Source: Gryganskiella cystojenkinii
Taxonomy: Eukaryota; Mortierellomycota; Mortierellomycetes; Mortierellales; Mortierellaceae
Length of the DNA stretch: 64,000 nucleotides
NCBI GenBank assembly: GCA_015852425.1
Contig: JAAAIG010000075.1
Span: forward strand, 1-64,000
Direction of reading: 5' to 3'
A program made the translations under genes and the position numbers. The notes below the pieces were generated by a model, which was not told the origin of the DNA, made no database searches, and saw only the letters and a program-made list of their open reading frames with translations. Below are positions 1-64,000 of this stretch, piece after piece (positions within the stretch are counted from its first letter, which is position 1; every line of letters begins with the position of its first letter).

Positions 1-158
1 GTCCTCCTCCTTCTGTTCCTCCTTCATCCTCCTCTTTCTCCTCTTCCTCCTCTTCCGCATCTTCTTTCGTCTCCTCTACCGCCGCCTCATCCTTCTCCTC
101 TTACAGTCACAACTTAGCACAGCCACTAGCACAGCCACTAACCCATCACACGTGACTT

Positions 159-234
159 TTTTTATAGTGAATACACGTTATAGTGAATACTTTGACCCCA
201 TTTAGGGCATTCACTGTAACGAGGTTTGACTGTA
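159..234. mobile_element. Terminal repeat remnant of a pogo/Tigger-like DNA transposon
   Basis: The right edge, read on the minus strand, starts with TA followed by CAGTCAAACCTCGTTACAG and then alternating GTGAAT units. This is the form of terminal inverted repeat typical of pogo/Tigger (Tc1-mariner superfamily) elements, which duplicate a TA target. A second 'tatagtgaata' unit lies just inside at about 171-190. No transposase and no convincing opposite end is visible, so this is a solo end or a heavily deleted copy. The assignment rests on recognising the terminus only. Confidence 0.5.
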
Positions 235-496
235 TCTCTCTTAAACATTCTAACCTCTCTGCCTTAGACCCTTCTTATCAAGGTTTGCATACTTTAGGAG
301 ATTTGTCCTTGCTGACGTTTCTTTGTTTCTTTGTTGGTATTAGTACAAAGATATTTGAACGGAATGATAAAGGGATCAGAGGAAATGTGAACGTGCTTGG
401 TATTTCTCTTTGAAGAGGAAATGGAAATGTGCCTTTCGGGAAAAGGGTCAGAGAGAGAAACGCTTCATCTACGGTCACTGTTCATATTCCACACTC

Positions 497-1268
497 TTAT
501 TCCCTTTTTATATCCTTGTCATCGCCATACACGAAAAAAATTCGCCCATCTGCGCTGACAACAGAGCCATCGTCGTGGTCTAAGCCCTCTTCGACAGAGT
601 CAAATAGACCGAGATGGCCAACAAGATATTCTCCTCTGATAAACTCTCTCAGCCTGACAACAACCGTTCTGAAAGTGGATCGACCTCCTCCACATACTTT
701 TAAATAGCGACCAGAAGCATCTCTAACAAGTTCTTCAATCGATTCGAGAGGCAAGACACTTAGATCCATCTTGGACCCAAAGATTCGTAAGATCACATCT
801 ACAAAGTACGTCCCAATCAGGCACGCTATTGTTGTCGTTGAACCTACGTAGCTCTGACTGAAACAGTAATAAATGCGAAAAAGTCGGCTGGGGATGCTGC
901 CCTGGGTGTATTTGATGTGTAAGGTGTACTGTCGTCGATCGAGCCTCTCCATGGATTCATTTGTTGTGATATAGCTTGAAGGTCGATGGTGAATCTGAGG
1001 ATAGACCAGGCTTGATAGTCAACATACCGCCGACCGGCTTTTGAAATTGCTTTGAAACCGGTAACGAAAACTTTAAAAAAGAGATCTGCAGCAGTGCTGC
1101 CAGCAAAGTCAACGGAATGAGCGAACCCGCGTGCGTGTCCACAGTCTCAGTCTTGCCCCTGTGCTGAGGGACCCATCCACGAAATCGAAGTTGAACTTGA
1201 TTCAGAACTTTTGACCTAGGGTGAACCAAGGGAGGGTCTGTGCATCTGAAGAACTGGCAGCACACCAT
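497..1268 (-). pseudogene. Decayed gene of a dispersed unknown family
   Basis: Two adjoining minus-strand open stretches (497-952 and 957-1268) are separated by a stop and a frame change. A second reading frame over 900-1260 also looks coding but carries in-frame stops, so the whole reads as frameshifted coding sequence. The downstream piece ends in an acidic stretch around GLFDSVEEGLDHDDGSVVS. The upstream part (about 1100-1250) matches the sequence at 55130-55290 in the opposite orientation, so this is one member of a repeated family. I do not recognise a function. An intact gene with unusual introns is possible but less likely. Confidence 0.35.
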
Positions 1269-1344
1269 GCAAATGTTTGGTTGTGAGTGACCAAAAAAAA
1301 AAAAAAATGCCAGTGGCCGTGAAAAGTGCTAGTGAAAAGAGACA

Positions 1345-1600
1345 ACCGTTTATCTCGTGTTGACAATGACCGACATGAGTGAAGTAGTATCAGTTGTACG
1401 TATAAAGCGTGGATAAAGATGAAAGCCGACCTCGGAGGACAACCGTGTCATCGGACCCGATAATGTTCTTGACGCGTCCTTGTCACGGACTAAAGACCGC
1501 AGGAAACAAAGGTCAGTGCAACAGCAATCACAGCAACAATGTTCCCAATAAATCTCTTATCAACAAAAAAAACCAAAACAGATAGAGTCCCCTTTTCAGT
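1345..1600 (+). repeat. Copy 1 of a dispersed coding-like block
   Basis: This stretch aligns by eye with the reverse complement of about 54640-54925. The shared core contains a 'gttgacaat...gaccga..tgagtgaa' segment, then 'gaggacaa', then 'cttgacgcgtc' and 'cggactaaagaccgca'. One frame reads VLDASLSRTKDRRKQR here and ALDASVLRTKDRSKT in the other copy, which suggests descent from a protein-coding family. Both copies are broken by stops or frameshifts. It lies directly upstream of the decayed gene at 497-1268, and the same pairing recurs at the second copy. Confidence 0.5.
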
Positions 1601-1759
1601 GGAAGAATAATTGCAATTGCTCTAGCGAACTCATTTTTGAGGAGTGGTTTTTCGAGCCGCAAACTTTTATTTTCAACAGGACTCCTTTGGGTGCCACAAA
1701 GAAACACTTCTTCCTGCCGCGAACACGAACTTTCAATTTTTGACGAGGGCTAATGAGAG

Positions 1760-2668
1760 CTAGTCCTTGGCTTTCACTGGCGTCAGGCTCGTGACTGAAA
1801 TGCTCGCAGCCAGGTCAAGGAGCTCCTCCCGGTCCTCGAACTGGTCTATGAATACTGCGCCGTTCCTTTTCTCCATCTCCGTCATCAATATCAAAGCAAA
1901 CTCCAAACACGTCCTCATGCAAGATTTCATTTTTTCAGCAAAGCCGGCGCCGCTCGCGAGAGGAACAACCATTGATAAGATCAATGACACACGGAAACAC
2001 CCAACAAAGTCCATGGAGTAGAACTTAGTCACATCGCGGTGGGACGTCGAACCAAATACAACAAGCCTGTTTGGTCGGTGAGTTTCACATATCCGTCGCA
2101 GTTGTGAGACCCATCCGTCGCGCATGGCTCTCTTGACTTTCCAAGCATCGTCATCCTTCTTTTCCAAAGTCGCTTTGTACAACTGTGCTGCCTCGGCTAT
2201 ATAAATTTGTTCATCTTGATAAAGACCAACACCATCTGCTTTTCGAGCTGTGTTTTGTCGCCCACCCTTCTGTTTAGCCTCAGCCTTGCGATCTCTGTTG
2301 CCATCGATCTGGATCTCCATCATGCGGGTGGGAATCCCTGCAATCGTCAAAGCAGTTCGCACAAAGTTCCATGTTGTATCGACAAAGGCCTCGTGCTCGT
2401 TAACTTTGTTGCAAATGGCATCACCAAATGCGAAGTGATGCATGCTATCAATCACAAAGATCAAAGGGAAAGAAGAGCACCGTCAGATGTGAGATAAAGT
2501 AATAAATGGATTATCGTTGGTGGCATCTTTGTATACAAAAAGCACTTACTATGAATGCAAGACGCAGTTTATATAGACCACAAGCACATCTTCTTGATTG
2601 GGCTCCGCTGCAGCTCTTGTGCAGACATCACAATAGGTCTTAACGTCATTGGCGAAAATTCGATTTGT
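1760..2668 (-). CDS. Orphan fungal protein, possible restriction-endonuclease-like domain
   Basis: The main exon is 1760-2444. An upstream exon, about 2550-2668, joins it through a GTAAGT donor at 2549-2544 and an AG acceptor at 2446-2445, keeping the frame (…INCVLHS|YMHHFAFGDAICNKVNE…). No start codon is evident in the upstream exon, so further 5' exons are probably missing. The protein of about 270 residues has a conserved-looking core, with DTTWNFVRTAL, then KADGVGLYQDEQIYIAEAA, a tryptophan-containing helix, and RLVVFGSTS. The spacing of D in 'ADGVGLY' and E in 'IAEA' resembles PD-(D/E)XK nucleases such as the C-terminal domains of Crinkler-type effectors, but the lysine is replaced, so this is only a suggestion. 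It looks like members of a Mortierella-lineage family that I recall without a known function. Confidence 0.5.
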
Positions 2669-3246
2669 CACCTCCAACTACGCGATGGACAGCTGCAGCG
2701 CATGGCGATTTACCTGTAAGTGTGTTGAGTGTGCTGCAGGCCTTAGATCTGACCAGTGTACCTTTCCTGCACAGAATAAAGCTTGCCGTCATCAACGAAC
2801 TTATTCAACAAGATGTCATGACTGCGAAAAAAACGCTCCAGTTGGACAAACGGCTGACTAATATAGTGGACGACCTGCACAAGAAGGTGGCGATCAAAGA
2901 AGGACCTAGAAAGGAGGATATTGTCCTGCAGGCAATGGAGAAAACAGCGAAAGAAAATAAGAGACGGGTCGACGTATGCCTGGCGCAAAACAAATATATC
3001 CGTGATCGTCTGGGGGTCTTGGAGAAGGCAGAGAAGGAGCGGCAGGGTATCTTGACACAGAATATGGAATTAGGCAGACTCTTAACCATGTGGGCGTTTT
3101 CTTCTCTCATAGCGTTTTCTTCTCTCATAGTGCATTTTCACATGGTCAGTTATATGTCGCCTTTCTCGTTGCACCATTCCCGACAACTCAAAGGTGTACA
3201 TAGCCGACGGCACCACCATTGGGTAACAAGGCACATACACCCGTAG
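2555..3246 (+). CDS. Hypothetical coiled-coil protein, antisense to the neighbouring gene at its 5' end
   Basis: A two-exon model (2555-2715, then 2775-3246) uses a GTAAGTG donor and a CACAG acceptor and gives 210 residues in one frame. Exon 2 is rich in K/E/R with heptad-like character (for example LHKKVAIKEGPRKEDIVLQA and VLEKAEKERQGILTQ), as expected for a coiled coil. The last 60 residues are low in charge and run through an 18-bp tandem repeat at 3094-3129, so the true 3' end may differ. Exon 1 overlaps the upstream exon of the minus-strand gene at 1760-2668 in antisense. One of the two exon models may be a shadow; the coiled-coil exon is the better supported part. Confidence 0.35.
3094..3129. 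repeat. 18-bp tandem duplication
   Basis: The unit gcgttttcttctctcata occurs twice in direct contact (3094-3111 and 3112-3129) with no mismatch. It is in frame with the plus-strand reading frame there and duplicates six residues. Confidence 0.85.
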
Positions 3247-4106
3247 TGTAGAATACCTTTAGGTTCTAGAATGGTAAATCATAGTTTTTTAGAAAAAATG
3301 TTGGTATTATTCGCCATAGAATCGAAGGAGAACAAAGGCTCGGGCTCACGCCCCGAGCAAATCTGCTTGTCGAACATTATTAATCTGCAAACATGAGACG
3401 CTTTCCAATCCGAGCGGTCGTGATTAGAGTGACGTTGAGAAAAAAAGCAAGTAGCAGAGAAATAAAAAAGGACCCGCTTTCTAATCCGAACGGTCGTTTC
3501 GAAAGAGGCAACTCACCTTTGGCTGAGGCGAGAACGGTCTTCAATTCCTCAGCTCCTTCGCAGATTGGTCTCGCCAAAGCGCCTGCCGTGTACTTGTTGA
3601 AGGTAAAAACAACAATGGGAGAGCGGGTGGTATGATTGACAACGCTTTGAGTTGGTTGTGACGAAAGGAGAGGATGAACGGAGGAAAGGAGATGGCGCAC
3701 ATTGAAACTGGAATTACGTAACCGAAGTGACGAGGTTCGCAGATTTCACATATTTCTTCTCCACCTCCCCACCAGTTTCAATGGTTATCGAAATTGAAAA
3801 ATGTGATGATAAGTCGACAAAGAAACAGCTCAGAAAAATCTTGATTAAAAATTAAAAAAGATTTCAATTGTGAGACTTGGGCTAGAGACAAAAGTTGACC
3901 ATCTTTGTTTTACGATTACACACCTCACAGAAATCTGTGGCGCCTGAAAACTGGGAAGACAGATAATGGGATATTGGACTCCAAGTCATGAAAGTTTGAA
4001 GAGAATCGACATAAAAAAACCAAAGAAAAACCGAAAAAAGTAAATTTTTGAAAAATCGACTGACAGTGTCAGTTGCTCTCGCGTCGCTTCTCATTATTAA
4101 TATATA
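3247..4106. other. Intergenic, no gene supported
   Basis: Short overlapping reading frames on both strands are interrupted by A/T runs and show no recognisable motif. I see no RNA gene. The segment separates the coiled-coil frame from a MITE. Confidence 0.5.
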
Positions 4107-4356
4107 ATATTGTGCCTTTCACCCAAAAGTGACTGTATGATTTTATTATATTCGGACCCCGATTATTATATTCATTACCTTTTTACCTTTCTGAAAGGGT
4201 AAAAAGGTAATGAATACCGCTGAGTAAGATATTCCGCATCCCCGCTCACCTCAAGCACAGAATTGAGCAGGAACAGCTCTTTTTAATGAGACGTCGAATA
4301 TTTTTAAAATCATTTTAAATGCCACTTTAATTTTTTTTGGGTGAAAGGCACAATAT
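4107..4356. mobile_element. 250-bp MITE with perfect 22-bp terminal inverted repeats
   Basis: The left end ATATTGTGCCTTTCACCCAA (4107-4128 in full) is the exact reverse complement of 4335-4356. An 11-bp direct repeat 'attattaatat' flanks the element at 4093-4103 and 4362-4372, a few bases outside the ends; it may be a target duplication or chance in AT-rich DNA. The interior holds a second, near-perfect palindrome at about 4169-4216 (stem of about 22 bp, one bulge). There is no coding capacity. The element ends 20 bp from the stop codon of the PX-PB1 gene, so it may lie in or next to that gene's 3' UTR. The family is not assigned. Confidence 0.8.
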
Positions 4357-4375
4357 CAACTATTATTAATATTCT

Positions 4376-7300
4376 TCAAAATTCACATCGTAGAGTGACC
4401 TTATTGTTCGCAGACGAACAAATGGCCCGGTATAGCTCTTCATCGTTCTTCAATACGACCCGTTGACCGTGCCAAGCTGTCCAAACCAATTCGAACCAGT
4501 CCGGCAATGGCATTTCCATCCGCTCAAACTTTTTTTGAACCCTCAACCTCAAATCCGGGACACTTAGTTGAAAATCCGGCTCTGGTTCAAGGACTTGAAG
4601 CGCCACAATTCTTTCTGAATCGATCACGATCTTGAACGTCGCGACAAAAGCCTGTGGGTATTGCGAAAGAAACCCGGCGCCCGGGATGGGGCTCGTGGCA
4701 CGTTCGTCGGGTGATTGTCGAGGCAGCAGGGCTTGTGATTGAGCTTGTACCGGTGGGCTTTTTCGCCGGAGACGTCGAGAAAGTCGTCCATGATCTTGAT
4801 TTGGCCGGTTTTGTTTTGTTGTGTTGCAAGAAAGGGGGGAAGGAGAGGAAGATCTGGGCAATGATAACGACGATAAGACACTAGCACCGCCACTGCCGCT
4901 CTCGAGGCGATGCGAGTGAGGGCCAGGCGACAAAGCATCATGGATGATGTGGTCCTCGGCTACAGACCGAAATTCAAGATAAGAAACAAGGGATGAAGAC
5001 GACGAGAGCGACGGCGCCAGATTGCTGGATTGTGGTGTCGAGGGACGACTGCTGATGCTACTACCTGGGAAGGCGTCTCGATCGTGATTACTGCTGCTGG
5101 TAGTATGTCGATGACCACGACGGGAGAAAAAAGTGGAGATACCAGAGGCGGTGCTATCATTCGTGCCACGTCGCTTGCTGGCGCCAGGGGTATACTCATC
5201 GTAAAAGTCTTCCTTGTTGCTGTTGTGGTTGGTCAAGAAATAGTCGGATCCTCCATTCTTGAGGATGCTGGTGGGTGCTTTTGTTGGAGAAATGGTTGGT
5301 CTCGTTACTGCCTTTTCTGTTGGTAGTGGACTTGAGGAACGACTGCTGCTTGTTGTTATTGATGCGGATGATGTTTTGTTGATTTTGTTGTTTGAATGAA
5401 AGAACGAGGCCAGAAGAGCGGAGGTAGAAAGTGTGGGAGACTCCAAAGGCGATGCCGTCAAAGACGCAGCAACAACGTTGGCAGGACGATTCTTCTCACT
5501 GGGTGAATAGTTTGAATGAGTTTGCTTCTGCTGTTGCTGTTGTTGATGACCATAATTTTCCGACAGATATACCGTCTGTGTCACCGACGGGAGTTCATAT
5601 GTTATCTGTTTTCTTGATAACGCTGCGCACTGACCAAACCTTGAGGCCGGTGTCGGGTTCGTCCACGGTACGATCCTGGGTGCGACCGGTGGCTTCTGAT
5701 CGTTCTCGTGAGGGAGGCTGTTCAATCCCCGTCTCTCTGATTGAGCCATCTTGGAGATGGATGCAGGAGTCATGATGGGGCTTGTGGAGAGAGGTGACCT
5801 ATAACCGGGATGGGTATAACCTGTTGATGAAGATGTCCTTGGAGAGATAGCATGACAAGTGATATCCATCGTACGACTACGGTGCCTGGGTTCCGGACAC
5901 AGCTGAAGGTTGAGCTTTGCTGCCGCGAGACGAGTACTCACCTCCTTGTCGGCTTCCTCTTCAGCCACGGAGGAGGAGGAGGAGAGATAGGTCATGCCAA
6001 TCTCGGAGAATGATTGCATTGAACCCTCAGAGTACTGCTTCAAGACCGTGGTCGAATTTGACTTCAGGACTGACTCCTGGCGTTGACTCATGTTGAGCTT
6101 CAAGGTGTCCGCCTCGGACTTTTCTTGCAGGCAATGGTATCTCGCTTCTCGCAGGTTCTGCAGTGAGGTCGACTTCTTTATGGACTTGTCCCTTGACAAG
6201 GGCAGGGTTGAGGCATTATACCGAACATAACGAACCATCGGGCATGGTAATGCCATTTGAGACTCTGGATGCGACAAGGCAACAGTATCACTTGCTGATT
6301 CGACGAAGGGGAGGTCCAGCACAAAGGTCACTTCATCACCTTCGTCATTGTCTTCAGATTCTTCGATATCGGACTCTTCATCGGTGCTGTGATAGGAGGA
6401 CCCAGGAGGCGAAGGGGCGGGTTGGTAACGCGGGGCCACAGCTGAAATTCGCGATGGTATTGGAGGTGAAAGTGACGTGACCGTCGGAAAGAGGAGAGCA
6501 AGTTCCTTGGACCACATGGCTGCAGATATCGCGCTCGAAAGGTCGCTGGGGCTGTTACCCGAGTACCCTTGGGATCCCTCGCAGTCGTATCCGAGCCGTG
6601 GGGACAATGCAGGGGATGACATGACGGTGGAGCACGAGCTTTCTGCACTGGCAGAGGTCGGAGACCAAAGGGCGGGAGACATGGGCGGCGTATCGATTGA
6701 GACGTGAATGTTAGTGCCTTGAAAATGAGGCGTAGGCAATGATGTGGGTGAACCAGATGGTGAATATGAACCAGTTGCAGCCGCCCTCGCTGCAATCTCA
6801 AACTGATGCGAAACCAACGAGTTCAGGGCCAAGGGATCACGGTCCTCTTGTCGTGACAGATGGACATCCAGGTCTGTTTTCCAGATTCCAAAGAACTCGG
6901 CCACAAGTTCGGATTCACCAATAATGGGACCCAAAGAGAAGAGTTGCTGAAGGTACTGGTTCAGATCTTCTTTACGCTGATCAAGGTCGGCATCACTCTG
7001 GAACTGGGGTCCTAGGGACTTCAACAGTGGCCAGGGAGATGAAGACCGGTCGCGAAGTGTGATGGACACAAAGCAACCCTATGCGTAGAATAAAATAAAT
7101 TGTGATGGAGAGTTGGTTACAAAATTTTCCCACATTTCAAACAAAAGAAATCAGTAGTGCGCGGTTCTCTACCAAAAAAAAGGGAGAGGCAACCATTTTG
7201 TTCGCTTTTTTTCATTTTTTTTTTTACTCACAGTCTTCACAGCGGTCTCTGATGCAGACTTGAGCCATGGAAACTCGTGTTCCATCTGTGACGCAAAATC

Positions 7301-7852
7301 GGTCATGTCCTCGAATGTGCGAAAGACGCGATAGGATTTCCGTGGAATAGGTGCAGGGGATTCTGACCTTGAGGTGGATGAGGCGGTGGTGGCGGGGAGT
7401 GTGATCGGACAGGGGTAAATCTGGACTGTATACCAAACTTTCTGATCATGCAAAGTTCTTCTACGCTCATAGTCCTCCACCGAGGCACCCATGAGTGGCG
7501 GTGCCAGTTTCGCGCTAGAGTAGGAACCGACCATGGAGATCGCTTGTTTGAATGTAGTGCCGCCGCTGCTCCTGTTCACGCCGTTGTTGTTGTTCCTTTC
7601 TTGTTCATATACTCGGTCGTCCGTGTTATTGTTATTAATATTATGATTATGGTCAAGTCCGAAACTATGTCGCCTGAATTGGGAGAATGTAGGTGTGGTA
7701 CATATATCAAGGATCTGTGGAGGTGATCGACGTTTCCTGTTCTTTGCAGCGCGAGAAGCTGTACTGGTACCGCCGCTCCCACCATCACCGACATTCGACT
7801 TCATATGGAGCAAGAGAGAGGCTGGGCTGGCAAAGACAGTTTCTGGCGGCAT
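4376..7852 (-). CDS. PX and PB1 domain scaffold protein (cell-polarity type)
   Basis: Two exons, 7232-7852 and 4376-7078, meet in phase 0 across a GTGAGT…TAG intron and give about 1107 residues. The N-terminal part holds a PX domain, roughly residues 135-205: KVWYTVQIYPCPI leads into the RVFRTFEDM segment, which matches the R-(Y/F)-x-D-F phosphoinositide-binding region. A very long Ser/Pro-rich, low-complexity middle with short Gln and Asn runs follows. The last 80 residues look like a PB1 domain, with the conserved LRLRVQKKFERM helix and an acidic VVLKNDEELYRAI loop. PX plus PB1 is the architecture of Bem1/Scd2 and p40phox, which organise Cdc42 or NADPH oxidase signalling at membranes. I find no SH3 domain, so the identity is domain-level only. 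Upstream of the ATG lies CT-rich sequence. Confidence 0.72.
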
Positions 7853-9000
7853 ATTTCGTTATCTTTTTCTCGTTTCCTTTTGTTTGAGTGTATGGAAGGT
7901 GCGCAGAGGAATTGATGGAAAAATGATGTTGATTTGCCCGATTTCGTGTCAAGGAGTCGGAGATGAATATCAACGTGAATTAGGAGTAGGTGACCGTTGA
8001 GACAGAGACAGCGAGTGTGAGTAGATTAGTGCGTAGAGTAATGGTAGAAAGAATGGAGAAAAGAAAACAACAAGAGAGAGAAGAAGAGAGAAAAGAGAAA
8101 GAAAAAAAAAGTTCAGTTCCTATCCTCGACAATTGACTGATCAAGCCATAGAGCAAAAAAAAAGAAGGGAAAAAAAGCGTGGGCTTGAAGATTATGCCGT
8201 TCATTTAACCAGCGACCGTGCGTTGTTCAACTCGGCGGAAGGCCTTTTCGCTTTGTTTACTCTGACTGTGCTTTTGTATTGTTTCCCTTTTTGCTCTTCC
8301 TATTAGAGGTAAAAAAAAAAAATGCCGCACAGACTTTATTCCCGAGCCGAACAATTGTTTCCACAGGATCATTCTTCCATGTGTTTTCAACTGGATTACA
8401 CTGACCCTGGAAAAAAGATGACGAAGGCGTGGCGGGAACAATTAGAAATCTGGGATTCTTGTTAACAAACAAAAGCAAAACAAAACAATAAAAAACAATT
8501 GGGCATTTTTTTGTTTTCCAGCCTGTAATCTGATTGCCTCTTTTCAAAGTCGAGCTTGATCGCTCCATCTGCAAAGCGGACAAGCATTAAGAAAAGGGCT
8601 CACGTACTCGTCCTCTTTCAGCCATGCATCCGCTTGAACCACCACCACTCTCATCAGTATCCACCTCACAAAAAATGCATGGTCAGTGCTCTCTTCATAA
8701 ACCCACAGCCCTACAACTAGGTTTTGTCTTCATCACTGACTCTTACGCTTCTGGTTCCTGGGGAGCGGTGGACAATCCATCCGAGTTTCCTTGATGTTTG
8801 TTTGTTCTCCCTATTCTGCAAGTCCTTCATAGCTACTTTGACTCCAATCTACTCCTGTTGTACTCGTGTTTGCGGTTCCAGGGTTCGTAGACATATTCAA
8901 GCAATAGAGTCACGATGAAAAAAAGTTTCTTCCTTTAATATCGTGTTTCTGATAAAACAGAAAAAAAGACGAAACAAAGAAGAGATGATGGAGCGATCTG
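7853..9000. other. Intergenic region, no gene assigned
   Basis: The segment is rich in A- and T-runs. Around 8330-8480 a 48-codon plus-strand frame (starting MPHRLYSRAEQLFPQ) and a minus-strand exon-like frame with a good acceptor (GQCNPVENTWKNDP) overlap. Neither could be extended into a convincing gene. It should contain the promoter of the PX-PB1 gene and the 3' end of CCA1. Confidence 0.4.
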
Positions 9001-11522
9001 CTATTGGAACAGCTCACGGTTTTCTAGGATCCATGCTTGACATTCTTCCTTGGAAGACGTTGGGTGCATCAGCTGCCAGTACATGATACGCTGAAGATAT
9101 CCTGTGACTTTGGGTCCGGGTTTTTGTTGCAAGAGCTTTGTCAGCTCCATACCCTAGAAAAGACGAAAAATTAATACAAGGCAAGTCGTTAGTCGCAAGA
9201 TTCGTGCACAGAATTGTACTATTATTCATATAAACCCCCACCATGAGGTTTGGGCAAACACTTACGCTAACAATATACTTCCACGAGAAGCAATGATCGA
9301 TGTGGTATGCCGCGGCCTTGGTCAGGAATCTATTGTACTTGGCCATTTGCGCCTTGGCCTCGTCGTCTGAAACAATAAAGGATCAAATCGAGTGTTAATA
9401 ACAATGGGCCAGCGGACGACACATACTCGGTGTTTCGGTCGAGGCCTGCTTTGTTTCTTCTTTTTACCTAAGGTACCATTCCGCAAAGAGTCAAATTTTG
9501 GCAGCAAGTCGATACCAAGTCCCAAAAGAAAAGCGCATGGCCATTTCTTGCCAATCAATGTGTTGAATCCCACAGTTCGGATAACCATGCCCATTTCAGC
9601 GCGTTCCTTCTGCACACCGGCCTCGTCCTGCTGTTCAGGTGTCTGCGCCACTTTCTCTACTGTTTCCCGAACCGTCTGCACAGTCTGCATGAGGCTCGTC
9701 ACAATTTCTATATCATGGTTCTTGCACTTTAGACCATAGCGAAGGGACCACGTGGCAGCTGACATGTTCTTCTTGTTCACGACTGCGGTCATGTTCCGGT
9801 AAGGGTACACCATTCCAGAGAGAATCAAGCTCCTGGCACATTGTCGCTCCGGGAACTGGTCTTCCTTCGTTTCAATCTGTGCCACATTAGGGGAGGATGC
9901 AGATGTGACCATCGGGCTGAGATGCGTCGTAAATGGAGCACGACGGGATTGAACCAAGAGAGATTCCTGTCCTTGGTCAGCCTCAGCCTGAAAAACCCTG
10001 TCTTTAAGCTCGAACTCGGTCACAGCACTGGGGTTAATCTTCAAAAGCCACTCCATGATCCAGACAAGCTTGAACGCTTCATCGACACTTCCGACGGATC
10101 CTTGGACTTCGGAGGTCCCCTTGGGCGTTTCATCGACCATGGGAGGAGGAAAGACAACATCATAGAGCGAGAGATCATGAAGAAGCCGGATAGCGATGCT
10201 ACGTCCTGCTCCGTCGTCAATCATCTTGTCGAGTTCAGCGCCGATTCTTTCCTTGGAGATCTTGGTCTTCAAGACTTCCTTGATCCTCGGGTCGAGAATT
10301 GCTTCCTTGGCATCGTCTGCAATCCTAAAATTGAATCTGGAAGCGAACCGGATGCATCGCATCACGCGGAGTGGATCTTGGGAAAATGTGTTGAAGGCAG
10401 CCAAGGGTGTCCTGACAAGTCCGTTCTTCAAATCCTCCAGTCCCTTTCCTGTGTAATCCTCGACTTGACGAGTATGAATGTTGTAAAAAAGTGCGTTGAT
10501 AGTGATATCCCGGCGGTAAGCATCCTCCTCAGGTGTCCCGAAAGCCTAAGAATTTAAGGAACAACTAAAAATGTCAGAATCTCTTTACCTTTGACAGCAA
10601 AAATTGGACATACATCATGAACAACATACAATTTCGGTAGGGATCCTGCTCGTGTCATCATAGACCTCGGAGCGCAAGTTCACAAAGTCCAAGGGCATTC
10701 CCTCGACGACCATGGTTGCAGTCTCCAAGTGCTTGGATCGATCGGGATTGATGGCGATCTTGGAGATTGTTCTCTTTTCATGACCCTGCGATGATCTGAA
10801 TTCGTTGACAAGGGTCGCAAAGTCGTATCCCATCATGGTGTCGATACCGATATCCAAATCGTGACAAGCGAGTCCCAAGAGCTATATATACAATTAAAAA
10901 AATAAAATAAAACGGGTTGTTAGATACAACGATCTTTTTTCCCTCTCGGTAAACATGAAAGATTCAGACAACAGCATACCTTATCGCGAACCCAACCTCC
11001 TGCGATGCGTAGTTCTATTTTCCTGCCACCCTGCTGAGCATAGTTTTTGGTCACGGTATCCAGAATCTTACAGATCTCGGCCTCTTGCTCCGTGAGCTTG
11101 ATCTCGAAGTTCGGTCCAGCCGAAGAAAAAGCATCGGATCCTTGAAAGATCATTTGAGTGGTGGGTCTTCCTCTGGAGAAGATGATGTACGTAGTCGGCG
11201 TGGGTGCAATGGTATCCCTTTGAGTTCTGATGAATGGTGTTGGCTCTGAAGAAGCTGTTTGTGTGCGTACAAACTGCACTGGTTCTGAAGGAGACGAGGA
11301 ACTTTTTTGAGTCCTGGTAAAAGGTGTTGGTTCCGATGGAGTACTGTCTTTTTGGGTTCTGACCAACGGAACTGGGGTGGAATCGGGCTTGTTAGAGTAG
11401 TAACGTCGAGTAGTAATGTGGGTCCTAGTGCTGCCGGGTTGAGAGTTGCAAAAAGTCGATGAGCAGGCACGGGAGAGTATAGAGGAACGATGGAATGAAC
11501 AGCGTTTTATGGTGTGGAGCAT
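9001..11522 (-). CDS. CCA1: CCA tRNA nucleotidyltransferase
   Basis: This enzyme adds or repairs the 3' CCA of tRNAs in cytosol and mitochondria. Five exons fit: 10980-11522, 10630-10881, about 9468-10545, 9266-9366 and 9001-9153, with the frame kept throughout. The third exon's donor is either of two GT sites 9 bp apart, and both keep frame. The nucleotidyltransferase core shows RIAGGWVRDK|LLG, the catalytic DLDIGID carboxylates, then DFVNLRSEVYDD, the RRDITINALFYN motif, and the RNA-binding head FSQDPLRVMRCIRFASRF. The first 100 or so residues are Ser/Thr/Arg-rich with repeated F(I/V)RTQ units. They are probably a mitochondrial presequence with low-complexity extension; an internal Met may start the nuclear/cytosolic form as in yeast, which is inference. 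Length is about 700 residues, longer than yeast Cca1 (546). Confidence 0.92.
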
Positions 11523-11663
11523 CCGCGCTTTTTTTGGTATTAAATACAGACTGCGGATGGCAAGTTATCGATGGCGCGGTTACAATAGGCGGTGTCTCTT
11601 TTTAATTAAAGAAAGAATTAAAGAAAGAGTCGCGGTGAGTCATTCCTCTGCAGGGATGGATGG

Positions 11664-12098
11664 GCGTCGTGATTGATTCCTGGGGGTCGTGTCCGTTGGA
11701 GCTGATTGACCGATTCGATCGTCTTTTTTTGAAGAACCTTTTTTTTGTTTGCTCAGCCTCCTTTTCTCCTGTAAGTAATTAAGGGGTACAGATGACATGG
11801 TGCAGATGTTGACTTTGAGTAAGAAACAAAAAAGAGTCTTCTTTCTTTTCTTTCTTTTGGTGGCAAAGTCCCCATGGGGTTTATTATTCTGATTACTGAC
11901 AATTACCAATTCGGGCACATTGGCCGGTATCACGATGCCACCATAGCTCGACTCAGCCATCAACTGTTTAACTCGTAAATCGGACGGTGCAGCCAAGGTA
12001 ATCAAGGTCAAATCAAGCAAGGTCAAGGTCAAGGTCAACAGTGAGTCGCGTTGAGACTGCACCCATAAGCGTTGATGGTCATCCGTGACCGTTTGCAC
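11664..12098 (-). pseudogene. 3' remnant of an unidentified gene
   Basis: One frame reads MAESSYGGIVIPANVPEL, then a GTAATT…TTACAG intron, then EKRRLSKQKKGSSKKDDR and a polar tail to the stop. Removing the intron gives a coherent basic C terminus, but upstream the frame runs into a short AAGGTC tandem repeat (about 12019-12040) and unrelated sequence. It looks like the truncated end of a gene cut off by rearrangement or insertion. I do not recognise the protein. Confidence 0.35.
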
Positions 12099-12296
12099 AC
12101 CAGGAGCAAGACCTTGGCCTCGGTCTTACACAAGTGTCCCAAGTTACAGCGGTATGCGATCGTCAAAGGATTCAGGCAACTCAAGTACTTTGCTTGTGTC
12201 GTGCTCCTGGATTTGATTGTACCGGATTGGCGCACTACCAATCTCGAGTTCCGGGATCTGGCGATTGTCGACAACTCACGTACTCCAGAGGAATAA
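12072..12296 (+). pseudogene. Possible F-box/LRR protein fragment
   Basis: A 74-codon frame contains LHKCPKLQRYAIVKGFRQLKYF and then VPDWRTTNLEFRDLAIV. The 'L..C..L' and 'W…NL…L.I' pattern resembles the C-terminal leucine-rich repeats of fungal F-box/LRR proteins. Only this fragment is present and it abuts the Ty3/gypsy piece. The assignment is tentative. Confidence 0.25.
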
Positions 12297-12304
12297 ACCG
12301 CTAA

Positions 12305-12344
12305 GGGCCGACAAAGATATATAGAAACCCATCTCTGTCGGCCC
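12305..12344. repeat. Perfect-looking hairpin between two gene fragments
   Basis: A 14-bp stem (12305-12318 with 12331-12344, one mismatch, GGGCCGACA paired with TGTCGGCCC) closes a 12-base loop. It sits between the LRR-like fragment and the Ty3/gypsy fragment and may be a footprint of an element. Confidence 0.6.
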
Positions 12345-12398
12345 CTATCTGATACCATTCAACGATATGCACAAGCACAAATATGTCTCTGCAAGATC

Positions 12399-13256
12399 TT
12401 GCAACTACAGTCTGATGCCGAGCTGCAGGTCACACTCGAGCAGTGCCAATTTCACGTCAAGAAGGTTGAATTCCTTGGGTACATCATCTCGCCCGAAGGA
12501 ATTTCTATGGATCCCGCCAAGGTCGCTGCTATAACCTCTTGGGCCACTCCCAAATCGGCCCGCGATATTTTGGTTTTTCTTGGTTTCGCAAACTTTTATC
12601 GCCGATTCATTAAGCACTTTTCAAAGATTTTGTCCCCAATCACCCGTCGTCTCATGAAGGATGTCCCTTTCGTTTGGGATTCCGCCGCCCAGTCCTCCTT
12701 CGACGAGCTAAAGGAAGCTTTCAGCTCTGACCCTATTTTGGTCCACTTTGACCCACTCAAACCCTGGTTTTTTGGAAACGGATGCGCCCAACCCCCTTGG
12801 AATGTTATCAGCCAGCCTGGTGTTCTCCACCCTGTTGCCTTCTACTCTCGATCCTTCACGGCCCCTGAACGGAGCTACCACATCCTCGACACCGAAATAT
12901 TAGCTGTGGTCGTGGGCGTGGAGCACTTGCGACATTATTTCGCCTACTCAGACTTTCCTGCTACTGTCTTGACCGACCACAAGAACCTGGAATATTTCTC
13001 CCAAAAACGTTCCCTTAGTGATCGACAGATCCGTTATGCTGAACGTCTGTCCAAGTTTAAAGTCATGCTCGGTTACCCTCCAGGTGTTCAAAATGGTGCC
13101 TTGAACGCTCTCTCCAGGTTGCTCACGTCTAAGGAGGAGGAGGAGGAGGAGGAGGAGGAGAAGGGCTGTATCCACGATCCTATTCTGCCTCCGCCCATCA
13201 CTCTCGCCGCCTTCACCGTCGCCACCATTAATGAACAAGTCCACTTCTGCAAATAG
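12399..13256 (+). mobile_element. Ty3/gypsy retrotransposon pol fragment (reverse transcriptase end and RNase H)
   Basis: The 285-codon frame begins inside the reverse transcriptase (KVEFLGYIISPEGISMDPAK, then FLGFANFYRRFI) and runs through the RNase H domain. The second and third RNase H acidic positions are visible in ILDTEILAVV and VLTDHKNLEYF. The segment that should carry the first catalytic Asp ('TDASD' type) is replaced by an unrelated GNGCAQPP stretch, so the domain is inactive. Protease, the reverse transcriptase catalytic YXDD region, integrase and LTRs are absent. A run of GAG codons at about 13132-13160 encodes a poly-Glu tract not usual for this family. It is a dead fragment. Confidence 0.85.
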
Positions 13257-13305
13257 CCGCGAATAAGGCGAGTTTATTATATAATACTGTAAACTTATTT
13301 ATTAA

Positions 13306-13515
13306 TTAATGATACCTACAAATACACTGATGATCTTCATTGCAAAGTCCATCTATAGCGCCATGCGCTTCTTTGCAATCAACTGGACAAAGTACACTAC
13401 CGAGTAACAGGCAGAGAGGACTAACATTCCGTTTGATCAAGTCGGAATCAATAGAGACGGCGCCAACACAAACAACTCCTAAAAACAACATGGATGCTGT
13501 AACAAAGGACTTCAT
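13306..13515 (-). CDS. Secreted defensin-like peptide (CS-alpha-beta type)
   Basis: A single-exon 69-codon gene. Residues 1 to about 20 form a signal peptide with hydrophobic core (MLFLGVVCVGAV). A short propeptide ends in a dibasic KR at 28-29, a Kex2-type site, leaving a mature peptide of 40 residues. Its six cysteines (35, 43, 47, 58, 64, 66) have spacing C-x7-C-x3-C-x10-C-x5-C-x1-C. The CxxxC and CxC pairs and the GLC…C gamma-core (56-64) are the defining marks of the CS-alpha-beta fold seen in plectasin-type fungal defensins, also about 40 residues after a KR site. An antimicrobial, membrane- or lipid II-directed role is inferred from the fold only. Start choice: this ATG gives the signal peptide; an upstream in-frame extension does not. 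A TATATA stretch lies about 100 bp upstream of the ATG. Confidence 0.72.
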   Translation of the reverse strand: MKSFVTASMLFLGVVCVGAVSIDSDLIKRNVSPLCLLLGSVLCPVDCKEAHGAIDGLCNEDHQCICRYH

Positions 13516-14449
13516 AATGAGGGCAATAGCTGAAGAAGAGGCCCGCGGTTTATAATAAGAGAATAATGTAAGACGTGCATTAGCGTTCTGGTTACAGATA
13601 TGGAAAGAAAGACATATATAGATTACAAAGCGGAGAAGAGAGATGGTGAGCGTTGTATTTACCTTGTTTTGAGAGATGGGAGCGTGCAGGAAAAATGTAT
13701 TACTTGCAGTATTTTTCGTGTGGAGAAAGCTGAATAAGGTAGGAGAGGCACAAGAGCAGGCTTTATATCTCAAGGGATGTGGCGTCTTGTGTGGAGAATG
13801 GATTTACAGTGATAAGGATGTCGATATGAGTTTCAGATGAAGACTAAAGAAAATCATAGGCATAACTGATCAAGAGAGGTGTAAAAAAAAATCCTTACAT
13901 TGTTTGCACGTAAAGAGAGCTGGGGATGATGAGAGGGAAGAGAGGAGGAGGATGGCGACCTTTAAATATTGAGGGAAAGTAGACTCAGGACAACTGCAGT
14001 TCATGAGGGCAATACACAGTCCTCTGTAGTCTGTTGCTGATGATGACAGTGTTGTGGCAGAAAAATAAGGCGCTGCAGGACACTAACAGACCCATGCAAA
14101 GCATAAAAAGTGGGGCGCTGAAACGATCAGGAGCATTCCGAGAACAGGCGACCAAGAGAAAAGAGATAAAGGGGAGGCTGAAAATAATCAAGGGATTGGA
14201 AAAAGAGAGGGTTGTAAAACCCAGGGAAGGAGAAAAGCGAGGGAAGCGAAAAGCAAAAGATGGGGAAAGCAAGAGATGAGAAAAAATCAAGGGCATGCTG
14301 TAAAGAAGAGGACACCAGGGCATGCTGACAACAGGAGAGTAAAATTTAAAAAAAATTAAAAAAAAGGGTTGGAATAGCAGGAGATGAAAAAACAATCAAA
14401 GAATGGAAAAGCAAGAGATGCAAAGCAAAGGGGAAAAGGTAAAGGGTGA
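13516..14449. other. Intergenic, defensin promoter side, no further gene seen
   Basis: Purine-rich sequence on the plus strand (GGGAAGAGAGGAGG-type runs) with open frames only because stops are rare in such composition. TATA-like sequences at 13613-13621 and 13762-13767 (minus strand) may serve the defensin-like gene. Confidence 0.4.
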
Positions 14450-15160
14450 AATATTGAGGGAGAGAGATCAAGTTAGAGAACGAGCTTTCGAGACTAGACG
14501 AGATGGACTTCCTGTATCAAATCAGGGAATATCGTCGACGCGTGGCAGCACTGGCTCAGAGCCATGCTCGAAATCAGAGCCCAGGATCAGGATGTGCAGG
14601 TACAGAAAGAAGATAAAGGGCTGACCTTGCTCCAAGATCAGGACCCCTGGAGCCAGCAAGAGCAAGATCATCGACAGGAACAACAGGAACGATAGGAACA
14701 ATGTCATCCTGTACGTCACCATCCCTTACATCCAGCCCCAGCTGAGGAGCAGCAATGCCCTCTGGGTCACCGATATGGACCTGGTCATCAAGAACGACTC
14801 GGTGATGAAGATGAACTCGATCAGCATGGCCAACATGATCAGTAGGTTTATCAGGATGAGTAATCACAAGAACTTCAGCAACAAGGACACATACAAGAAC
14901 AACGGCAACAACAAGAGCAACTTAGAGTTCAACTGCAAAAGATCCAACAAAAGCTGCAACAAGTTCAAGAAGTACATGAGCAGCAAGGATTGGAACTGAA
15001 ATGGCAAGGCGTCAAGTTTGGAGTCGACAAGTTGTTCTTGGAGATGGCTCTGCAGTTCAAGATGAACAAAGTGGATCACACATGGATAGGCAGCCCATTT
15101 GAAGACCAAGCGGGTGATATCGTCCCGGTAATTCCTGCTCTCCTCAGCAACCTCCTGTGA
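14450..15160 (+). pseudogene. Decayed glutamine-rich coiled-coil gene
   Basis: A plus-strand frame starts around KLENELSRLDEMDFLYQIRE, shifts frame near 14560, and continues as a Gln-rich chain (SQQEQDHRQEQQER, later QEQRQQQEQLRVQLQKIQQ) ending KWQGVKFGVDKLFLEMALQ before a stop at 15158-15160. Three further in-frame stops interrupt it (near 14694, 14843 and 14861). The composition and heptads argue that this once coded a coiled-coil protein. No family was recognised. Confidence 0.4.
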
Positions 15161-15396
15161 CCGCGTCTGGGCTGAAGTAGGGTGTCGAGGTTGCAGAGTC
15201 CCTTCAACCACCTCGCTTTGTGAATCTGCGAATAAAAAGAACACCCCCTCCCGTCCGTCATATCCCGTTCAATAGCTTAAATTCTTTCACACCTCGACCT
15301 CCGAGACAAAACGAGACTATTTGTCAACAGCCGCCTTTTTGTTATGACAACGGCACCCGTCCGTCCAGTTCTTCTTGAACTCTTCCTTCCTTCCTT

Positions 15397-15411
15397 CCCC
15401 CCCCCCCCCCC
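15397..15411. repeat. Poly-C tract
   Basis: An uninterrupted run of about 14 cytosines lies about 80 bp upstream of the KAR5 start codon in CT-rich sequence. Such tracts often mark promoter-proximal slippage sites and assembly uncertainty. Confidence 0.7.
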
Positions 15412-15488
15412 CATTTCCTTCATCCTCTCTTTCACACTCTCTCCTGTCGCGTTGAATAGACCTTGCCTAGTACCACTGCCTTGCAGCC

Positions 15489-18434
15489 ATGTTCTATCAC
15501 TACAGCAGACGAGGACCCTTGGTGGTGCTCGTCACTCTCACGCTCTTTATCCTACTCTTACTCATTCAACCCTCGAGTGCGACCATTTTTGACTGGAAAA
15601 AGACCGACTGGTACTCGACACAAGAAGATCTATACCACCATCACACCGCGGACGCACATCCAACAGCAGTTACTCTTGACGATCTATCCGTTGTCAACCG
15701 TGGTATCGGTAATACTCGACATTTTGTTCGTCTTCTATAGAAGATTAGTTTAAACTCCCTCGATGTCGCACTTGGGACCACGGCTAGAGACTCTTCCCTT
15801 ACCTCACTCTCTATTTCGTTTTTTTTGCTATATTTTAAATAGAGTCCCTGGATGCACATGACCATAGAACGGACGACTGCTTCAGAGATGCTGCCAAGGC
15901 CCTCCGTCAGGGGTGTCAGGGTATCGAGCTGGACAAGGACGAGAAGACGAAATGTATGGGCCTCAGTCATGGATCACCGTCATCAGGAAAGAGTGCGAAA
16001 AATATTATTTGCACACAATGTGATTAAAGCAAACCTCGTCTTTCTCTTTTTTCTTTTTATTTTTTTTATCACTTCTTAGATGCTATTCGATTGACAGTCT
16101 GCGAGATCGAGACCGCACATCTCAAGGTCCCTGAGGACTGTCTCCGGATCGGGCTGTCAACAGCGCCTTCCAAGAGGATAGAGAAAATCACCAGCAAGTG
16201 TATTCAGTAAAGTCAATGTTCGATAGCTGGGCATGATGATCCATGGGAGCAAACGGATGGACACCGACTATTGATCGTTATAATTGACTATGACTGGTTT
16301 CTTTCTTATTTTTCGCCGCTTAGATCTCTTGGACGAGTCCCTCAGCACTGGACATCATATACGGGCTATTTTCGAGAAGTCAATATGATGTGCTTGGCTG
16401 TTCGGTATTCCATTGAGCAAGGTACAAGGATGTGATACGGGATATATCAGAGCTAAAAGACCTCAATGGGGAAAAAATACTCTGTGGCAACTGACATTCA
16501 CTTTTATTTTATATATGAATTAGAAGAGTTACGGTCCTTGCAGAGGAATTTGACGAGGGCACAGGAGGATCATATCAGAACCCTGAGACATCATCAAGAG
16601 GAACTCACACTCACACACAAGTTGCAGATGGATCAACTTGAACAACTTCTCCATCTCCATGCGAACCTTAGCGCTGAGGTCAAAAGCACTCTGGTAAGAT
16701 CCTTACCTGTTTCTATGAGTAAGCACATACGGCAGGGTGAACCCATCGGTTCTATCTCTCAGATTTATTTGGTGTCCCCCCCCCCACTTTTTCTTCTTTT
16801 GTCTTCTAGACCACGACCAACACAGTTCGGGACTCGTTGTCCTCGATCCACAAAGATGTCTCGGATCTGTTGATCAAGACCAGTAACGACATTGCTAAAC
16901 AACAAACACATGCTCTTTCATCCCTCAAAGGAGCCAATGACAAGATCTTATCTGAATACCAAAGGGGGATTGCACAGGTAAAAAAAAAAAAAAATGCCCG
17001 AGGAAATTACGGAACGAGAGGTTTGATACGAACACGAATCCAACATAAGCGTTTCATTAACGTTCTTTTTTCTCTTCCTTTCTTTTGGAATGCGTAAACG
17101 CAAGATCTTGGGGTCCATCTCTAAATCCCTTCAGGCCTGGAATCACGGGTTGGACTTCACACTCTCGCGCGCCAAGGACTTTGACAGCGTGGTCGATCGA
17201 CATCAGGTAAAACTTTCTTCTTCTTGGATGTTAATTACTTAACTATCAGATGATCGGTGCATTTTCTGACCAGGATTAATTTTTGTCCGCGTGCCTGTTC
17301 TCGTAATAGGTTGGTGTCCTGGAAGCCAGCAAAGGGCTAGAACTCATCCATGATCGGATTGGACAATCTCAACGTGAGTTGGAAAAAACGATCCACATCG
17401 CCCTCGATGGAGCAAATTCTTTGACGACTCAATCCGCTCAAAACGCAAAAGAGATTCTCCGATCCACCGAGGAGACGAAACAGTCGGTCCATTTGACACT
17501 TATGGCGATGCAAGATCAAGGATTTTTGAACTGGCAAGAAATCCTGGATCAATTCGGAACGGATCTCGCGAGAGCTCAAGAAGAAGCCACGTTCGCACTC
17601 GACATGTTCACATCCAAGGTCGAGGGCGCCACGACTGTGACACATTCCAAATTGCAAGAGATGCATCATCTCACGACCGAGATGCACACGAGACAAGCCC
17701 AGTTCTTCCAGCCGTTGCAAGTCCTCTTCAAAGGCGCGATGCTTCTGGAAGGTAATAAAAGAAAAAGGCGAGAGAAAAAAATCGTCAGTGTTCACAGCGG
17801 AGAGTCATCGTCGTTTTGGGTTATTAACACGAGTGTTTCGGTTTGTTCCACAAATTTCAGGAGTACCCGATGAGTTTGCATTGTTGGCCCTGTTATGCCT
17901 GTGTCTGTACACGCTCATCCACGGACTCATGGTGACGACTTTAGTCTTGATCTTCACCACAATCGTCTGGGCTACTGTAAGAGCAATAGTTCCCTCGGTC
18001 TTGTTCTCAAGGGTCCTGTTCTGTTTGCTAATCTTGTTGTGCCTCTTTGAGCTCTACCCTTGGTGGTTTCTCCGGATTCGAATCCAAATTCCTTCCATCC
18101 CTCAATCCCTTCTATCCCATCACTCACTAAACGATCGCTCTCCTCGATTCCTACTGCCGCTCCTTCTTCCTCGCCGTTGGTTTCTCTTCCATCTCTTTCA
18201 CCGACTCTGTCTCCTCCATCATCTTCGTCTCAACCTCTTTCTCGAGCTTACTCGAGCAAGACTTCTGCGGAGGAGAAACCAACAAAACACCAAGTCAATC
18301 GTGTGCAGCACACAGCTCTTGATTCCAATGTTGTGATCTCCCCAGGTAGTGTCGACTCCTCCCCTGCTCCCTCTCAAGGAACAGGTCTCGAACTGAACAC
18401 ATGGAAGCGTTTGATCTCTGGACCACGAGAGTAA
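15489..18434 (+). CDS. KAR5: Nuclear fusion protein, KAR5/Tht1/Brambleberry family
   Basis: This family acts in the ER and nuclear-envelope lumen in fusing nuclear envelopes during karyogamy. Nine exons fit in frame: 15489-15708, 15843-15953, 16080-16206, 16324-16421, 16524-16693, 16810-16977, 17105-17206, 17310-17751 and 17861 on. A signal peptide (LVVLVTLTLFILLLLIQPSSA) leads the chain. The diagnostic cysteine-rich segment reads DCFRDAAKALRQGCQGIELD, KYAIRLTVCEIETAHLKVPEDC, with a conserved aromatic QHWTSYTGYF and later cysteine. A long helical luminal region and hydrophobic membrane segments (LALLCLCLYTLIHGL, LVLIFTTIVWATV) follow. The C terminus is unsettled: the frame continuing exon 9 stops at 18336 and is L/R/H-rich, while another frame ending at 18434 is Ser/Pro-rich and more protein-like. 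An indel or missed intron near 17980-18060 is possible. Confidence 0.85.
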
Positions 18435-18719
18435 CCGAGCAATGAGTTCGCCCAAGACTCACAGTCAAATTCTTTTTTGACTATTTACTACTCTTTCTTT
18501 CTTTGACACCTAACGATATTGCTTGTATTCGACAAACAACAATTATAATGAATCCTCCATTTTTGCTTCATAAAAAAAAAAAGGTCCCTACGCAACAACC
18601 ACTGGCATTCACCGTCATTTCTTAGGATGCATCTTGCGATTACTATCGTACAAAACAAAAATACACTATTATTGAAATCAAGGAGGAAAAAATGAGAGAA
18701 AAAAAAAGAAACCATCTGT

Positions 18720-21700
18720 TCAAACAAGCAAGTAGAAATCCTGTCCAAACTGTGCACCACTGCTGCTGGTCCCACAACCAAACGCTCGGCCTGTAAAACT
18801 CGTCAGAAACAGGTTCCATTCCTTGCCCAAACAACGTCCCAAAAGTCCCCAAGACGAGACCGGGTCTGCTGCTTGACTTTTAGACCCACGACCGGAAGAG
18901 TGGATTAAATTGTACCAGACAGACCCTCCACCGTACTTCATCGATAAAGGTCCACCGGGCAACTGTGGTGGTTTCAAAAGAACAGAATGAAGCGACCTTT
19001 GGACTTGTCGATTGAACCTTGGATCCAGATACGAGATTTCTTGAGAGAAATCTAAATGTGAACTCAGCAGACTCCAAAGGATCCATTGCAACCTCCTCAT
19101 CCGTGCACTCGGCGTAGACGGACGTGGTTGTTGCTGTGAAGGCAAAGGAGATCGCGCTTGATGAGGTTGCTGAAGCGATGGACGGTGATGTTGAAGTCTC
19201 GACCCTTGCTCAAACGAATCTCCAGACATGGCACTATCGAGCCCTACCTCGGACATGATGTCGCCAGCCCAACCCTGCGGATTCAACAGTCGCGCCATCA
19301 GCTCTCGAAAGACCATTGCCTCTGAATTCGCGGACACAAAAGAATGTCCCGAGAGAAACTCGCCAAAACGGGATTCCAGAGTCGAGAGATTTTGGACACC
19401 GGGGATTCGGTTTGCAAAATCACCATAGATGGCTTCTGGCAGGACTTCGGCAAGTGCTGGGTCCGGCTCAGGTTCTTCTCCAGTCACCACGTTATCGTCT
19501 TCTTCAAGGGATCCGCCAAGAGTGATCATCATATCCAGACTGTGGTCAAAAGTCACCTGGACAAGCTCTAGTAGTGCCTCTCGCCAGGAACTATTCTTTT
19601 CGTCTATTGGTCGTGTACAAACAAAGAAGAAAAAGAAAAAAATGATTGGGTGGGTTAGTATTTCGAATGCTTCTATTGCTTTGCACTGGTCGATTCATAA
19701 AAGAGGTGCCTTTCCACTTACAGAAATCAGGATGCTGCGATTTCATCTTGCAAGCCACCTTGACGATCGACTTGATTGCTTGCAAAAGCTGACTGAAAAG
19801 ATAAAGTCCCTGGTACGCAACTCGTTCTTGATCCGAAATCTGATTTTGATACTCAAACGCTGTAGCTGCCGCTCCTGCCCTACCAGCGCTGGTAAACGCA
19901 GCGGTTGCGATCTGATTCCTTGCCGTTTCAAGTAAACGCGTCCGGGTCACGGCATCATAACATCCTCCCAGACTCTGTAACATGGGCAAGAACATAATCG
20001 ACGTTTCCTTTTGAAAAGTGTCAAACGCTGTGAGTGACGACGCAACCCTTGCATCGCTCGCACTGTTGCTCCCTCCAGAGGTTGATGTTGCTGCTGTATT
20101 CCTTCGGCTAGGGGTTGATGGAAGTTGAGAGATATCACTTGACAAAGCCTCGATCAACGACTGGAGCCATCGAGTAGCAGGTATAGCGACCGTCATCAGT
20201 CCAGCCGTCGCACTCCATCGGGAGGTCGCATTTGGTCCAAGACGTCGATTACTGGCTCCAATACGCATAAAAGAAGGGCAATGACCCTCATCCGGTCGAT
20301 CACCCAGAAATGCTGTCAAAAAGGGCTTGAACAGCGCTGATAGCAATAGCGTTCGAAATCTACTCAAGACGAGGTTCCTAAAAAACGTAATTTCATGAAA
20401 GTAAAGTAAAATCGGTCAGTCAGCCGTTCGATATTAAAAAGGTTCTACAAACCTTTGCCCCTGTTTTTTTTTTTTTAGCTGATTAAAAGGATGGATACGA
20501 ACCATTGCTTGCGATCATCCGTTTCCAGGGTAGCGTTTCGTAAACTGCTCGTCAATGTCCACAACGCATCCCGAGAGACTTCTGACTGTTCTTTGATCCG
20601 AACGCCTTGATTGGCAACAAGCGTTTGAATGGTCGGTTTCGATCCAACCGAGGGTGGTCCATTCTGAGTCAAGAGGGACCCAGGGCGAAAATTTGAGGTC
20701 ATCGCCGGTGATTGAATTTCCTCGGCAGTTTGTTCGGATTGTCCATAGACCGTCTGATTGCAATCCACCACTCTAATCTTGAGAACCGACGCGACCGAGG
20801 TTGAGGCTTTTGTTACCGCTGTAACAGTCGACGGGATAGGCGGCAAGAAATCAGAACCGACAGAGTATTCGCTGGACAAGTTAAACCGAAATGAATTTGA
20901 TCCTCTGACGAGTCTGAGTTGGTTTAAAGTCAGCTCCAGCAGCTCCAAGAAGAATTGCTTGTCGCCAGTCTGACTCAAAATTGCGTATCCTCGAATCTTT
21001 TGGTGAATGTAGACATTGTCACTAAAAATGAATTGTCAGAAAAAGGATAGCAATGAGTAAGCATAAAAAAAAACATTACGTCGATAATTTGGCCCGCAAG
21101 AGTGAAACTGCAACAGCCCCTGTGATTATTCCCACTTACTGTCGAGGCTGGGGAAAGAAGCGGGATGAGGTCAAGTAACCTAATATGCTCTCTTGGGATC
21201 CTGTCAGAGGCGAGTTCTGCACAATAAGGCCACAGTGCTGAACAACACAGCCTACAACATGATGTGCTAACTCCACATGCACCCTGTTGTCCCGCACCAT
21301 CTTTTTGGAGCTCAAGCGCTATATTTTAGCATTGTTAATGAATGTCAAAGGAGAATGTTAGAAATCAATCTTCAAGGTCATGTTCTTGTCAAAAAATCAN
21401 NNNNNNNNNAGAGAGGTCTCTCCTTACAACAGTACTTACCTCATAATCTTGTTTAATCTGCCGCAAAAGCTGTCCCAAAAAGGTTTGGTATCGATTTTTC
21501 GCTGCCAGCGCCAAATGAACAGCGTCCCCGGACCGCAACTCAAGATATCGCTCGCCCATGTTACTCAGGACTTTGCTCAAAATCTGAAGTCTCGATTCCT
21601 TGAACTCTTGCTTTAGCCTCCGCTCAAGAGCAGAGTCCATCAAAATCTGGTCCACAATAATATTGTCCGTCGTCTCTTTTGGACCTGCCGGCGCTCGGTC

Positions 21701-24700
21701 GTCCACGTATGCCAATGGAAGATCGCGAAACAGACTACTTGCCAGTAGAGAGTCCGAGATCAAGGCCACTCGTCGATCCTTGTCGTTCAGGTACCTCATG
21801 ATCGCTCTCATATATCGATGCTGAACCGTCAACTCCACCACGGGTGCACCAATCGTTCGGAACCAGATTCCCAAGAAAAAGTCTTCGTTCGTCCCAAAAA
21901 CCTCGGTATTACATTCCAAAAACCGGGTCGCCCACGAAAGCTCGTCCTGTGATCTCGCGTATTGAATCCACAGACTGAGCCAGGTCTCTGACTTGAAGGG
22001 CTCTCCAAGCTCCTGCAACGATTTGATACCTTGATCCAATAACACCATTCCGCAATCTGCAAAGGTTGCAATAACTCGCCACACTCCATCGGACGACATG
22101 GCAGTAGATCGTTGCTGTCCTGTTTGACTCTTGGTGTTGTTGTTGTAGTTGCTGTTGTTGTTGCCGCTGTTGATGGTGTTGTTCTTGGCTGAGAACAGAA
22201 GAGCACCTGATTGATCGCCGATTTTGGCTTGATGAAAGTCGTGTGGAAGGGTCGATTTGAGCTGTTGCTGAGTATCTTCATGAAAAGCTTGATGACGAGA
22301 TGAGATGAACTTTGACATCGTAGGATAGATCCATGATTCGATTTCGCCAACCAAGATCTTCTCGTCAGGGCTATCCTTCAATGGGTTTGGTGGAGGTGGT
22401 GGAGGCGGGGGTAAGGGTGTAGGTTGTGTTACTGTTGTAGCCCGGGTATCAGAGGAGTTGGTCTCGGACAATTGCGAAAGGTCAAAATCGTCCAGATTAT
22501 CAAACATGTCTTCGAAATCGAGCGAGGAGAATCCATCACCTGTAGGAACAATAGGAGGAGCAGTCTCGATCATGGCAGGAACAGGGCTCGTCGGATTCTG
22601 GGCAGCGTCCTCTTGCGGTTTCTCCTCGAGGTGTTTAGAATATGCGATCCTGAGTTTGAAAAAGTACTCCAGCACTCCAAGAGCTTGAAGTCGAAGCTCT
22701 GGAGGGTATTCTTTCTCGCTATCAAGAAAAGGAGCAAGTCCTAATATGATCAAAAGATGAAGTCTGGTTAGCTTTTACCTCATCGAGATACATCAATTAA
22801 AAGATATCGCCGCCTGTCAAATCGTCCACTTACGGCGGTCGAGGAAATATAAGCAAGGAAAGGACGTGACCCTTGGCTGCTCTCGATCGTGAAGCAGTCG
22901 CATGACATAGCCCAGAGCTGTCTCGATAAGAGACTCTGTGGGATTAAGTCGCCTGAACCTGGAGACATAGCTCGTGCTGTTGTCTACTTTGAGTTCCTTT
23001 TCAAGCTCCTCTCGCATGAAGTCGATTCTCCCATAAAAGTAGTCAGTAATGTTTGCCAGCGACCGCGCCGTCATCCCTTGACCGTCGACTCGGTTGTCCT
23101 CGCGGCGCCAGATACTGCCCAAGTAGTACATGGCCTCAAGCATGATTCGACGAGATGCATCATCACTGTCGTCATAGTCGAGCAAACTTCGCAGCTGTCC
23201 TACAGTGGTACGTCGGATATAATCGGGGACAAGGAGGGCGACCAGTAAGGTAAGGTTACAGGCATTACACAGCGTCGAATAGCTCTGATTAGAGGCGCCG
23301 AAGACGGGATAGGTGGTAACCATGGCAGTCGATATTGAAGAGAGCATCCGCTTGCACGCCTTGATCAAGTTTGTTTTGTTGGGCTCTAGGTTCACATTCG
23401 GACTACCATCGGGAAATACTTGGGACTTCTCCGCAACCGCCTCGTTGGCAGACATGATCGTATCGACTTGGTATCTGATGGTCCTCGCGACAATCTTCAA
23501 AAAGATCTCGAAGCAACGGTCTTGACTATCTACCTTATCGACAGATGTCATGACCGAGTTCGCGGGGGAGGAAATCATCTGTTGCAGAAACTGCGGGAGT
23601 CGATATCCGGGCTCTGTTGACAGATCACGAAACTCGTTTGCGGAAAAGTGTCGATAAAGTCGAGCTACGGTTTCGCCGCATGGTGCTCCGTCCCATTGCT
23701 GAATCAGTCCGTGGTGGAAAATCAGATACTCTCTGAGGCGTCGTTCCGATTCTCGAGTACCACCGCTGGGCCTGGTCTCCAGCCAACCTTGTTGTAACAC
23801 CTGAGCGATCGGCTTCCAGTTTGCGGTTGGACGTAACGAGGGATCTGAGCTACCGTTTCGATCAAATTGGTGGAGCCTGGACAGGGTAGCAACAAGCTCC
23901 AAGAGATGCCATCCGTTGGTTTCCAAAGAATTATTGTCGCTCGTCGGTTGCTGTTCCTCTGCTGTAAAGCCGGCTCGCAACTGAGGCAGCGCTACCTCAT
24001 TGAAAGATTCCCAGAAAGTGCTACATACTGTTTTCAGTGATGCTCGGTCCAGAACTTTAATAGCGCTAACCCAGAGCTGCAACAGATCTTGGCCGTAGAT
24101 GACTCCCTGCGATACTTGAGCCTTTTTCTCGGCATCCCTGGCGCTGGATAACCAGAGCTTGCTGCTCTTTGCCACGACGGACCGCATCAAATTCTCGACA
24201 AGTTTCGGAAGGACTTCAGATTTCGTTGGCAGTGAACACTCAGCAAGGATAACCCAAGTCGCCAGAGTCCATTGACCCCACAGAATAGCGGCGCTACTGG
24301 AAGGCGAAAAGCGGTTGGCCATGAGGTTGATCATCGGCGAAAGGATTGCTTCCTGAAAGACGTTCCAGAAAGAGCACCGGTCGTCAAATGATTCTCGCCT
24401 GAGGCGTTCGATAATCAGAGTGGTCAAAGATTCAAGAGCCAAGGGGATCGCCCGTGCATCTTGCTGGCCTTGTTGAACGCCAGGCTCCGATTCATCCACA
24501 TGCTGCCGGAGATGCCTCTCCAAGGTCTCCTTGACATCCTGGAGCTCTCTTTCAATTACGGGTATGTCCCATCCGATCCTGTACAACTGCCCAAAGAGCA
24601 TTATTTCTGATGCAGGAGTATCCGCTGACGCTGGGGCTCCAACCAAGGATTTCGGAACATTGTAGCTCTCATCGATCGCCTTGAGAAGGCAAGAAAGGTT

Positions 24701-27700
24701 GCCTCGGCCGATATAGGAGTCCCTAGTGAAGTAGAGCCCGTTTGGGATCGGAGCCACAGAGAGACAGGGATGGGTCTCTGCATTGTCGGATCGAGCTGAC
24801 AAAATGGGCATGCGAAGTGACCGTGGAAGTGTTGAAGTGACTGCAGTATCCATACCTGCAGGGTTTGAGGAGGAAGCGTTTGGGCCTGTATCATCTTCGT
24901 ATTCTTGATAGTCCCAAGGTTGCTCATCGTGCTGATACGCACTCTGCCCTTCGCCTTGCACCGTCGTTGTTTCTGAAAAGGTTGTTGGTGGGATAGATGT
25001 ATGTGTTGCAACTGTTCGATTGGGTGGTTTGAGTGCTTGAATGAAAATCGGCTTGTTGATAAATTGAGGCCCAATGCTTTGCTGTGGTACATGCCAAGTG
25101 CTTAGCTGAGACTGAAGTGTCCTAGATGCTGGCCTCTTGGGATTCTTGCTTGAGGTCGTAATGGTAGTTCTTGATGTTGTAGGCCGAGTTTGCTTACGAA
25201 ACAAGGGGACGCGTCGCTGCGGAGCTGTGGGCCGTTTTACTGAAACAACTTTAGCTCGCACAGCTGGTCGTGGTGGTCTGCTAACTTGAGGAGTCGTTGT
25301 GTCGTATCGCTCGAGAAGTGTTATCGGTTTCAAGCGACTTTGATAGAGAGAGGGACCTCGGCTACTTGCACGGCTGCTTGCGCGACTTGACCGTGCCTCT
25401 GAGCCATCCGATATCTCCGCATCGCTTGGAATAGACCCTGTGTTGCTGGGAGTGCTTAGCCGCTGATGTTCCCGAGGTCGTGACTGGATAGGTTTCGCAT
25501 TACCAGGATGGGTTGCAAAGTCGTCATCAGAGAAAAACGACCCTTGATCGTAGTCGTCCTGCTCTTCGCCAGCCGAGTAATGTCGATGAAACTTTGACGG
25601 CTGTAGGTTTCCACTAATCCTCCTGCGCTTGTTGGACCGCGCCTTCCTTGAAGATGAAGCGGCTTGTGTTGATGGGCGAGAAGAGCGTACAATCATGCGA
25701 TCAATCATATCCAGCCTTTCCCCACGGGCACGTTTTGGAGCGGATTTTTTTGGTGATCTTGATCGCTCGCGACTCGGTAACGGCCCATCCGAGGCGTAAT
25801 TGTAACCCGTATCTGAATAGGTCCCACGGTCGCTATGGTCATTGATGTCCTATGAAGTTGATTGGCCATATCAAGTGCGGGTGTCAGAAGCGCAATCAAA
25901 TTTATCCCCATACTAAATGAAATCTCGTCGAATATTTTTTTACCTCAGTGGATCGATTGTAGGAAGTTGACGGCTCTGTGTCTCGAAGATTGGGTCGACT
26001 AGTAAGGCGGTATGATGTAGACGGCAATGAGGAGTCACTGTCTGCAGCGCCAACAAGATCAGTCCAGGAAGTACGTCGACGACGTTCCTCGGTCTTCTGA
26101 TACGTTGTGTACAGACTTTCGTCGTCCTCGCTCTGGTCTTGCGCAAGTTTTGCCATAAAGTCGTTCAAACTGCCTGCAGCTTGTCCACTTGAAATGCGAG
26201 TCCTAGCATGATGTGCATGCTGCGCCTCTTCCTCACTGTCTTTCTCACCATCCGACTGGGAAAGCGCTCCTGTTGACCTTGGGTGATTCCTTTGTTTTGA
26301 CCGCATCGACTTTAAGGTAGCGGCGTCCTCTGGGATCAGGTTGCGCTTGAAGAAGGAGTTGGGTAGTACGTGTTGCCTGTGCTTCTTGGCCTTTTTTGTG
26401 ACCACAATCGGCTCCATCGATTCCTCGGATGATAGCTCAGATACCGCGACCTGCTCGACTGGGTCCTGAGGGTCAAAATCGAACGGAGGAGAGTCTTGCC
26501 TCGTACAGTAATCCTCCTCTCTAGTTGGCTCCTCCGACAAATGCTGTCTCACCCTGAATTTCTGTTTCGTCAAAGGTTTTGGTGAAGCCTCTACTGAAGA
26601 ATGCTTCCTCGCAATTCCAGTTCGATCCGTTGACGTTGACAGCTCTACAGAAGAAGATCTGGGCTGCGGCTGTTGCGATTGAAACTTGTTAGCCGGTCGG
26701 GGTTTAGGGAGGGACCTCGGCTTAGGAAGGGGTCTCGGTTCTGCGTCCAGCGCATCGATGGGCTCCAAGTTCTGGTTCGCCATCTTTTCAAGAATCTTTC
26801 GTGACTTTGCGCTCAGCTTGGGTGGCATGCGCACCTTGAGGGGTAAATCCAAACTTTGTCCACGATACCGACTAGCAATCTCGTGAGAAGTCGCATCGCC
26901 TTGCCTGCGCATCTGCTCTAATGTCGGCAGAATATCTTCCTCCAACTCTTCCATAAACCAGGCAGGTGCCTGCTCCGAGCTTGCTCTACTGCGTGATGAC
27001 TCTTGAAAAAGATTGTCATTCAGAGACGAGTCGTGCTGCGCCAGCAAATGAGCTTCCTCATAGTCAGAGTCCTCGGAATCTTCCTGTAGATTTGAATAGT
27101 CGTCTTGGAAGAGGGACGGAGGAGGAGTCCGTCTACGAGCAGGAAGAACCGTTGCATCCCTGCGTCCAATCAATCGAGCATGATGCTGTTTGTCAGCAGT
27201 GTACGGCTTTTGCTGCTGAAAGGTGCGTTGTCGCAGTGGATAAGCACGCGACGGTACCTCACCTAGGCCAGAGTTGTAGAGTGAAGAAGCAAACTCGGAC
27301 AGTGGTGGAGGTTGAGGAGGAAGAGGATCGCTTGGTTGTGTTCCTGTTTGGTATGGGCCCTGTATTCCCTCCTCACCTCGTCCATGTTCCTGTTCAATGG
27401 CGACTCGGCTTTCCTCTGAGAAGACAAGAGATGGTGCCTCATGGTCAACCATCATCGGTGTAGGGGGCGGTGAAAGATCATCCAGCTCTAGCGAGGAGAT
27501 AATAATTGCATGTTTCGGTGCTTTTGAAAAAGCCTTTTGTTCTGGTGTCCGTGAAGCAGCCTCTCGCTCCGGAGATGGTGAAACTGATCCTCGTAAATCA
27601 GGATTGTCGATCTTCAAGGGCTGATGGTCGACAGGGCGCGAGGACTGGTCTCCAGATGCGAAGCCGAGATCAAAGACGAATCGTTCCTCGGTCGAAGACG

Positions 27701-28207
27701 TGTCCTGTTGGAAAGAGTTGAAGAAAATACTATACTGTCAGCTGTGCGTCTTGTTCTGTTGTACGTTCAAAGAACCATCGTGTTTAGACGTACATGGCTA
27801 TCCACGTCCATGTCCATGTCCATGTCCACATCCTCTTGACCACTGTGTGTTTGAGTACCGTCGACAGACATGTCATCCTCGTCTTCTGAAGCAGGGACAA
27901 CCTAGAAGGATAGACAAAAGAGGATCAAAGGCAGGTGAGGGTATCAGAGAAACTGACGTTTTTTGAAAGTAAAGAGTGATGAAATGTAAACAAAACGCGT
28001 CCCATTTCATACTACATTTAGATCTGGTGAGGGTTTAGCATGCAGATCCTTAAGGGATTGGTTCTTGGCAGAAATGAGAGCAGTGGGACCAACACAGGAT
28101 AGCTCGAGATGAAAGTCCCGTAGGTGGTGATTCCTCGCAGGTCGCGCATCTTTGATTGATGTTGTTGTTGTTTGGTTGTCATCCACCAGGGGACGCGCTG
28201 GTGGCAT
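18720..28207 (-). CDS. MMS22: MMS22/Mus7-family replication-fork repair protein
   Basis: Nine exons join in frame: 28016-28207, 27794-27901, 25944-27704, 22834-25849, 21440-22740, 21140-21318, 20503-21021, 19722-20377 and 18720-19603, giving about 2871 residues. The 10-N gap lies in the intron after the fifth exon. The N-terminal third is acidic and Ser/Pro-rich with basic patches (RKARSNKRRRISG). The folded part begins near GLYFTRDSYIGRGNLSCLLK. It includes LYRHFSANEFRDLSTEPGYR and DRCFEIFLKIVARTI, patterns I associate with the Mus7/MMS22 domain. In yeasts Mms22 targets the Rtt101-Mms1 cullin ligase to stalled forks and promotes recombination; that role is by family. It is longer than S. pombe Mus7 (about 1900). 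The exon at 20503 uses a GTTCGT donor. It converges with KAR5 (285 bp apart). Confidence 0.72.
21400..21409. other. Assembly gap of 10 N
   Basis: Ten unknown bases lie within the intron between the exons 21440-22740 and 21140-21318 of the MMS22-type gene. The gap does not disturb the reading frame. Confidence 0.99.
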
Positions 28208-29943
28208 GACTGTCCCCGTCGATGGCAATGCTGTATGTGTATAAGATGAATGAATGGAGGAAAAGGGGATTGATTGTCGTTATTGCTGTTGTTGTTGTTG
28301 ATGCTTGATTTGTAAAGTGATCTGATCCAGCAGATCAACAGTGGTGTCTGTCCAATGCAAACGAAATGAACGTTGAAAGTGTGGTCGTCTTTCTGCGGAC
28401 TGCTTTTTTCATTTCTGTGGATAGTAAGCGCCACCAATTTTTTTACTTTTTTTTTTTCTTACTCCGTTCCTTCGTCCCTCTTTGCCACCAGTTCTTTAGT
28501 TTGCCCTTCACGGTGCACACTTATTCACAATGAGGTAAGCATGGTCCACTCTCTTTCTGATCAGGTCAAGGTGCGTGGTTGTCAAGGATGACAAGTGGTT
28601 CGAGCAACGAGGCTGCGTCAAAGTCATCTACCTTAAAGAAATTGGCATGCATCAATCGAGACTCACCTCTTCTCCCCAAGTACGCTGTGAAAGTATCATA
28701 GATTAGACGTGAAGGGGTCTCGTCAGAGATGGAACGCGTCAAGGACAACACTCTTTATGACGGACTTTGGTGCAGAAAAGAAAGAGAAAGATGAATGGGA
28801 AACTGGAGGGGTATTTTACATGGTGACCAGACTGGACTGCTTGTGGTACAAGAAAGTTCCGAGCGGTGTTTGCATGTGCATTATTGACGGGCCGAATGGA
28901 AAGCAAGACCGATCGGCTGGGATGCATTCTCGTCATCTTTTAGTACTGGATCAAAAACTACTTGATCATCTCGTGACGATGAGAGAGGTATACATAGTAT
29001 TTCATGATTCAACATATCATATCCACCGTTACTTGAACATTTTTGTTTTTTTTTTTTTTTGCAAGGTTTCATCTCCACAAGGATCCGATAAGCCGAAATT
29101 ACAACGAGAACCGAAAGAAGCTTCGATCCATGTAGGAAAAAAAGAGAGTTGCCCTCTTCCCCACAATTCTTCTTTTCCGTCGTCCAAGCAAACAATCAAA
29201 AGATTATGGTGAGCACACAAACACATGCTCCGTGGGCTTGATTTCTTTCACAAACGAAACGTTATTATCAATCTTGTGCCCTTCCCTCCTCCCTTCCTCT
29301 ACTTGAAGTCTTTCGGACGCCACCACTTTATTCCTTTCTTTGCGAGAAAGTACCTAATGGACAATCGACATAGAACAGGGTGCCATGACAGCTATTTATC
29401 ACAGGACGATCGCGTACTTCTGAATCGTCAAACATTGCCATGAAGTGCGAGCCACCGACTTGATGAACGTCCATGCATGATATGAAGAGAAAGAAGTGGT
29501 GGCATTTCGAGATGAAGTCTGGACAAATGGGAGCAGTAAGAGATGCCTCTGTTCTTTATGGTTTTGCTCTCATTTTATACGCCGTAGCAAAACGACTGTT
29601 GGCCATGAGTCTGAAATGGGCGAACGGATGGACTCTTCCTTATTTTTGATGTCTGTGCCACAAAACAACATTCGCTTCTCATTTCCAGAGAAAAAAAAGC
29701 AGTGCTCATACACCTTCTCGCTGTCGTTTCTCCACGAAGTAAATATTTTCCTCTTTCTCTCTTTTCTTCCAGTTTCTTTTGCAACCGTAATGCAACCGCC
29801 CTTTATCAATACTCCAGTTCCCATTGTTTCCCCCTTCTTCTTCTTTTTCCACCATCTCGGACCTTACCTTCCCTCTTCGTTTCGAATTCAAGTCCCGGAT
29901 TGAATCTCTCTTTCAATACCCCCGCGCCTCTCTCGATACGATC
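28208..29943. other. Divergent intergenic region, no gene assigned
   Basis: This 1.7-kb stretch separates the divergently transcribed MMS22-type and cytochrome b5-acyl-CoA dehydrogenase genes. A plus-strand frame at 28709-29212 and a short exon-like stretch at about 28565-28700 (VVKDDKWFEQRGCVKVIYLK) are open, but joining them would need an intron of about 30 bases or fewer, so I leave them unassigned. Poly-T tracts are frequent. Confidence 0.4.
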
Positions 29944-31911
29944 ATGACCACCGGACATTTCTCAACCTCTCAAGTCGCCTCTCACAACTCGGAGGTAATT
30001 TCCGATCAACCGTCCTTTACGAGCGCGATTATCTCGGAGCTCACCAACTAATTGTATCTCTATTTTCCTGTATTGCTCTCTGAGAACGACTGCTGGGTTA
30101 TCATCCATGATAAAGTCTATGACGTCTCAAGGTTTTTGAAGGACCATCCCGGTGGAAAGGTAATCGACTGTTGCAATAAGCAAAAGAGACCAGCAAGAGA
30201 GCACACCTCTTGCCACCGAGCAAGATCTCAACAACGGCGTGAATACAAGAACTTAAAGCGCATGATCTCCATATTTAAAATGAACTTTATAGAAAATCAT
30301 TCTAAAGAACGCCGGAACAGATGCCACAAAGCAATTCGATGCTTTCCACAACGCAGGTAAGAATCGTCGGAAATGGTTTCTGTACCCCCTTTATTTGTGT
30401 TTCTTTTGCTTCATGATATTCCAAGTGTCAAGCACTAAAATACCATTGAATGTACGGCGACTGTTCTTTTTTTTTTTTAAAAAAAAAAAGGCGTCCTCGA
30501 AAAGTACGGCGCTCTTTGCATCGGTGTCATTGATGGGGCTCCTCAGTCAGGAGAGGCTGCTCCAGCTGCCACCTCATCCACTGCCGATGACGATGAAATG
30601 CAATTCGGAGAGATGATTCCCTTTGGCGATCCGTCCTGGTACCAACAGTGGGCCAGTCCTTTCTACAAAGAATCACATCGTCGCCTTCGACGCGCTATGC
30701 GCGAATTTGTTGACACCGAGATCATGCCCTTTGCTCACGAGTGGGATGAGGCCAAACAGGTCCCCATGTTCCTGTTCAAGAAGTGCGCCGAAATGGGCTT
30801 GCTAGCCGTATTTGCCGGTACGGGTCATCTCCCTGTCGAGTACTTTGATGTCGAGCAAACGACCTTGTTCAAGGGTGGCGCCAATGCTATTGTCCCCCCA
30901 GAGGAATTCGACGCCTTCCATTCTTTGATTGTCAGTGATGAATTCTCCCGTTGTGGTTCCGGCGGTGTCATTTGGTGTCTCTCCGGTGGCATCGGTATCG
31001 GTCTCCCACCCATTATCAAGCACGGTTCTGAAGAATTGAGACGTCGAATTGTCCCTGAATGTTTGGCCGGTCGCAAGACCATCTGTTTGGCCATCACAGA
31101 ACCCCAGGCTGGATCGGATGTCGCCAACTTGACCACGGTTGCGAACGAGACCCAGGATGGTTATATCGTCAACGGCGAAAAGAAATGGATCACCAACGGA
31201 ACTTTTGCTGATTATTTCACAGTTGCGGTCAGAACCGGTGGTGAGGGTATGGGTGGTGTATCTTTATTGATCATTGAGCGTTCTATGCCCGGCGTCTCTA
31301 CCCGCCAGATGAAGTGTTCAGGTGTCTGGTCCTCCGGAACAGCTTATATCAACTTGGAGGATGTCCTCGTTCCAAAGTCCAACATTGTCGGGAAGGAGAA
31401 CCGTGGATTCAAGTACATTGTCAGCAACTTTAACCATGAACGTATGGCTCTCGTCTTCCAGGCTAACCGTCTCGCTCGTATCTGTCTCGAGGAAGCGATC
31501 AAGTACGGAAGCAAACGCAAGACTTTTGGAGTCAAGTTGGTCAACCACCCTGTGCTCCGGAACAAGCTCGCACATATGTCTCGAATGATCGAGGCCACGC
31601 ATGCCTGGACCGAAAATGTGGTCTACCAGACCATGACGATGCCCGAGGATTTGCAAATGATAAAGCTCGGTGGACCGATTGCCTTGCTCAAGGCCCAGGC
31701 GACCCAGACACTCGAGTACTGCGCCCGTGAAGCGTGCCAGATCTTTGGTGGTCTTGCTTATACCCGTGGTGGTCAGGGTGAGAAGGTCGAGCGTATTTAC
31801 CGCGAGGTTCGTGCCTTTGCTATCCCTGGTGGATCTGAGGAGATTATGTTGGATCTTGGTATGCGCGAGTCGATAAAGGTTGCAACGATGATGTACGGCG
31901 CAAAGTTGTAG
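29944..31911 (+). CDS. Cytochrome b5-acyl-CoA dehydrogenase fusion protein
   Basis: Four exons, 29944-29994, 30085-30159, 30293-30356 and 30491-31911, encode 536 residues in one frame. Residues from about 18 to 70 are a cytochrome b5-like heme domain: [22 protein letters not shown] carries the first heme-ligand His in HPGG, and FDAFHNAG supplies the second. The rest is a complete acyl-CoA dehydrogenase fold with the FAD and substrate signatures [30 protein letters not shown] and the C-terminal [25 protein letters not shown]. Such fungal fusions may route electrons between the flavin and heme within one chain, which is inference. The substrate and compartment are not evident; there is no clear mitochondrial presequence. 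An AATAAA follows the stop at 31951-31956. The acceptor of exon 4 lies in a T/A homopolymer run. Confidence 0.9.
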
Positions 31912-31950
31912 ACATGATCCTGTTAGTTACTAGTCCTACTCAATAATATC

Positions 31951-31956
31951 AATAAA
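31951..31956 (+). terminator. Polyadenylation signal
   Basis: AATAAA 40 bases after the stop codon of the cytochrome b5-acyl-CoA dehydrogenase gene, in an AT-rich context. Confidence 0.5.
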
Positions 31957-32232
31957 GGCCAAACAAGAGTCTCTATCTCTTTTATTCATCAAACTGATGG
32001 TACTGATGAGGATCCGGGGATATCCAAAACCGATCACCATGCGCTCATAAGGAAGAAGGAAAGATGGGAAGCATCTTTCACGTTTTCCCTTCTTTGAAGT
32101 CTTCCACCTCTTCCCCTTTTCACTCATAAGCTCCATTTACCGCCACACGTTTACTCGTTATCTTTAGTCCAGGCTTCCTCTCTGCTGGTTAAAGCAACTA
32201 CTACTGCCACCACTACTACCACCACCACCATC

Positions 32233-33504
32233 ATGAATCTTTCCAACATACATCACCAACCATCGAGACTGTTCATTCTCATTCTCAACCTCATAACCAC
32301 GGTAAACGTCTTGACGTGGAATTTTCTCTTGTGCTCTCCTCAAATGACATGAAGCTCGGGACTGACCTTTATCTTTGCACTCCTTATCAAAAAACGACAC
32401 AGCTTGGAAGCTTGATCCTCTTTGGTGTTGGTGTCTACGGTCTCACGGGTAACACCCGGCTGCTCCTTGAGTCTATTTTTATCTCCTGGACCTTGATAGT
32501 CTTAAGTCTTGTTATCCTCTTAGCCTCCATACTCGGAGCAGCTGCGGGAGTAGCAGAGTCTATGCGCATAGTTGGCAGGGTAAGTTTGGAATGGCGGAGG
32601 GAGGGGGGAAGGGGGATTGCCACAGTTCAGCTTGATCACTACCATGTGGTCCCATTATGGTAAAAGAAGTCGGCGCTATATATTAATAGTTTTTTTTTTA
32701 CTTGGTTTTAGTACGTGATCCTTCTCTCAATCCTCGTGGCGCTCCAACTCGGCTTCTTGATCTATGGATTTATTCGACAGGACAAGGTAATCCTGTTTTA
32801 ATTGGAAAATAAACAAACGAATGATCGACATGGATCTACATGGATCGACATAGATCAACCTGAAGGACAACAATATTAACTCTTCCTCTCTCATCTCTCC
32901 TATCCTTCTGACCACTTTTCCAGGTCGATGTTTTATTGGATGGTGCTTGGCAAAACGCGTACGAGACAAACCCGCGATCGCTTCAGGACATTGAGACGCG
33001 TCTCCAATGCTGTGGGTATGCTACTGTGGATGATCGTGCGATCCCCAAGGACTCGAAGGATGCTTGTTTGCTGTCACCGGCCTTTGGTTACAAGATCTCT
33101 TGCAAGGACCAACTCCGAGACTCGTACCTGAATCATGAAAGTGCTGTTATGGGCGTGGTCGCTGCCACTGAAGTTCTTCAGGTAAAAAAAAACCCCCCAT
33201 ATGGGAGGAGGCTCTAAAGAAGAACGCGAAGATCCTCTTCTCATCTCTTATTTTTTATTTTTTATTTTGTTAACGGACCAAATTGTAGGTTCTGGCGCTG
33301 ATCGCGACCGCAAGTTTATTGAACAAGATACCTCACGATGGCAATGTTGATTTCCAACGCAGGAACGAGCACTCTCGAGCGTTGTTGCGCGGAATGTGCG
33401 AGGAAGACCGAGATTTGGACCCGGCTGTCCAGTCGCCGTCATCAGACGCTGCTCATGACAACGGCGGCAGCAGTCGTTATGGTTCTATCACCACTCCGCG
33501 ATGA
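32233..33504 (+). CDS. Tetraspanin-like membrane protein
   Basis: Five exons (32233-32301, 32403-32579, 32712-32786, 32924-33181, 33289-33504), all phase 0, encode 264 residues. There are four membrane segments: LFILILNLITTLGSLILFGV, IFISWTLIVLSLVILLASIL, YVILLSILVALQLGFLIYGF and a fourth spanning VMGVVAATEVLQVLALIATA. The large extracellular loop between segments 3 and 4 carries the tetraspanin hallmark CCG (RLQCCGYATVDD) plus two more cysteines (DACLL, ISCKD), so two disulphides are possible. A polar cytosolic tail of about 55 residues ends the protein. Fungal tetraspanins organise membrane microdomains, and some are needed for penetration structures in plant pathogens. Which subfamily this is cannot be told. 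Length fits the family (220-300). Confidence 0.85.
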
Positions 33505-34338
33505 AGATACTTCTCTCCTTCCTCTTACTTGGAGAGCCAAGTTTCCAAATGTTTCTGTGCCCCATGTCTATACTTTCCGCCTAACAATAAAAAAGGAGGG
33601 TTCGTTTACATTGTTTGTCTTGGACAACATCTGTTACACAACTTTGCCTCCGACATTGACGCCTCCTCAATCTTTTTTTTTTGGTATCCAAAGTATGTTA
33701 CCGTGAGTGCACCCTGGACTCAGTTCATTCCAGCAAGAGCCGTTCTTTCCTAACTGCATCGCTCTGCAAGTCCTCCGATACGGGGTTGGGCTGACCAGAT
33801 TTTTTTTAGGGGGGAGGCGAAGGGAGGCGTCCTCCTGATTTCTCTATACCATGCCCTTGCTTTTTCTATTTTTCTTTTCGCTCTGCCCTTGAGGTTTTAG
33901 CGCATCTCGTTTTTGTTTCTGTCCTTGATGATTTAGTGTATCTCGATGTTTCTTTGTGCTCTGCCCTTGATTTTTTTAGGTTTGCCCTTGATTTTTCAGT
34001 GTACCTCACGTTCGGTGTCTCTCGTCTCGGGTCTTTCTCAATCGTGGTTTCTCTTGGCGCATATAGAAACCTGGGCATGCATCTCAAGACTCTAGGATCG
34101 CACCGCATTCACGTCACCCTCAAAGCCACAACCCAAACGATTTCTCTCGAACGACGCTCAAGGAGCACCCATAAAAGACCTTCACAACACTTACACACAA
34201 AACCAAAAATCACCTTCTCGATCAGGCTTGAAAGACCGTATGAAAGAACACTTTTGCAAGGAATCTTAATCAATATGATTTAGTATCCATAGCTGACTTT
34301 CACTCTCTGTCTGCTAATAGAGCCCTCGCCGTCAAACT
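33505..34338. repeat. Intergenic stretch with imperfect 35-bp tandem repeats
   Basis: Between about 33876 and 34010 a unit of roughly 35 bp is repeated three to four times with divergence, each containing 'ctctgcccttga' or 'tgtccttga' followed by 'tttag…gtatctc'. It is a decayed minisatellite. No gene is supported in the rest of the stretch, which is probably the tetraspanin 3' UTR and the next gene's promoter. Confidence 0.5.
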
Positions 34339-34746
34339 ATGCTGCCAAAGACCCTGTCCTTGATCTATATTGCCAGCTTTATCGCTGCAGCTGGAGCCTG
34401 GGATGTTCGTAGAATATTTCCGCGGTGCGATGGTGGCCAGCGTGGGTACGCTGTTCCCGGATTTTTCACTTACAGCAAGACTGTAGACGGAAAGTACGTC
34501 TTATAAGGCCCGAACACTAAAACAACATGTGACGCCGATGTTTGTGGTTGTGGTGTAATCGGCTCTGGACAGTCTGTGAAATACACCTCGTTCCAATGCA
34601 TGGGAAGAATCAAGACCGCTGCTGGCATGAGGGATATAACCTTACCGCCTAGTCGCAGCAATAAACTGTTGCCAGCGCCTCGCACAATTTGTTGCAATAA
34701 TAACTTCGGCGGTGTGATCAAGGCAGGATGCTACACTTACCACTAG
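34339..34746 (+). pseudogene. Small secreted cysteine-rich protein gene interrupted by one stop codon
   Basis: A 135-codon frame starts with a clear signal peptide (MLPKTLSLIYIASFIAAAGA) and carries eight cysteines, including a CGC and a CC pair, before the stop at 34744-34746. Codon 56 is TAA (34504-34506). Both sides read as one protein (…DGKYVL, then GPNTKTTCDADVCGCGV…). No splice pair of workable length removes the stop, so a point nonsense mutation (for example from CAA), readthrough or a base error are the options. Size, signal peptide and cysteines fit a small secreted effector-like or structural protein. No family was recognised. Confidence 0.55.
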
Positions 34747-35019
34747 TCATCTCGACGTTCTTCGAATTTTATTCCATTTAGAATAGCACAATTTCAGTCA
34801 TAAGTATGAGCCTCAGTAAACGATTAAGACCTGTGCTGTGGAATGTGTTGCGGTTAGTGAGCATGGAGAATGGTGGTATTGGACAGTTGATATAACGAGA
34901 AATGGAGAAAGAAAAGATGTTTCTCAGTCGATTCCTTAAGAATGGTGCATAATAGCGGTGCTCATGTCATCTTCAGCGATGGCAGTCCTCAATAGCTCCA
35001 TGTACCGTTGCCCGACCGA

Positions 35020-35890
35020 GAAGTCGATCTTGATCACGGTTGATCGATGCAGTACTAAGGCGATGCTTACTCAATAGCATTGACAACAACAGCAGCAGCA
35101 TCGACCATCCCTCCTTCTCCTCATCCTTCAACAGCGTGGTCCTGGCTAAGGGCATATCAAACAAGCTTACTTTGATGAACCAGTGTCTCTCTGGGATATT
35201 CAATCTTCATCTCCCTGGATCATGACGAGATCGTCAACCACTGTTCGAACCTGCTATCACTCCAACTCCCCAGAACCTTGGTCCCTGAGGTCAAGGCATG
35301 GAGGATTTTGCGATTGCGCTAAAGGTGCTGACTTCACTAGTTCATTTGGATTTCACAACCGTAATGTTAAATAATAATGTTGCGTGCGCCGACATTCTTC
35401 GACACTTTGCATTGCATACACCTTACCTTTCAAATATCCCCCTTGTTCTCCTGATTTATCCTCTTCCTCGTTTTCTTTTGCAATTTCCTATTCTTTTACC
35501 TCAAGATCAGGATTACAGCTCCTGACCCTCTTGCGTGTACTCCCCTTTTGGAGGTCAATCATCGTTCCAAGTCCTGAAACTGTATTATCACCGTTCTCTG
35601 AAATCACTCTCCGTCTTGAACTCGGCCATTTTTCAAACCAACCGTCATGTAGTCCTGGATCTGTTAGAGAACTATTTTTGTCCCCAAACCTTGATGTTTA
35701 TGAAAGACCGATTCAGCAGCCGGTTTGCTACTCTCTCTCTCTCTCTCTCTCTGACAATGTCCATGACTTCTCCAGCGACCCCACGATCGAATGGACCGAC
35801 TTCCTATATGGTAGTGACCATTCTTCTGCGACCACGACTCCTGTTCCAACAATACCAGGCTGCCTCCGCGATTTAGAACCCAAATTTCAT
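35020..35890 (+). pseudogene. Possible LRR/F-box-type gene remnant
   Basis: Several plus-strand frames carry leucine-rich fragments in succession: DEIVNHCSNLLSLQLP, LKVLTSLVHLDFTTVML, and LKSLSVLNSAIFQTNRHVVLDLL. They lie in different frames with stops between them. The pattern resembles F-box/LRR proteins that are abundant in these fungi, but no F-box is visible. A (CT)n run at about 35732-35751 lies inside. The interpretation is tentative. Confidence 0.3.
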
Positions 35891-35991
35891 GTTTTGTTTA
35901 TGGTTTTATTTTCCTCGTCATTTTTTTTTGGTTTTTGTTTTCCTCACATGATGATTCAAAAGTCATTCCAGAACCAAAAACTCGGACGCCT

Positions 35992-37998
35992 TTAGATAAC
36001 CTTGGTGATGCTGTGAATGATCTCCTCCTTGGTAATCAAATGACAAGTCTTCTCAATCAGACCCAAAAGCGCATTGATGTCCTGAGACCACTCGTTCAGG
36101 ACCTCGTTGGGGTGCTTGGATTTCGCAAACGAGACAATCCCAGCAGGTCGATCAATCTTGGCATAGATCGTCTTGGACACCACAAGCTTGGACAAGAACT
36201 CTTCACAATCCTTGTCGGGCAAATCCAAAAGCTGGGTCAGGCGCTTGGTCGTGATCCGGGTGTAGTACTTGGCGATGACACGGATGTTCTAAAAAGTTTT
36301 TTGAAAAAAAAAGAAGGTTGTGTCAGCGATAACCTGTATCAGATATAAAAAAACGAGATAAATATCAAGCAGGAACCTAGCGCAATTGTACGCACATGTT
36401 CAACGACACGGTTGTGCAACTCCTTCAGTCTCTTTCTGGAACCCTCGCTGTCTCCTGCCAATGCTGGGTTCTGTCCGAGTGTGGGTCCGTATATTTGCTC
36501 AATCATGGGCCAGCGCATGAGCTCGTTTGTGATGAAGCACTTCAACAAATCGCTATAAAAGACACACACAAAAAAAAAAGGAGAAAGTTGAGTATTATAA
36601 GAAATTGTGATAAGAAAACATAACGACATGTGACGCGAAGAGTGCAGACGTACCGGTATACAGAGGTATCAACCTCTTCAGCCTCCAAGAAAACACGCTG
36701 GATAAGATCTGATTGCTCGTTGTCGAAAGGTGTGAGGACGACGAAGAGGACAGCGTTCTCGACAGCCTGAGGAAAAGGAATTGTCCGAAAGTTAGCCTCA
36801 AATCTTTGGAGGGTGGGATCCCGAAAGCGTAATAAACGTAAACGTGCTGTTTTACCTTCTTTGCTTGAGCAGGGTCCGCCTTGACTACTGGGGTATCGTA
36901 GATCTGACGGTAGTGCTTACAGACGCTCAGGTACTCGTTCTCGTGCAACGAGTAGTCAATCATAAGATCGTAGTAACGCAACTTCAAATCCTGAACCTCA
37001 GCCTCCTTGAAATAACGAATGTTGATCTTCTTGCTAATAATGTTGGCTCGGACATAATCACGCTTCAAGAGGCAGAGTCGGATCTGCTCCAAAATAAACT
37101 CGGTCTTTTCACGCTTCTCCATCGATCCAAAGGTCTCGACCTGGAGATCCTGCATAATATCCGCAGCCTCTGCGATGTTGCCTTCGTCTTCCTTGATCTT
37201 TGCGAGAATACGGGTGACACGAGCACGCTCGACCTCAAGGTAGACCTATAATCCCGAAGAGGTAAGGGAAATTGAGCGAGAAAAGTGAGGGTCAATATCC
37301 AGTGCCAATTGCAGACGCGGAAGATACCCCCCCTAAACAGCCAGTGAGTCGAGTTTACCTTTCCATCGGTCACAGTCCTGAGAGTATCGATGAGCTCGTG
37401 TTTGGTCTTCATATCGGGAGTCTTTTCGAGACACTGCATGGCCTCCTGGGTCATACGGGTGATGGCTTGCTTCAGCTGTCCATGTTTCTTGGACAGGAGG
37501 ACAATGTACTCTTGCATAAGACTCCAGTCATGAGCCTCGAACGTCAAATGAATGAACTTGATCAGGACACGCGTGCTCGATGCAAGATCGGCGGACTAAA
37601 AAAAGTAAAAAGAGGATCATGAAGGGTCAGTGCTCTGTTTCTCGTCCTTCTATAATTCCGAGGTCTCGTTCTTGGACTTATTGTCCATGATGCAGTTTTT
37701 CAAAAAAAAGGACAGAAAAAGAGTCATTACCGAGCGCGTCTGTTTCTCGAGGACCAAGAGTTGCTCCAGTGCTTTGGTCAACTGTCCGTTCTATTAAAGA
37801 TGATAGGTCGTAGAGGGCGAGGGCATGGTGAATCAGTTACAAGTGCAATAAAATATCCGGTATCCTGGATAAGTAAGCAAAAAAGAACTTTCGGCAGGGC
37901 ATGCATGTCGCTACCTTGGCAAGTGAGTCGATCTGTGGCATCTGAGCATCAACGATTGCGGAGCAGTCCTTCTCCATCTTGTGTTGTTGCTCGTCCAT
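35992..37998 (-). CDS. RPN5: 26S proteasome regulatory subunit RPN5 (PSMD12)
   Basis: A subunit of the proteasome lid. Seven exons, 37915-37998, 37731-37790, 37359-37595, 36856-37245, 36654-36766, 36396-36552 and 35992-36288, join in frame to 445 residues, the same as yeast Rpn5. Characteristic segments are the N-terminal [17 protein letters not shown], the helical repeat [40 protein letters not shown], the [18 protein letters not shown] start of the PCI winged helix, and the [18 protein letters not shown] strand region near the C terminus. The PCI domain packs against the other lid subunits. The gene is single-copy here and unrelated to the monooxygenase array that begins 308 bp upstream of its start on the same strand. 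Confidence 0.96.
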
Positions 37999-38305
37999 GG
38001 TGTCTTATTGTTGATATGGGGTAGTTATAAGTTCGGTTGGTTGTATTCTCGTTCCAGTGGTGTTTTTGCGTGTTCAAAGTGATTGTTGCCCTGGAAGAAG
38101 TGATGTCTGCAAGTCAAGAGAAAATGTAATTGATGCGTGTGTGCGTGCACTCAGAAAAGACACTTGCGTGTCGCGAATTATGCTTAAGGGTGTAACCATT
38201 CGAATGTCACGTTTTCATTTGCACGTGATTTTAATATGGAATAAAATCAATGGGATAAATTATTTATGTTTGAGTAATTTAAACGAGATTTGTACTGTCA
38301 CTACC

Positions 38306-40021
38306 CTACAAAGACACCGACCCGCTCTTCTTCTTCTGCTCGGCCTCATAGCGCTTCGATGGCTTTTGGGGTTGAACATGACCACTTCCCCGTTGAGGCG
38401 TCTGGGGCAAGAACGCAATCTGAGGACGCCACGATGCACTCGCAATGATAGAGTTATCCTTGACCGACTGAGGGATCCAGTTCAACATCAGGTACCGAAG
38501 ACACTTCTCCCACCAGGTCTGACCGTGGAGGATGATCGCGTTGATATTGCTGCTATCAACTTGAACCTTGACATGAGGGTATTGTTGCTCCTTGTAGTCC
38601 TTCAACGCCGCCTCGATCGATTCCTGTTTCAAGGAATCAAGGTCGTACAGACAGTTGGCCAAGATAACCGCATCCTGCATCGCGCAAATGGCTCCTTGCC
38701 CTGCGCTTGGAAGGAGCTGTTCAGAGAAGAGAAATTAAAAGACAGATTAAGTCTCAGTGACTACAATAGAAAAAGAATACGACCTCACAAAAATCAATCA
38801 AGGCGCTTTACCTTGTGAGCGGCATCTCCGATCAAAACAGTGCGTCCATGAGTCCAGGTCTCAAACAACTTGTCCTCGAGGTAAACACGCGAGATTTTGC
38901 CCTTTGGAGTCTTGTCGAACAAATCTCCAAGGGTCTTGCCCTTGGGAATCTTGTACTCTTTCAGTTTCTCCAGCATCTCGGTAGTTCTCTCAGAGCTCCA
39001 TTGACTACCCTTCTCCTTCTCAGTCTCGATCTCTGCTTGGTTCGCCAATTCTTGAATGATCACATAGCATAACCGGTTCTCTCGAACGTTGAAGACCGTG
39101 AAACTGTAAGGTGTTCCCTGAGCAATGATCTGATGGTAATCCGAGCGATCCTGCAACACCAGCGGGAAGTCTTTGGGGTCCAAGGGATCTGTGGTGCCGA
39201 CCAGACAGACATAGCCCTTCTTCATTGTCAAGGCGTCAGATGCGGGCAACAAGTTCTCATACTTGAGGTGTCTGTAAAGCGATTCACGGACAGCACTGTA
39301 GGCGCCATCGGCACCGACGAGGATATCTCCGTGGAACGAGGTTCCATCCTCGCAGTGGATTGTAACACCTTCATGGTTTTGTTCAGTCGAGACAATCTTT
39401 TTGTTGAAGTGGATCTTCTTGCTCGGGATCTTGGAGTGGAGAAGGGAGATCATACGCACGCGGTAAAACATGGCGTAATCGTAGCCGACCCTTAAAGAGT
39501 AAAAAGGGAAGTAGAAAAGTCATTAATGGCGATGGTCAATTTATAATTTGACGAGTAATGGCCACGGGAAAACCGATATTTATACTCACTGGCCACGCTG
39601 GTTCTTCGTGTCCATTTTGGCAACTTTATCCAAGTTGTCGTAAAGGATCTCGATGGATGTGTTGGGCAGGGAGATCTCCTTGAACTCTTTGTAAAGATCC
39701 AATTGCTCAAAAACAGGCAAGATGTTGGCGTTGATACCCATGACAGAGCCTGCGAGTTTTCAGAGTTTGAATGAGATAGGAGAAACGAGTGTCAATAGAG
39801 TCTGCAAATAATGACGGCATCATGGCAACATGACTTTGAGGCATAGGAGAAAAATTTAAAAAAAATTACTTACCGACTGTCCTGACCTCAGGAGCGCGTT
39901 CATAGATCTCATATGGGATACCAGCACGCTCGAGAACAATTCCTAGGAAGAGACCACCAATACCGGCACCGGCGATCAATACGCGTGGCTTGGGGTTTTC
40001 AGTTGCGTGATGGGCGGTCAT
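38306..40021 (-). CDS. FAD-dependent monooxygenase, array member 1
   Basis: Four exons (39874-40021, 39590-39749, 38812-39490, 38306-38716) encode 465 residues. The dinucleotide-binding GAGIGGL lies at about 18-24, followed by LERAGIPYEIYER. The conserved DG motif (GADGAYSAVR) is near 162, and GDAAHK with SAGQG near 324-337 binds the FAD ribityl and pyrophosphate. These three motifs define group A flavoprotein hydroxylases (PF01494; salicylate hydroxylase/zeaxanthin epoxidase-like). The substrate is unknown. There is no signal peptide or clear membrane anchor; the tail is basic (RYEAEQKKKSGSVSL). It is the member closest to RPN5 and shares the LCYV…NRLCY core with its neighbours. It lacks the intron that members 2 and 5 have ahead of the WGP-like motif. 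Confidence 0.9.
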
Positions 40022-40555
40022 TTCAAGTTGGCGAATGCAGGAATGAAAGTGTATGAAATGAGAAACTGAGGAATGAGACACGAAATGAGGGGGAAAGAGA
40101 TGAGTAAAGGAAAAAGAGACGAGGAAAACTCTAGAGCAAGAAGAGGAGAGAGAAAGAGGAACTTGGTGACACAGCATTTCCGAGTTGCGACTTCGATCGG
40201 ATTGAGCGACAAGACCGACAACAGATTTTTAGTTTCGTTTGGTTCATCCTTTCTGTTGAACTTCTAGCACGCTCAAAGAAACAATCATGCAAACACATAG
40301 ACGGGGCAAAAGGAAAGGGAAAAAAGAGGATTGAGATTCGAAAGTGCCTTCTCCTCGAGAGCACCTGTGCAACCATGGACAGAGAGCCAACAATGAAAAG
40401 AAAAATGACAAAAGAGTGACCCAGGCCACCATCTATGCCTCTTTACTTATATTCAAAAAAAAGCGCTCAACTTGTTCATGAGGGCTATGATTGTTGGAGA
40501 TGGTTCTTTTATTTGCACATGTCACCGCTGTTCGCTGATGAAGATGGGTTTCTTT

Positions 40556-42812
40556 TTAGACGGCAGCGGTTCCTGCAAGTCTCATTCGTTTCTCTTTCTC
40601 GTATCGTCTTGATGGCTTTTGAGGCTGCACTAGGCCTGTGCCACGTCTAGGAGGCGGCTCGAGAAAAGTAATCTCTGGACGATAGGAGGCACCCTGAACG
40701 ACGGCCTTGTCCTTCACGGATTTGGGCAACCATTTTAGGATTACGTACCGAACTGCTTTCTCGAGGAGGGTCTACAAGTTGACAAACGACGAACGAAAGA
40801 AGAAAGAAGAAAGCGAAAAAGAGAAGAAATGGTCACGATTGTTAGATGATGGCGGCGGCCAAGAAAACAACTTTGGGTTTGAGTGTTGATTTCTGTTTCT
40901 TGGCTCTCATGTTTGGACCACCTTTCGAAAATTTTCAAGCCTTTTTTTTATCGGCTATTACCTGACCATGGAGAATCATCGCATTGATATTGCTCTGTTC
41001 TGTCTGAACTTTGACAACATGATACCGTTGTTCCCTGTAGTCTTTCAAACAGGTTTCGATCGATGCTTGTTTGAGATCTTCTAAATCGTAAAGACTGTTG
41101 GCCAACACGACCGCGTCCTGCATTGCGCAGATGGCGCCTTGTCCAGCACTTGGAAGCATCTAATTTTTGTTGATCACAAAAAAAAAACAATCAAATTAAA
41201 ACTTGGGAATGAAGATGGAGGATGTTGGCGCATTCTACTTTGTCACGGTGGTTCCACAACATTGGCTGCTGGGTATGGTTCGTGTTCGTTGTTGATTTGC
41301 CTCTTCATCCTCTTATTCCGGGCTGTAGTCCACAGGATTCTCCACAAATAAGAAAAGGTGATAACCATAACTGTTATTGTTGTTTTGTAGTTGCTCCTTT
41401 ATACCTTGTGAGCAGCATCGCCGATGAGGACCGTCCGTCCAAAAGTCCAGGTCTCGAACAGCTTGTCCTCGAGATAAACCCGAGAGATTCTATCCCGCGG
41501 GGTCAAATTGAAGAGGTCTCCCAGAGTCATTCCATGAGGAATCTTGAAATCCTTGACTCTGTTCATCATAGTTGAAGACCTGTCCGGACCCCATCTAACG
41601 AAGGTGATGGCGATAAAGAAAAAAAATGTTGAAAAGATTTAGCTAAACCATGAATAATGAAATATCAACTCTTATTTTTTTCGTTCAGATTTGTTTTCCC
41701 TTACTCTGAGTTGCGAAATTTTTCGTCTTCGCATTCGGCCATTGTGGCGTATTGACAGACAATCACATAACATAATCGGTTCTCCTTGACGTTGAAAATC
41801 GTCCATGAAAACGGTGTTCCTGTTCCAATGACCTGATGATAATCCGAGCGCTCCTCCAGCACGAGAGGGTACTGTCTTGGGTCCAACGGGTCTGTCGTTC
41901 CCACAAGACAGGTGTACCCTTTGTTGAGCTGTTTTGAGTCTGATGCTGGCAACAATTTTCTATCTGAGAGCTGTTTGTAAAGTGATTGACGGACAGCACT
42001 GTAAGCGCCATCGGCACCTACGAGGATGTCGGAGTGATAGGTCGTTCCGTCTGCGCATCGTATCATGACGCCTTCAAAGTTCTGCTGTAAGGAAAGGACT
42101 TTTTTGTTGAAGTGCACCCTCTCCTCTGGGATTTTTGACAATAGGAACTTGAAGAGGTCCGCTCGATGAAAAATTAAAAAATCGTAGCCGACACTGTGAA
42201 AAAAGATAGAAGAACAATGTGATGGTTAGAGAAAAGCAGCGATATGCAAAAAAAATCAAAACTTAGCAAGGAGGGGTTTCCAAAACTCACAGATCTCGTT
42301 GGTCTTTTGTATCTAATCGCGCGACCTTTTTCATGTTTCCGTAAAGAATTTGCACCGAGGTGTTGGGCAGGGAGATTTGTTGAAACTCTTCGTACAATCC
42401 CAATTGCTCAAAGACCGGTAAAATGTTCGCATTAATGCCCATGACTGATCCTGTGTTTTGACCAAACCAAATGGGATCAGAAAAATGTACTATTAACGGA
42501 CAAAAAGTCAATGAAATCTTTCGACTTTTTTTTTTCTTCTTCTTTCGCCCTCTGTGGTAATGCGACCAGGATAGAAAAGTGAAAGAAAGTTGAACTCTTA
42601 CCGAGAGACTTGACTTCGGGTGTACGCTCGAAAATATCATAGGCGATACCAGCACGATCCAAAAGGATCGCCAAGAAGAGACCACCGATACCGGCACCGA
42701 CGATAATAACATAGGGAGTTTTGCCGTCACTCTGTGGTGGGAATTTGGAGGGGTATTTGATAGGAGTCTCGTCAAATTCGTCTACTGGCTTATGAGCTCG
42801 GTGAGGGTTCAT
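40556..42812 (-). CDS. FAD-dependent monooxygenase, array member 2
   Basis: Six exons (42602-42812, 42291-42450, 41705-42193, 41405-41594, 40962-41159, 40556-40771) encode 487 residues. An N-terminal extension with MNPHRAHKPVDEFDETPIKY precedes the FAD-binding IVGAGIGGLFLAILLDRAG; the other FAD motifs are GADGAYSAVRQ and GDAAHK|MLPSAGQG. The extension and an extra intron at FRNSE^WGP are shared only with member 5, so the two are sister copies although they lie 14 kb apart. Tail RRYEKEKRMRLAGTAAV. Group A flavin monooxygenase by motifs; the substrate is not known. Confidence 0.9.
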
Positions 42813-43955
42813 GGTATAAATTGGAATGAAGGGCGAATGTGATGGAATGTAATGAACGCAATGAGGAAGCAAGGTGTGGTGATGATCAATCACGGCTTTC
42901 AATTTTTTGTTTGCACGACCCGTTTTGTTTTTGGTTTTTTGTTTAGTCGAAGGTTTCAATCGAGAACAAAGTGCCGTTTTTTTTGGTCACACCAGCAAAG
43001 AACCGTTGGAAGAAAGAGTGACAAAGCATGCGACACAAAAACAATAGTCATGCTCGAATGACTTGCTTCACAAAAAGACAGTCGGGCTGGTCAAGAGAGC
43101 CGTGCAATGACACCTCTTCCACCCTCCTCCTCCACGACAGAAATAGACCTTTCTCTGCGCGTTCGAGACGCGTCTGAGATGAAAACTGATTATGGCTGAT
43201 GAAAGAGAGGGTTCGTTGAATCGTTCGAGGAGAATCTTTCTTTCGATCTCGCCCCTTCTTTGTTCTCTTTTTGTGAGCTGTCAGTGCGCAACGAACTTTT
43301 AAAGTGCTTCTGGACGACAAAAAAAGTTTACCCCCCTTTCATTGTTCTCCCCCAGCCTTCTGACGCTTCCTTCAGAGCAAACAAATTTTTCTTCAAGGGA
43401 GCCCAATACCCAACGAGTTTTCCCGGAATACTGATGTTCGATTCAATTATTGTTTTCTGCCTCTTTCTATCAATAATATTCTTTCTTGCTCTGTGTCTGG
43501 GTCCAAGGACGGCTTTAACTATGACTTAAATTTTTAGAAGCGTAGCAGCAATATGCAGGCACAAAATATGAAACTCATTTCGATCAGTGTTTCGCTTTCT
43601 CCCCAACGTGTTTTCATTTCGGAAAGACAACCATCGTTTTGGGTCCGCTCAAAAACAACAAACAAAAGAATCAGTTGATGTTTATTTATTTTTTTTTGAT
43701 TTCGTTGTTTTTCTGTCACCTTCGGCGGCGATATCATTGCACTTTCCTTCTGCTAACGGATAATCAATAGTCGGCGACTACTGCTCTAATGAACTGCGGA
43801 CAACAAAAGCAGAAAAATAAAACATTTGTAGCCACAAAGAAAACAAGAGAGACGGACAAACTCCTTCGCCTTCCTGGTCAAGACTCTCGGACAGAGCACA
43901 AATTTTTTGGATGGGTTCTAGGGTATATTTGTACAAAATAATAAACAATAATAAA
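42813..43955. other. Intergenic, no gene seen
   Basis: About 1.1 kb upstream of member 2 and downstream of member 3. T-rich tracts, no coding pattern longer than chance, no repeats recognised. It should hold the member 2 promoter. Confidence 0.5.
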
Positions 43956-45884
43956 CTATGGAGGCAAAGAGGTAAAATCGGAAGAAGTTGGGAAAAGCCC
44001 AGAAGACATATTTGAAGGTGTCATCATCTCTTGAAAGACTGGCTGCTGGTGTCGCGTTCTCTTCTTCGACTCTTGTTCACATCTCTTGGACGGTATCTGA
44101 GGTTGTACAGGTCCTGTGCCCCGTTTAACCGCTAACGGCAGGAAGCTCAATTGAGGTCTGTAAGAAGCATCCTTGACGATGGCCCTGGTTTTCATCGACT
44201 GTGGGAGCATATTAAAGGTGAAATGACGAACGAACTTTTCCTTGAAGGTCTGAAAAAAATACCCCACAAAAAAGAGTAAACATCAAAGAGAACGTTAACT
44301 TTCCAATAAAAAAGCGGATACGGTCTAGAACAAACATTTGCAGAGGGGGGGGGGGGGGGTTTGTGGCAAAAAAAACAAGGGTTTGTTATTTCTGTCAATC
44401 CTTACATGACCATGAAAGATAATGGCGTTCCTGTTGCTGTTCTCGACCTGGATCTTGACTTGTGGGTACCGTTGATCCCGATAGTCCTTCAACGCCGCCG
44501 CTATATCTAATGGTCCCCAGGACGGCATATCGTAAAGACAATTGACCAACACAACCGCATCCTGCATCGCACAGACAGCGCCTTGACCTGCACTAGGTAG
44601 TAACTAGAAGTAAAGTATACAAAAGAAAAACACAAGTTGCCTCAGATTTTCGAGGAATATCCTTTTCTACCCTTTTTTTTTCCTTTTTGTTGTTGTTTTG
44701 CAATCAGAAAACGAGCTGATTTGCGAAATGAAAAAACATAAAATACCTTATGAGCTGCATCGCCCATCAAGGCAATTCGACCATGGTTCCAGGTCTTGAA
44801 CAACTTGTCCTCGAGATAGACTCTTGATATCGACTCGTTGGGTGTATGGAAGAATAAATCGCCCAACGTCCGACCGTATGGTAATTTGAAATCCTTGATC
44901 TCCTCCATCATCTCCAGAGCTCGTTCCGGCTCCCAAGGAATTCCGTTGTACTTTTCTTCTTCACATTGAGCCGCAGACGCGAGTTGACGAACGACTAAAA
45001 AGCAGACCCTGTTGTCCGGCACGTTAAAGATCGAGATGCTGTAGGGACTATCGCCTCCCAGAATTTGGAAAAAATTACTCTGGCTAGGTTCTAGTAGAGG
45101 GAACCTTTCGGGGTCCAATTGGATGGTGGTCCCGACGAGACAAATGTATCCCTTGTTCATTTCCTTTGTATCCTTGACTGGTAAGAGACCCGCACAATGA
45201 ACCGTTCGGTAGAGCGCATCTCGAACGGCACTGTATGCTCCATCGGCTCCGATGAGGATGTCACCATCATACGATGTCCCGTCCTCGCATCGGATATAGA
45301 CACCGTTGTTCGAGTTGTGTTCTGCCCAGACCACCCTCTTGTTGAAATGAATCTTATCCATCGAGACCTTGGAAACCAAGAGATCCATGAGGGCACCTCT
45401 TCGGAACAAATGGTAAGGATATCCGGTGTGCTCATGTGTGGCCGAGATATCGATGCTGGCGATCCTTTCTAGCTTAGCATTGAGGAACTCGATTCCATTG
45501 CTGGGTAAGGAAATTGATTTGAGTTCGTCATAGAGTCCAAGTTGTTCAAAGACTGGAAGGATGTTGGCATTAATGCCCATGATAGAGCCTACTTTTAAAG
45601 AGGCAAAAAAGATATCAGAGAGGATCCTATGGTCAGGCCAATGGCTCGCCCCCAAGAAAAAAAAAAAGGTACAAAAGTATCCTGAAGAAATAAAAATGAG
45701 AGACTGTACCCATGGCTTTTATGGCTGAGCCGCGTTCAAAGATTTCGTATGTGATTCCAGCCCTGTCGAGGAGAATAGCGAGAAAGAGACCGCCAATACC
45801 GGCACCAGCGATCAGTACCTGAGGGTGGTTGTTGATGCTGTAAGGCGGAGGAGGAGCAGAATTCATGGTGTATGATGTCGACAT
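43956..45884 (-). CDS. FAD-dependent monooxygenase, array member 3
   Basis: Four exons (45710-45884, 44747-45588, 44406-44603, 43956-44249) encode 502 residues. FAD motifs: IAGAGIGGLFLAILLDRAG, IGADGAYSAVRDAL, MGDAAHK|LLPSAGQG. It is the most divergent of the first four, with a FLNAKLERIASIDISATHEH region in place of the usual KK(I/V)A…D segment. The intron that the others carry before (V/I)GYD is absent, so exons 2 and 3 are fused. A second Met seven residues in could also start translation. The tail is longer than in its paralogs, about 35 residues of Ser/Thr/Pro/Phe after the basic KKRTRHQQ. Substrate unknown. Confidence 0.88.
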
Positions 45885-46844
45885 TGAGAATGACGAAGTA
45901 TCGAAAGCCCCAAACGGATGGATGGGAGGGGTTGATGAATGGAGATGATTGGAGATGAGTGTTGAATTGAAAAGTAGAGAGAAAGAATGCAGACCAAACG
46001 AGGACCAACGGCTGAAGGTTTTTTTTTTTTTTTGCACTCACTCTCAAACATTCAAAGGGACAACAACAACTGACAATAAAATTCTTGTTCCAAGGTGGCA
46101 CAGGGGTTAGACATCTGTCCCCTTTGTCGATTGCGTAGGACGAGCCATGTCTCGCACACAAAATTCTTTAACCGACGAACAAACAGAAATAAATAGGATG
46201 AGCCTGCCTGCTTTTTTTTCATTTCGCTTTGCATCGATCTTCCTCGTGGACCTCTTTTTTTTTCGCCCATTCTTCCATGGTGTCTGTTTCTTGCTTGCGG
46301 ACCTGCAAATTGTCCATCATTCTATGCATGGTTCCTTTGACTTGTGCTTCCCTTCTTCGATTATAATTTCTCTTGGAAGCGCCTTGTTGACAAGTTCTTC
46401 CTGTGTGAGTACGTACCTTTTTGGATTTCTGAATCGGGCTCATCATGCCGCAAAAAACGAAAACGAAAAAGAAATAGGAAAAAGAAAAGGCGTGACTGAT
46501 AACGGCTCCTTTCGGGAGGGCCTTCATTAGTAGAAGATTCTCACCAAGAAATCTGTCAAAGAACAACAATAGAAAGGTTGACGATCATTAGTTTTTGTAA
46601 GCGAGTGGAGTAAGGTGGTCGCGGTGATGGCCGGTTTGGGGCATGTTGGATGACAGCACTCAAAAAGATTTAGCTAAATTTCTTTCTAAAATAAGGGTAA
46701 GACGATCATAAACCTGCATGGAATTTTCCGAGTTTGTCAACATTTTCGTCAATCTCCACACGATCCATAGAAAACCCGCGCTTTATTATGGATTCGTTTG
46801 CGTCTAGCATCCTACATCCCGCAACCAACAACCACAGCTCGATG
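45885..46844. other. Intergenic, no gene seen
   Basis: Region between members 3 and 4. It has T- and A-runs, including a poly-A/T tract near 46020-46035. No coding or RNA feature is supported. Confidence 0.5.
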
Positions 46845-48818
46845 TCAGACTGGAGCACTTGATCGCTTTCTTTGCTCTTCTTCATAACATCTTGAAAGTT
46901 TGATGGGCTGCACAAAACTCGTTCCACGCTTTGGTGCCAGTGGCATAAAGTTGATCTGCGGACGATAACTGGCCTCCTTCACAATCGCACTTCTCGTCAT
47001 AAACTCTGGCAACCAATTGAAAACCACATACCTCAGGCACCGCTCCCAGAATGTCTTTTAGAGTTGAAAAAACAGAAAAAACAGGAAGAGAACAACGAAG
47101 AAAAAAGTGGACAAAGGTTAATCGTATTACTCGCACTGATAACATGACTCGACTAGCCTGTCTTCATCGTCCTCATCTGACGAAAAGTCTTTGTTGATTT
47201 TTTTACCTGTCCGTGATACAACGTGGCGTTGATCCGACTCTGTTCAAACTGTATCTTGACCTGCGCAAACCGTTGTTCCTTATACGCCTCCAGTGCGGCC
47301 TTGATTGATTCAGGTTTCAAGGACTCAAGGTCGTACAAACAGTTGGACAAAATCACAGCATCTTGCATCGCGCAGATGGCACCTTGACCCGCGCTTGGAA
47401 GAAGCTATATTCGGGTATAGAACAAACAATGAGTCCGTTAAAAGGCCGTGCGCGAGCCTTTAACGCGAACACATCAAGAAAAAGGTGTCGCCTTTCACGT
47501 TTTTCTCATCTCTCCCTTTACCTTATGTGCCGCATCACCGACGAGGACGGTGCGTCCATGGGTCCAGGTTTCGAACAGCTTGTCTTCAAGGTAGATTCGA
47601 GAGATTTTGTCCTTTGGAGTCCAAGCAAAGAGATCACCCAGAGTCAAGTCGTGCGGGATCCTCAAGTCCTTGGTCTTCTCAATCATCTCTGCAGAGCGTT
47701 CATTGCCCCAGTTTTGTGTCTTGAGTTTTTCTTCATCGCACTGCGTCTGGTTCTCGAACTGGCGAACAATAAAATAACAGAGTCGATTCTCGGCCACATT
47801 AAACAGAGTGCACTAGTAAACGAGTAAACGAAGTATAAGTTTGGGAGGTAAGTCAAGATGAAACGTCAGTAGCAGTTGTGCACTATGTCGTCCAAGGACT
47901 GAACAACTACTTACACTGTATGGGGTACCGTCATAAATAATCTGGTGATAGTTTGCCCGATCGCTGTGAACCAGTGGGCAGATGTTGGGGTCTAAGGAAT
48001 CCGTGGTACCGACAAGACAGACATAGCCCTTGCTCATCATTTGTGAATCAGACGCGGGCAGCAGATCGTCCTCTTTGAGAGACCTGTAGATCGATTCACG
48101 GACAGAACTGTAAGCACCATCGGCACCTACAAGGATATCACCGTGGTAGACCGACCCATCCTCACACTGGATCAAGACACCATCGTCTGTCTGTTCGGTC
48201 GAGATTATCTTTTTGTTGAAATGGATTCTCTCAGAGGGGACTTTGGAATGCAAGAGCTGGTAAAGTCTTTGTCTGGAAAAAATCATGTGGCTATATCCGA
48301 TGCTGCGAAGATTATAAAAGGTTGGTGATTTAGATCAACAGTCGCTTCAACAGCGTAATCAGCTACCTTGAAATGCGTGGAAAATACCAACAAAAACTTA
48401 CGATTCCACCGCAGCATCACCTTGAAGACTTGCAATCAATTGCATGTTGCCGTAGAGAAATTTTACACTCGAGTTTGGAAGAGCGATCTGTTTAAACTCT
48501 TCGAAAAGACCCAGCTGTTCCAAGACCGGAAGGATGTTGGCGCTCAGACCCATGACGGAACCTATTAGAGAAAAAAGAGAATCATGTTTGTGAATAAGGA
48601 TGCAACAACATCAGTGATACAACTTCGTCGCAGGGATCAAGGTCAATCGATGAGGGTTTTTTACCAAATGTCTTGACCTCGGATGCACGCTCGAAGATGT
48701 CGTAGGGGATTCCAGCACGTTCAAGGACGATGGCAAGAAATAGACCGCCAATACCAGCACCGGCGATGACTACCTTGGGCCGTACGCGGTCACTTACTGT
48801 GGGTGTTTGGGAGTTCAT
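46845..48818 (-). CDS. FAD-dependent monooxygenase, array member 4
   Basis: Six exons (48665-48818, 48402-48561, 47915-48302, 47522-47812, 47207-47404, 46845-47054) encode 466 residues. FAD motifs: IAGAGIGGLFLAIVLERAG, VGADGAYSSVRESI, VGDAAHK|LLPSAGQG. It has a private intron between PYS and CTLFNVAENRLCY, where the paralogs run through with a Trp or Thr/Ser; the Cys there is unusual. Substrate unknown; same family role as its neighbours. Confidence 0.9.
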
Positions 48819-49019
48819 TGACGTGCGAAATGGTAATGAATGTGCAAGGATGCGATGTGATGGAGAAGAGATGAATGGGATGAATGACATTCAACAAAGG
48901 AAAAAAGAGACGATTCGCCTCAAATTTGTGTTTGGGGTGGGGACGTTGTCGCACAGAATTCATTTCTCCACCATGTGATGCGTTCGATCGAGATGATTGA
49001 GAGCAACGTTTAAGTCTTC

Positions 49020-49915
49020 CAACAGTACAGTAGTATTGTGCAGGCGGACAACCAAAATCGCTCTTCGGGATCGACTCTGAACGTGGTATTGATCCTGTCG
49101 ACGGGACCGTTCAAGAAGCTCTTGAAAAGAGCTGATCACGGTTTCTTAGTACAGCGCTTTCAGATCAACCCATGATGATCGATTCGGGCGACTTCAAAGT
49201 GATGATCCTGCAGATGCTCTGTGCCTCGGTATAACGTTACCGATTCGAGGGGCAAGAAACCTATGGAGGCGGGTCCTGTGATTGAGGGCTGGACAAAGCC
49301 TCCAAGATCCTGGTGACGATCTTTAAAATTGAGAACGGTATCGAAAAGGGCTTTGGACGTTGGAAGTTAGGCGAACACGATGACGATTTTTCAGGGATCA
49401 CGTCCTTGCGCGGGGACAGCGTGAGTAGTGGGCTCAATCTGAAGGCGATCAAGGAGTTAGGCGCCTCGAACATCAGAGGTGCGCTAAAGGCTTATTTGTC
49501 ACTCTTGCATGAGCCCGAGTACCCAGAGGTCGAGCATAAGCGCAAGACCTATGCTCGTAAGCGTCCAGAGTCTGAGTCTCAAGTGTTTGATGTACTCTCC
49601 TCGGCTGGAGTTTAGTCCAGTTTGACTCGTTACAAGGGAACCAAGGGGCCTGTTCTTTTGGTCAAGTCGTAATCACTGATGGTCAATGTATTCCATGTTC
49701 TGTGAGTATCATTTTCTAGGTCTATTTGCAATATATAGTTCCAAGGTGCCTCGGTCAGTTCCGAAATCTTGCTACAGGTCTGATCCCCCACAACTTGTGC
49801 GACTACTTGCTCGCGCGCGATTATGATATCTGGTTGTCGGACTGGCGCATGTACCGGAATCTGCTGGTCGTCAATCCAACGTCTATAGCTGTGAGCATGA
49901 CATTTTGAGAGAGAC
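49020..49915 (+). pseudogene. Remnant of a cholesterol-oxidase-like protein with C-terminal alpha/beta hydrolase domain
   Basis: The frame at 49313-49615 (including LKAIKELGASNIRGALKAYL and EYPEVEHKRKTYARKRPE) ends in a stop, after which the same frame continues SSLTRYKGTKGPVLLVK. That resembles the 'RYKGTKGPVLLVHG' oxyanion-hole strand of alpha/beta hydrolase domains fused to GMC/cholesterol oxidases. After a gap, 49726-49908 reads IPHNLCDYLLARDYDIWLSDWR, which fits the next conserved block of the same domain. Upstream sequence to about 49020 carries further stops. The order matches one decayed gene; identification is from memory of the family. Confidence 0.4.
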
Positions 49916-50110
49916 TGGTGTCAAAAATATTCGCTCCGTTCAAATCTATCCGTTTTTACACCACCAAAGAGACAACCCTTAAAAAAAAAGCATCCAAAAC
50001 TTGATAAGAAAGTTGTAAAACAAAGAGGCAGCTGCCGTCGACCAAGATCGGGAGGGGACAATTTCGTCTGCATCTTTTTTTTTATTTTTTTTTTGATATA
50101 AATAACTATC

Positions 50111-50600
50111 ATAAGGCGATCCATGACCAGCGGGATATTGACGGACTGATTGATGCAAATACGGTTCCATGTTGGGTCCTTCTGGATTGGTCGTGAGGTA
50201 GGATGCCACTTTATCTGGTCGTTTCCACTGCCCCGCGCTGATGTAATAGTCGAATATTAGGCTCGCTCAGACCATGTGCGCCTTCAATAGACGCGCGTGA
50301 CAGAACAAGACTACTCTGCACAGAGTTCCAGTGTAGGCGCACCTGAATGTCGTCAATGTTTTCGACAACTTCCCACATAGAAACTGAGCCACTGGGTAAA
50401 TAACTGCCAACATCAGCCGATACCCATGAAACGCTATTAACGGCGCCAGGGAGGTCGGAGACGACGGCCAAACATCGACATGTATCCGCGTCCCGAGCCG
50501 CACAGTTTCTTCAACAGTGCCACTTGCGATCTGATGGCCACTGGGTGGATATGCCACGCTTCTAATCCGGTCTGTATGGCCAGTCAAGATATGGCCAGCT
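50111..50600 (-). pseudogene. WD40-repeat protein remnant (NACHT/NLR-like type)
   Basis: Minus-strand frames hold one WD40 unit, GHTDRIRSVAYPPSGHQIAS, and after a frame change AVVSDLPGAVNSVSWVS, VSMWEVVENIDDIQVRLHW and GAHGLSEPNIRLLHQRGAVE. The latter resembles the conserved end of fungal STAND-type WD40 proteins. Frame changes and stops show that it is a fragment. The N-terminal NTPase part is absent. Confidence 0.5.
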
Positions 50601-50761
50601 GCGCCTCTTTGTGCATCCTACACTTCTATTGTTCAAAGTGCAGAGCTTATATGCACCAAGATGTGATGTCAAAAGAGATGATGTTCAAAAGAACATATCT
50701 GTGTAACAAAAGTGCCAGCCCCAGCAGCTCGTGTCAACAAGCATACTCGTCTGCTTACAGT

Positions 50762-50794
50762 ACTGGCTAGGTGCGATAATCGCACCTGGCCAGT
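50762..50794. repeat. 33-bp imperfect palindrome
   Basis: actggctaggtgcgat (50762-50777) pairs with 50779-50794, with one mismatch and one central base. It marks an abrupt change from the WD40 remnant to AT-richer sequence and could be a fused transposon end. Confidence 0.6.
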
Positions 50795-50799
50795 CAGTA

Positions 50800-51400
50800 G
50801 CACAAATCAATTCAGCACTGAATCAATTCAATCATTTTTGCATTCAAAAATTGGGATGGAGATCGACAATTTCAAAACTCTCTGGCACCCCTCAATTGAA
50901 TGCTCCTCCAATTTTGTGCGAAAACGAAATTCAGACTAAAAGCCATAATAGCTTTAATCAGACTAAATTATCAAATTTTAACTCTGCTGGAATCTGTGCG
51001 AACCTGCGAATTGCAACTCCAAAAAGCACAGAGGAAAATTTCATCGTGCAGGAGTGGAGTCGAGCCATTATTGCAACAACATTTCCGTTCACAGCAACAT
51101 CGCTTTATGATCCTTCGATATTGGCTCTTCCTGGGAGACTGAGAAAGGCAGAGTTCATCTTGTCCCACTGTACCCACGAATTTTTCTTAAGTTCCCCTGA
51201 AGTTTTCTTGGTGCAACCATGCGAAATCGGCGGGCAATTTCAAAAGGGTATCACGGGACAAGGCGAAGATGAAAGCCCAATTTTTAGACCCGAAAGGACC
51301 GTACTGCCGACTTTTCTCCTTTCTTCTTTTTTCTCACACCCACACACCTTTTCTCCCACACAACCACTCATTCCGTTTCTCAACAATTATCAGTGACAAG
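50800..51400. other. Unassigned stretch ahead of the orphan gene
   Basis: A long plus-strand frame (50731-51396) crosses the palindrome and changes composition midway; it has no recognisable motif. Its last part is probably the 5' UTR and promoter of the gene that starts at 51403 (CT-rich, CA repeats near 51340). Confidence 0.35.
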
Positions 51401-51402
51401 CC

Positions 51403-52960
51403 ATGCAAGAGACTCAGTTGTTCCGCTTAATTGGGAAGCAGAATCTCGAAAAAATTTCGATCAATCATCGTGAAGGGCTGGACGTCATTTACTGGGACGA
51501 TATCAACGACGTATTTCATGAGGCCGCCTACATTAAGAACGGCGACGCTGTCATAAGTTTCATGAGATATCCGAATGGAAAAAGGTAACAATGAATGATC
51601 CGGTTCGATCTCTTTTGCTATATTTAATGAATTAATCATAATTAGCATCTCTGAACTTTAGAATTGTACCTCTTTGCATCAAACACTGTCCTGGTGTAAT
51701 CTTGGATGTTATCCTGTCCACCACTGCTTCGTCCGCACCTCCTGAATCTTCAACGCAATCTGAACGCCTGGATCACACCAATGGCCGAGTCGACACTACC
51801 GCACATGCATCCACCGATGATAGCTCTCCCTGCGCTGTTCCTACCAAGACATTCATGTTCAAGAGGTACCTATCACTATATGTGCATTAGTAGCTTCAAA
51901 GGAGTTGTTTGACTGTGTTTGTCGCTTCAGCTCTCTGACTATTTCCTTGTTCAGTCATAGTTCCTTTCGAGGAATCGGCGAAGTCAGTATGAATCCTGAG
52001 CTGTCTCCACAGAGTGCTGGGAACGAGTCTACTCTGGAACGCTCACGTGGTGCTCTGGACCAATTTTACACCACTGACAATTATACCATCAGTGAGTCTA
52101 ATTTGGACCTCGATGCCGCATACACTTTACGTGACCATATAAGAAATGGGACGATAAAAAAGGACGATTTCGGAAGGATCCTTGGGAAGATCATTGTATT
52201 ATCCAACCGGCCCAAGATGGATCTACCAAGACCATGTGTAATTAAGGACCGGGCTAGCACGTATTACTGCGACGATACCAACAAAATACAGGGCAGTCTG
52301 ACGTCTTTTGCTGAAGCCTTATCAAACGCCAATTTTCAGCATCTGGAATACAATCAATCGAAAATCCGCTTAATGGATGTTATCTGTTCAGGATTTGGAC
52401 TGGTCAGTGATCCTCATCCGTACAACGCACAAGTGAGCAATTTAGAAGTGGAGCTGCGATCTTTTCCCACCTTGTCCTATATGCTCAGCAAAGGGTATAA
52501 AGTGGTTGTTGTGGATGAGACATTTGCGCCATTTACGATTAATGGAGGCAGGTTGTACATTGCAAGGTTAACTAAGATTAAGGCGATGCTTCTCTACGGG
52601 ATGAAGGCTTCTGGCGACATGCGAGCCAAAAGTGCGTGCTATGTATACACCAGATTGTTTGACGACGGCGAGAGCTTCAATAGAGGCATTTCGTTGGGGA
52701 TGTTGGAAGACATAGACGAGAAGGGCTTTCATAGATTCATACACACATCCCCTCCAAAACAGCTGAATGCTATCCTCGCGTCTTACTTGGAGGTTTCTTG
52801 TCACCTCAACAACTTTTACTACAGCCTTCTTCGGGATGTTAGATATCAGATCAACAACCAGCCATATGCTTTTATCCTTACGACTCTAGCTACGATACTG
52901 GCGTTCCTGTCTGTCCTGCAGGTGTTACAAAGCGCGAATGTTATCAAACCTATTTCTTAA
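51403..52960 (+). CDS. Tail-anchored orphan protein of a lineage-specific fungal family
   Basis: Three exons (51403-51584, 51662-51865, 51955-52960) join in frame to 463 residues. The N-terminal 85 residues form a compact block with EGLDVIYWDDINDVF, IKNGDAVISFMR and IVPLCIKHCPGVILDVILS, a pattern I recall from many Mortierella predicted proteins of unknown function. A Ser/Thr-rich linker follows, then a charged helical region (LDAAYTLRDHIRNGTIKKDD). A single hydrophobic segment near the C terminus (FILTTLATILAFLSVLQVL) is a likely tail anchor. No enzyme motif is visible. It lies intact among decayed fragments. Confidence 0.7.
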
Positions 52961-53810
52961 TAGACAATAATATCGTTTTTAAATTGGGTAGACGATGTTG
53001 TTAGTGATGACTTGGTGGGGGACCACATGGGAATACTCTGTGCGTAATTTTTCTTAAAGATTTTTGGATTCATCATGGCCGCGAGGACGCACAAGCGAGC
53101 TGTAGTCCCTTTGCTCTGCTCTTTACTTTTTTTTTGCTTCGCTGTATCACCCATATGTTGCAGTCTGAATCGCCGCTCTTTCTACTTCAAGAGATCTCAA
53201 AGTACACAGAGTGCCATCAAAACTTGTGCCTTGCTACCAAAAAATAATGCACCTCGCCAACAACCCATCGCCTTGACACCAAATCCCACGTCAGTGGCCA
53301 CCAAAAGGTACGCCTATTTGCCACCAAACCTTGTCGATTTTGAAACTGACAAGGGTACATGACGCACACACAAACACACACATATACGTACGCACACACA
53401 AGCTTGCGCGCCAAATATTTCTGGTTCATGGGTGGGCACCACCCTTTAAACGATTAGCCGTTTATTACTACCAAACACGATGCCTAATTCCTACGGATCA
53501 CACGCATAATGCTACCAAAAGGCGTGTCGCCTACGGATCATACGGATGTTTGCCACTATTCCTCCCGATTCTGCGGATCGAATCGTATGCATATTGCCAC
53601 CAAAAACAGAGTGATATCGTGTGAGTATGATTCACACCGAGAATAATCGCGTGAAAGGATGAGGCATAAAGGCGGTTCCATTGTTGGGCACCCTCTCATC
53701 TTTGCAGATGTGTTACTTACAGCGGCTTTTTTTTTTTCTTTTTTATTGGTTTTTTGCTTTCGATAAGAGGATGGGATCTGGTGTGATGAACTGCTTTGAT
53801 TATTAAGAAA
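52961..53810. other. Intergenic, simple repeats only
   Basis: A CA/AC-rich run lies at about 53361-53407, with scattered 'ccaccaaa' and 'ctacggatca' units around 53290-53600 that look like degenerate repeats. No gene is supported. Confidence 0.45.
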
Positions 53811-54013
53811 TAGGGGGTTTCAAACCTGGAATTTCATTTTTTTTTTGGGCGCGGGTTTCCATCCCAATTTGACTCGAAAGACTTTTGGCATCCAAGTGGA
53901 TGCATCATCAACTCTGTATTGGGTTGAGGTGCAATTGATGAGGGAAAACATGAAGAGACGAGAGAGAAATGTGCCCTGAAAAAAAACGAAAATGCCAGGT
54001 TTGAAACCCCCTA
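53811..54013. mobile_element. 203-bp MITE, Tc1/mariner-type with TA target duplication
   Basis: The ends are a perfect 19-bp inverted repeat including the flanking TA (TAGGGGGTTTCAAACCTGG at 53811-53829 and its reverse complement at 53995-54013). The similarity extends imperfectly to about 42 bp on each side. The outermost TA on both sides is compatible with a Tc1/mariner TA target duplication. The interior is non-coding. Its sequence differs from the 4107-4356 element. Confidence 0.82.
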
Positions 54014-54640
54014 ATGGGTTGGTTTGTTAGGAGGATGTCACAAAGTATCGTTTGGGCAGTAAGCGCTAAGCATTCAAAGAAGAGACTCTCATCTAAAGCA
54101 GGACTGTTCGTCATTGTTTTTGCTTGCAGGTTGTTTACGAGGAGCAAGGCGGTGTTCAAGAGTAGAGATATGGAATCTTAGTTAAGCTCGTTGAGACGCT
54201 ATGATCGTAAGTCCAGGTAATGGCATCGTGTTAATAAGTAAGTCATGTCACTGCAACCTACAAGCGTCTTTCGTGGACTAAGACAGAACAACTTGATAGG
54301 AAACTTACTGGTGGTGATCCACAAGTGAATGAGTTGGTGTGCAGTGTTAACAGATGGCGGATTGTAAATGAAGGCAGATGGGTTCATGAAAGTCAATGAA
54401 GAAGGGCAATGAGATTAGATGGATGATGAGCGACGACACATCTGGAATTATATACCGCCTCTTTTACCGAAAGAAACCCCTGTCCTTCACATATACCAAG
54501 GCGTGTTTGCCATGGTCCGGTCTACAGGGAAAAAAGGATGCCTGTAGGCGAAAAATGGACTGAATATTGCACACTTTTCCTTTGTGGTTTGTGGGAGGAG
54601 CAAGAGCTGACGTATGTCCCTGCCTGGGGCTCAGAGCTCA
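54014..54640. other. Intergenic, nothing assigned
   Basis: No frame longer than about 80 codons and no recognisable motif. It separates the MITE from the inverted copy of the dispersed block. Confidence 0.45.
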
Positions 54641-54925
54641 TGCATCGTCGGTGAGGGACAAAGAAAACGTTGTTGTTGATGCTGTTTGCTGTAGGTGTTG
54701 TTTTGTATATGACTGGATCCGTCGAACCCTTGATTGTTTTACTGCGGTCTTTAGTCCGCAACACAGACGCGTCAAGAGCATTATTGGACATCATATCACG
54801 TTGGATCCTTCGCAGATACTGCCTTTGTCCTCCTAAGTCGGTTCCCATCTTTGTCCCAACTTTAAACATGCTACTATTATAACACTAATTCACTCAACTC
54901 GGTCAATATTGTCAACCTCAATATG
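54641..54925 (-). repeat. Copy 2 of the dispersed coding-like block
   Basis: The inverted counterpart of 1345-1600. Here a 115-codon minus-strand frame (54522-54869) includes TDLGGQRQYLRRIQRDMMSN and NALDASVLRTKDRSK, without the frameshift present in copy 1. It is followed upstream by RLTILTELSELVL in a separate frame. The 150-N gap directly follows. It may be a partly intact gene whose start is lost in the gap. Confidence 0.45.
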
Positions 54926-54951
54926 GAGTCCTTTTTTATATGGTCTATGGA

Positions 54952-55101
54952 NNNNNNNNNNNNNNNNNNNNNNNNNNNNNNNNNNNNNNNNNNNNNNNNN
55001 NNNNNNNNNNNNNNNNNNNNNNNNNNNNNNNNNNNNNNNNNNNNNNNNNNNNNNNNNNNNNNNNNNNNNNNNNNNNNNNNNNNNNNNNNNNNNNNNNNNN
55101 N
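54952..55101. other. Assembly gap of 150 N
   Basis: Unresolved bases between the two halves of the second copy of the dispersed block. Frames that cross it are not meaningful. Confidence 0.99.
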
Positions 55102-55330
55102 AAATCCATTTTCCAACAGAGGAACAGGACATGCTGCCGGTCCCTGAGCAAAACCGACCTCTCTTAGGTAACCTCAGTCAAAAGTTTTCGGTCAAGTTCG
55201 ACTTCGAATTCGCGGATTAAGTCAACTTGGTAGATCCCTCAGCCCATGTACAGGATATGTGCACGAGTTCGCTCGTCCAGTTGCCTCCTATTCGCTTATT
55301 GTAATGGTACCGCATCGTCTTAAGGATTCG
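55102..55330 (+). pseudogene. Second copy of the decayed gene seen at 1100-1260
   Basis: The plus-strand sequence 'atgctgcc…cctctcttaggtaacctcagtcaaaagtt…caagttc' aligns with the reverse strand of 1100-1250. It reads LPVPEQNRPLLGNLSQKFSV up to a stop, then VDPSAHVQDMCTSSLVQLPP. Together with the block at 54641-54925 it reproduces, inverted, the arrangement at 1.1-1.6 kb. Confidence 0.45.
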
Positions 55331-55462
55331 TGTCTACGAAAACCTGGAAGAAGAGAATTTCTTTGAAAAGAACAACAAATACTCTGTTTACTAAAAATAA
55401 AACATCATATTATTATTCTATTATGCATTCTTGTTTTTTCTTTGTGCGAAACACGCTTCTTC

Positions 55463-57410
55463 TCAGAGTGCAACTGGTGGCGCGCTGGCCACTACCCCGG
55501 TCTCTCCCCGTTCCTCTTCCTCTCGTTTCTTTTGTTGTTCCTCTTGATATCGTCTCGACCGTCTCTGAGGTTGAACAGGTCCCGTACCGCGCTTCGGTGG
55601 TGGTGGGAGGAATGCAATCTCAGGCCTGTAGGATGCCTCCCTGACAATGGCCTTGACGGTCAGTGACTTTGGGATCCACTTGAAGATCACATGTCGAATG
55701 ATCTTTTCCTTGAGGGTCTAGTGAAGAAAATAAACGGGAGTACGCGGGGAAGGGGAATGAGTTGTCACTTGCCTTGTACAAAAAGAAAAGTCTCGGTCGA
55801 TCGATTTTACCTGTCCATGATACAAGAACGCATTGACATTGCTCTGATCAAACTGGATCTTGACTTGTGGATAGCGTTGTTCTCGGTAGTCCTGAAGGGC
55901 CGCCACAATCGAATCGTACGTTAATGACTCCAGATCGTATAGACAGTTGGCCAAAATGACTGCGTCTTGCATCGCACAGATCGCGCCTTGACCAGCACTT
56001 GGGAGGAGCTATCTCGATAGAAAGAGCATGATGAGAAATGCGGATTGAATAGACACAGAGACCGGGCTACTGCATCGCGTGATCATGGCTGGTGGCCATA
56101 CCTTGTGAGCTGCGTCTCCGATGAGAACAGTTCGTCCAATAGTCCAGGTCTCAAAGAGCTTATCCTCTAGATATACGCGAGAAATTTTCTCCCTTGGAGT
56201 CATGTCGAAGAGGTCGCCTAGGGTCATACCATATGGGACCTTGAAGTCCCTGACCTTCTCCATCATCGCTGCACTTCGCTCGGGACCCCACCTAGATGAA
56301 AGTGAGACGGGTTAGTAATCGGGATCCGCTTATCATATCCTCCTTGCATTGTGGCGTAACGTCTCACTTACTCCGAATTTCGAAACTTTTCATCCTCGCT
56401 CTCCGCCAAGGTGGCAAACTGACAGATGACCAGATAACACATCCGGTTCTCGGCCACGTTGAACAGGGTCCAGGAATACGGAGTGCCATCTCCAATCACC
56501 TGATGGAAGACCGACTGACCGTCCTTGATGATTTTGTACTTTTCAGGATCCATGGGGTTAGTCGTGCCGACAAGACAGGTATAACCCTTATTCATTTCTT
56601 TGTTATCGTTACTTGGTAGTTTCTTTTTATCGGAGAGTTGTTTATAGAGCGACTGACGGACCGCGGAATAGGCGCCGTCTGCACCGACGAGGATATCACC
56701 ATGATAAGTTGTCCCATCTGCACATCGAATGAAGGAGCCCTCTTTGTTTTGCATAATCGAGAGGACCTTCTTGTTGAAGTGGATCTTGTTTGCCGGTACC
56801 TTGGACAAGAGGAGGTCGTAAAGTCTGAAACAAAAACACAAATGAGAAAACACATGAGTGCCTTATTTTTTTCCGTACTCATTTTTTGTTTTCACTCTGT
56901 TCACCGAGACCCACCGTGAGCGGGCAAAAAGCATATAGTCGTAGCCAACGGGATCTTTGGCGAGGTTGCTGCTGAGCTGGGCTATTTTCTTCATGCTCCC
57001 GTAAAGAAACTCGACGCTGGAGTTGGGTAGAGCGATTTCCTTGAACTCTTCGTACAGACCCAACTGTTCGAAAACAGGCAAGATGTTGGCGTTAATGCCC
57101 AGGAATGAACCTATTCGCAGATGTTTGTTTGTGTTGAAAGTTTTAAATCAGGTCCTGGGGGGTTATTTTATATCTCTGCCAAGAGTTGGGCGGTCTTACC
57201 AAGGGCCTTCACTTGTGCGCTTCGTTCGAATATTTGATATGGGATTCCTGCGCGATCAAGAACAATGGCCAAGAAGAGACCACCGATACCAGCGCCGACG
57301 ATCAAGACGTGAGGGTTTTTGCCATCACTATTCGGCGGGAACTGGGAAGGGTATTTTTCTGGGGTCTCGTCAAACCCGTCTGTTGGTTTTCGGGGACGAT
57401 GAGGGTTCAT
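55463..57410 (-). CDS. FAD-dependent monooxygenase, array member 5
   Basis: Six exons (57200-57410, 56915-57110, 56372-56824, 56102-56291, 55811-56008, 55463-55717) encode 500 residues. The N terminus (MNPHRPRKPTDGFDETPEKY) and the intron at FRNSE^WGP pair it with member 2. FAD motifs: IVGAGIGGLFLAIVLDRAG, VGADGAYSAVRQSL, IGDAAHK|LLPSAGQG. The intron normally found before VGYD is missing, and one lies about 10 codons further on, inside ARSR^LYD, with a GTGGGT donor. The longest tail of the family (EEQQKKREEEERGETGVV…) is acidic and basic mixed. Substrate unknown. Confidence 0.9.
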
Positions 57411-58141
57411 GTCTGGTGATCAATAAGGGTGAATTAAAAATGAAGAATGAAGAATGGTGAATGTGAATGGCGAATGGAAGATGGTCGGTAACTTATTTTT
57501 TTTGCTACACTTTTTTGAAACTCTTTCTTTGAAAAACTGCATCGAGAGGATGGTCGCACAGATACACAGAAAGTGGAGAGAGAACAGGCTCTCTTGGATG
57601 GCGCTTGTTTGTTTGTGTAAATAAACCTTGATCAACCATTCCAAGGCACATCACCCATTAGAAATCGAGAGGAAAGGCCGTTCGCCCTCTCTCGACATTG
57701 TTTGGCGTCTCTTTTCCCATTCGTCTGGAGCCAGCGGGAGGAAGTGCCGAGTTCAAGATTCATCAATAATTCGAAGTTTGCACATTGTTCATTGCAACCT
57801 CGCGCGTAAAATATCGCGTAATTCTTATCTGATTGTTACCGAAGAAGCCTGGCGTTTTTGAAGATGACAGTTGGAAGAGGGTTTTTGAGGTTCCCAGTTC
57901 GCCCGAAAAGGTTTGAACAACGTCAATGCGCTTTGTTTGTTACCTTTGCAGAAACTTACGTTGGACACCTGAGAAAATCTAGAGGGCGTTTTGTGATCTT
58001 GGCTTCCCAAACATCAATTACTTGAGCCCGCCCTCGTTGAATGTTTAGTTTTTTGTGTCTCTCGTTTCTCCAAGAAACAGTAGCGCCTTTTTATTATTTT
58101 TCGCCCTTGCCCTCGCACTGTATCAATATCACACTCTCATT
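57411..58141. other. Intergenic, no gene seen
   Basis: Between members 5 and 6. 'gaatgaagaatg' repeats lie just upstream of the member 5 start (about 57430-57480). No other feature. Confidence 0.5.
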
Positions 58142-59985
58142 TCAGACAGTAGCTGGTCCCGCACTGGTTTTGTTCGCTACCTGCACTTCTCCCACTTTCC
58201 TTTTGTTTTGTTCCTCCTCGTATCGCCAGGAGGGTTTCTGAGGTTGGACAGTGCTGGTGCCACGTTGTTTGGCCAACGGGAGGAACGTCAGTTGGGGTCT
58301 GTAAGAGGCCTCCTTGACGATCGACTTAACCGTGAGGGACTGGGGCAACCAATTGAAGATGAAGTACCGGGCACAGCGCTCCAAGAGGGTCTACCATAAA
58401 TAAATAAAACAATTCTCTCCTTGGTCAAAAACCATCTACGGACCAAATACATACATATAACAAAGACGACGGAGTGAGAATCGTGTTTACCTGTCCATGG
58501 TACAAGAACGCATTAAAATTGCTCTGGTCAAACTGGATCTTGACTTGAGGGTACCGCTGTTCCTGGTAATCCTTCAGCGCAGTCTTGATTGAGTCGTACT
58601 CGAGTGACTTCAGGTCGTAAAGACAGTTGGCCAAGATTACGGCGTCCTGCATGGCACAGATGGCGCCTTGGCCCGCACTCGGGAGAAGCTATTTTTTGCA
58701 TGAGAGAAACGGGAACAACTTAGTGGCGCAACGGCAAAATAGTACTCCTTTTTCCTACACATGTACAGTCTGTACCTTGTGGGCTGCATCACCGATGAGA
58801 ACTGTACGTCCATGGTGCCAGGTCTCAAACAACTTGTCTTCAAGGTAAACCCTCGAGATCTTTTCTCTCGGCGTCAACTCAAAGAGATCCCCCAGAGTCA
58901 ATCCATGCGGGACCTTGAAATTCTTGACTTTTTGCATCATATCTGAAGAATGCTCTGGTCCCCATTCCGCATTCTTGATCTTGTCCTCTCCACTTTCCTC
59001 GATACTTGAAAGTTGACAGATGACCATATAACACAATCGGTTCTCGTGTACGTTAAAGACTGTCCAAGAATACGGCGAGCCCTCGCCAATAATCTGATGA
59101 AACTCCGATTTGCCGTCTTTGATGAGTGGGTACTTGATCGGGTCCAAGGGGTCAGTAGTTCCGACCAAGCAGGTGTAGCCTTTGTTCATCTCTTGAGTAT
59201 CGATGGCAGGCAGCCTGTTCTGATCTTGAAGATCCTTGAACAGGGATTGACGGACGGCCGAGTATGCCCCATCGGCACCGACGAGGATATCGCCCTGGTA
59301 AGTAGTTCCATCCGCGCAGTCAATCGTGACCTTGTCTTTGGTTTGAACCGTTGCGACAATCTTCTTGTTAAAATGGACTCTCTCTTTGGGGACCTTGGAG
59401 AGCAAGAGCTCGTGGAGTCGAATGCGACTGCAGATGTTGTAGTCATAACCGATACTAATTACGCGGGAGAAAAAAAGTAGAGTTTCGTAAGCCAAACACA
59501 AGCACTTATCATTTCAGAACAGAATGCAAAGAGAGTCAAAAGAAGAAAAAAAATGCTTACGGGTCTTTGGCGACGTCGCTGCTCAGACTCGCAATCTGCT
59601 TCATGCTGCCGTACAAGAATTGAACACTCGAGTTCGGCAAAGCGAGGGCATCGAATTCCTCGTACAACCCCAACTGCTCAAATGAAGGAAGGATGTTTGC
59701 GTTGAGGCCCATGAACGATCCTAAATTATGTTTCATACTGCTGGTAAGGACATTGACTTTTTTTCGAATATACGTTACGGTTGTCGGAACCTAAAAAAGT
59801 GCAAACAATGATGAGTTGAACTTGCCGAGTGCTCGCACTTTGGGTGCACGCTCGTAAATGTCATAAGGAATCCCAGCCCGATCCAAGGCTATGGCCAGGA
59901 ACAGGCCACCGAGACCTGCTCCGGCGATCAGGACGCGAGGTATGGGATGGTGACTGTCGTGACTCTCTGTTGCTGACGAACTCAT
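58142..59985 (-). CDS. FAD-dependent monooxygenase, array member 6
   Basis: Five exons (59826-59985, 59561-59720, 58776-59454, 58491-58688, 58142-58390) encode 481 residues. The first intron begins GCAAGT instead of GT, a GC-AG intron; no GT donor in frame was found. FAD motifs: IAGAGLGGLFLAIALDRAG (Leu for Ile in the glycine loop), VGADGAYSAVRQSL, IGDAAHK|LLPSAGQG. Member 5's central and C-terminal parts are the closest by eye (KLFETW, DYDSIK/TYDSIV, LYHGQ), but intron layout follows member 1. Substrate unknown. Confidence 0.9.
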
Positions 59986-60284
59986 TTCGTGTCGGAATGA
60001 ATGTTGAATGTGGGGTGAGAAAAAAGTCAATGAGGAATGAAGAGAGGAGTGAAAGGAATCGGGTATGAGGAGAGTTGTCGAGATTTTGCATGAAAAAAAC
60101 ACGAGAGGCCGTTCCAACCCAAAGGCTCTCGATTTGTGCCCAGGTAGGATACGGAACATCCAACGTCCAAACGTTGCACAGCATGATGCAAAAAAGAAAT
60201 TTTCACCCAAACGCCCAATTTTTTATCGACTGATCGCGACAAGGTTCACAGCGACGCTGTTTTTTTATTCCATCGATCGTTTTT

Positions 60285-62060
60285 TCATTGCTCAGCGACG
60301 CTGGCCATCTGCTCGGCCTTCTTACGCCGTTGCTTCTCTTCGTATCTCTTGGATGGTCTCTGGAATTGGACGTAACCGGAGCCTCGTTTCGGAGGCGGAG
60401 GCAAGAACACCGCGTGAGGGCGGTTGGATGCATCTTTGATCAGGGCCTTGTTCTTGAGCGATTGTGGCATCCATTTGAACAGAGTCTGGCGCAAAACTCT
60501 TTCAAAAAGAGTCTAAGAAAGTTTGAGCACAAAAAAAAAAATGTTATTCCCTCAACAAAACAGCAGTGAGTATCCAGTCGCTCACTGTCGTTTTTTTTTT
60601 TATTTCTTTTCTTTTACCTGGCCATGAAGCAGCATCGAATTGATATAACTGTTGGTAACCTGGATTTTGACTTGGCCATATCGTTGGTCCCTGTAATCCT
60701 TCAAGGCGGCTTTGATATGTGCATGATCAAGTGATTCGAGATCATAGAGGCAGTTCGCCAACACGACTGCATCTTGCATCGCGCATACCGCTCCTTGTCC
60801 ACCAGCCGGAAGCAACTGACGAAAATAAAAATCGCGTAAATCGTCATCTTAAAGAATCAACATCAGACGAAACAATGACTTTCGACGCCTCTTCCCATCT
60901 TTACCTTGTGAGCGGCATCGCCGATGAGAACAGTCCGTCCAAAAGTCCAGGTCTCGAACAGCTTATCTTCCAGATACACATGCGAAATACTCTCAAGAGG
61001 AGTTTCATCGAAAAGATCCTGAACGAGGACTATTCTTTCTGCGCCTCCATACGGTACTTTGAACCCCTTGATCTCTGCCATCATCTCTTCCTTGGTGTTC
61101 CTTTTCCCTGTTGTCCCCCACTCCGAATCACTCGCATGTTCGTCTGGTGATTCCGTCATCATATCGAATTGACAAGTCACCATGTACGCCAACCGGTTCC
61201 CGGTCACATTAAAGATGGTCATAGAATAAGGTGTCCCTTCGACCAAGATCTGGACATGGTCCGAACGTGTCCTGTTATCGACCTCGGGGTACAATTTTGG
61301 ATCCAAGGGGTTGGTGGTCCCGACCAAACAAGAGTAACCTTTGTTGATTTCTTTCAAATCCGAGGGTGCCAATATTCCATTTAAGCATTGAAGAGATTCA
61401 AAGAGAGATTGACGAACGGTCGAGTAGGCGCCATCGGCCCCGACGAGGACATCCCCAGAATAGGTCATCCCGTCCTCGCAAAAGATCACTACCTCTTCGG
61501 TGTTTTGCTCGATGGACCGGATGGTGTTGCCAAGATGGATCCTTTGAGCTGGGACCTTGGATTGTAAAAAGCGTAGAAAATCAACACGAGAAAAGATCCA
61601 AAAGTCGTAACCGACCCTAAGAACCGCCGCAATAAATAGTTGGAAAATAAAAGGGCAAAGTTCAATTCCATGAATGGCATGTGTGCGGAGCACAACTTCA
61701 CTTGCACAAAAAGAAAAAGAAAATAGAAACTTACAGCTCGTTTAGATTGCCCGAGTCCATGGTGGCAATGCTCCCCAGGTTTCCGTCCAAGATATCCAGA
61801 TGCGTGCAAGGAAGAGCAAACTGTTTAAACTCTTCCAAGAGTGCGAGTTGTTCCAGGGCGGATAAGATATTAGCATTGAGTCCCATTGCCGATCCAACCG
61901 TCTTGAACTCTGTCGAACGCTCAAAGATATCGTAGGTTATCTCTGCACGGTCAAGAAGGATGGCGAGGAAGAGACCACCGATACCAGCACCGGCGATCAA
62001 AACATGGGGTTTGCGATTCTCGCGAGTAGGTACGGACTCTGGGTTTGGGAGGGAGGCCAT
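60285..62060 (-). CDS. FAD-dependent monooxygenase, array member 7 (divergent)
   Basis: Four exons (61735-62060, 60905-61616, 60618-60815, 60285-60512) encode 487 residues. FAD motifs are IAGAGIGGLFLAILLDRAE, VGADGAYSTVRQSL and IGDAAHK|LLPAGGQG (Gly for Ser-Ala order unlike the others). The intron after the first FAD motif is absent, so the first two family exons are continuous. There is an insertion of about nine residues (YGGAERIVLVQDLF) where paralogs read YG(M/R)TLGDLF, and an extra TTGKRNTKEE stretch. HLGNTIRSIEQN replaces HFNKK(I/V). It is the most diverged copy and probably the oldest or functionally distinct one. Substrate unknown. Confidence 0.9.
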
Positions 62061-62700
62061 TACTTGTGTGCTCCGCGCACTTTCCCCTGTAATCCCGCAC
62101 TATCTCGTATAACGTGTAACCCAATAGTCCCTAAAATGCACAGACGGAGGTGGGAAAATGGCGAATTGTGTTGAGAATTGTGGCAATTGTCAATCGGTTG
62201 GAGGGATTAAAATCAGTTTGCTGATTAAAATGTCATTGACTCGCCATGGAGGACACCATTCTCCCTTTTCTCTGCCTCTCTCACCCCTTTTCTTCTGGCA
62301 GAGGAAGTCAGGGCCACTTCTTCAAGCCAGAATCAGAAGTAGGAGTTACTTCTGCACGAGCCCATTCCCCTTTACCATTTCCCCTAAGTGGAATTGCATT
62401 TTCGCTTCCATTCACCTACCTACACCTTTGCTCATTCCGTCTCTCCAGCACTGAAGCGCAAGGTACATCCTCGCAGCAAGACGACTGTGATGTCGCGTGG
62501 AGATGGTGATCATTCCTCATTGAAACAGTTTATATTTTCTTTCTTGGCTATGAAATAGTGCTCCACCATGCCTTTGTGTATACCCGAGTCTGCTGGATGT
62601 GTGCCAAAACTTAAGCGTGCCATCTTTCTTCCTTGCTTAGAATTCAAGATTACTGTCATTCATTCCGAGTCAATGGTTAAAGGCATCCCTATGCAGCTAT
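62061..62700. other. Promoter side of member 7, no gene assigned
   Basis: CT-rich sequence, no supported gene. A plus-strand frame at 62246-62509 has no motif. Confidence 0.4.
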
Positions 62701-64000
62701 AGCATATCGTCATTTCCCTTGAGCGCGTCTGACGTCGAGGATGTAGTACAAGTATGTTCAAGCTTATTTTTCCAGGTAGCTTGTTATTTCATTGTGGCTA
62801 AATCTAAGAGTTGTTTGGCATCTGCAACACATCGCCGGAAATCCGGCTACTCCTTTGCATGGCTCGATGATTTCACCCCTTCAACGCGCTGCAAAAGAAC
62901 AACTAGGCCAGCTTCTGGATCACAGTTATCAAATCACTATACACCTTCAAAGTAGGCAAAACTTGCAGCGGAGGCACCGCCCTAATGACCTGGCGAAATG
63001 TTAGTCAATCAGTCGGCAAGTCTATTACTTCTCCAACAATCTATGTGCCAAGTGTCAGACACGCAGAATACTAGCTCGAGATTGTTGCAAGGGACGAATG
63101 TGGCATTGAAGGAGATCTTTTGGAGGGCCTCATAAGGTACTTAACCTCTGGCAATGCCGTTCCGAAATGTGTTGGAAACTCACTCTGTTCGATCTGCTAC
63201 TGCAAGCAAGACCGAGGAAACTCGCACCTCGTGCTGGGGTAGTATTTCGATGCTCTACTCCAATTATTTCGTCACTGCGACAGTTGTGAGAAGGAACGGC
63301 AGGCTAAAAGACGGCAGCAATCTGTAAAGAGGTTCCTTGTCTAGATTATCAACTGTAATAAGCTTGAAACCTTTGAAACTCGAGACACGGCCTTGCATAC
63401 AGTAAAGACAGACATCGTACAAGGCTTTTGTACGGACCGGCACAATATAACTCGAGAGTCACTCTTTATCTCCGCAACATGGCTGCCAACAAGCTTCTGG
63501 TCAGGATTACAACTCACGGTCACTGCTACTAGTACTGTCGCCCTACAATAAAGTTTACAGCGGATCGTATCGTCTTTCGATATGTACCCTATGGAGCAGA
63601 GGAGCAGATTCTGGTGGCCAGTTCGGAATTTGAAAACTGGTAAGTATGGGGAAGATCCCTAAGAAACTGCAGTAAACTGTCCAGGTTCGTGAAGTTCACT
63701 GTCGTCTTTCATCATTCACGAGGTGTAATAACTTTCTCGTAGACCGAGATCTTGATGGGAGAATCCAATACCAGAATAAGCTTGACAAAGAATGGGACGA
63801 TGGCGTGAGATGGGCGGACAACATAATTGAAAAGCGAGGCGGATGCGACATCCAGAAGGAGAAGAACAGGGATTGGTCCAGCGAATTGGAGAAGCAGTAG
63901 AGGCCTTTCACCAGACACAGGGAATTCTGTGGAAAGGACACGGCATTCTTTGGAGCAAGTCCGAATGGCGCTCCATAGAACGGTCATTAGTGACTGGGCA
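62701..64000 (+). other. Unassigned, apparently decayed coding sequence to the window edge
   Basis: Plus-strand fragments such as LEIVARDECGIEGDLLEGLI with cysteine-rich follow-on (CSICYCKQ, HCDSCEKERQAKRRQ) near 63080-63350, and FLVDRDLDGRIQYQNKLDKE with IIEKRGGCDIQKEKNRDW near 63735-63900, are interrupted by stops. They look like coding pieces of one or more degraded genes. No family was recognised and the window ends here. Confidence 0.25.

Follow-up and report, generated by a model that had tools for sequence, protein, structure and literature searches.

The minus strand of the window, by which we mean the entire 64-kb stretch of DNA analyzed from the soil fungus Gryganskiella cystojenkinii (Mortierellomycota, Mortierellaceae), a relative of Mortierella, carries at positions 13306 to 13515 one open frame of 69 codons, running from ATG to TAA with no intron needed. 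On balance, we favor reading this ORF as a genuine gene that apparently escaped annotation and that would encode a secreted, acidic and divergent peptide of the defensin-like type. Judged from the sequence, the peptide shares its cysteine framework and the layout of its precursor with fungal defensin-like peptides, and we consider it likely to be defensin-like. The Phe, Gly and His through which plectasin binds lipid II are absent from it; the same genome encodes a canonical defensin that has them.

Results

The ORF Encodes a Putative Secreted Precursor with Six Cysteines. The features of the ORF and its surroundings are collected in Table 1. The N terminus, for which hydropathy was the sole measure, reaches a best 12-residue Kyte–Doolittle mean of 2.72, and signal cleavage is estimated to fall after A19 or S21. 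All six cysteines lie downstream of the KR pair at residues 28 and 29, and the stop codon follows three residues past the last of them. The first-pass annotation had described a hydrophobic signal-like start, KR at residues 28 and 29, a 40-residue remainder, the cysteine spacing x7/x3/x10/x5/x1 and a GxC gamma-core form, and all of this was borne out in the ORF. The gamma-core is defined in PMC10040121 as Gly-X-Cys-X3-9-Cys; the Gly at −2 of Cys4 is present, and GLC-x5-C has this form, its GxC preceding the C-terminal CxC. The peptide also shows the fDLP framework, Cys...Cys-X3-Cys...Cys...Cys-X1-Cys. The predicted mature peptide has a calculated pI of 5.25, a calculated charge of about −3 at pH 7 and, when reduced, a calculated mass of 4340 Da, from which three disulfides would take off about 6 Da. 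Its first loop, LLLGSVL, is made up of seven hydrophobic or small residues and is uncharged, and its c-loop, NEDHQ, contains neither Lys nor Arg. Position −3 relative to the ATG is occupied by A, a second AATAAA, a weak motif match, begins 28 nt past the stop, and the 300-nt leader yielded no intron candidate bearing the branch-point pattern applied.

Table 1. Location of the ORF, its parts and flanking features in the window, and of the canonical defensin found elsewhere in the assembly
Feature	Location	Strand	Basis
Single-frame ORF, 69-residue defensin-like precursor	13306..13515	-	ORF reading
Signal-peptide-like N terminus, residues 1-21	13453..13515	-	Hydropathy
Short propeptide IDSDLIKR, residues 22-29, ending in a KR (Kex2-type) site	13429..13452	-	Sequence
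Predicted mature peptide, 40 residues	13309..13428	-	Sequence
Six-cysteine framework C-x7-C-x3-C-x10-C-x5-C-x1-C	13318..13413	-	Pattern match
Gamma-core form G-L-C-x5-C	13324..13350	-	Sequence
Possible poly(A) signal AATAAA, 3 nt past the stop	13298..13303	-	Short motif in AT-rich DNA, weak
TATAAA, 39 nt upstream of the ATG	13549-13554	-	Motif match only
TATAAA, 252 nt upstream of the ATG	13762..13767	-	Motif match only
Neighbor, outside the gene: retroelement reverse transcriptase/RNase H fragment	12507..13256	+	PF17917 8e-21, PF17919 3.4e-17
Canonical defensin, 66-aa precursor (L002:1411-1611)	G000:C125:6223-6423	+	Pfam Defensin_2

The retroelement fragment sits tail-to-tail with the gene, about 50 nt from its 3′ end. 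We considered whether the gene is part of a repeat or LTR and rejected this, as positions 13257-14000 match only themselves in the genome; for the retroelement region itself (12301-13256) the assembly yielded no second copy, the DNA search in both cases skipping very common words. The stretch 14001-16000, beside the gene, is purine-rich and skewed toward A, its AT skew of 0.196 being the largest among 32 bins. Farther along the window, three FAD_binding_3 monooxygenase-like ORFs, all on the minus strand, lie within 23 kb (38794-39471, 44642-45580 and 60863-61468) and probably represent exons from distinct genes that resemble one another. The same contig also holds, on the plus strand, an 87-aa secreted-looking cysteine-rich ORF whose pattern is not the defensin framework (L010, G000:C816:64001-74000).

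The Whole Architecture Is Not Expected by Chance. When exact and relaxed framework patterns were applied to the six frames of the window, the ORF was the sole match; a less strict pattern, tolerating additional cysteines, gave one further match, at 27706, with a layout that is not defensin-like by eye. A further 219,801 bases drawn from this assembly (L010-L033) held no instance of the relaxed framework. We trained an order-4 Markov model on the two strands of the window and used it to simulate 2252.8 Mb of sequence, or ∼64 genome equivalents. The relaxed framework arose 326 times in this sequence; GxC was present in 15 of these cases, and in 124 a stop came within 10 residues. Not once did the framework coincide with such a stop, a Met upstream and a hydrophobic N terminus. 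The bare relaxed framework was commoner in a smaller order-2 simulation (0.05 per 64 kb over 60 runs), and the exact spacing appeared in none of the 60 runs. The bare framework should accordingly turn up by chance several times in a genome. Therefore, the framework alone would be weak evidence, whereas the whole architecture is not expected by chance. In 286,903 bases we counted 848 ATG ORFs of 45-110 aa, of which 75 have a hydrophobic start, 16 have six cysteines behind and four have both; these four include the window ORF and the canonical defensin of the same genome (L002), which was placed deliberately in the set. ORFs that look secreted and are rich in cysteines are, as a class, no great rarity; it is the combination with the framework that singles out this one.

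The synonymous codon choice of the window ORF scores −0.063 bits per codon, compared with a mean of +0.039 (sd 0.055) for 59 coding pieces and a mean of −0.034 for 129 control ORFs, 86 of which score at least as high as the window ORF. Codon usage does not decide the matter, because the canonical defensin scores alike (−0.050). The protein database holds no record for the window peptide and no candidate homolog sharing three words with it. The same holds for L002, and thus a missing record is uninformative for such small genes. That database does contain a protein of the window contig, the acyl-CoA dehydrogenase encoded at 30598-31911, at 100% identity. The gene is unreported in the titles and abstract openings of the papers found on the species and on Mortierellaceae defensins.

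Similarity to Defensins Lies Mainly in the Cysteine Framework. The search of defensin HMMs proposed in the first-pass annotation turned out negative: no Pfam or NCBIfam model matches the window peptide at E values up to 10, Defensin_2 and Gamma-thionin included, whereas L002, the positive control, passes the curated cut-offs of both. A PDB sequence search likewise gave no significant match, the best being Jagged-1 (E 0.18), followed by the lentil defensin Lc-def (E 0.49), which aligns gap-free from C2 to C6. An EGF/DSL-like domain, as in Jagged-1, was rejected: only the last part of the peptide matches, not significantly, and the remainder of such a domain would not fit, the stop following CxC.

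We compared the window peptide, anchored on its cysteines, with L002, plectasin, micasin and the arthropod defensin 2ru0 in a shuffle test. These are four of the five sequences of alignment A4; MGD-1 was omitted, having eight cysteines and an off-pattern arrangement. MAFFT alignments A1-A3 set the cysteines out of register, and A3 was used for the C3–C4 stretch only. The score of the window peptide against the four defensins was reached by 1680 of 3000 shuffles, while that of each reference against the other three was reached by 0 of 1000. Loop by loop, the C3–C4 score was reached by 53 of 2000 shuffles, and the scores of the first loop, CxxxC and the c-loop by 1876, 1389 and 1925 of 2000, respectively. 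The C3–C4 signal is weak, since it is one good value among four loops examined. By this comparison, outside its cysteines the peptide is no closer to the four reference defensins than shuffles are, except for the weak signal in the third loop.

The CS-alpha-beta topology suggested in the first-pass annotation fared unevenly in fold prediction, where two low-confidence models disagree with each other. The mature-part model has no CS-alpha-beta match (only 6 chains compared by VIA-align) and speaks against it; the precursor model resembles CS-alpha-beta peptides (62 chains compared by VIA-align) and speaks weakly for it. No solved structure matches the window peptide significantly. Of the assignment as a CS-alpha-beta defensin, the framework, the gamma-core form, the precursor layout and the presence of the kind in Mortierella (as described in PMC4165938) are supported, and profile similarity, loop similarity outside the cysteines and a confident fold are not.

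The Same Genome Encodes a Canonical Defensin. The mature part of L002 has FGC at its start, followed by CKKHC, GRC and CVC. It matches the solved defensins 2ru0 (7e-6) and micasin (0.0021), and its NCBIfam match, actinodefensin (2.4e-9), lies below the cut-off of that model. L002 and the window peptide are alike in their six-cysteine framework, single open frame and precursor length (66 and 69 residues). L002 differs in having no KR propeptide, in its FGC start and His, and in exceeding the Defensin_2 and Gamma-thionin cut-offs. Its c-loop likewise contains neither Lys nor Arg, and thus this trait cannot alone separate the two peptides.

In searches of their own genome, neither peptide retrieved the other, and neither protein nor DNA searches of the 35-Mb assembly, both insensitive to distant paralogs, turned up a second copy of the window gene. 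A plectasin query retrieved nothing from this genome despite the presence of L002. A search that misses L002 is insensitive, and the lack of paralogs therefore counts for little. Several weak family matches were examined as defensins and rejected, L003 and L008 because parts of the framework are missing and L007 because the first cysteine is. L009 (G000:C1023:11263-11331, plus strand), a weak Gamma-thionin match, reads C, CxxxC and GGRC in a single frame ahead of a stop and was for this reason examined again for a second exon; no CxC codon pair lies within 240 bases behind this match, and it was rejected as not shown. In viral contigs 75 stretches fit a pattern and in prokaryote contigs 243, and none was confirmed.

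The Precursor Plan Has Close Counterparts in Other Fungi. Two strains of Mortierella alpina are reported to have 14 and 10 defensin-like genes (PMC4165938). The malpisins of this species (fDEF1, fDEF6) come from the same fungal family and share with the window peptide a defensin-like framework and small secreted precursors; some have a propeptide ending in basic residues, as here, and many are near-neutral or acidic (PMC4165938). By description they form an expanded family (PMC4165938), whereas our low-sensitivity searches found no paralog of the window gene. Licosin of Lichtheimia corymbifera is encoded by an intron-free gene as a 68-aa precursor with a signal of 20 residues, a propeptide of 7 ending in Lys-Arg and a mature peptide of 41 residues with three disulfides (PMC13199095), a plan that, compared by description, nearly equals that of the window peptide. 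Licosin is reported to act on Gram-positive bacteria and to block Kv1.3, the latter via lysines 34 and 35 (PMC13199095), whereas the mature part of the window peptide contains one Lys and one Arg. The M. alpina genes and the nearly identical plan of licosin indicate that the kind is already known, and the window peptide is probably a divergent new fungal defensin-like peptide of a kind known in Mortierella.

The antibacterial fungal defensins plectasin, micasin and eurocin share the framework and GxC with the window peptide, and plectasin also has 40 residues and a C3–C4 loop of 10 with two glycines. The first-pass annotation was right that the spacing and the hydrophobic first loop are unlike those of plectasin, whose first loop has 10 residues rather than 7. 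The window peptide further differs in lacking the FGC start, in having Asp for His18 and in being acidic. Neither plectasin nor micasin shows significant similarity to it, and eurocin was compared as a structure only. The Zytrisins of Zymoseptoria tritici, as described in PMC5234102, have the typical framework with Gly at −2 of Cys4, and all save Zytrisin-1 are without database similarity, as is the window peptide. Zytrisin-1 lacks a cationic c-loop residue, again as here. The Zytrisins comprise 29 typical genes with two conserved introns (PMC5234102); the window gene needs no intron and is the only one known.

Discussion

The ORF could be a chance reading frame that is not expressed, a possibility we regard as improbable. 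It would account for the absence of transcript, ortholog and protein-database support, the neutral codon usage and the proximity of the retroelement, but the missing record says little when L002 has none either, an A at −3 and an AATAAA right behind the stop frame the ORF, and chance is a poor explanation given that 2252.8 Mb of simulated sequence yielded no comparable ORF. Somewhat less improbable, though still unlikely, is a lineage-specific secreted small cysteine-rich protein with a role in surface, signaling or interaction processes that is a defensin in neither descent nor fold and arrived at the framework by convergence. The confinement of similarity outside the cysteines to the third loop, the absence of Pfam and NCBIfam matches, the mature-part model and the presence on the same contig of L010, another secreted-looking cysteine-rich ORF with a different pattern, speak for it. 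Against it, CxxxC, GxC and CxC are correctly placed and ordered, with the stop three residues past the last Cys, the precursor model resembles CS-alpha-beta peptides, and lack of database similarity is also reported for the Zytrisins except Zytrisin-1 (PMC5234102).

An antibiotic of the plectasin type, lethal to Gram-positive bacteria through lipid II binding, is the least probable of these readings and, in our estimate, very unlikely. The equal length of 40 residues, C2xxxC3, the C3–C4 loop length of 10 and, within that loop, Lys1, Gly5 and Gly9 are common to the window peptide and plectasin (sequence from PMC10771296), and acidic AfusinC acts on Gram-positive bacteria (PMC6181372). The residues of plectasin reported to contact lipid II, however, are Phe2, Gly3, Cys4, His18 and Cys37 (PMC10771296). 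Counting from the cysteines, the window peptide keeps only the two cysteines and has Pro in place of Phe2, Leu in place of Gly3 and Asp in place of His18, whereas L002 carries all five residues. Plectasin also has a calcium-binding acidic patch, DEDD, located in its first loop (PMC11222147), and this patch is absent from the uncharged first loop of the window peptide. Of the antibacterial role suggested in the first-pass annotation, the missing lipid II residues make the plectasin type less likely; antimicrobial activity more broadly is a prediction that we make tentatively.

The annotation had also raised endosymbiotic bacteria as a target, for which the assembly offers no support. Two bacterial SSU rRNA matches were found, and neither was read as bacterial: one (G000:C269:39909-41441, 787 bits, in 27% GC sequence) is probably the mitochondrial genome and the other is nuclear SSU rRNA. 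This search scored 5 of 433 first-look candidates, and a filtered assembly would hide symbionts.

The reading that we favor, with some reserve, is a secreted defensin-like peptide that hits other microbes without lipid II contacts; other extracellular roles are serious rivals to it. A microbial target other than lipid II is favored on the strength of the missing lipid II residues, the charge and the precedents among acidic defensins. More than 60% of putative fungal defensins are acidic, as cited in PMC6181372, which reports that not all acidic ones are active, and Zytrisin-1, without a cationic c-loop residue, is inactive (PMC5234102). The signal peptide would be removed in the ER, and a Kex2-type protease would then cut behind KR. 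Held by three disulfides (C1–C4, C2–C5 and C3–C6), its 40 mature residues would form a helix linked to a sheet of two strands. The peptide would most likely act on competing microbes outside the hypha, through its hydrophobic first loop and the sheet hairpin, with contacts that differ from those of plectasin with lipid II. More speculatively, and with little confidence on our part, a lineage-specific acidic CS-alpha-beta peptide of the Mortierellaceae with a hydrophobic first loop and a target other than lipid II might, beside the canonical lipid II-type defensin, make up a two-component arsenal with divided tasks.

That neither of the two defensin-like genes found has a database record suggests that annotation misses such genes in this genome. 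Most well-studied members of the kind are cationic or resemble plectasin, and the window gene adds a peptide that is divergent and acidic. Should this peptide prove active, it would help to reveal what killing requires of the framework when lipid II contacts are lacking; should it prove inactive, reports of fungal defensin-like peptides serving other ends would gain support.
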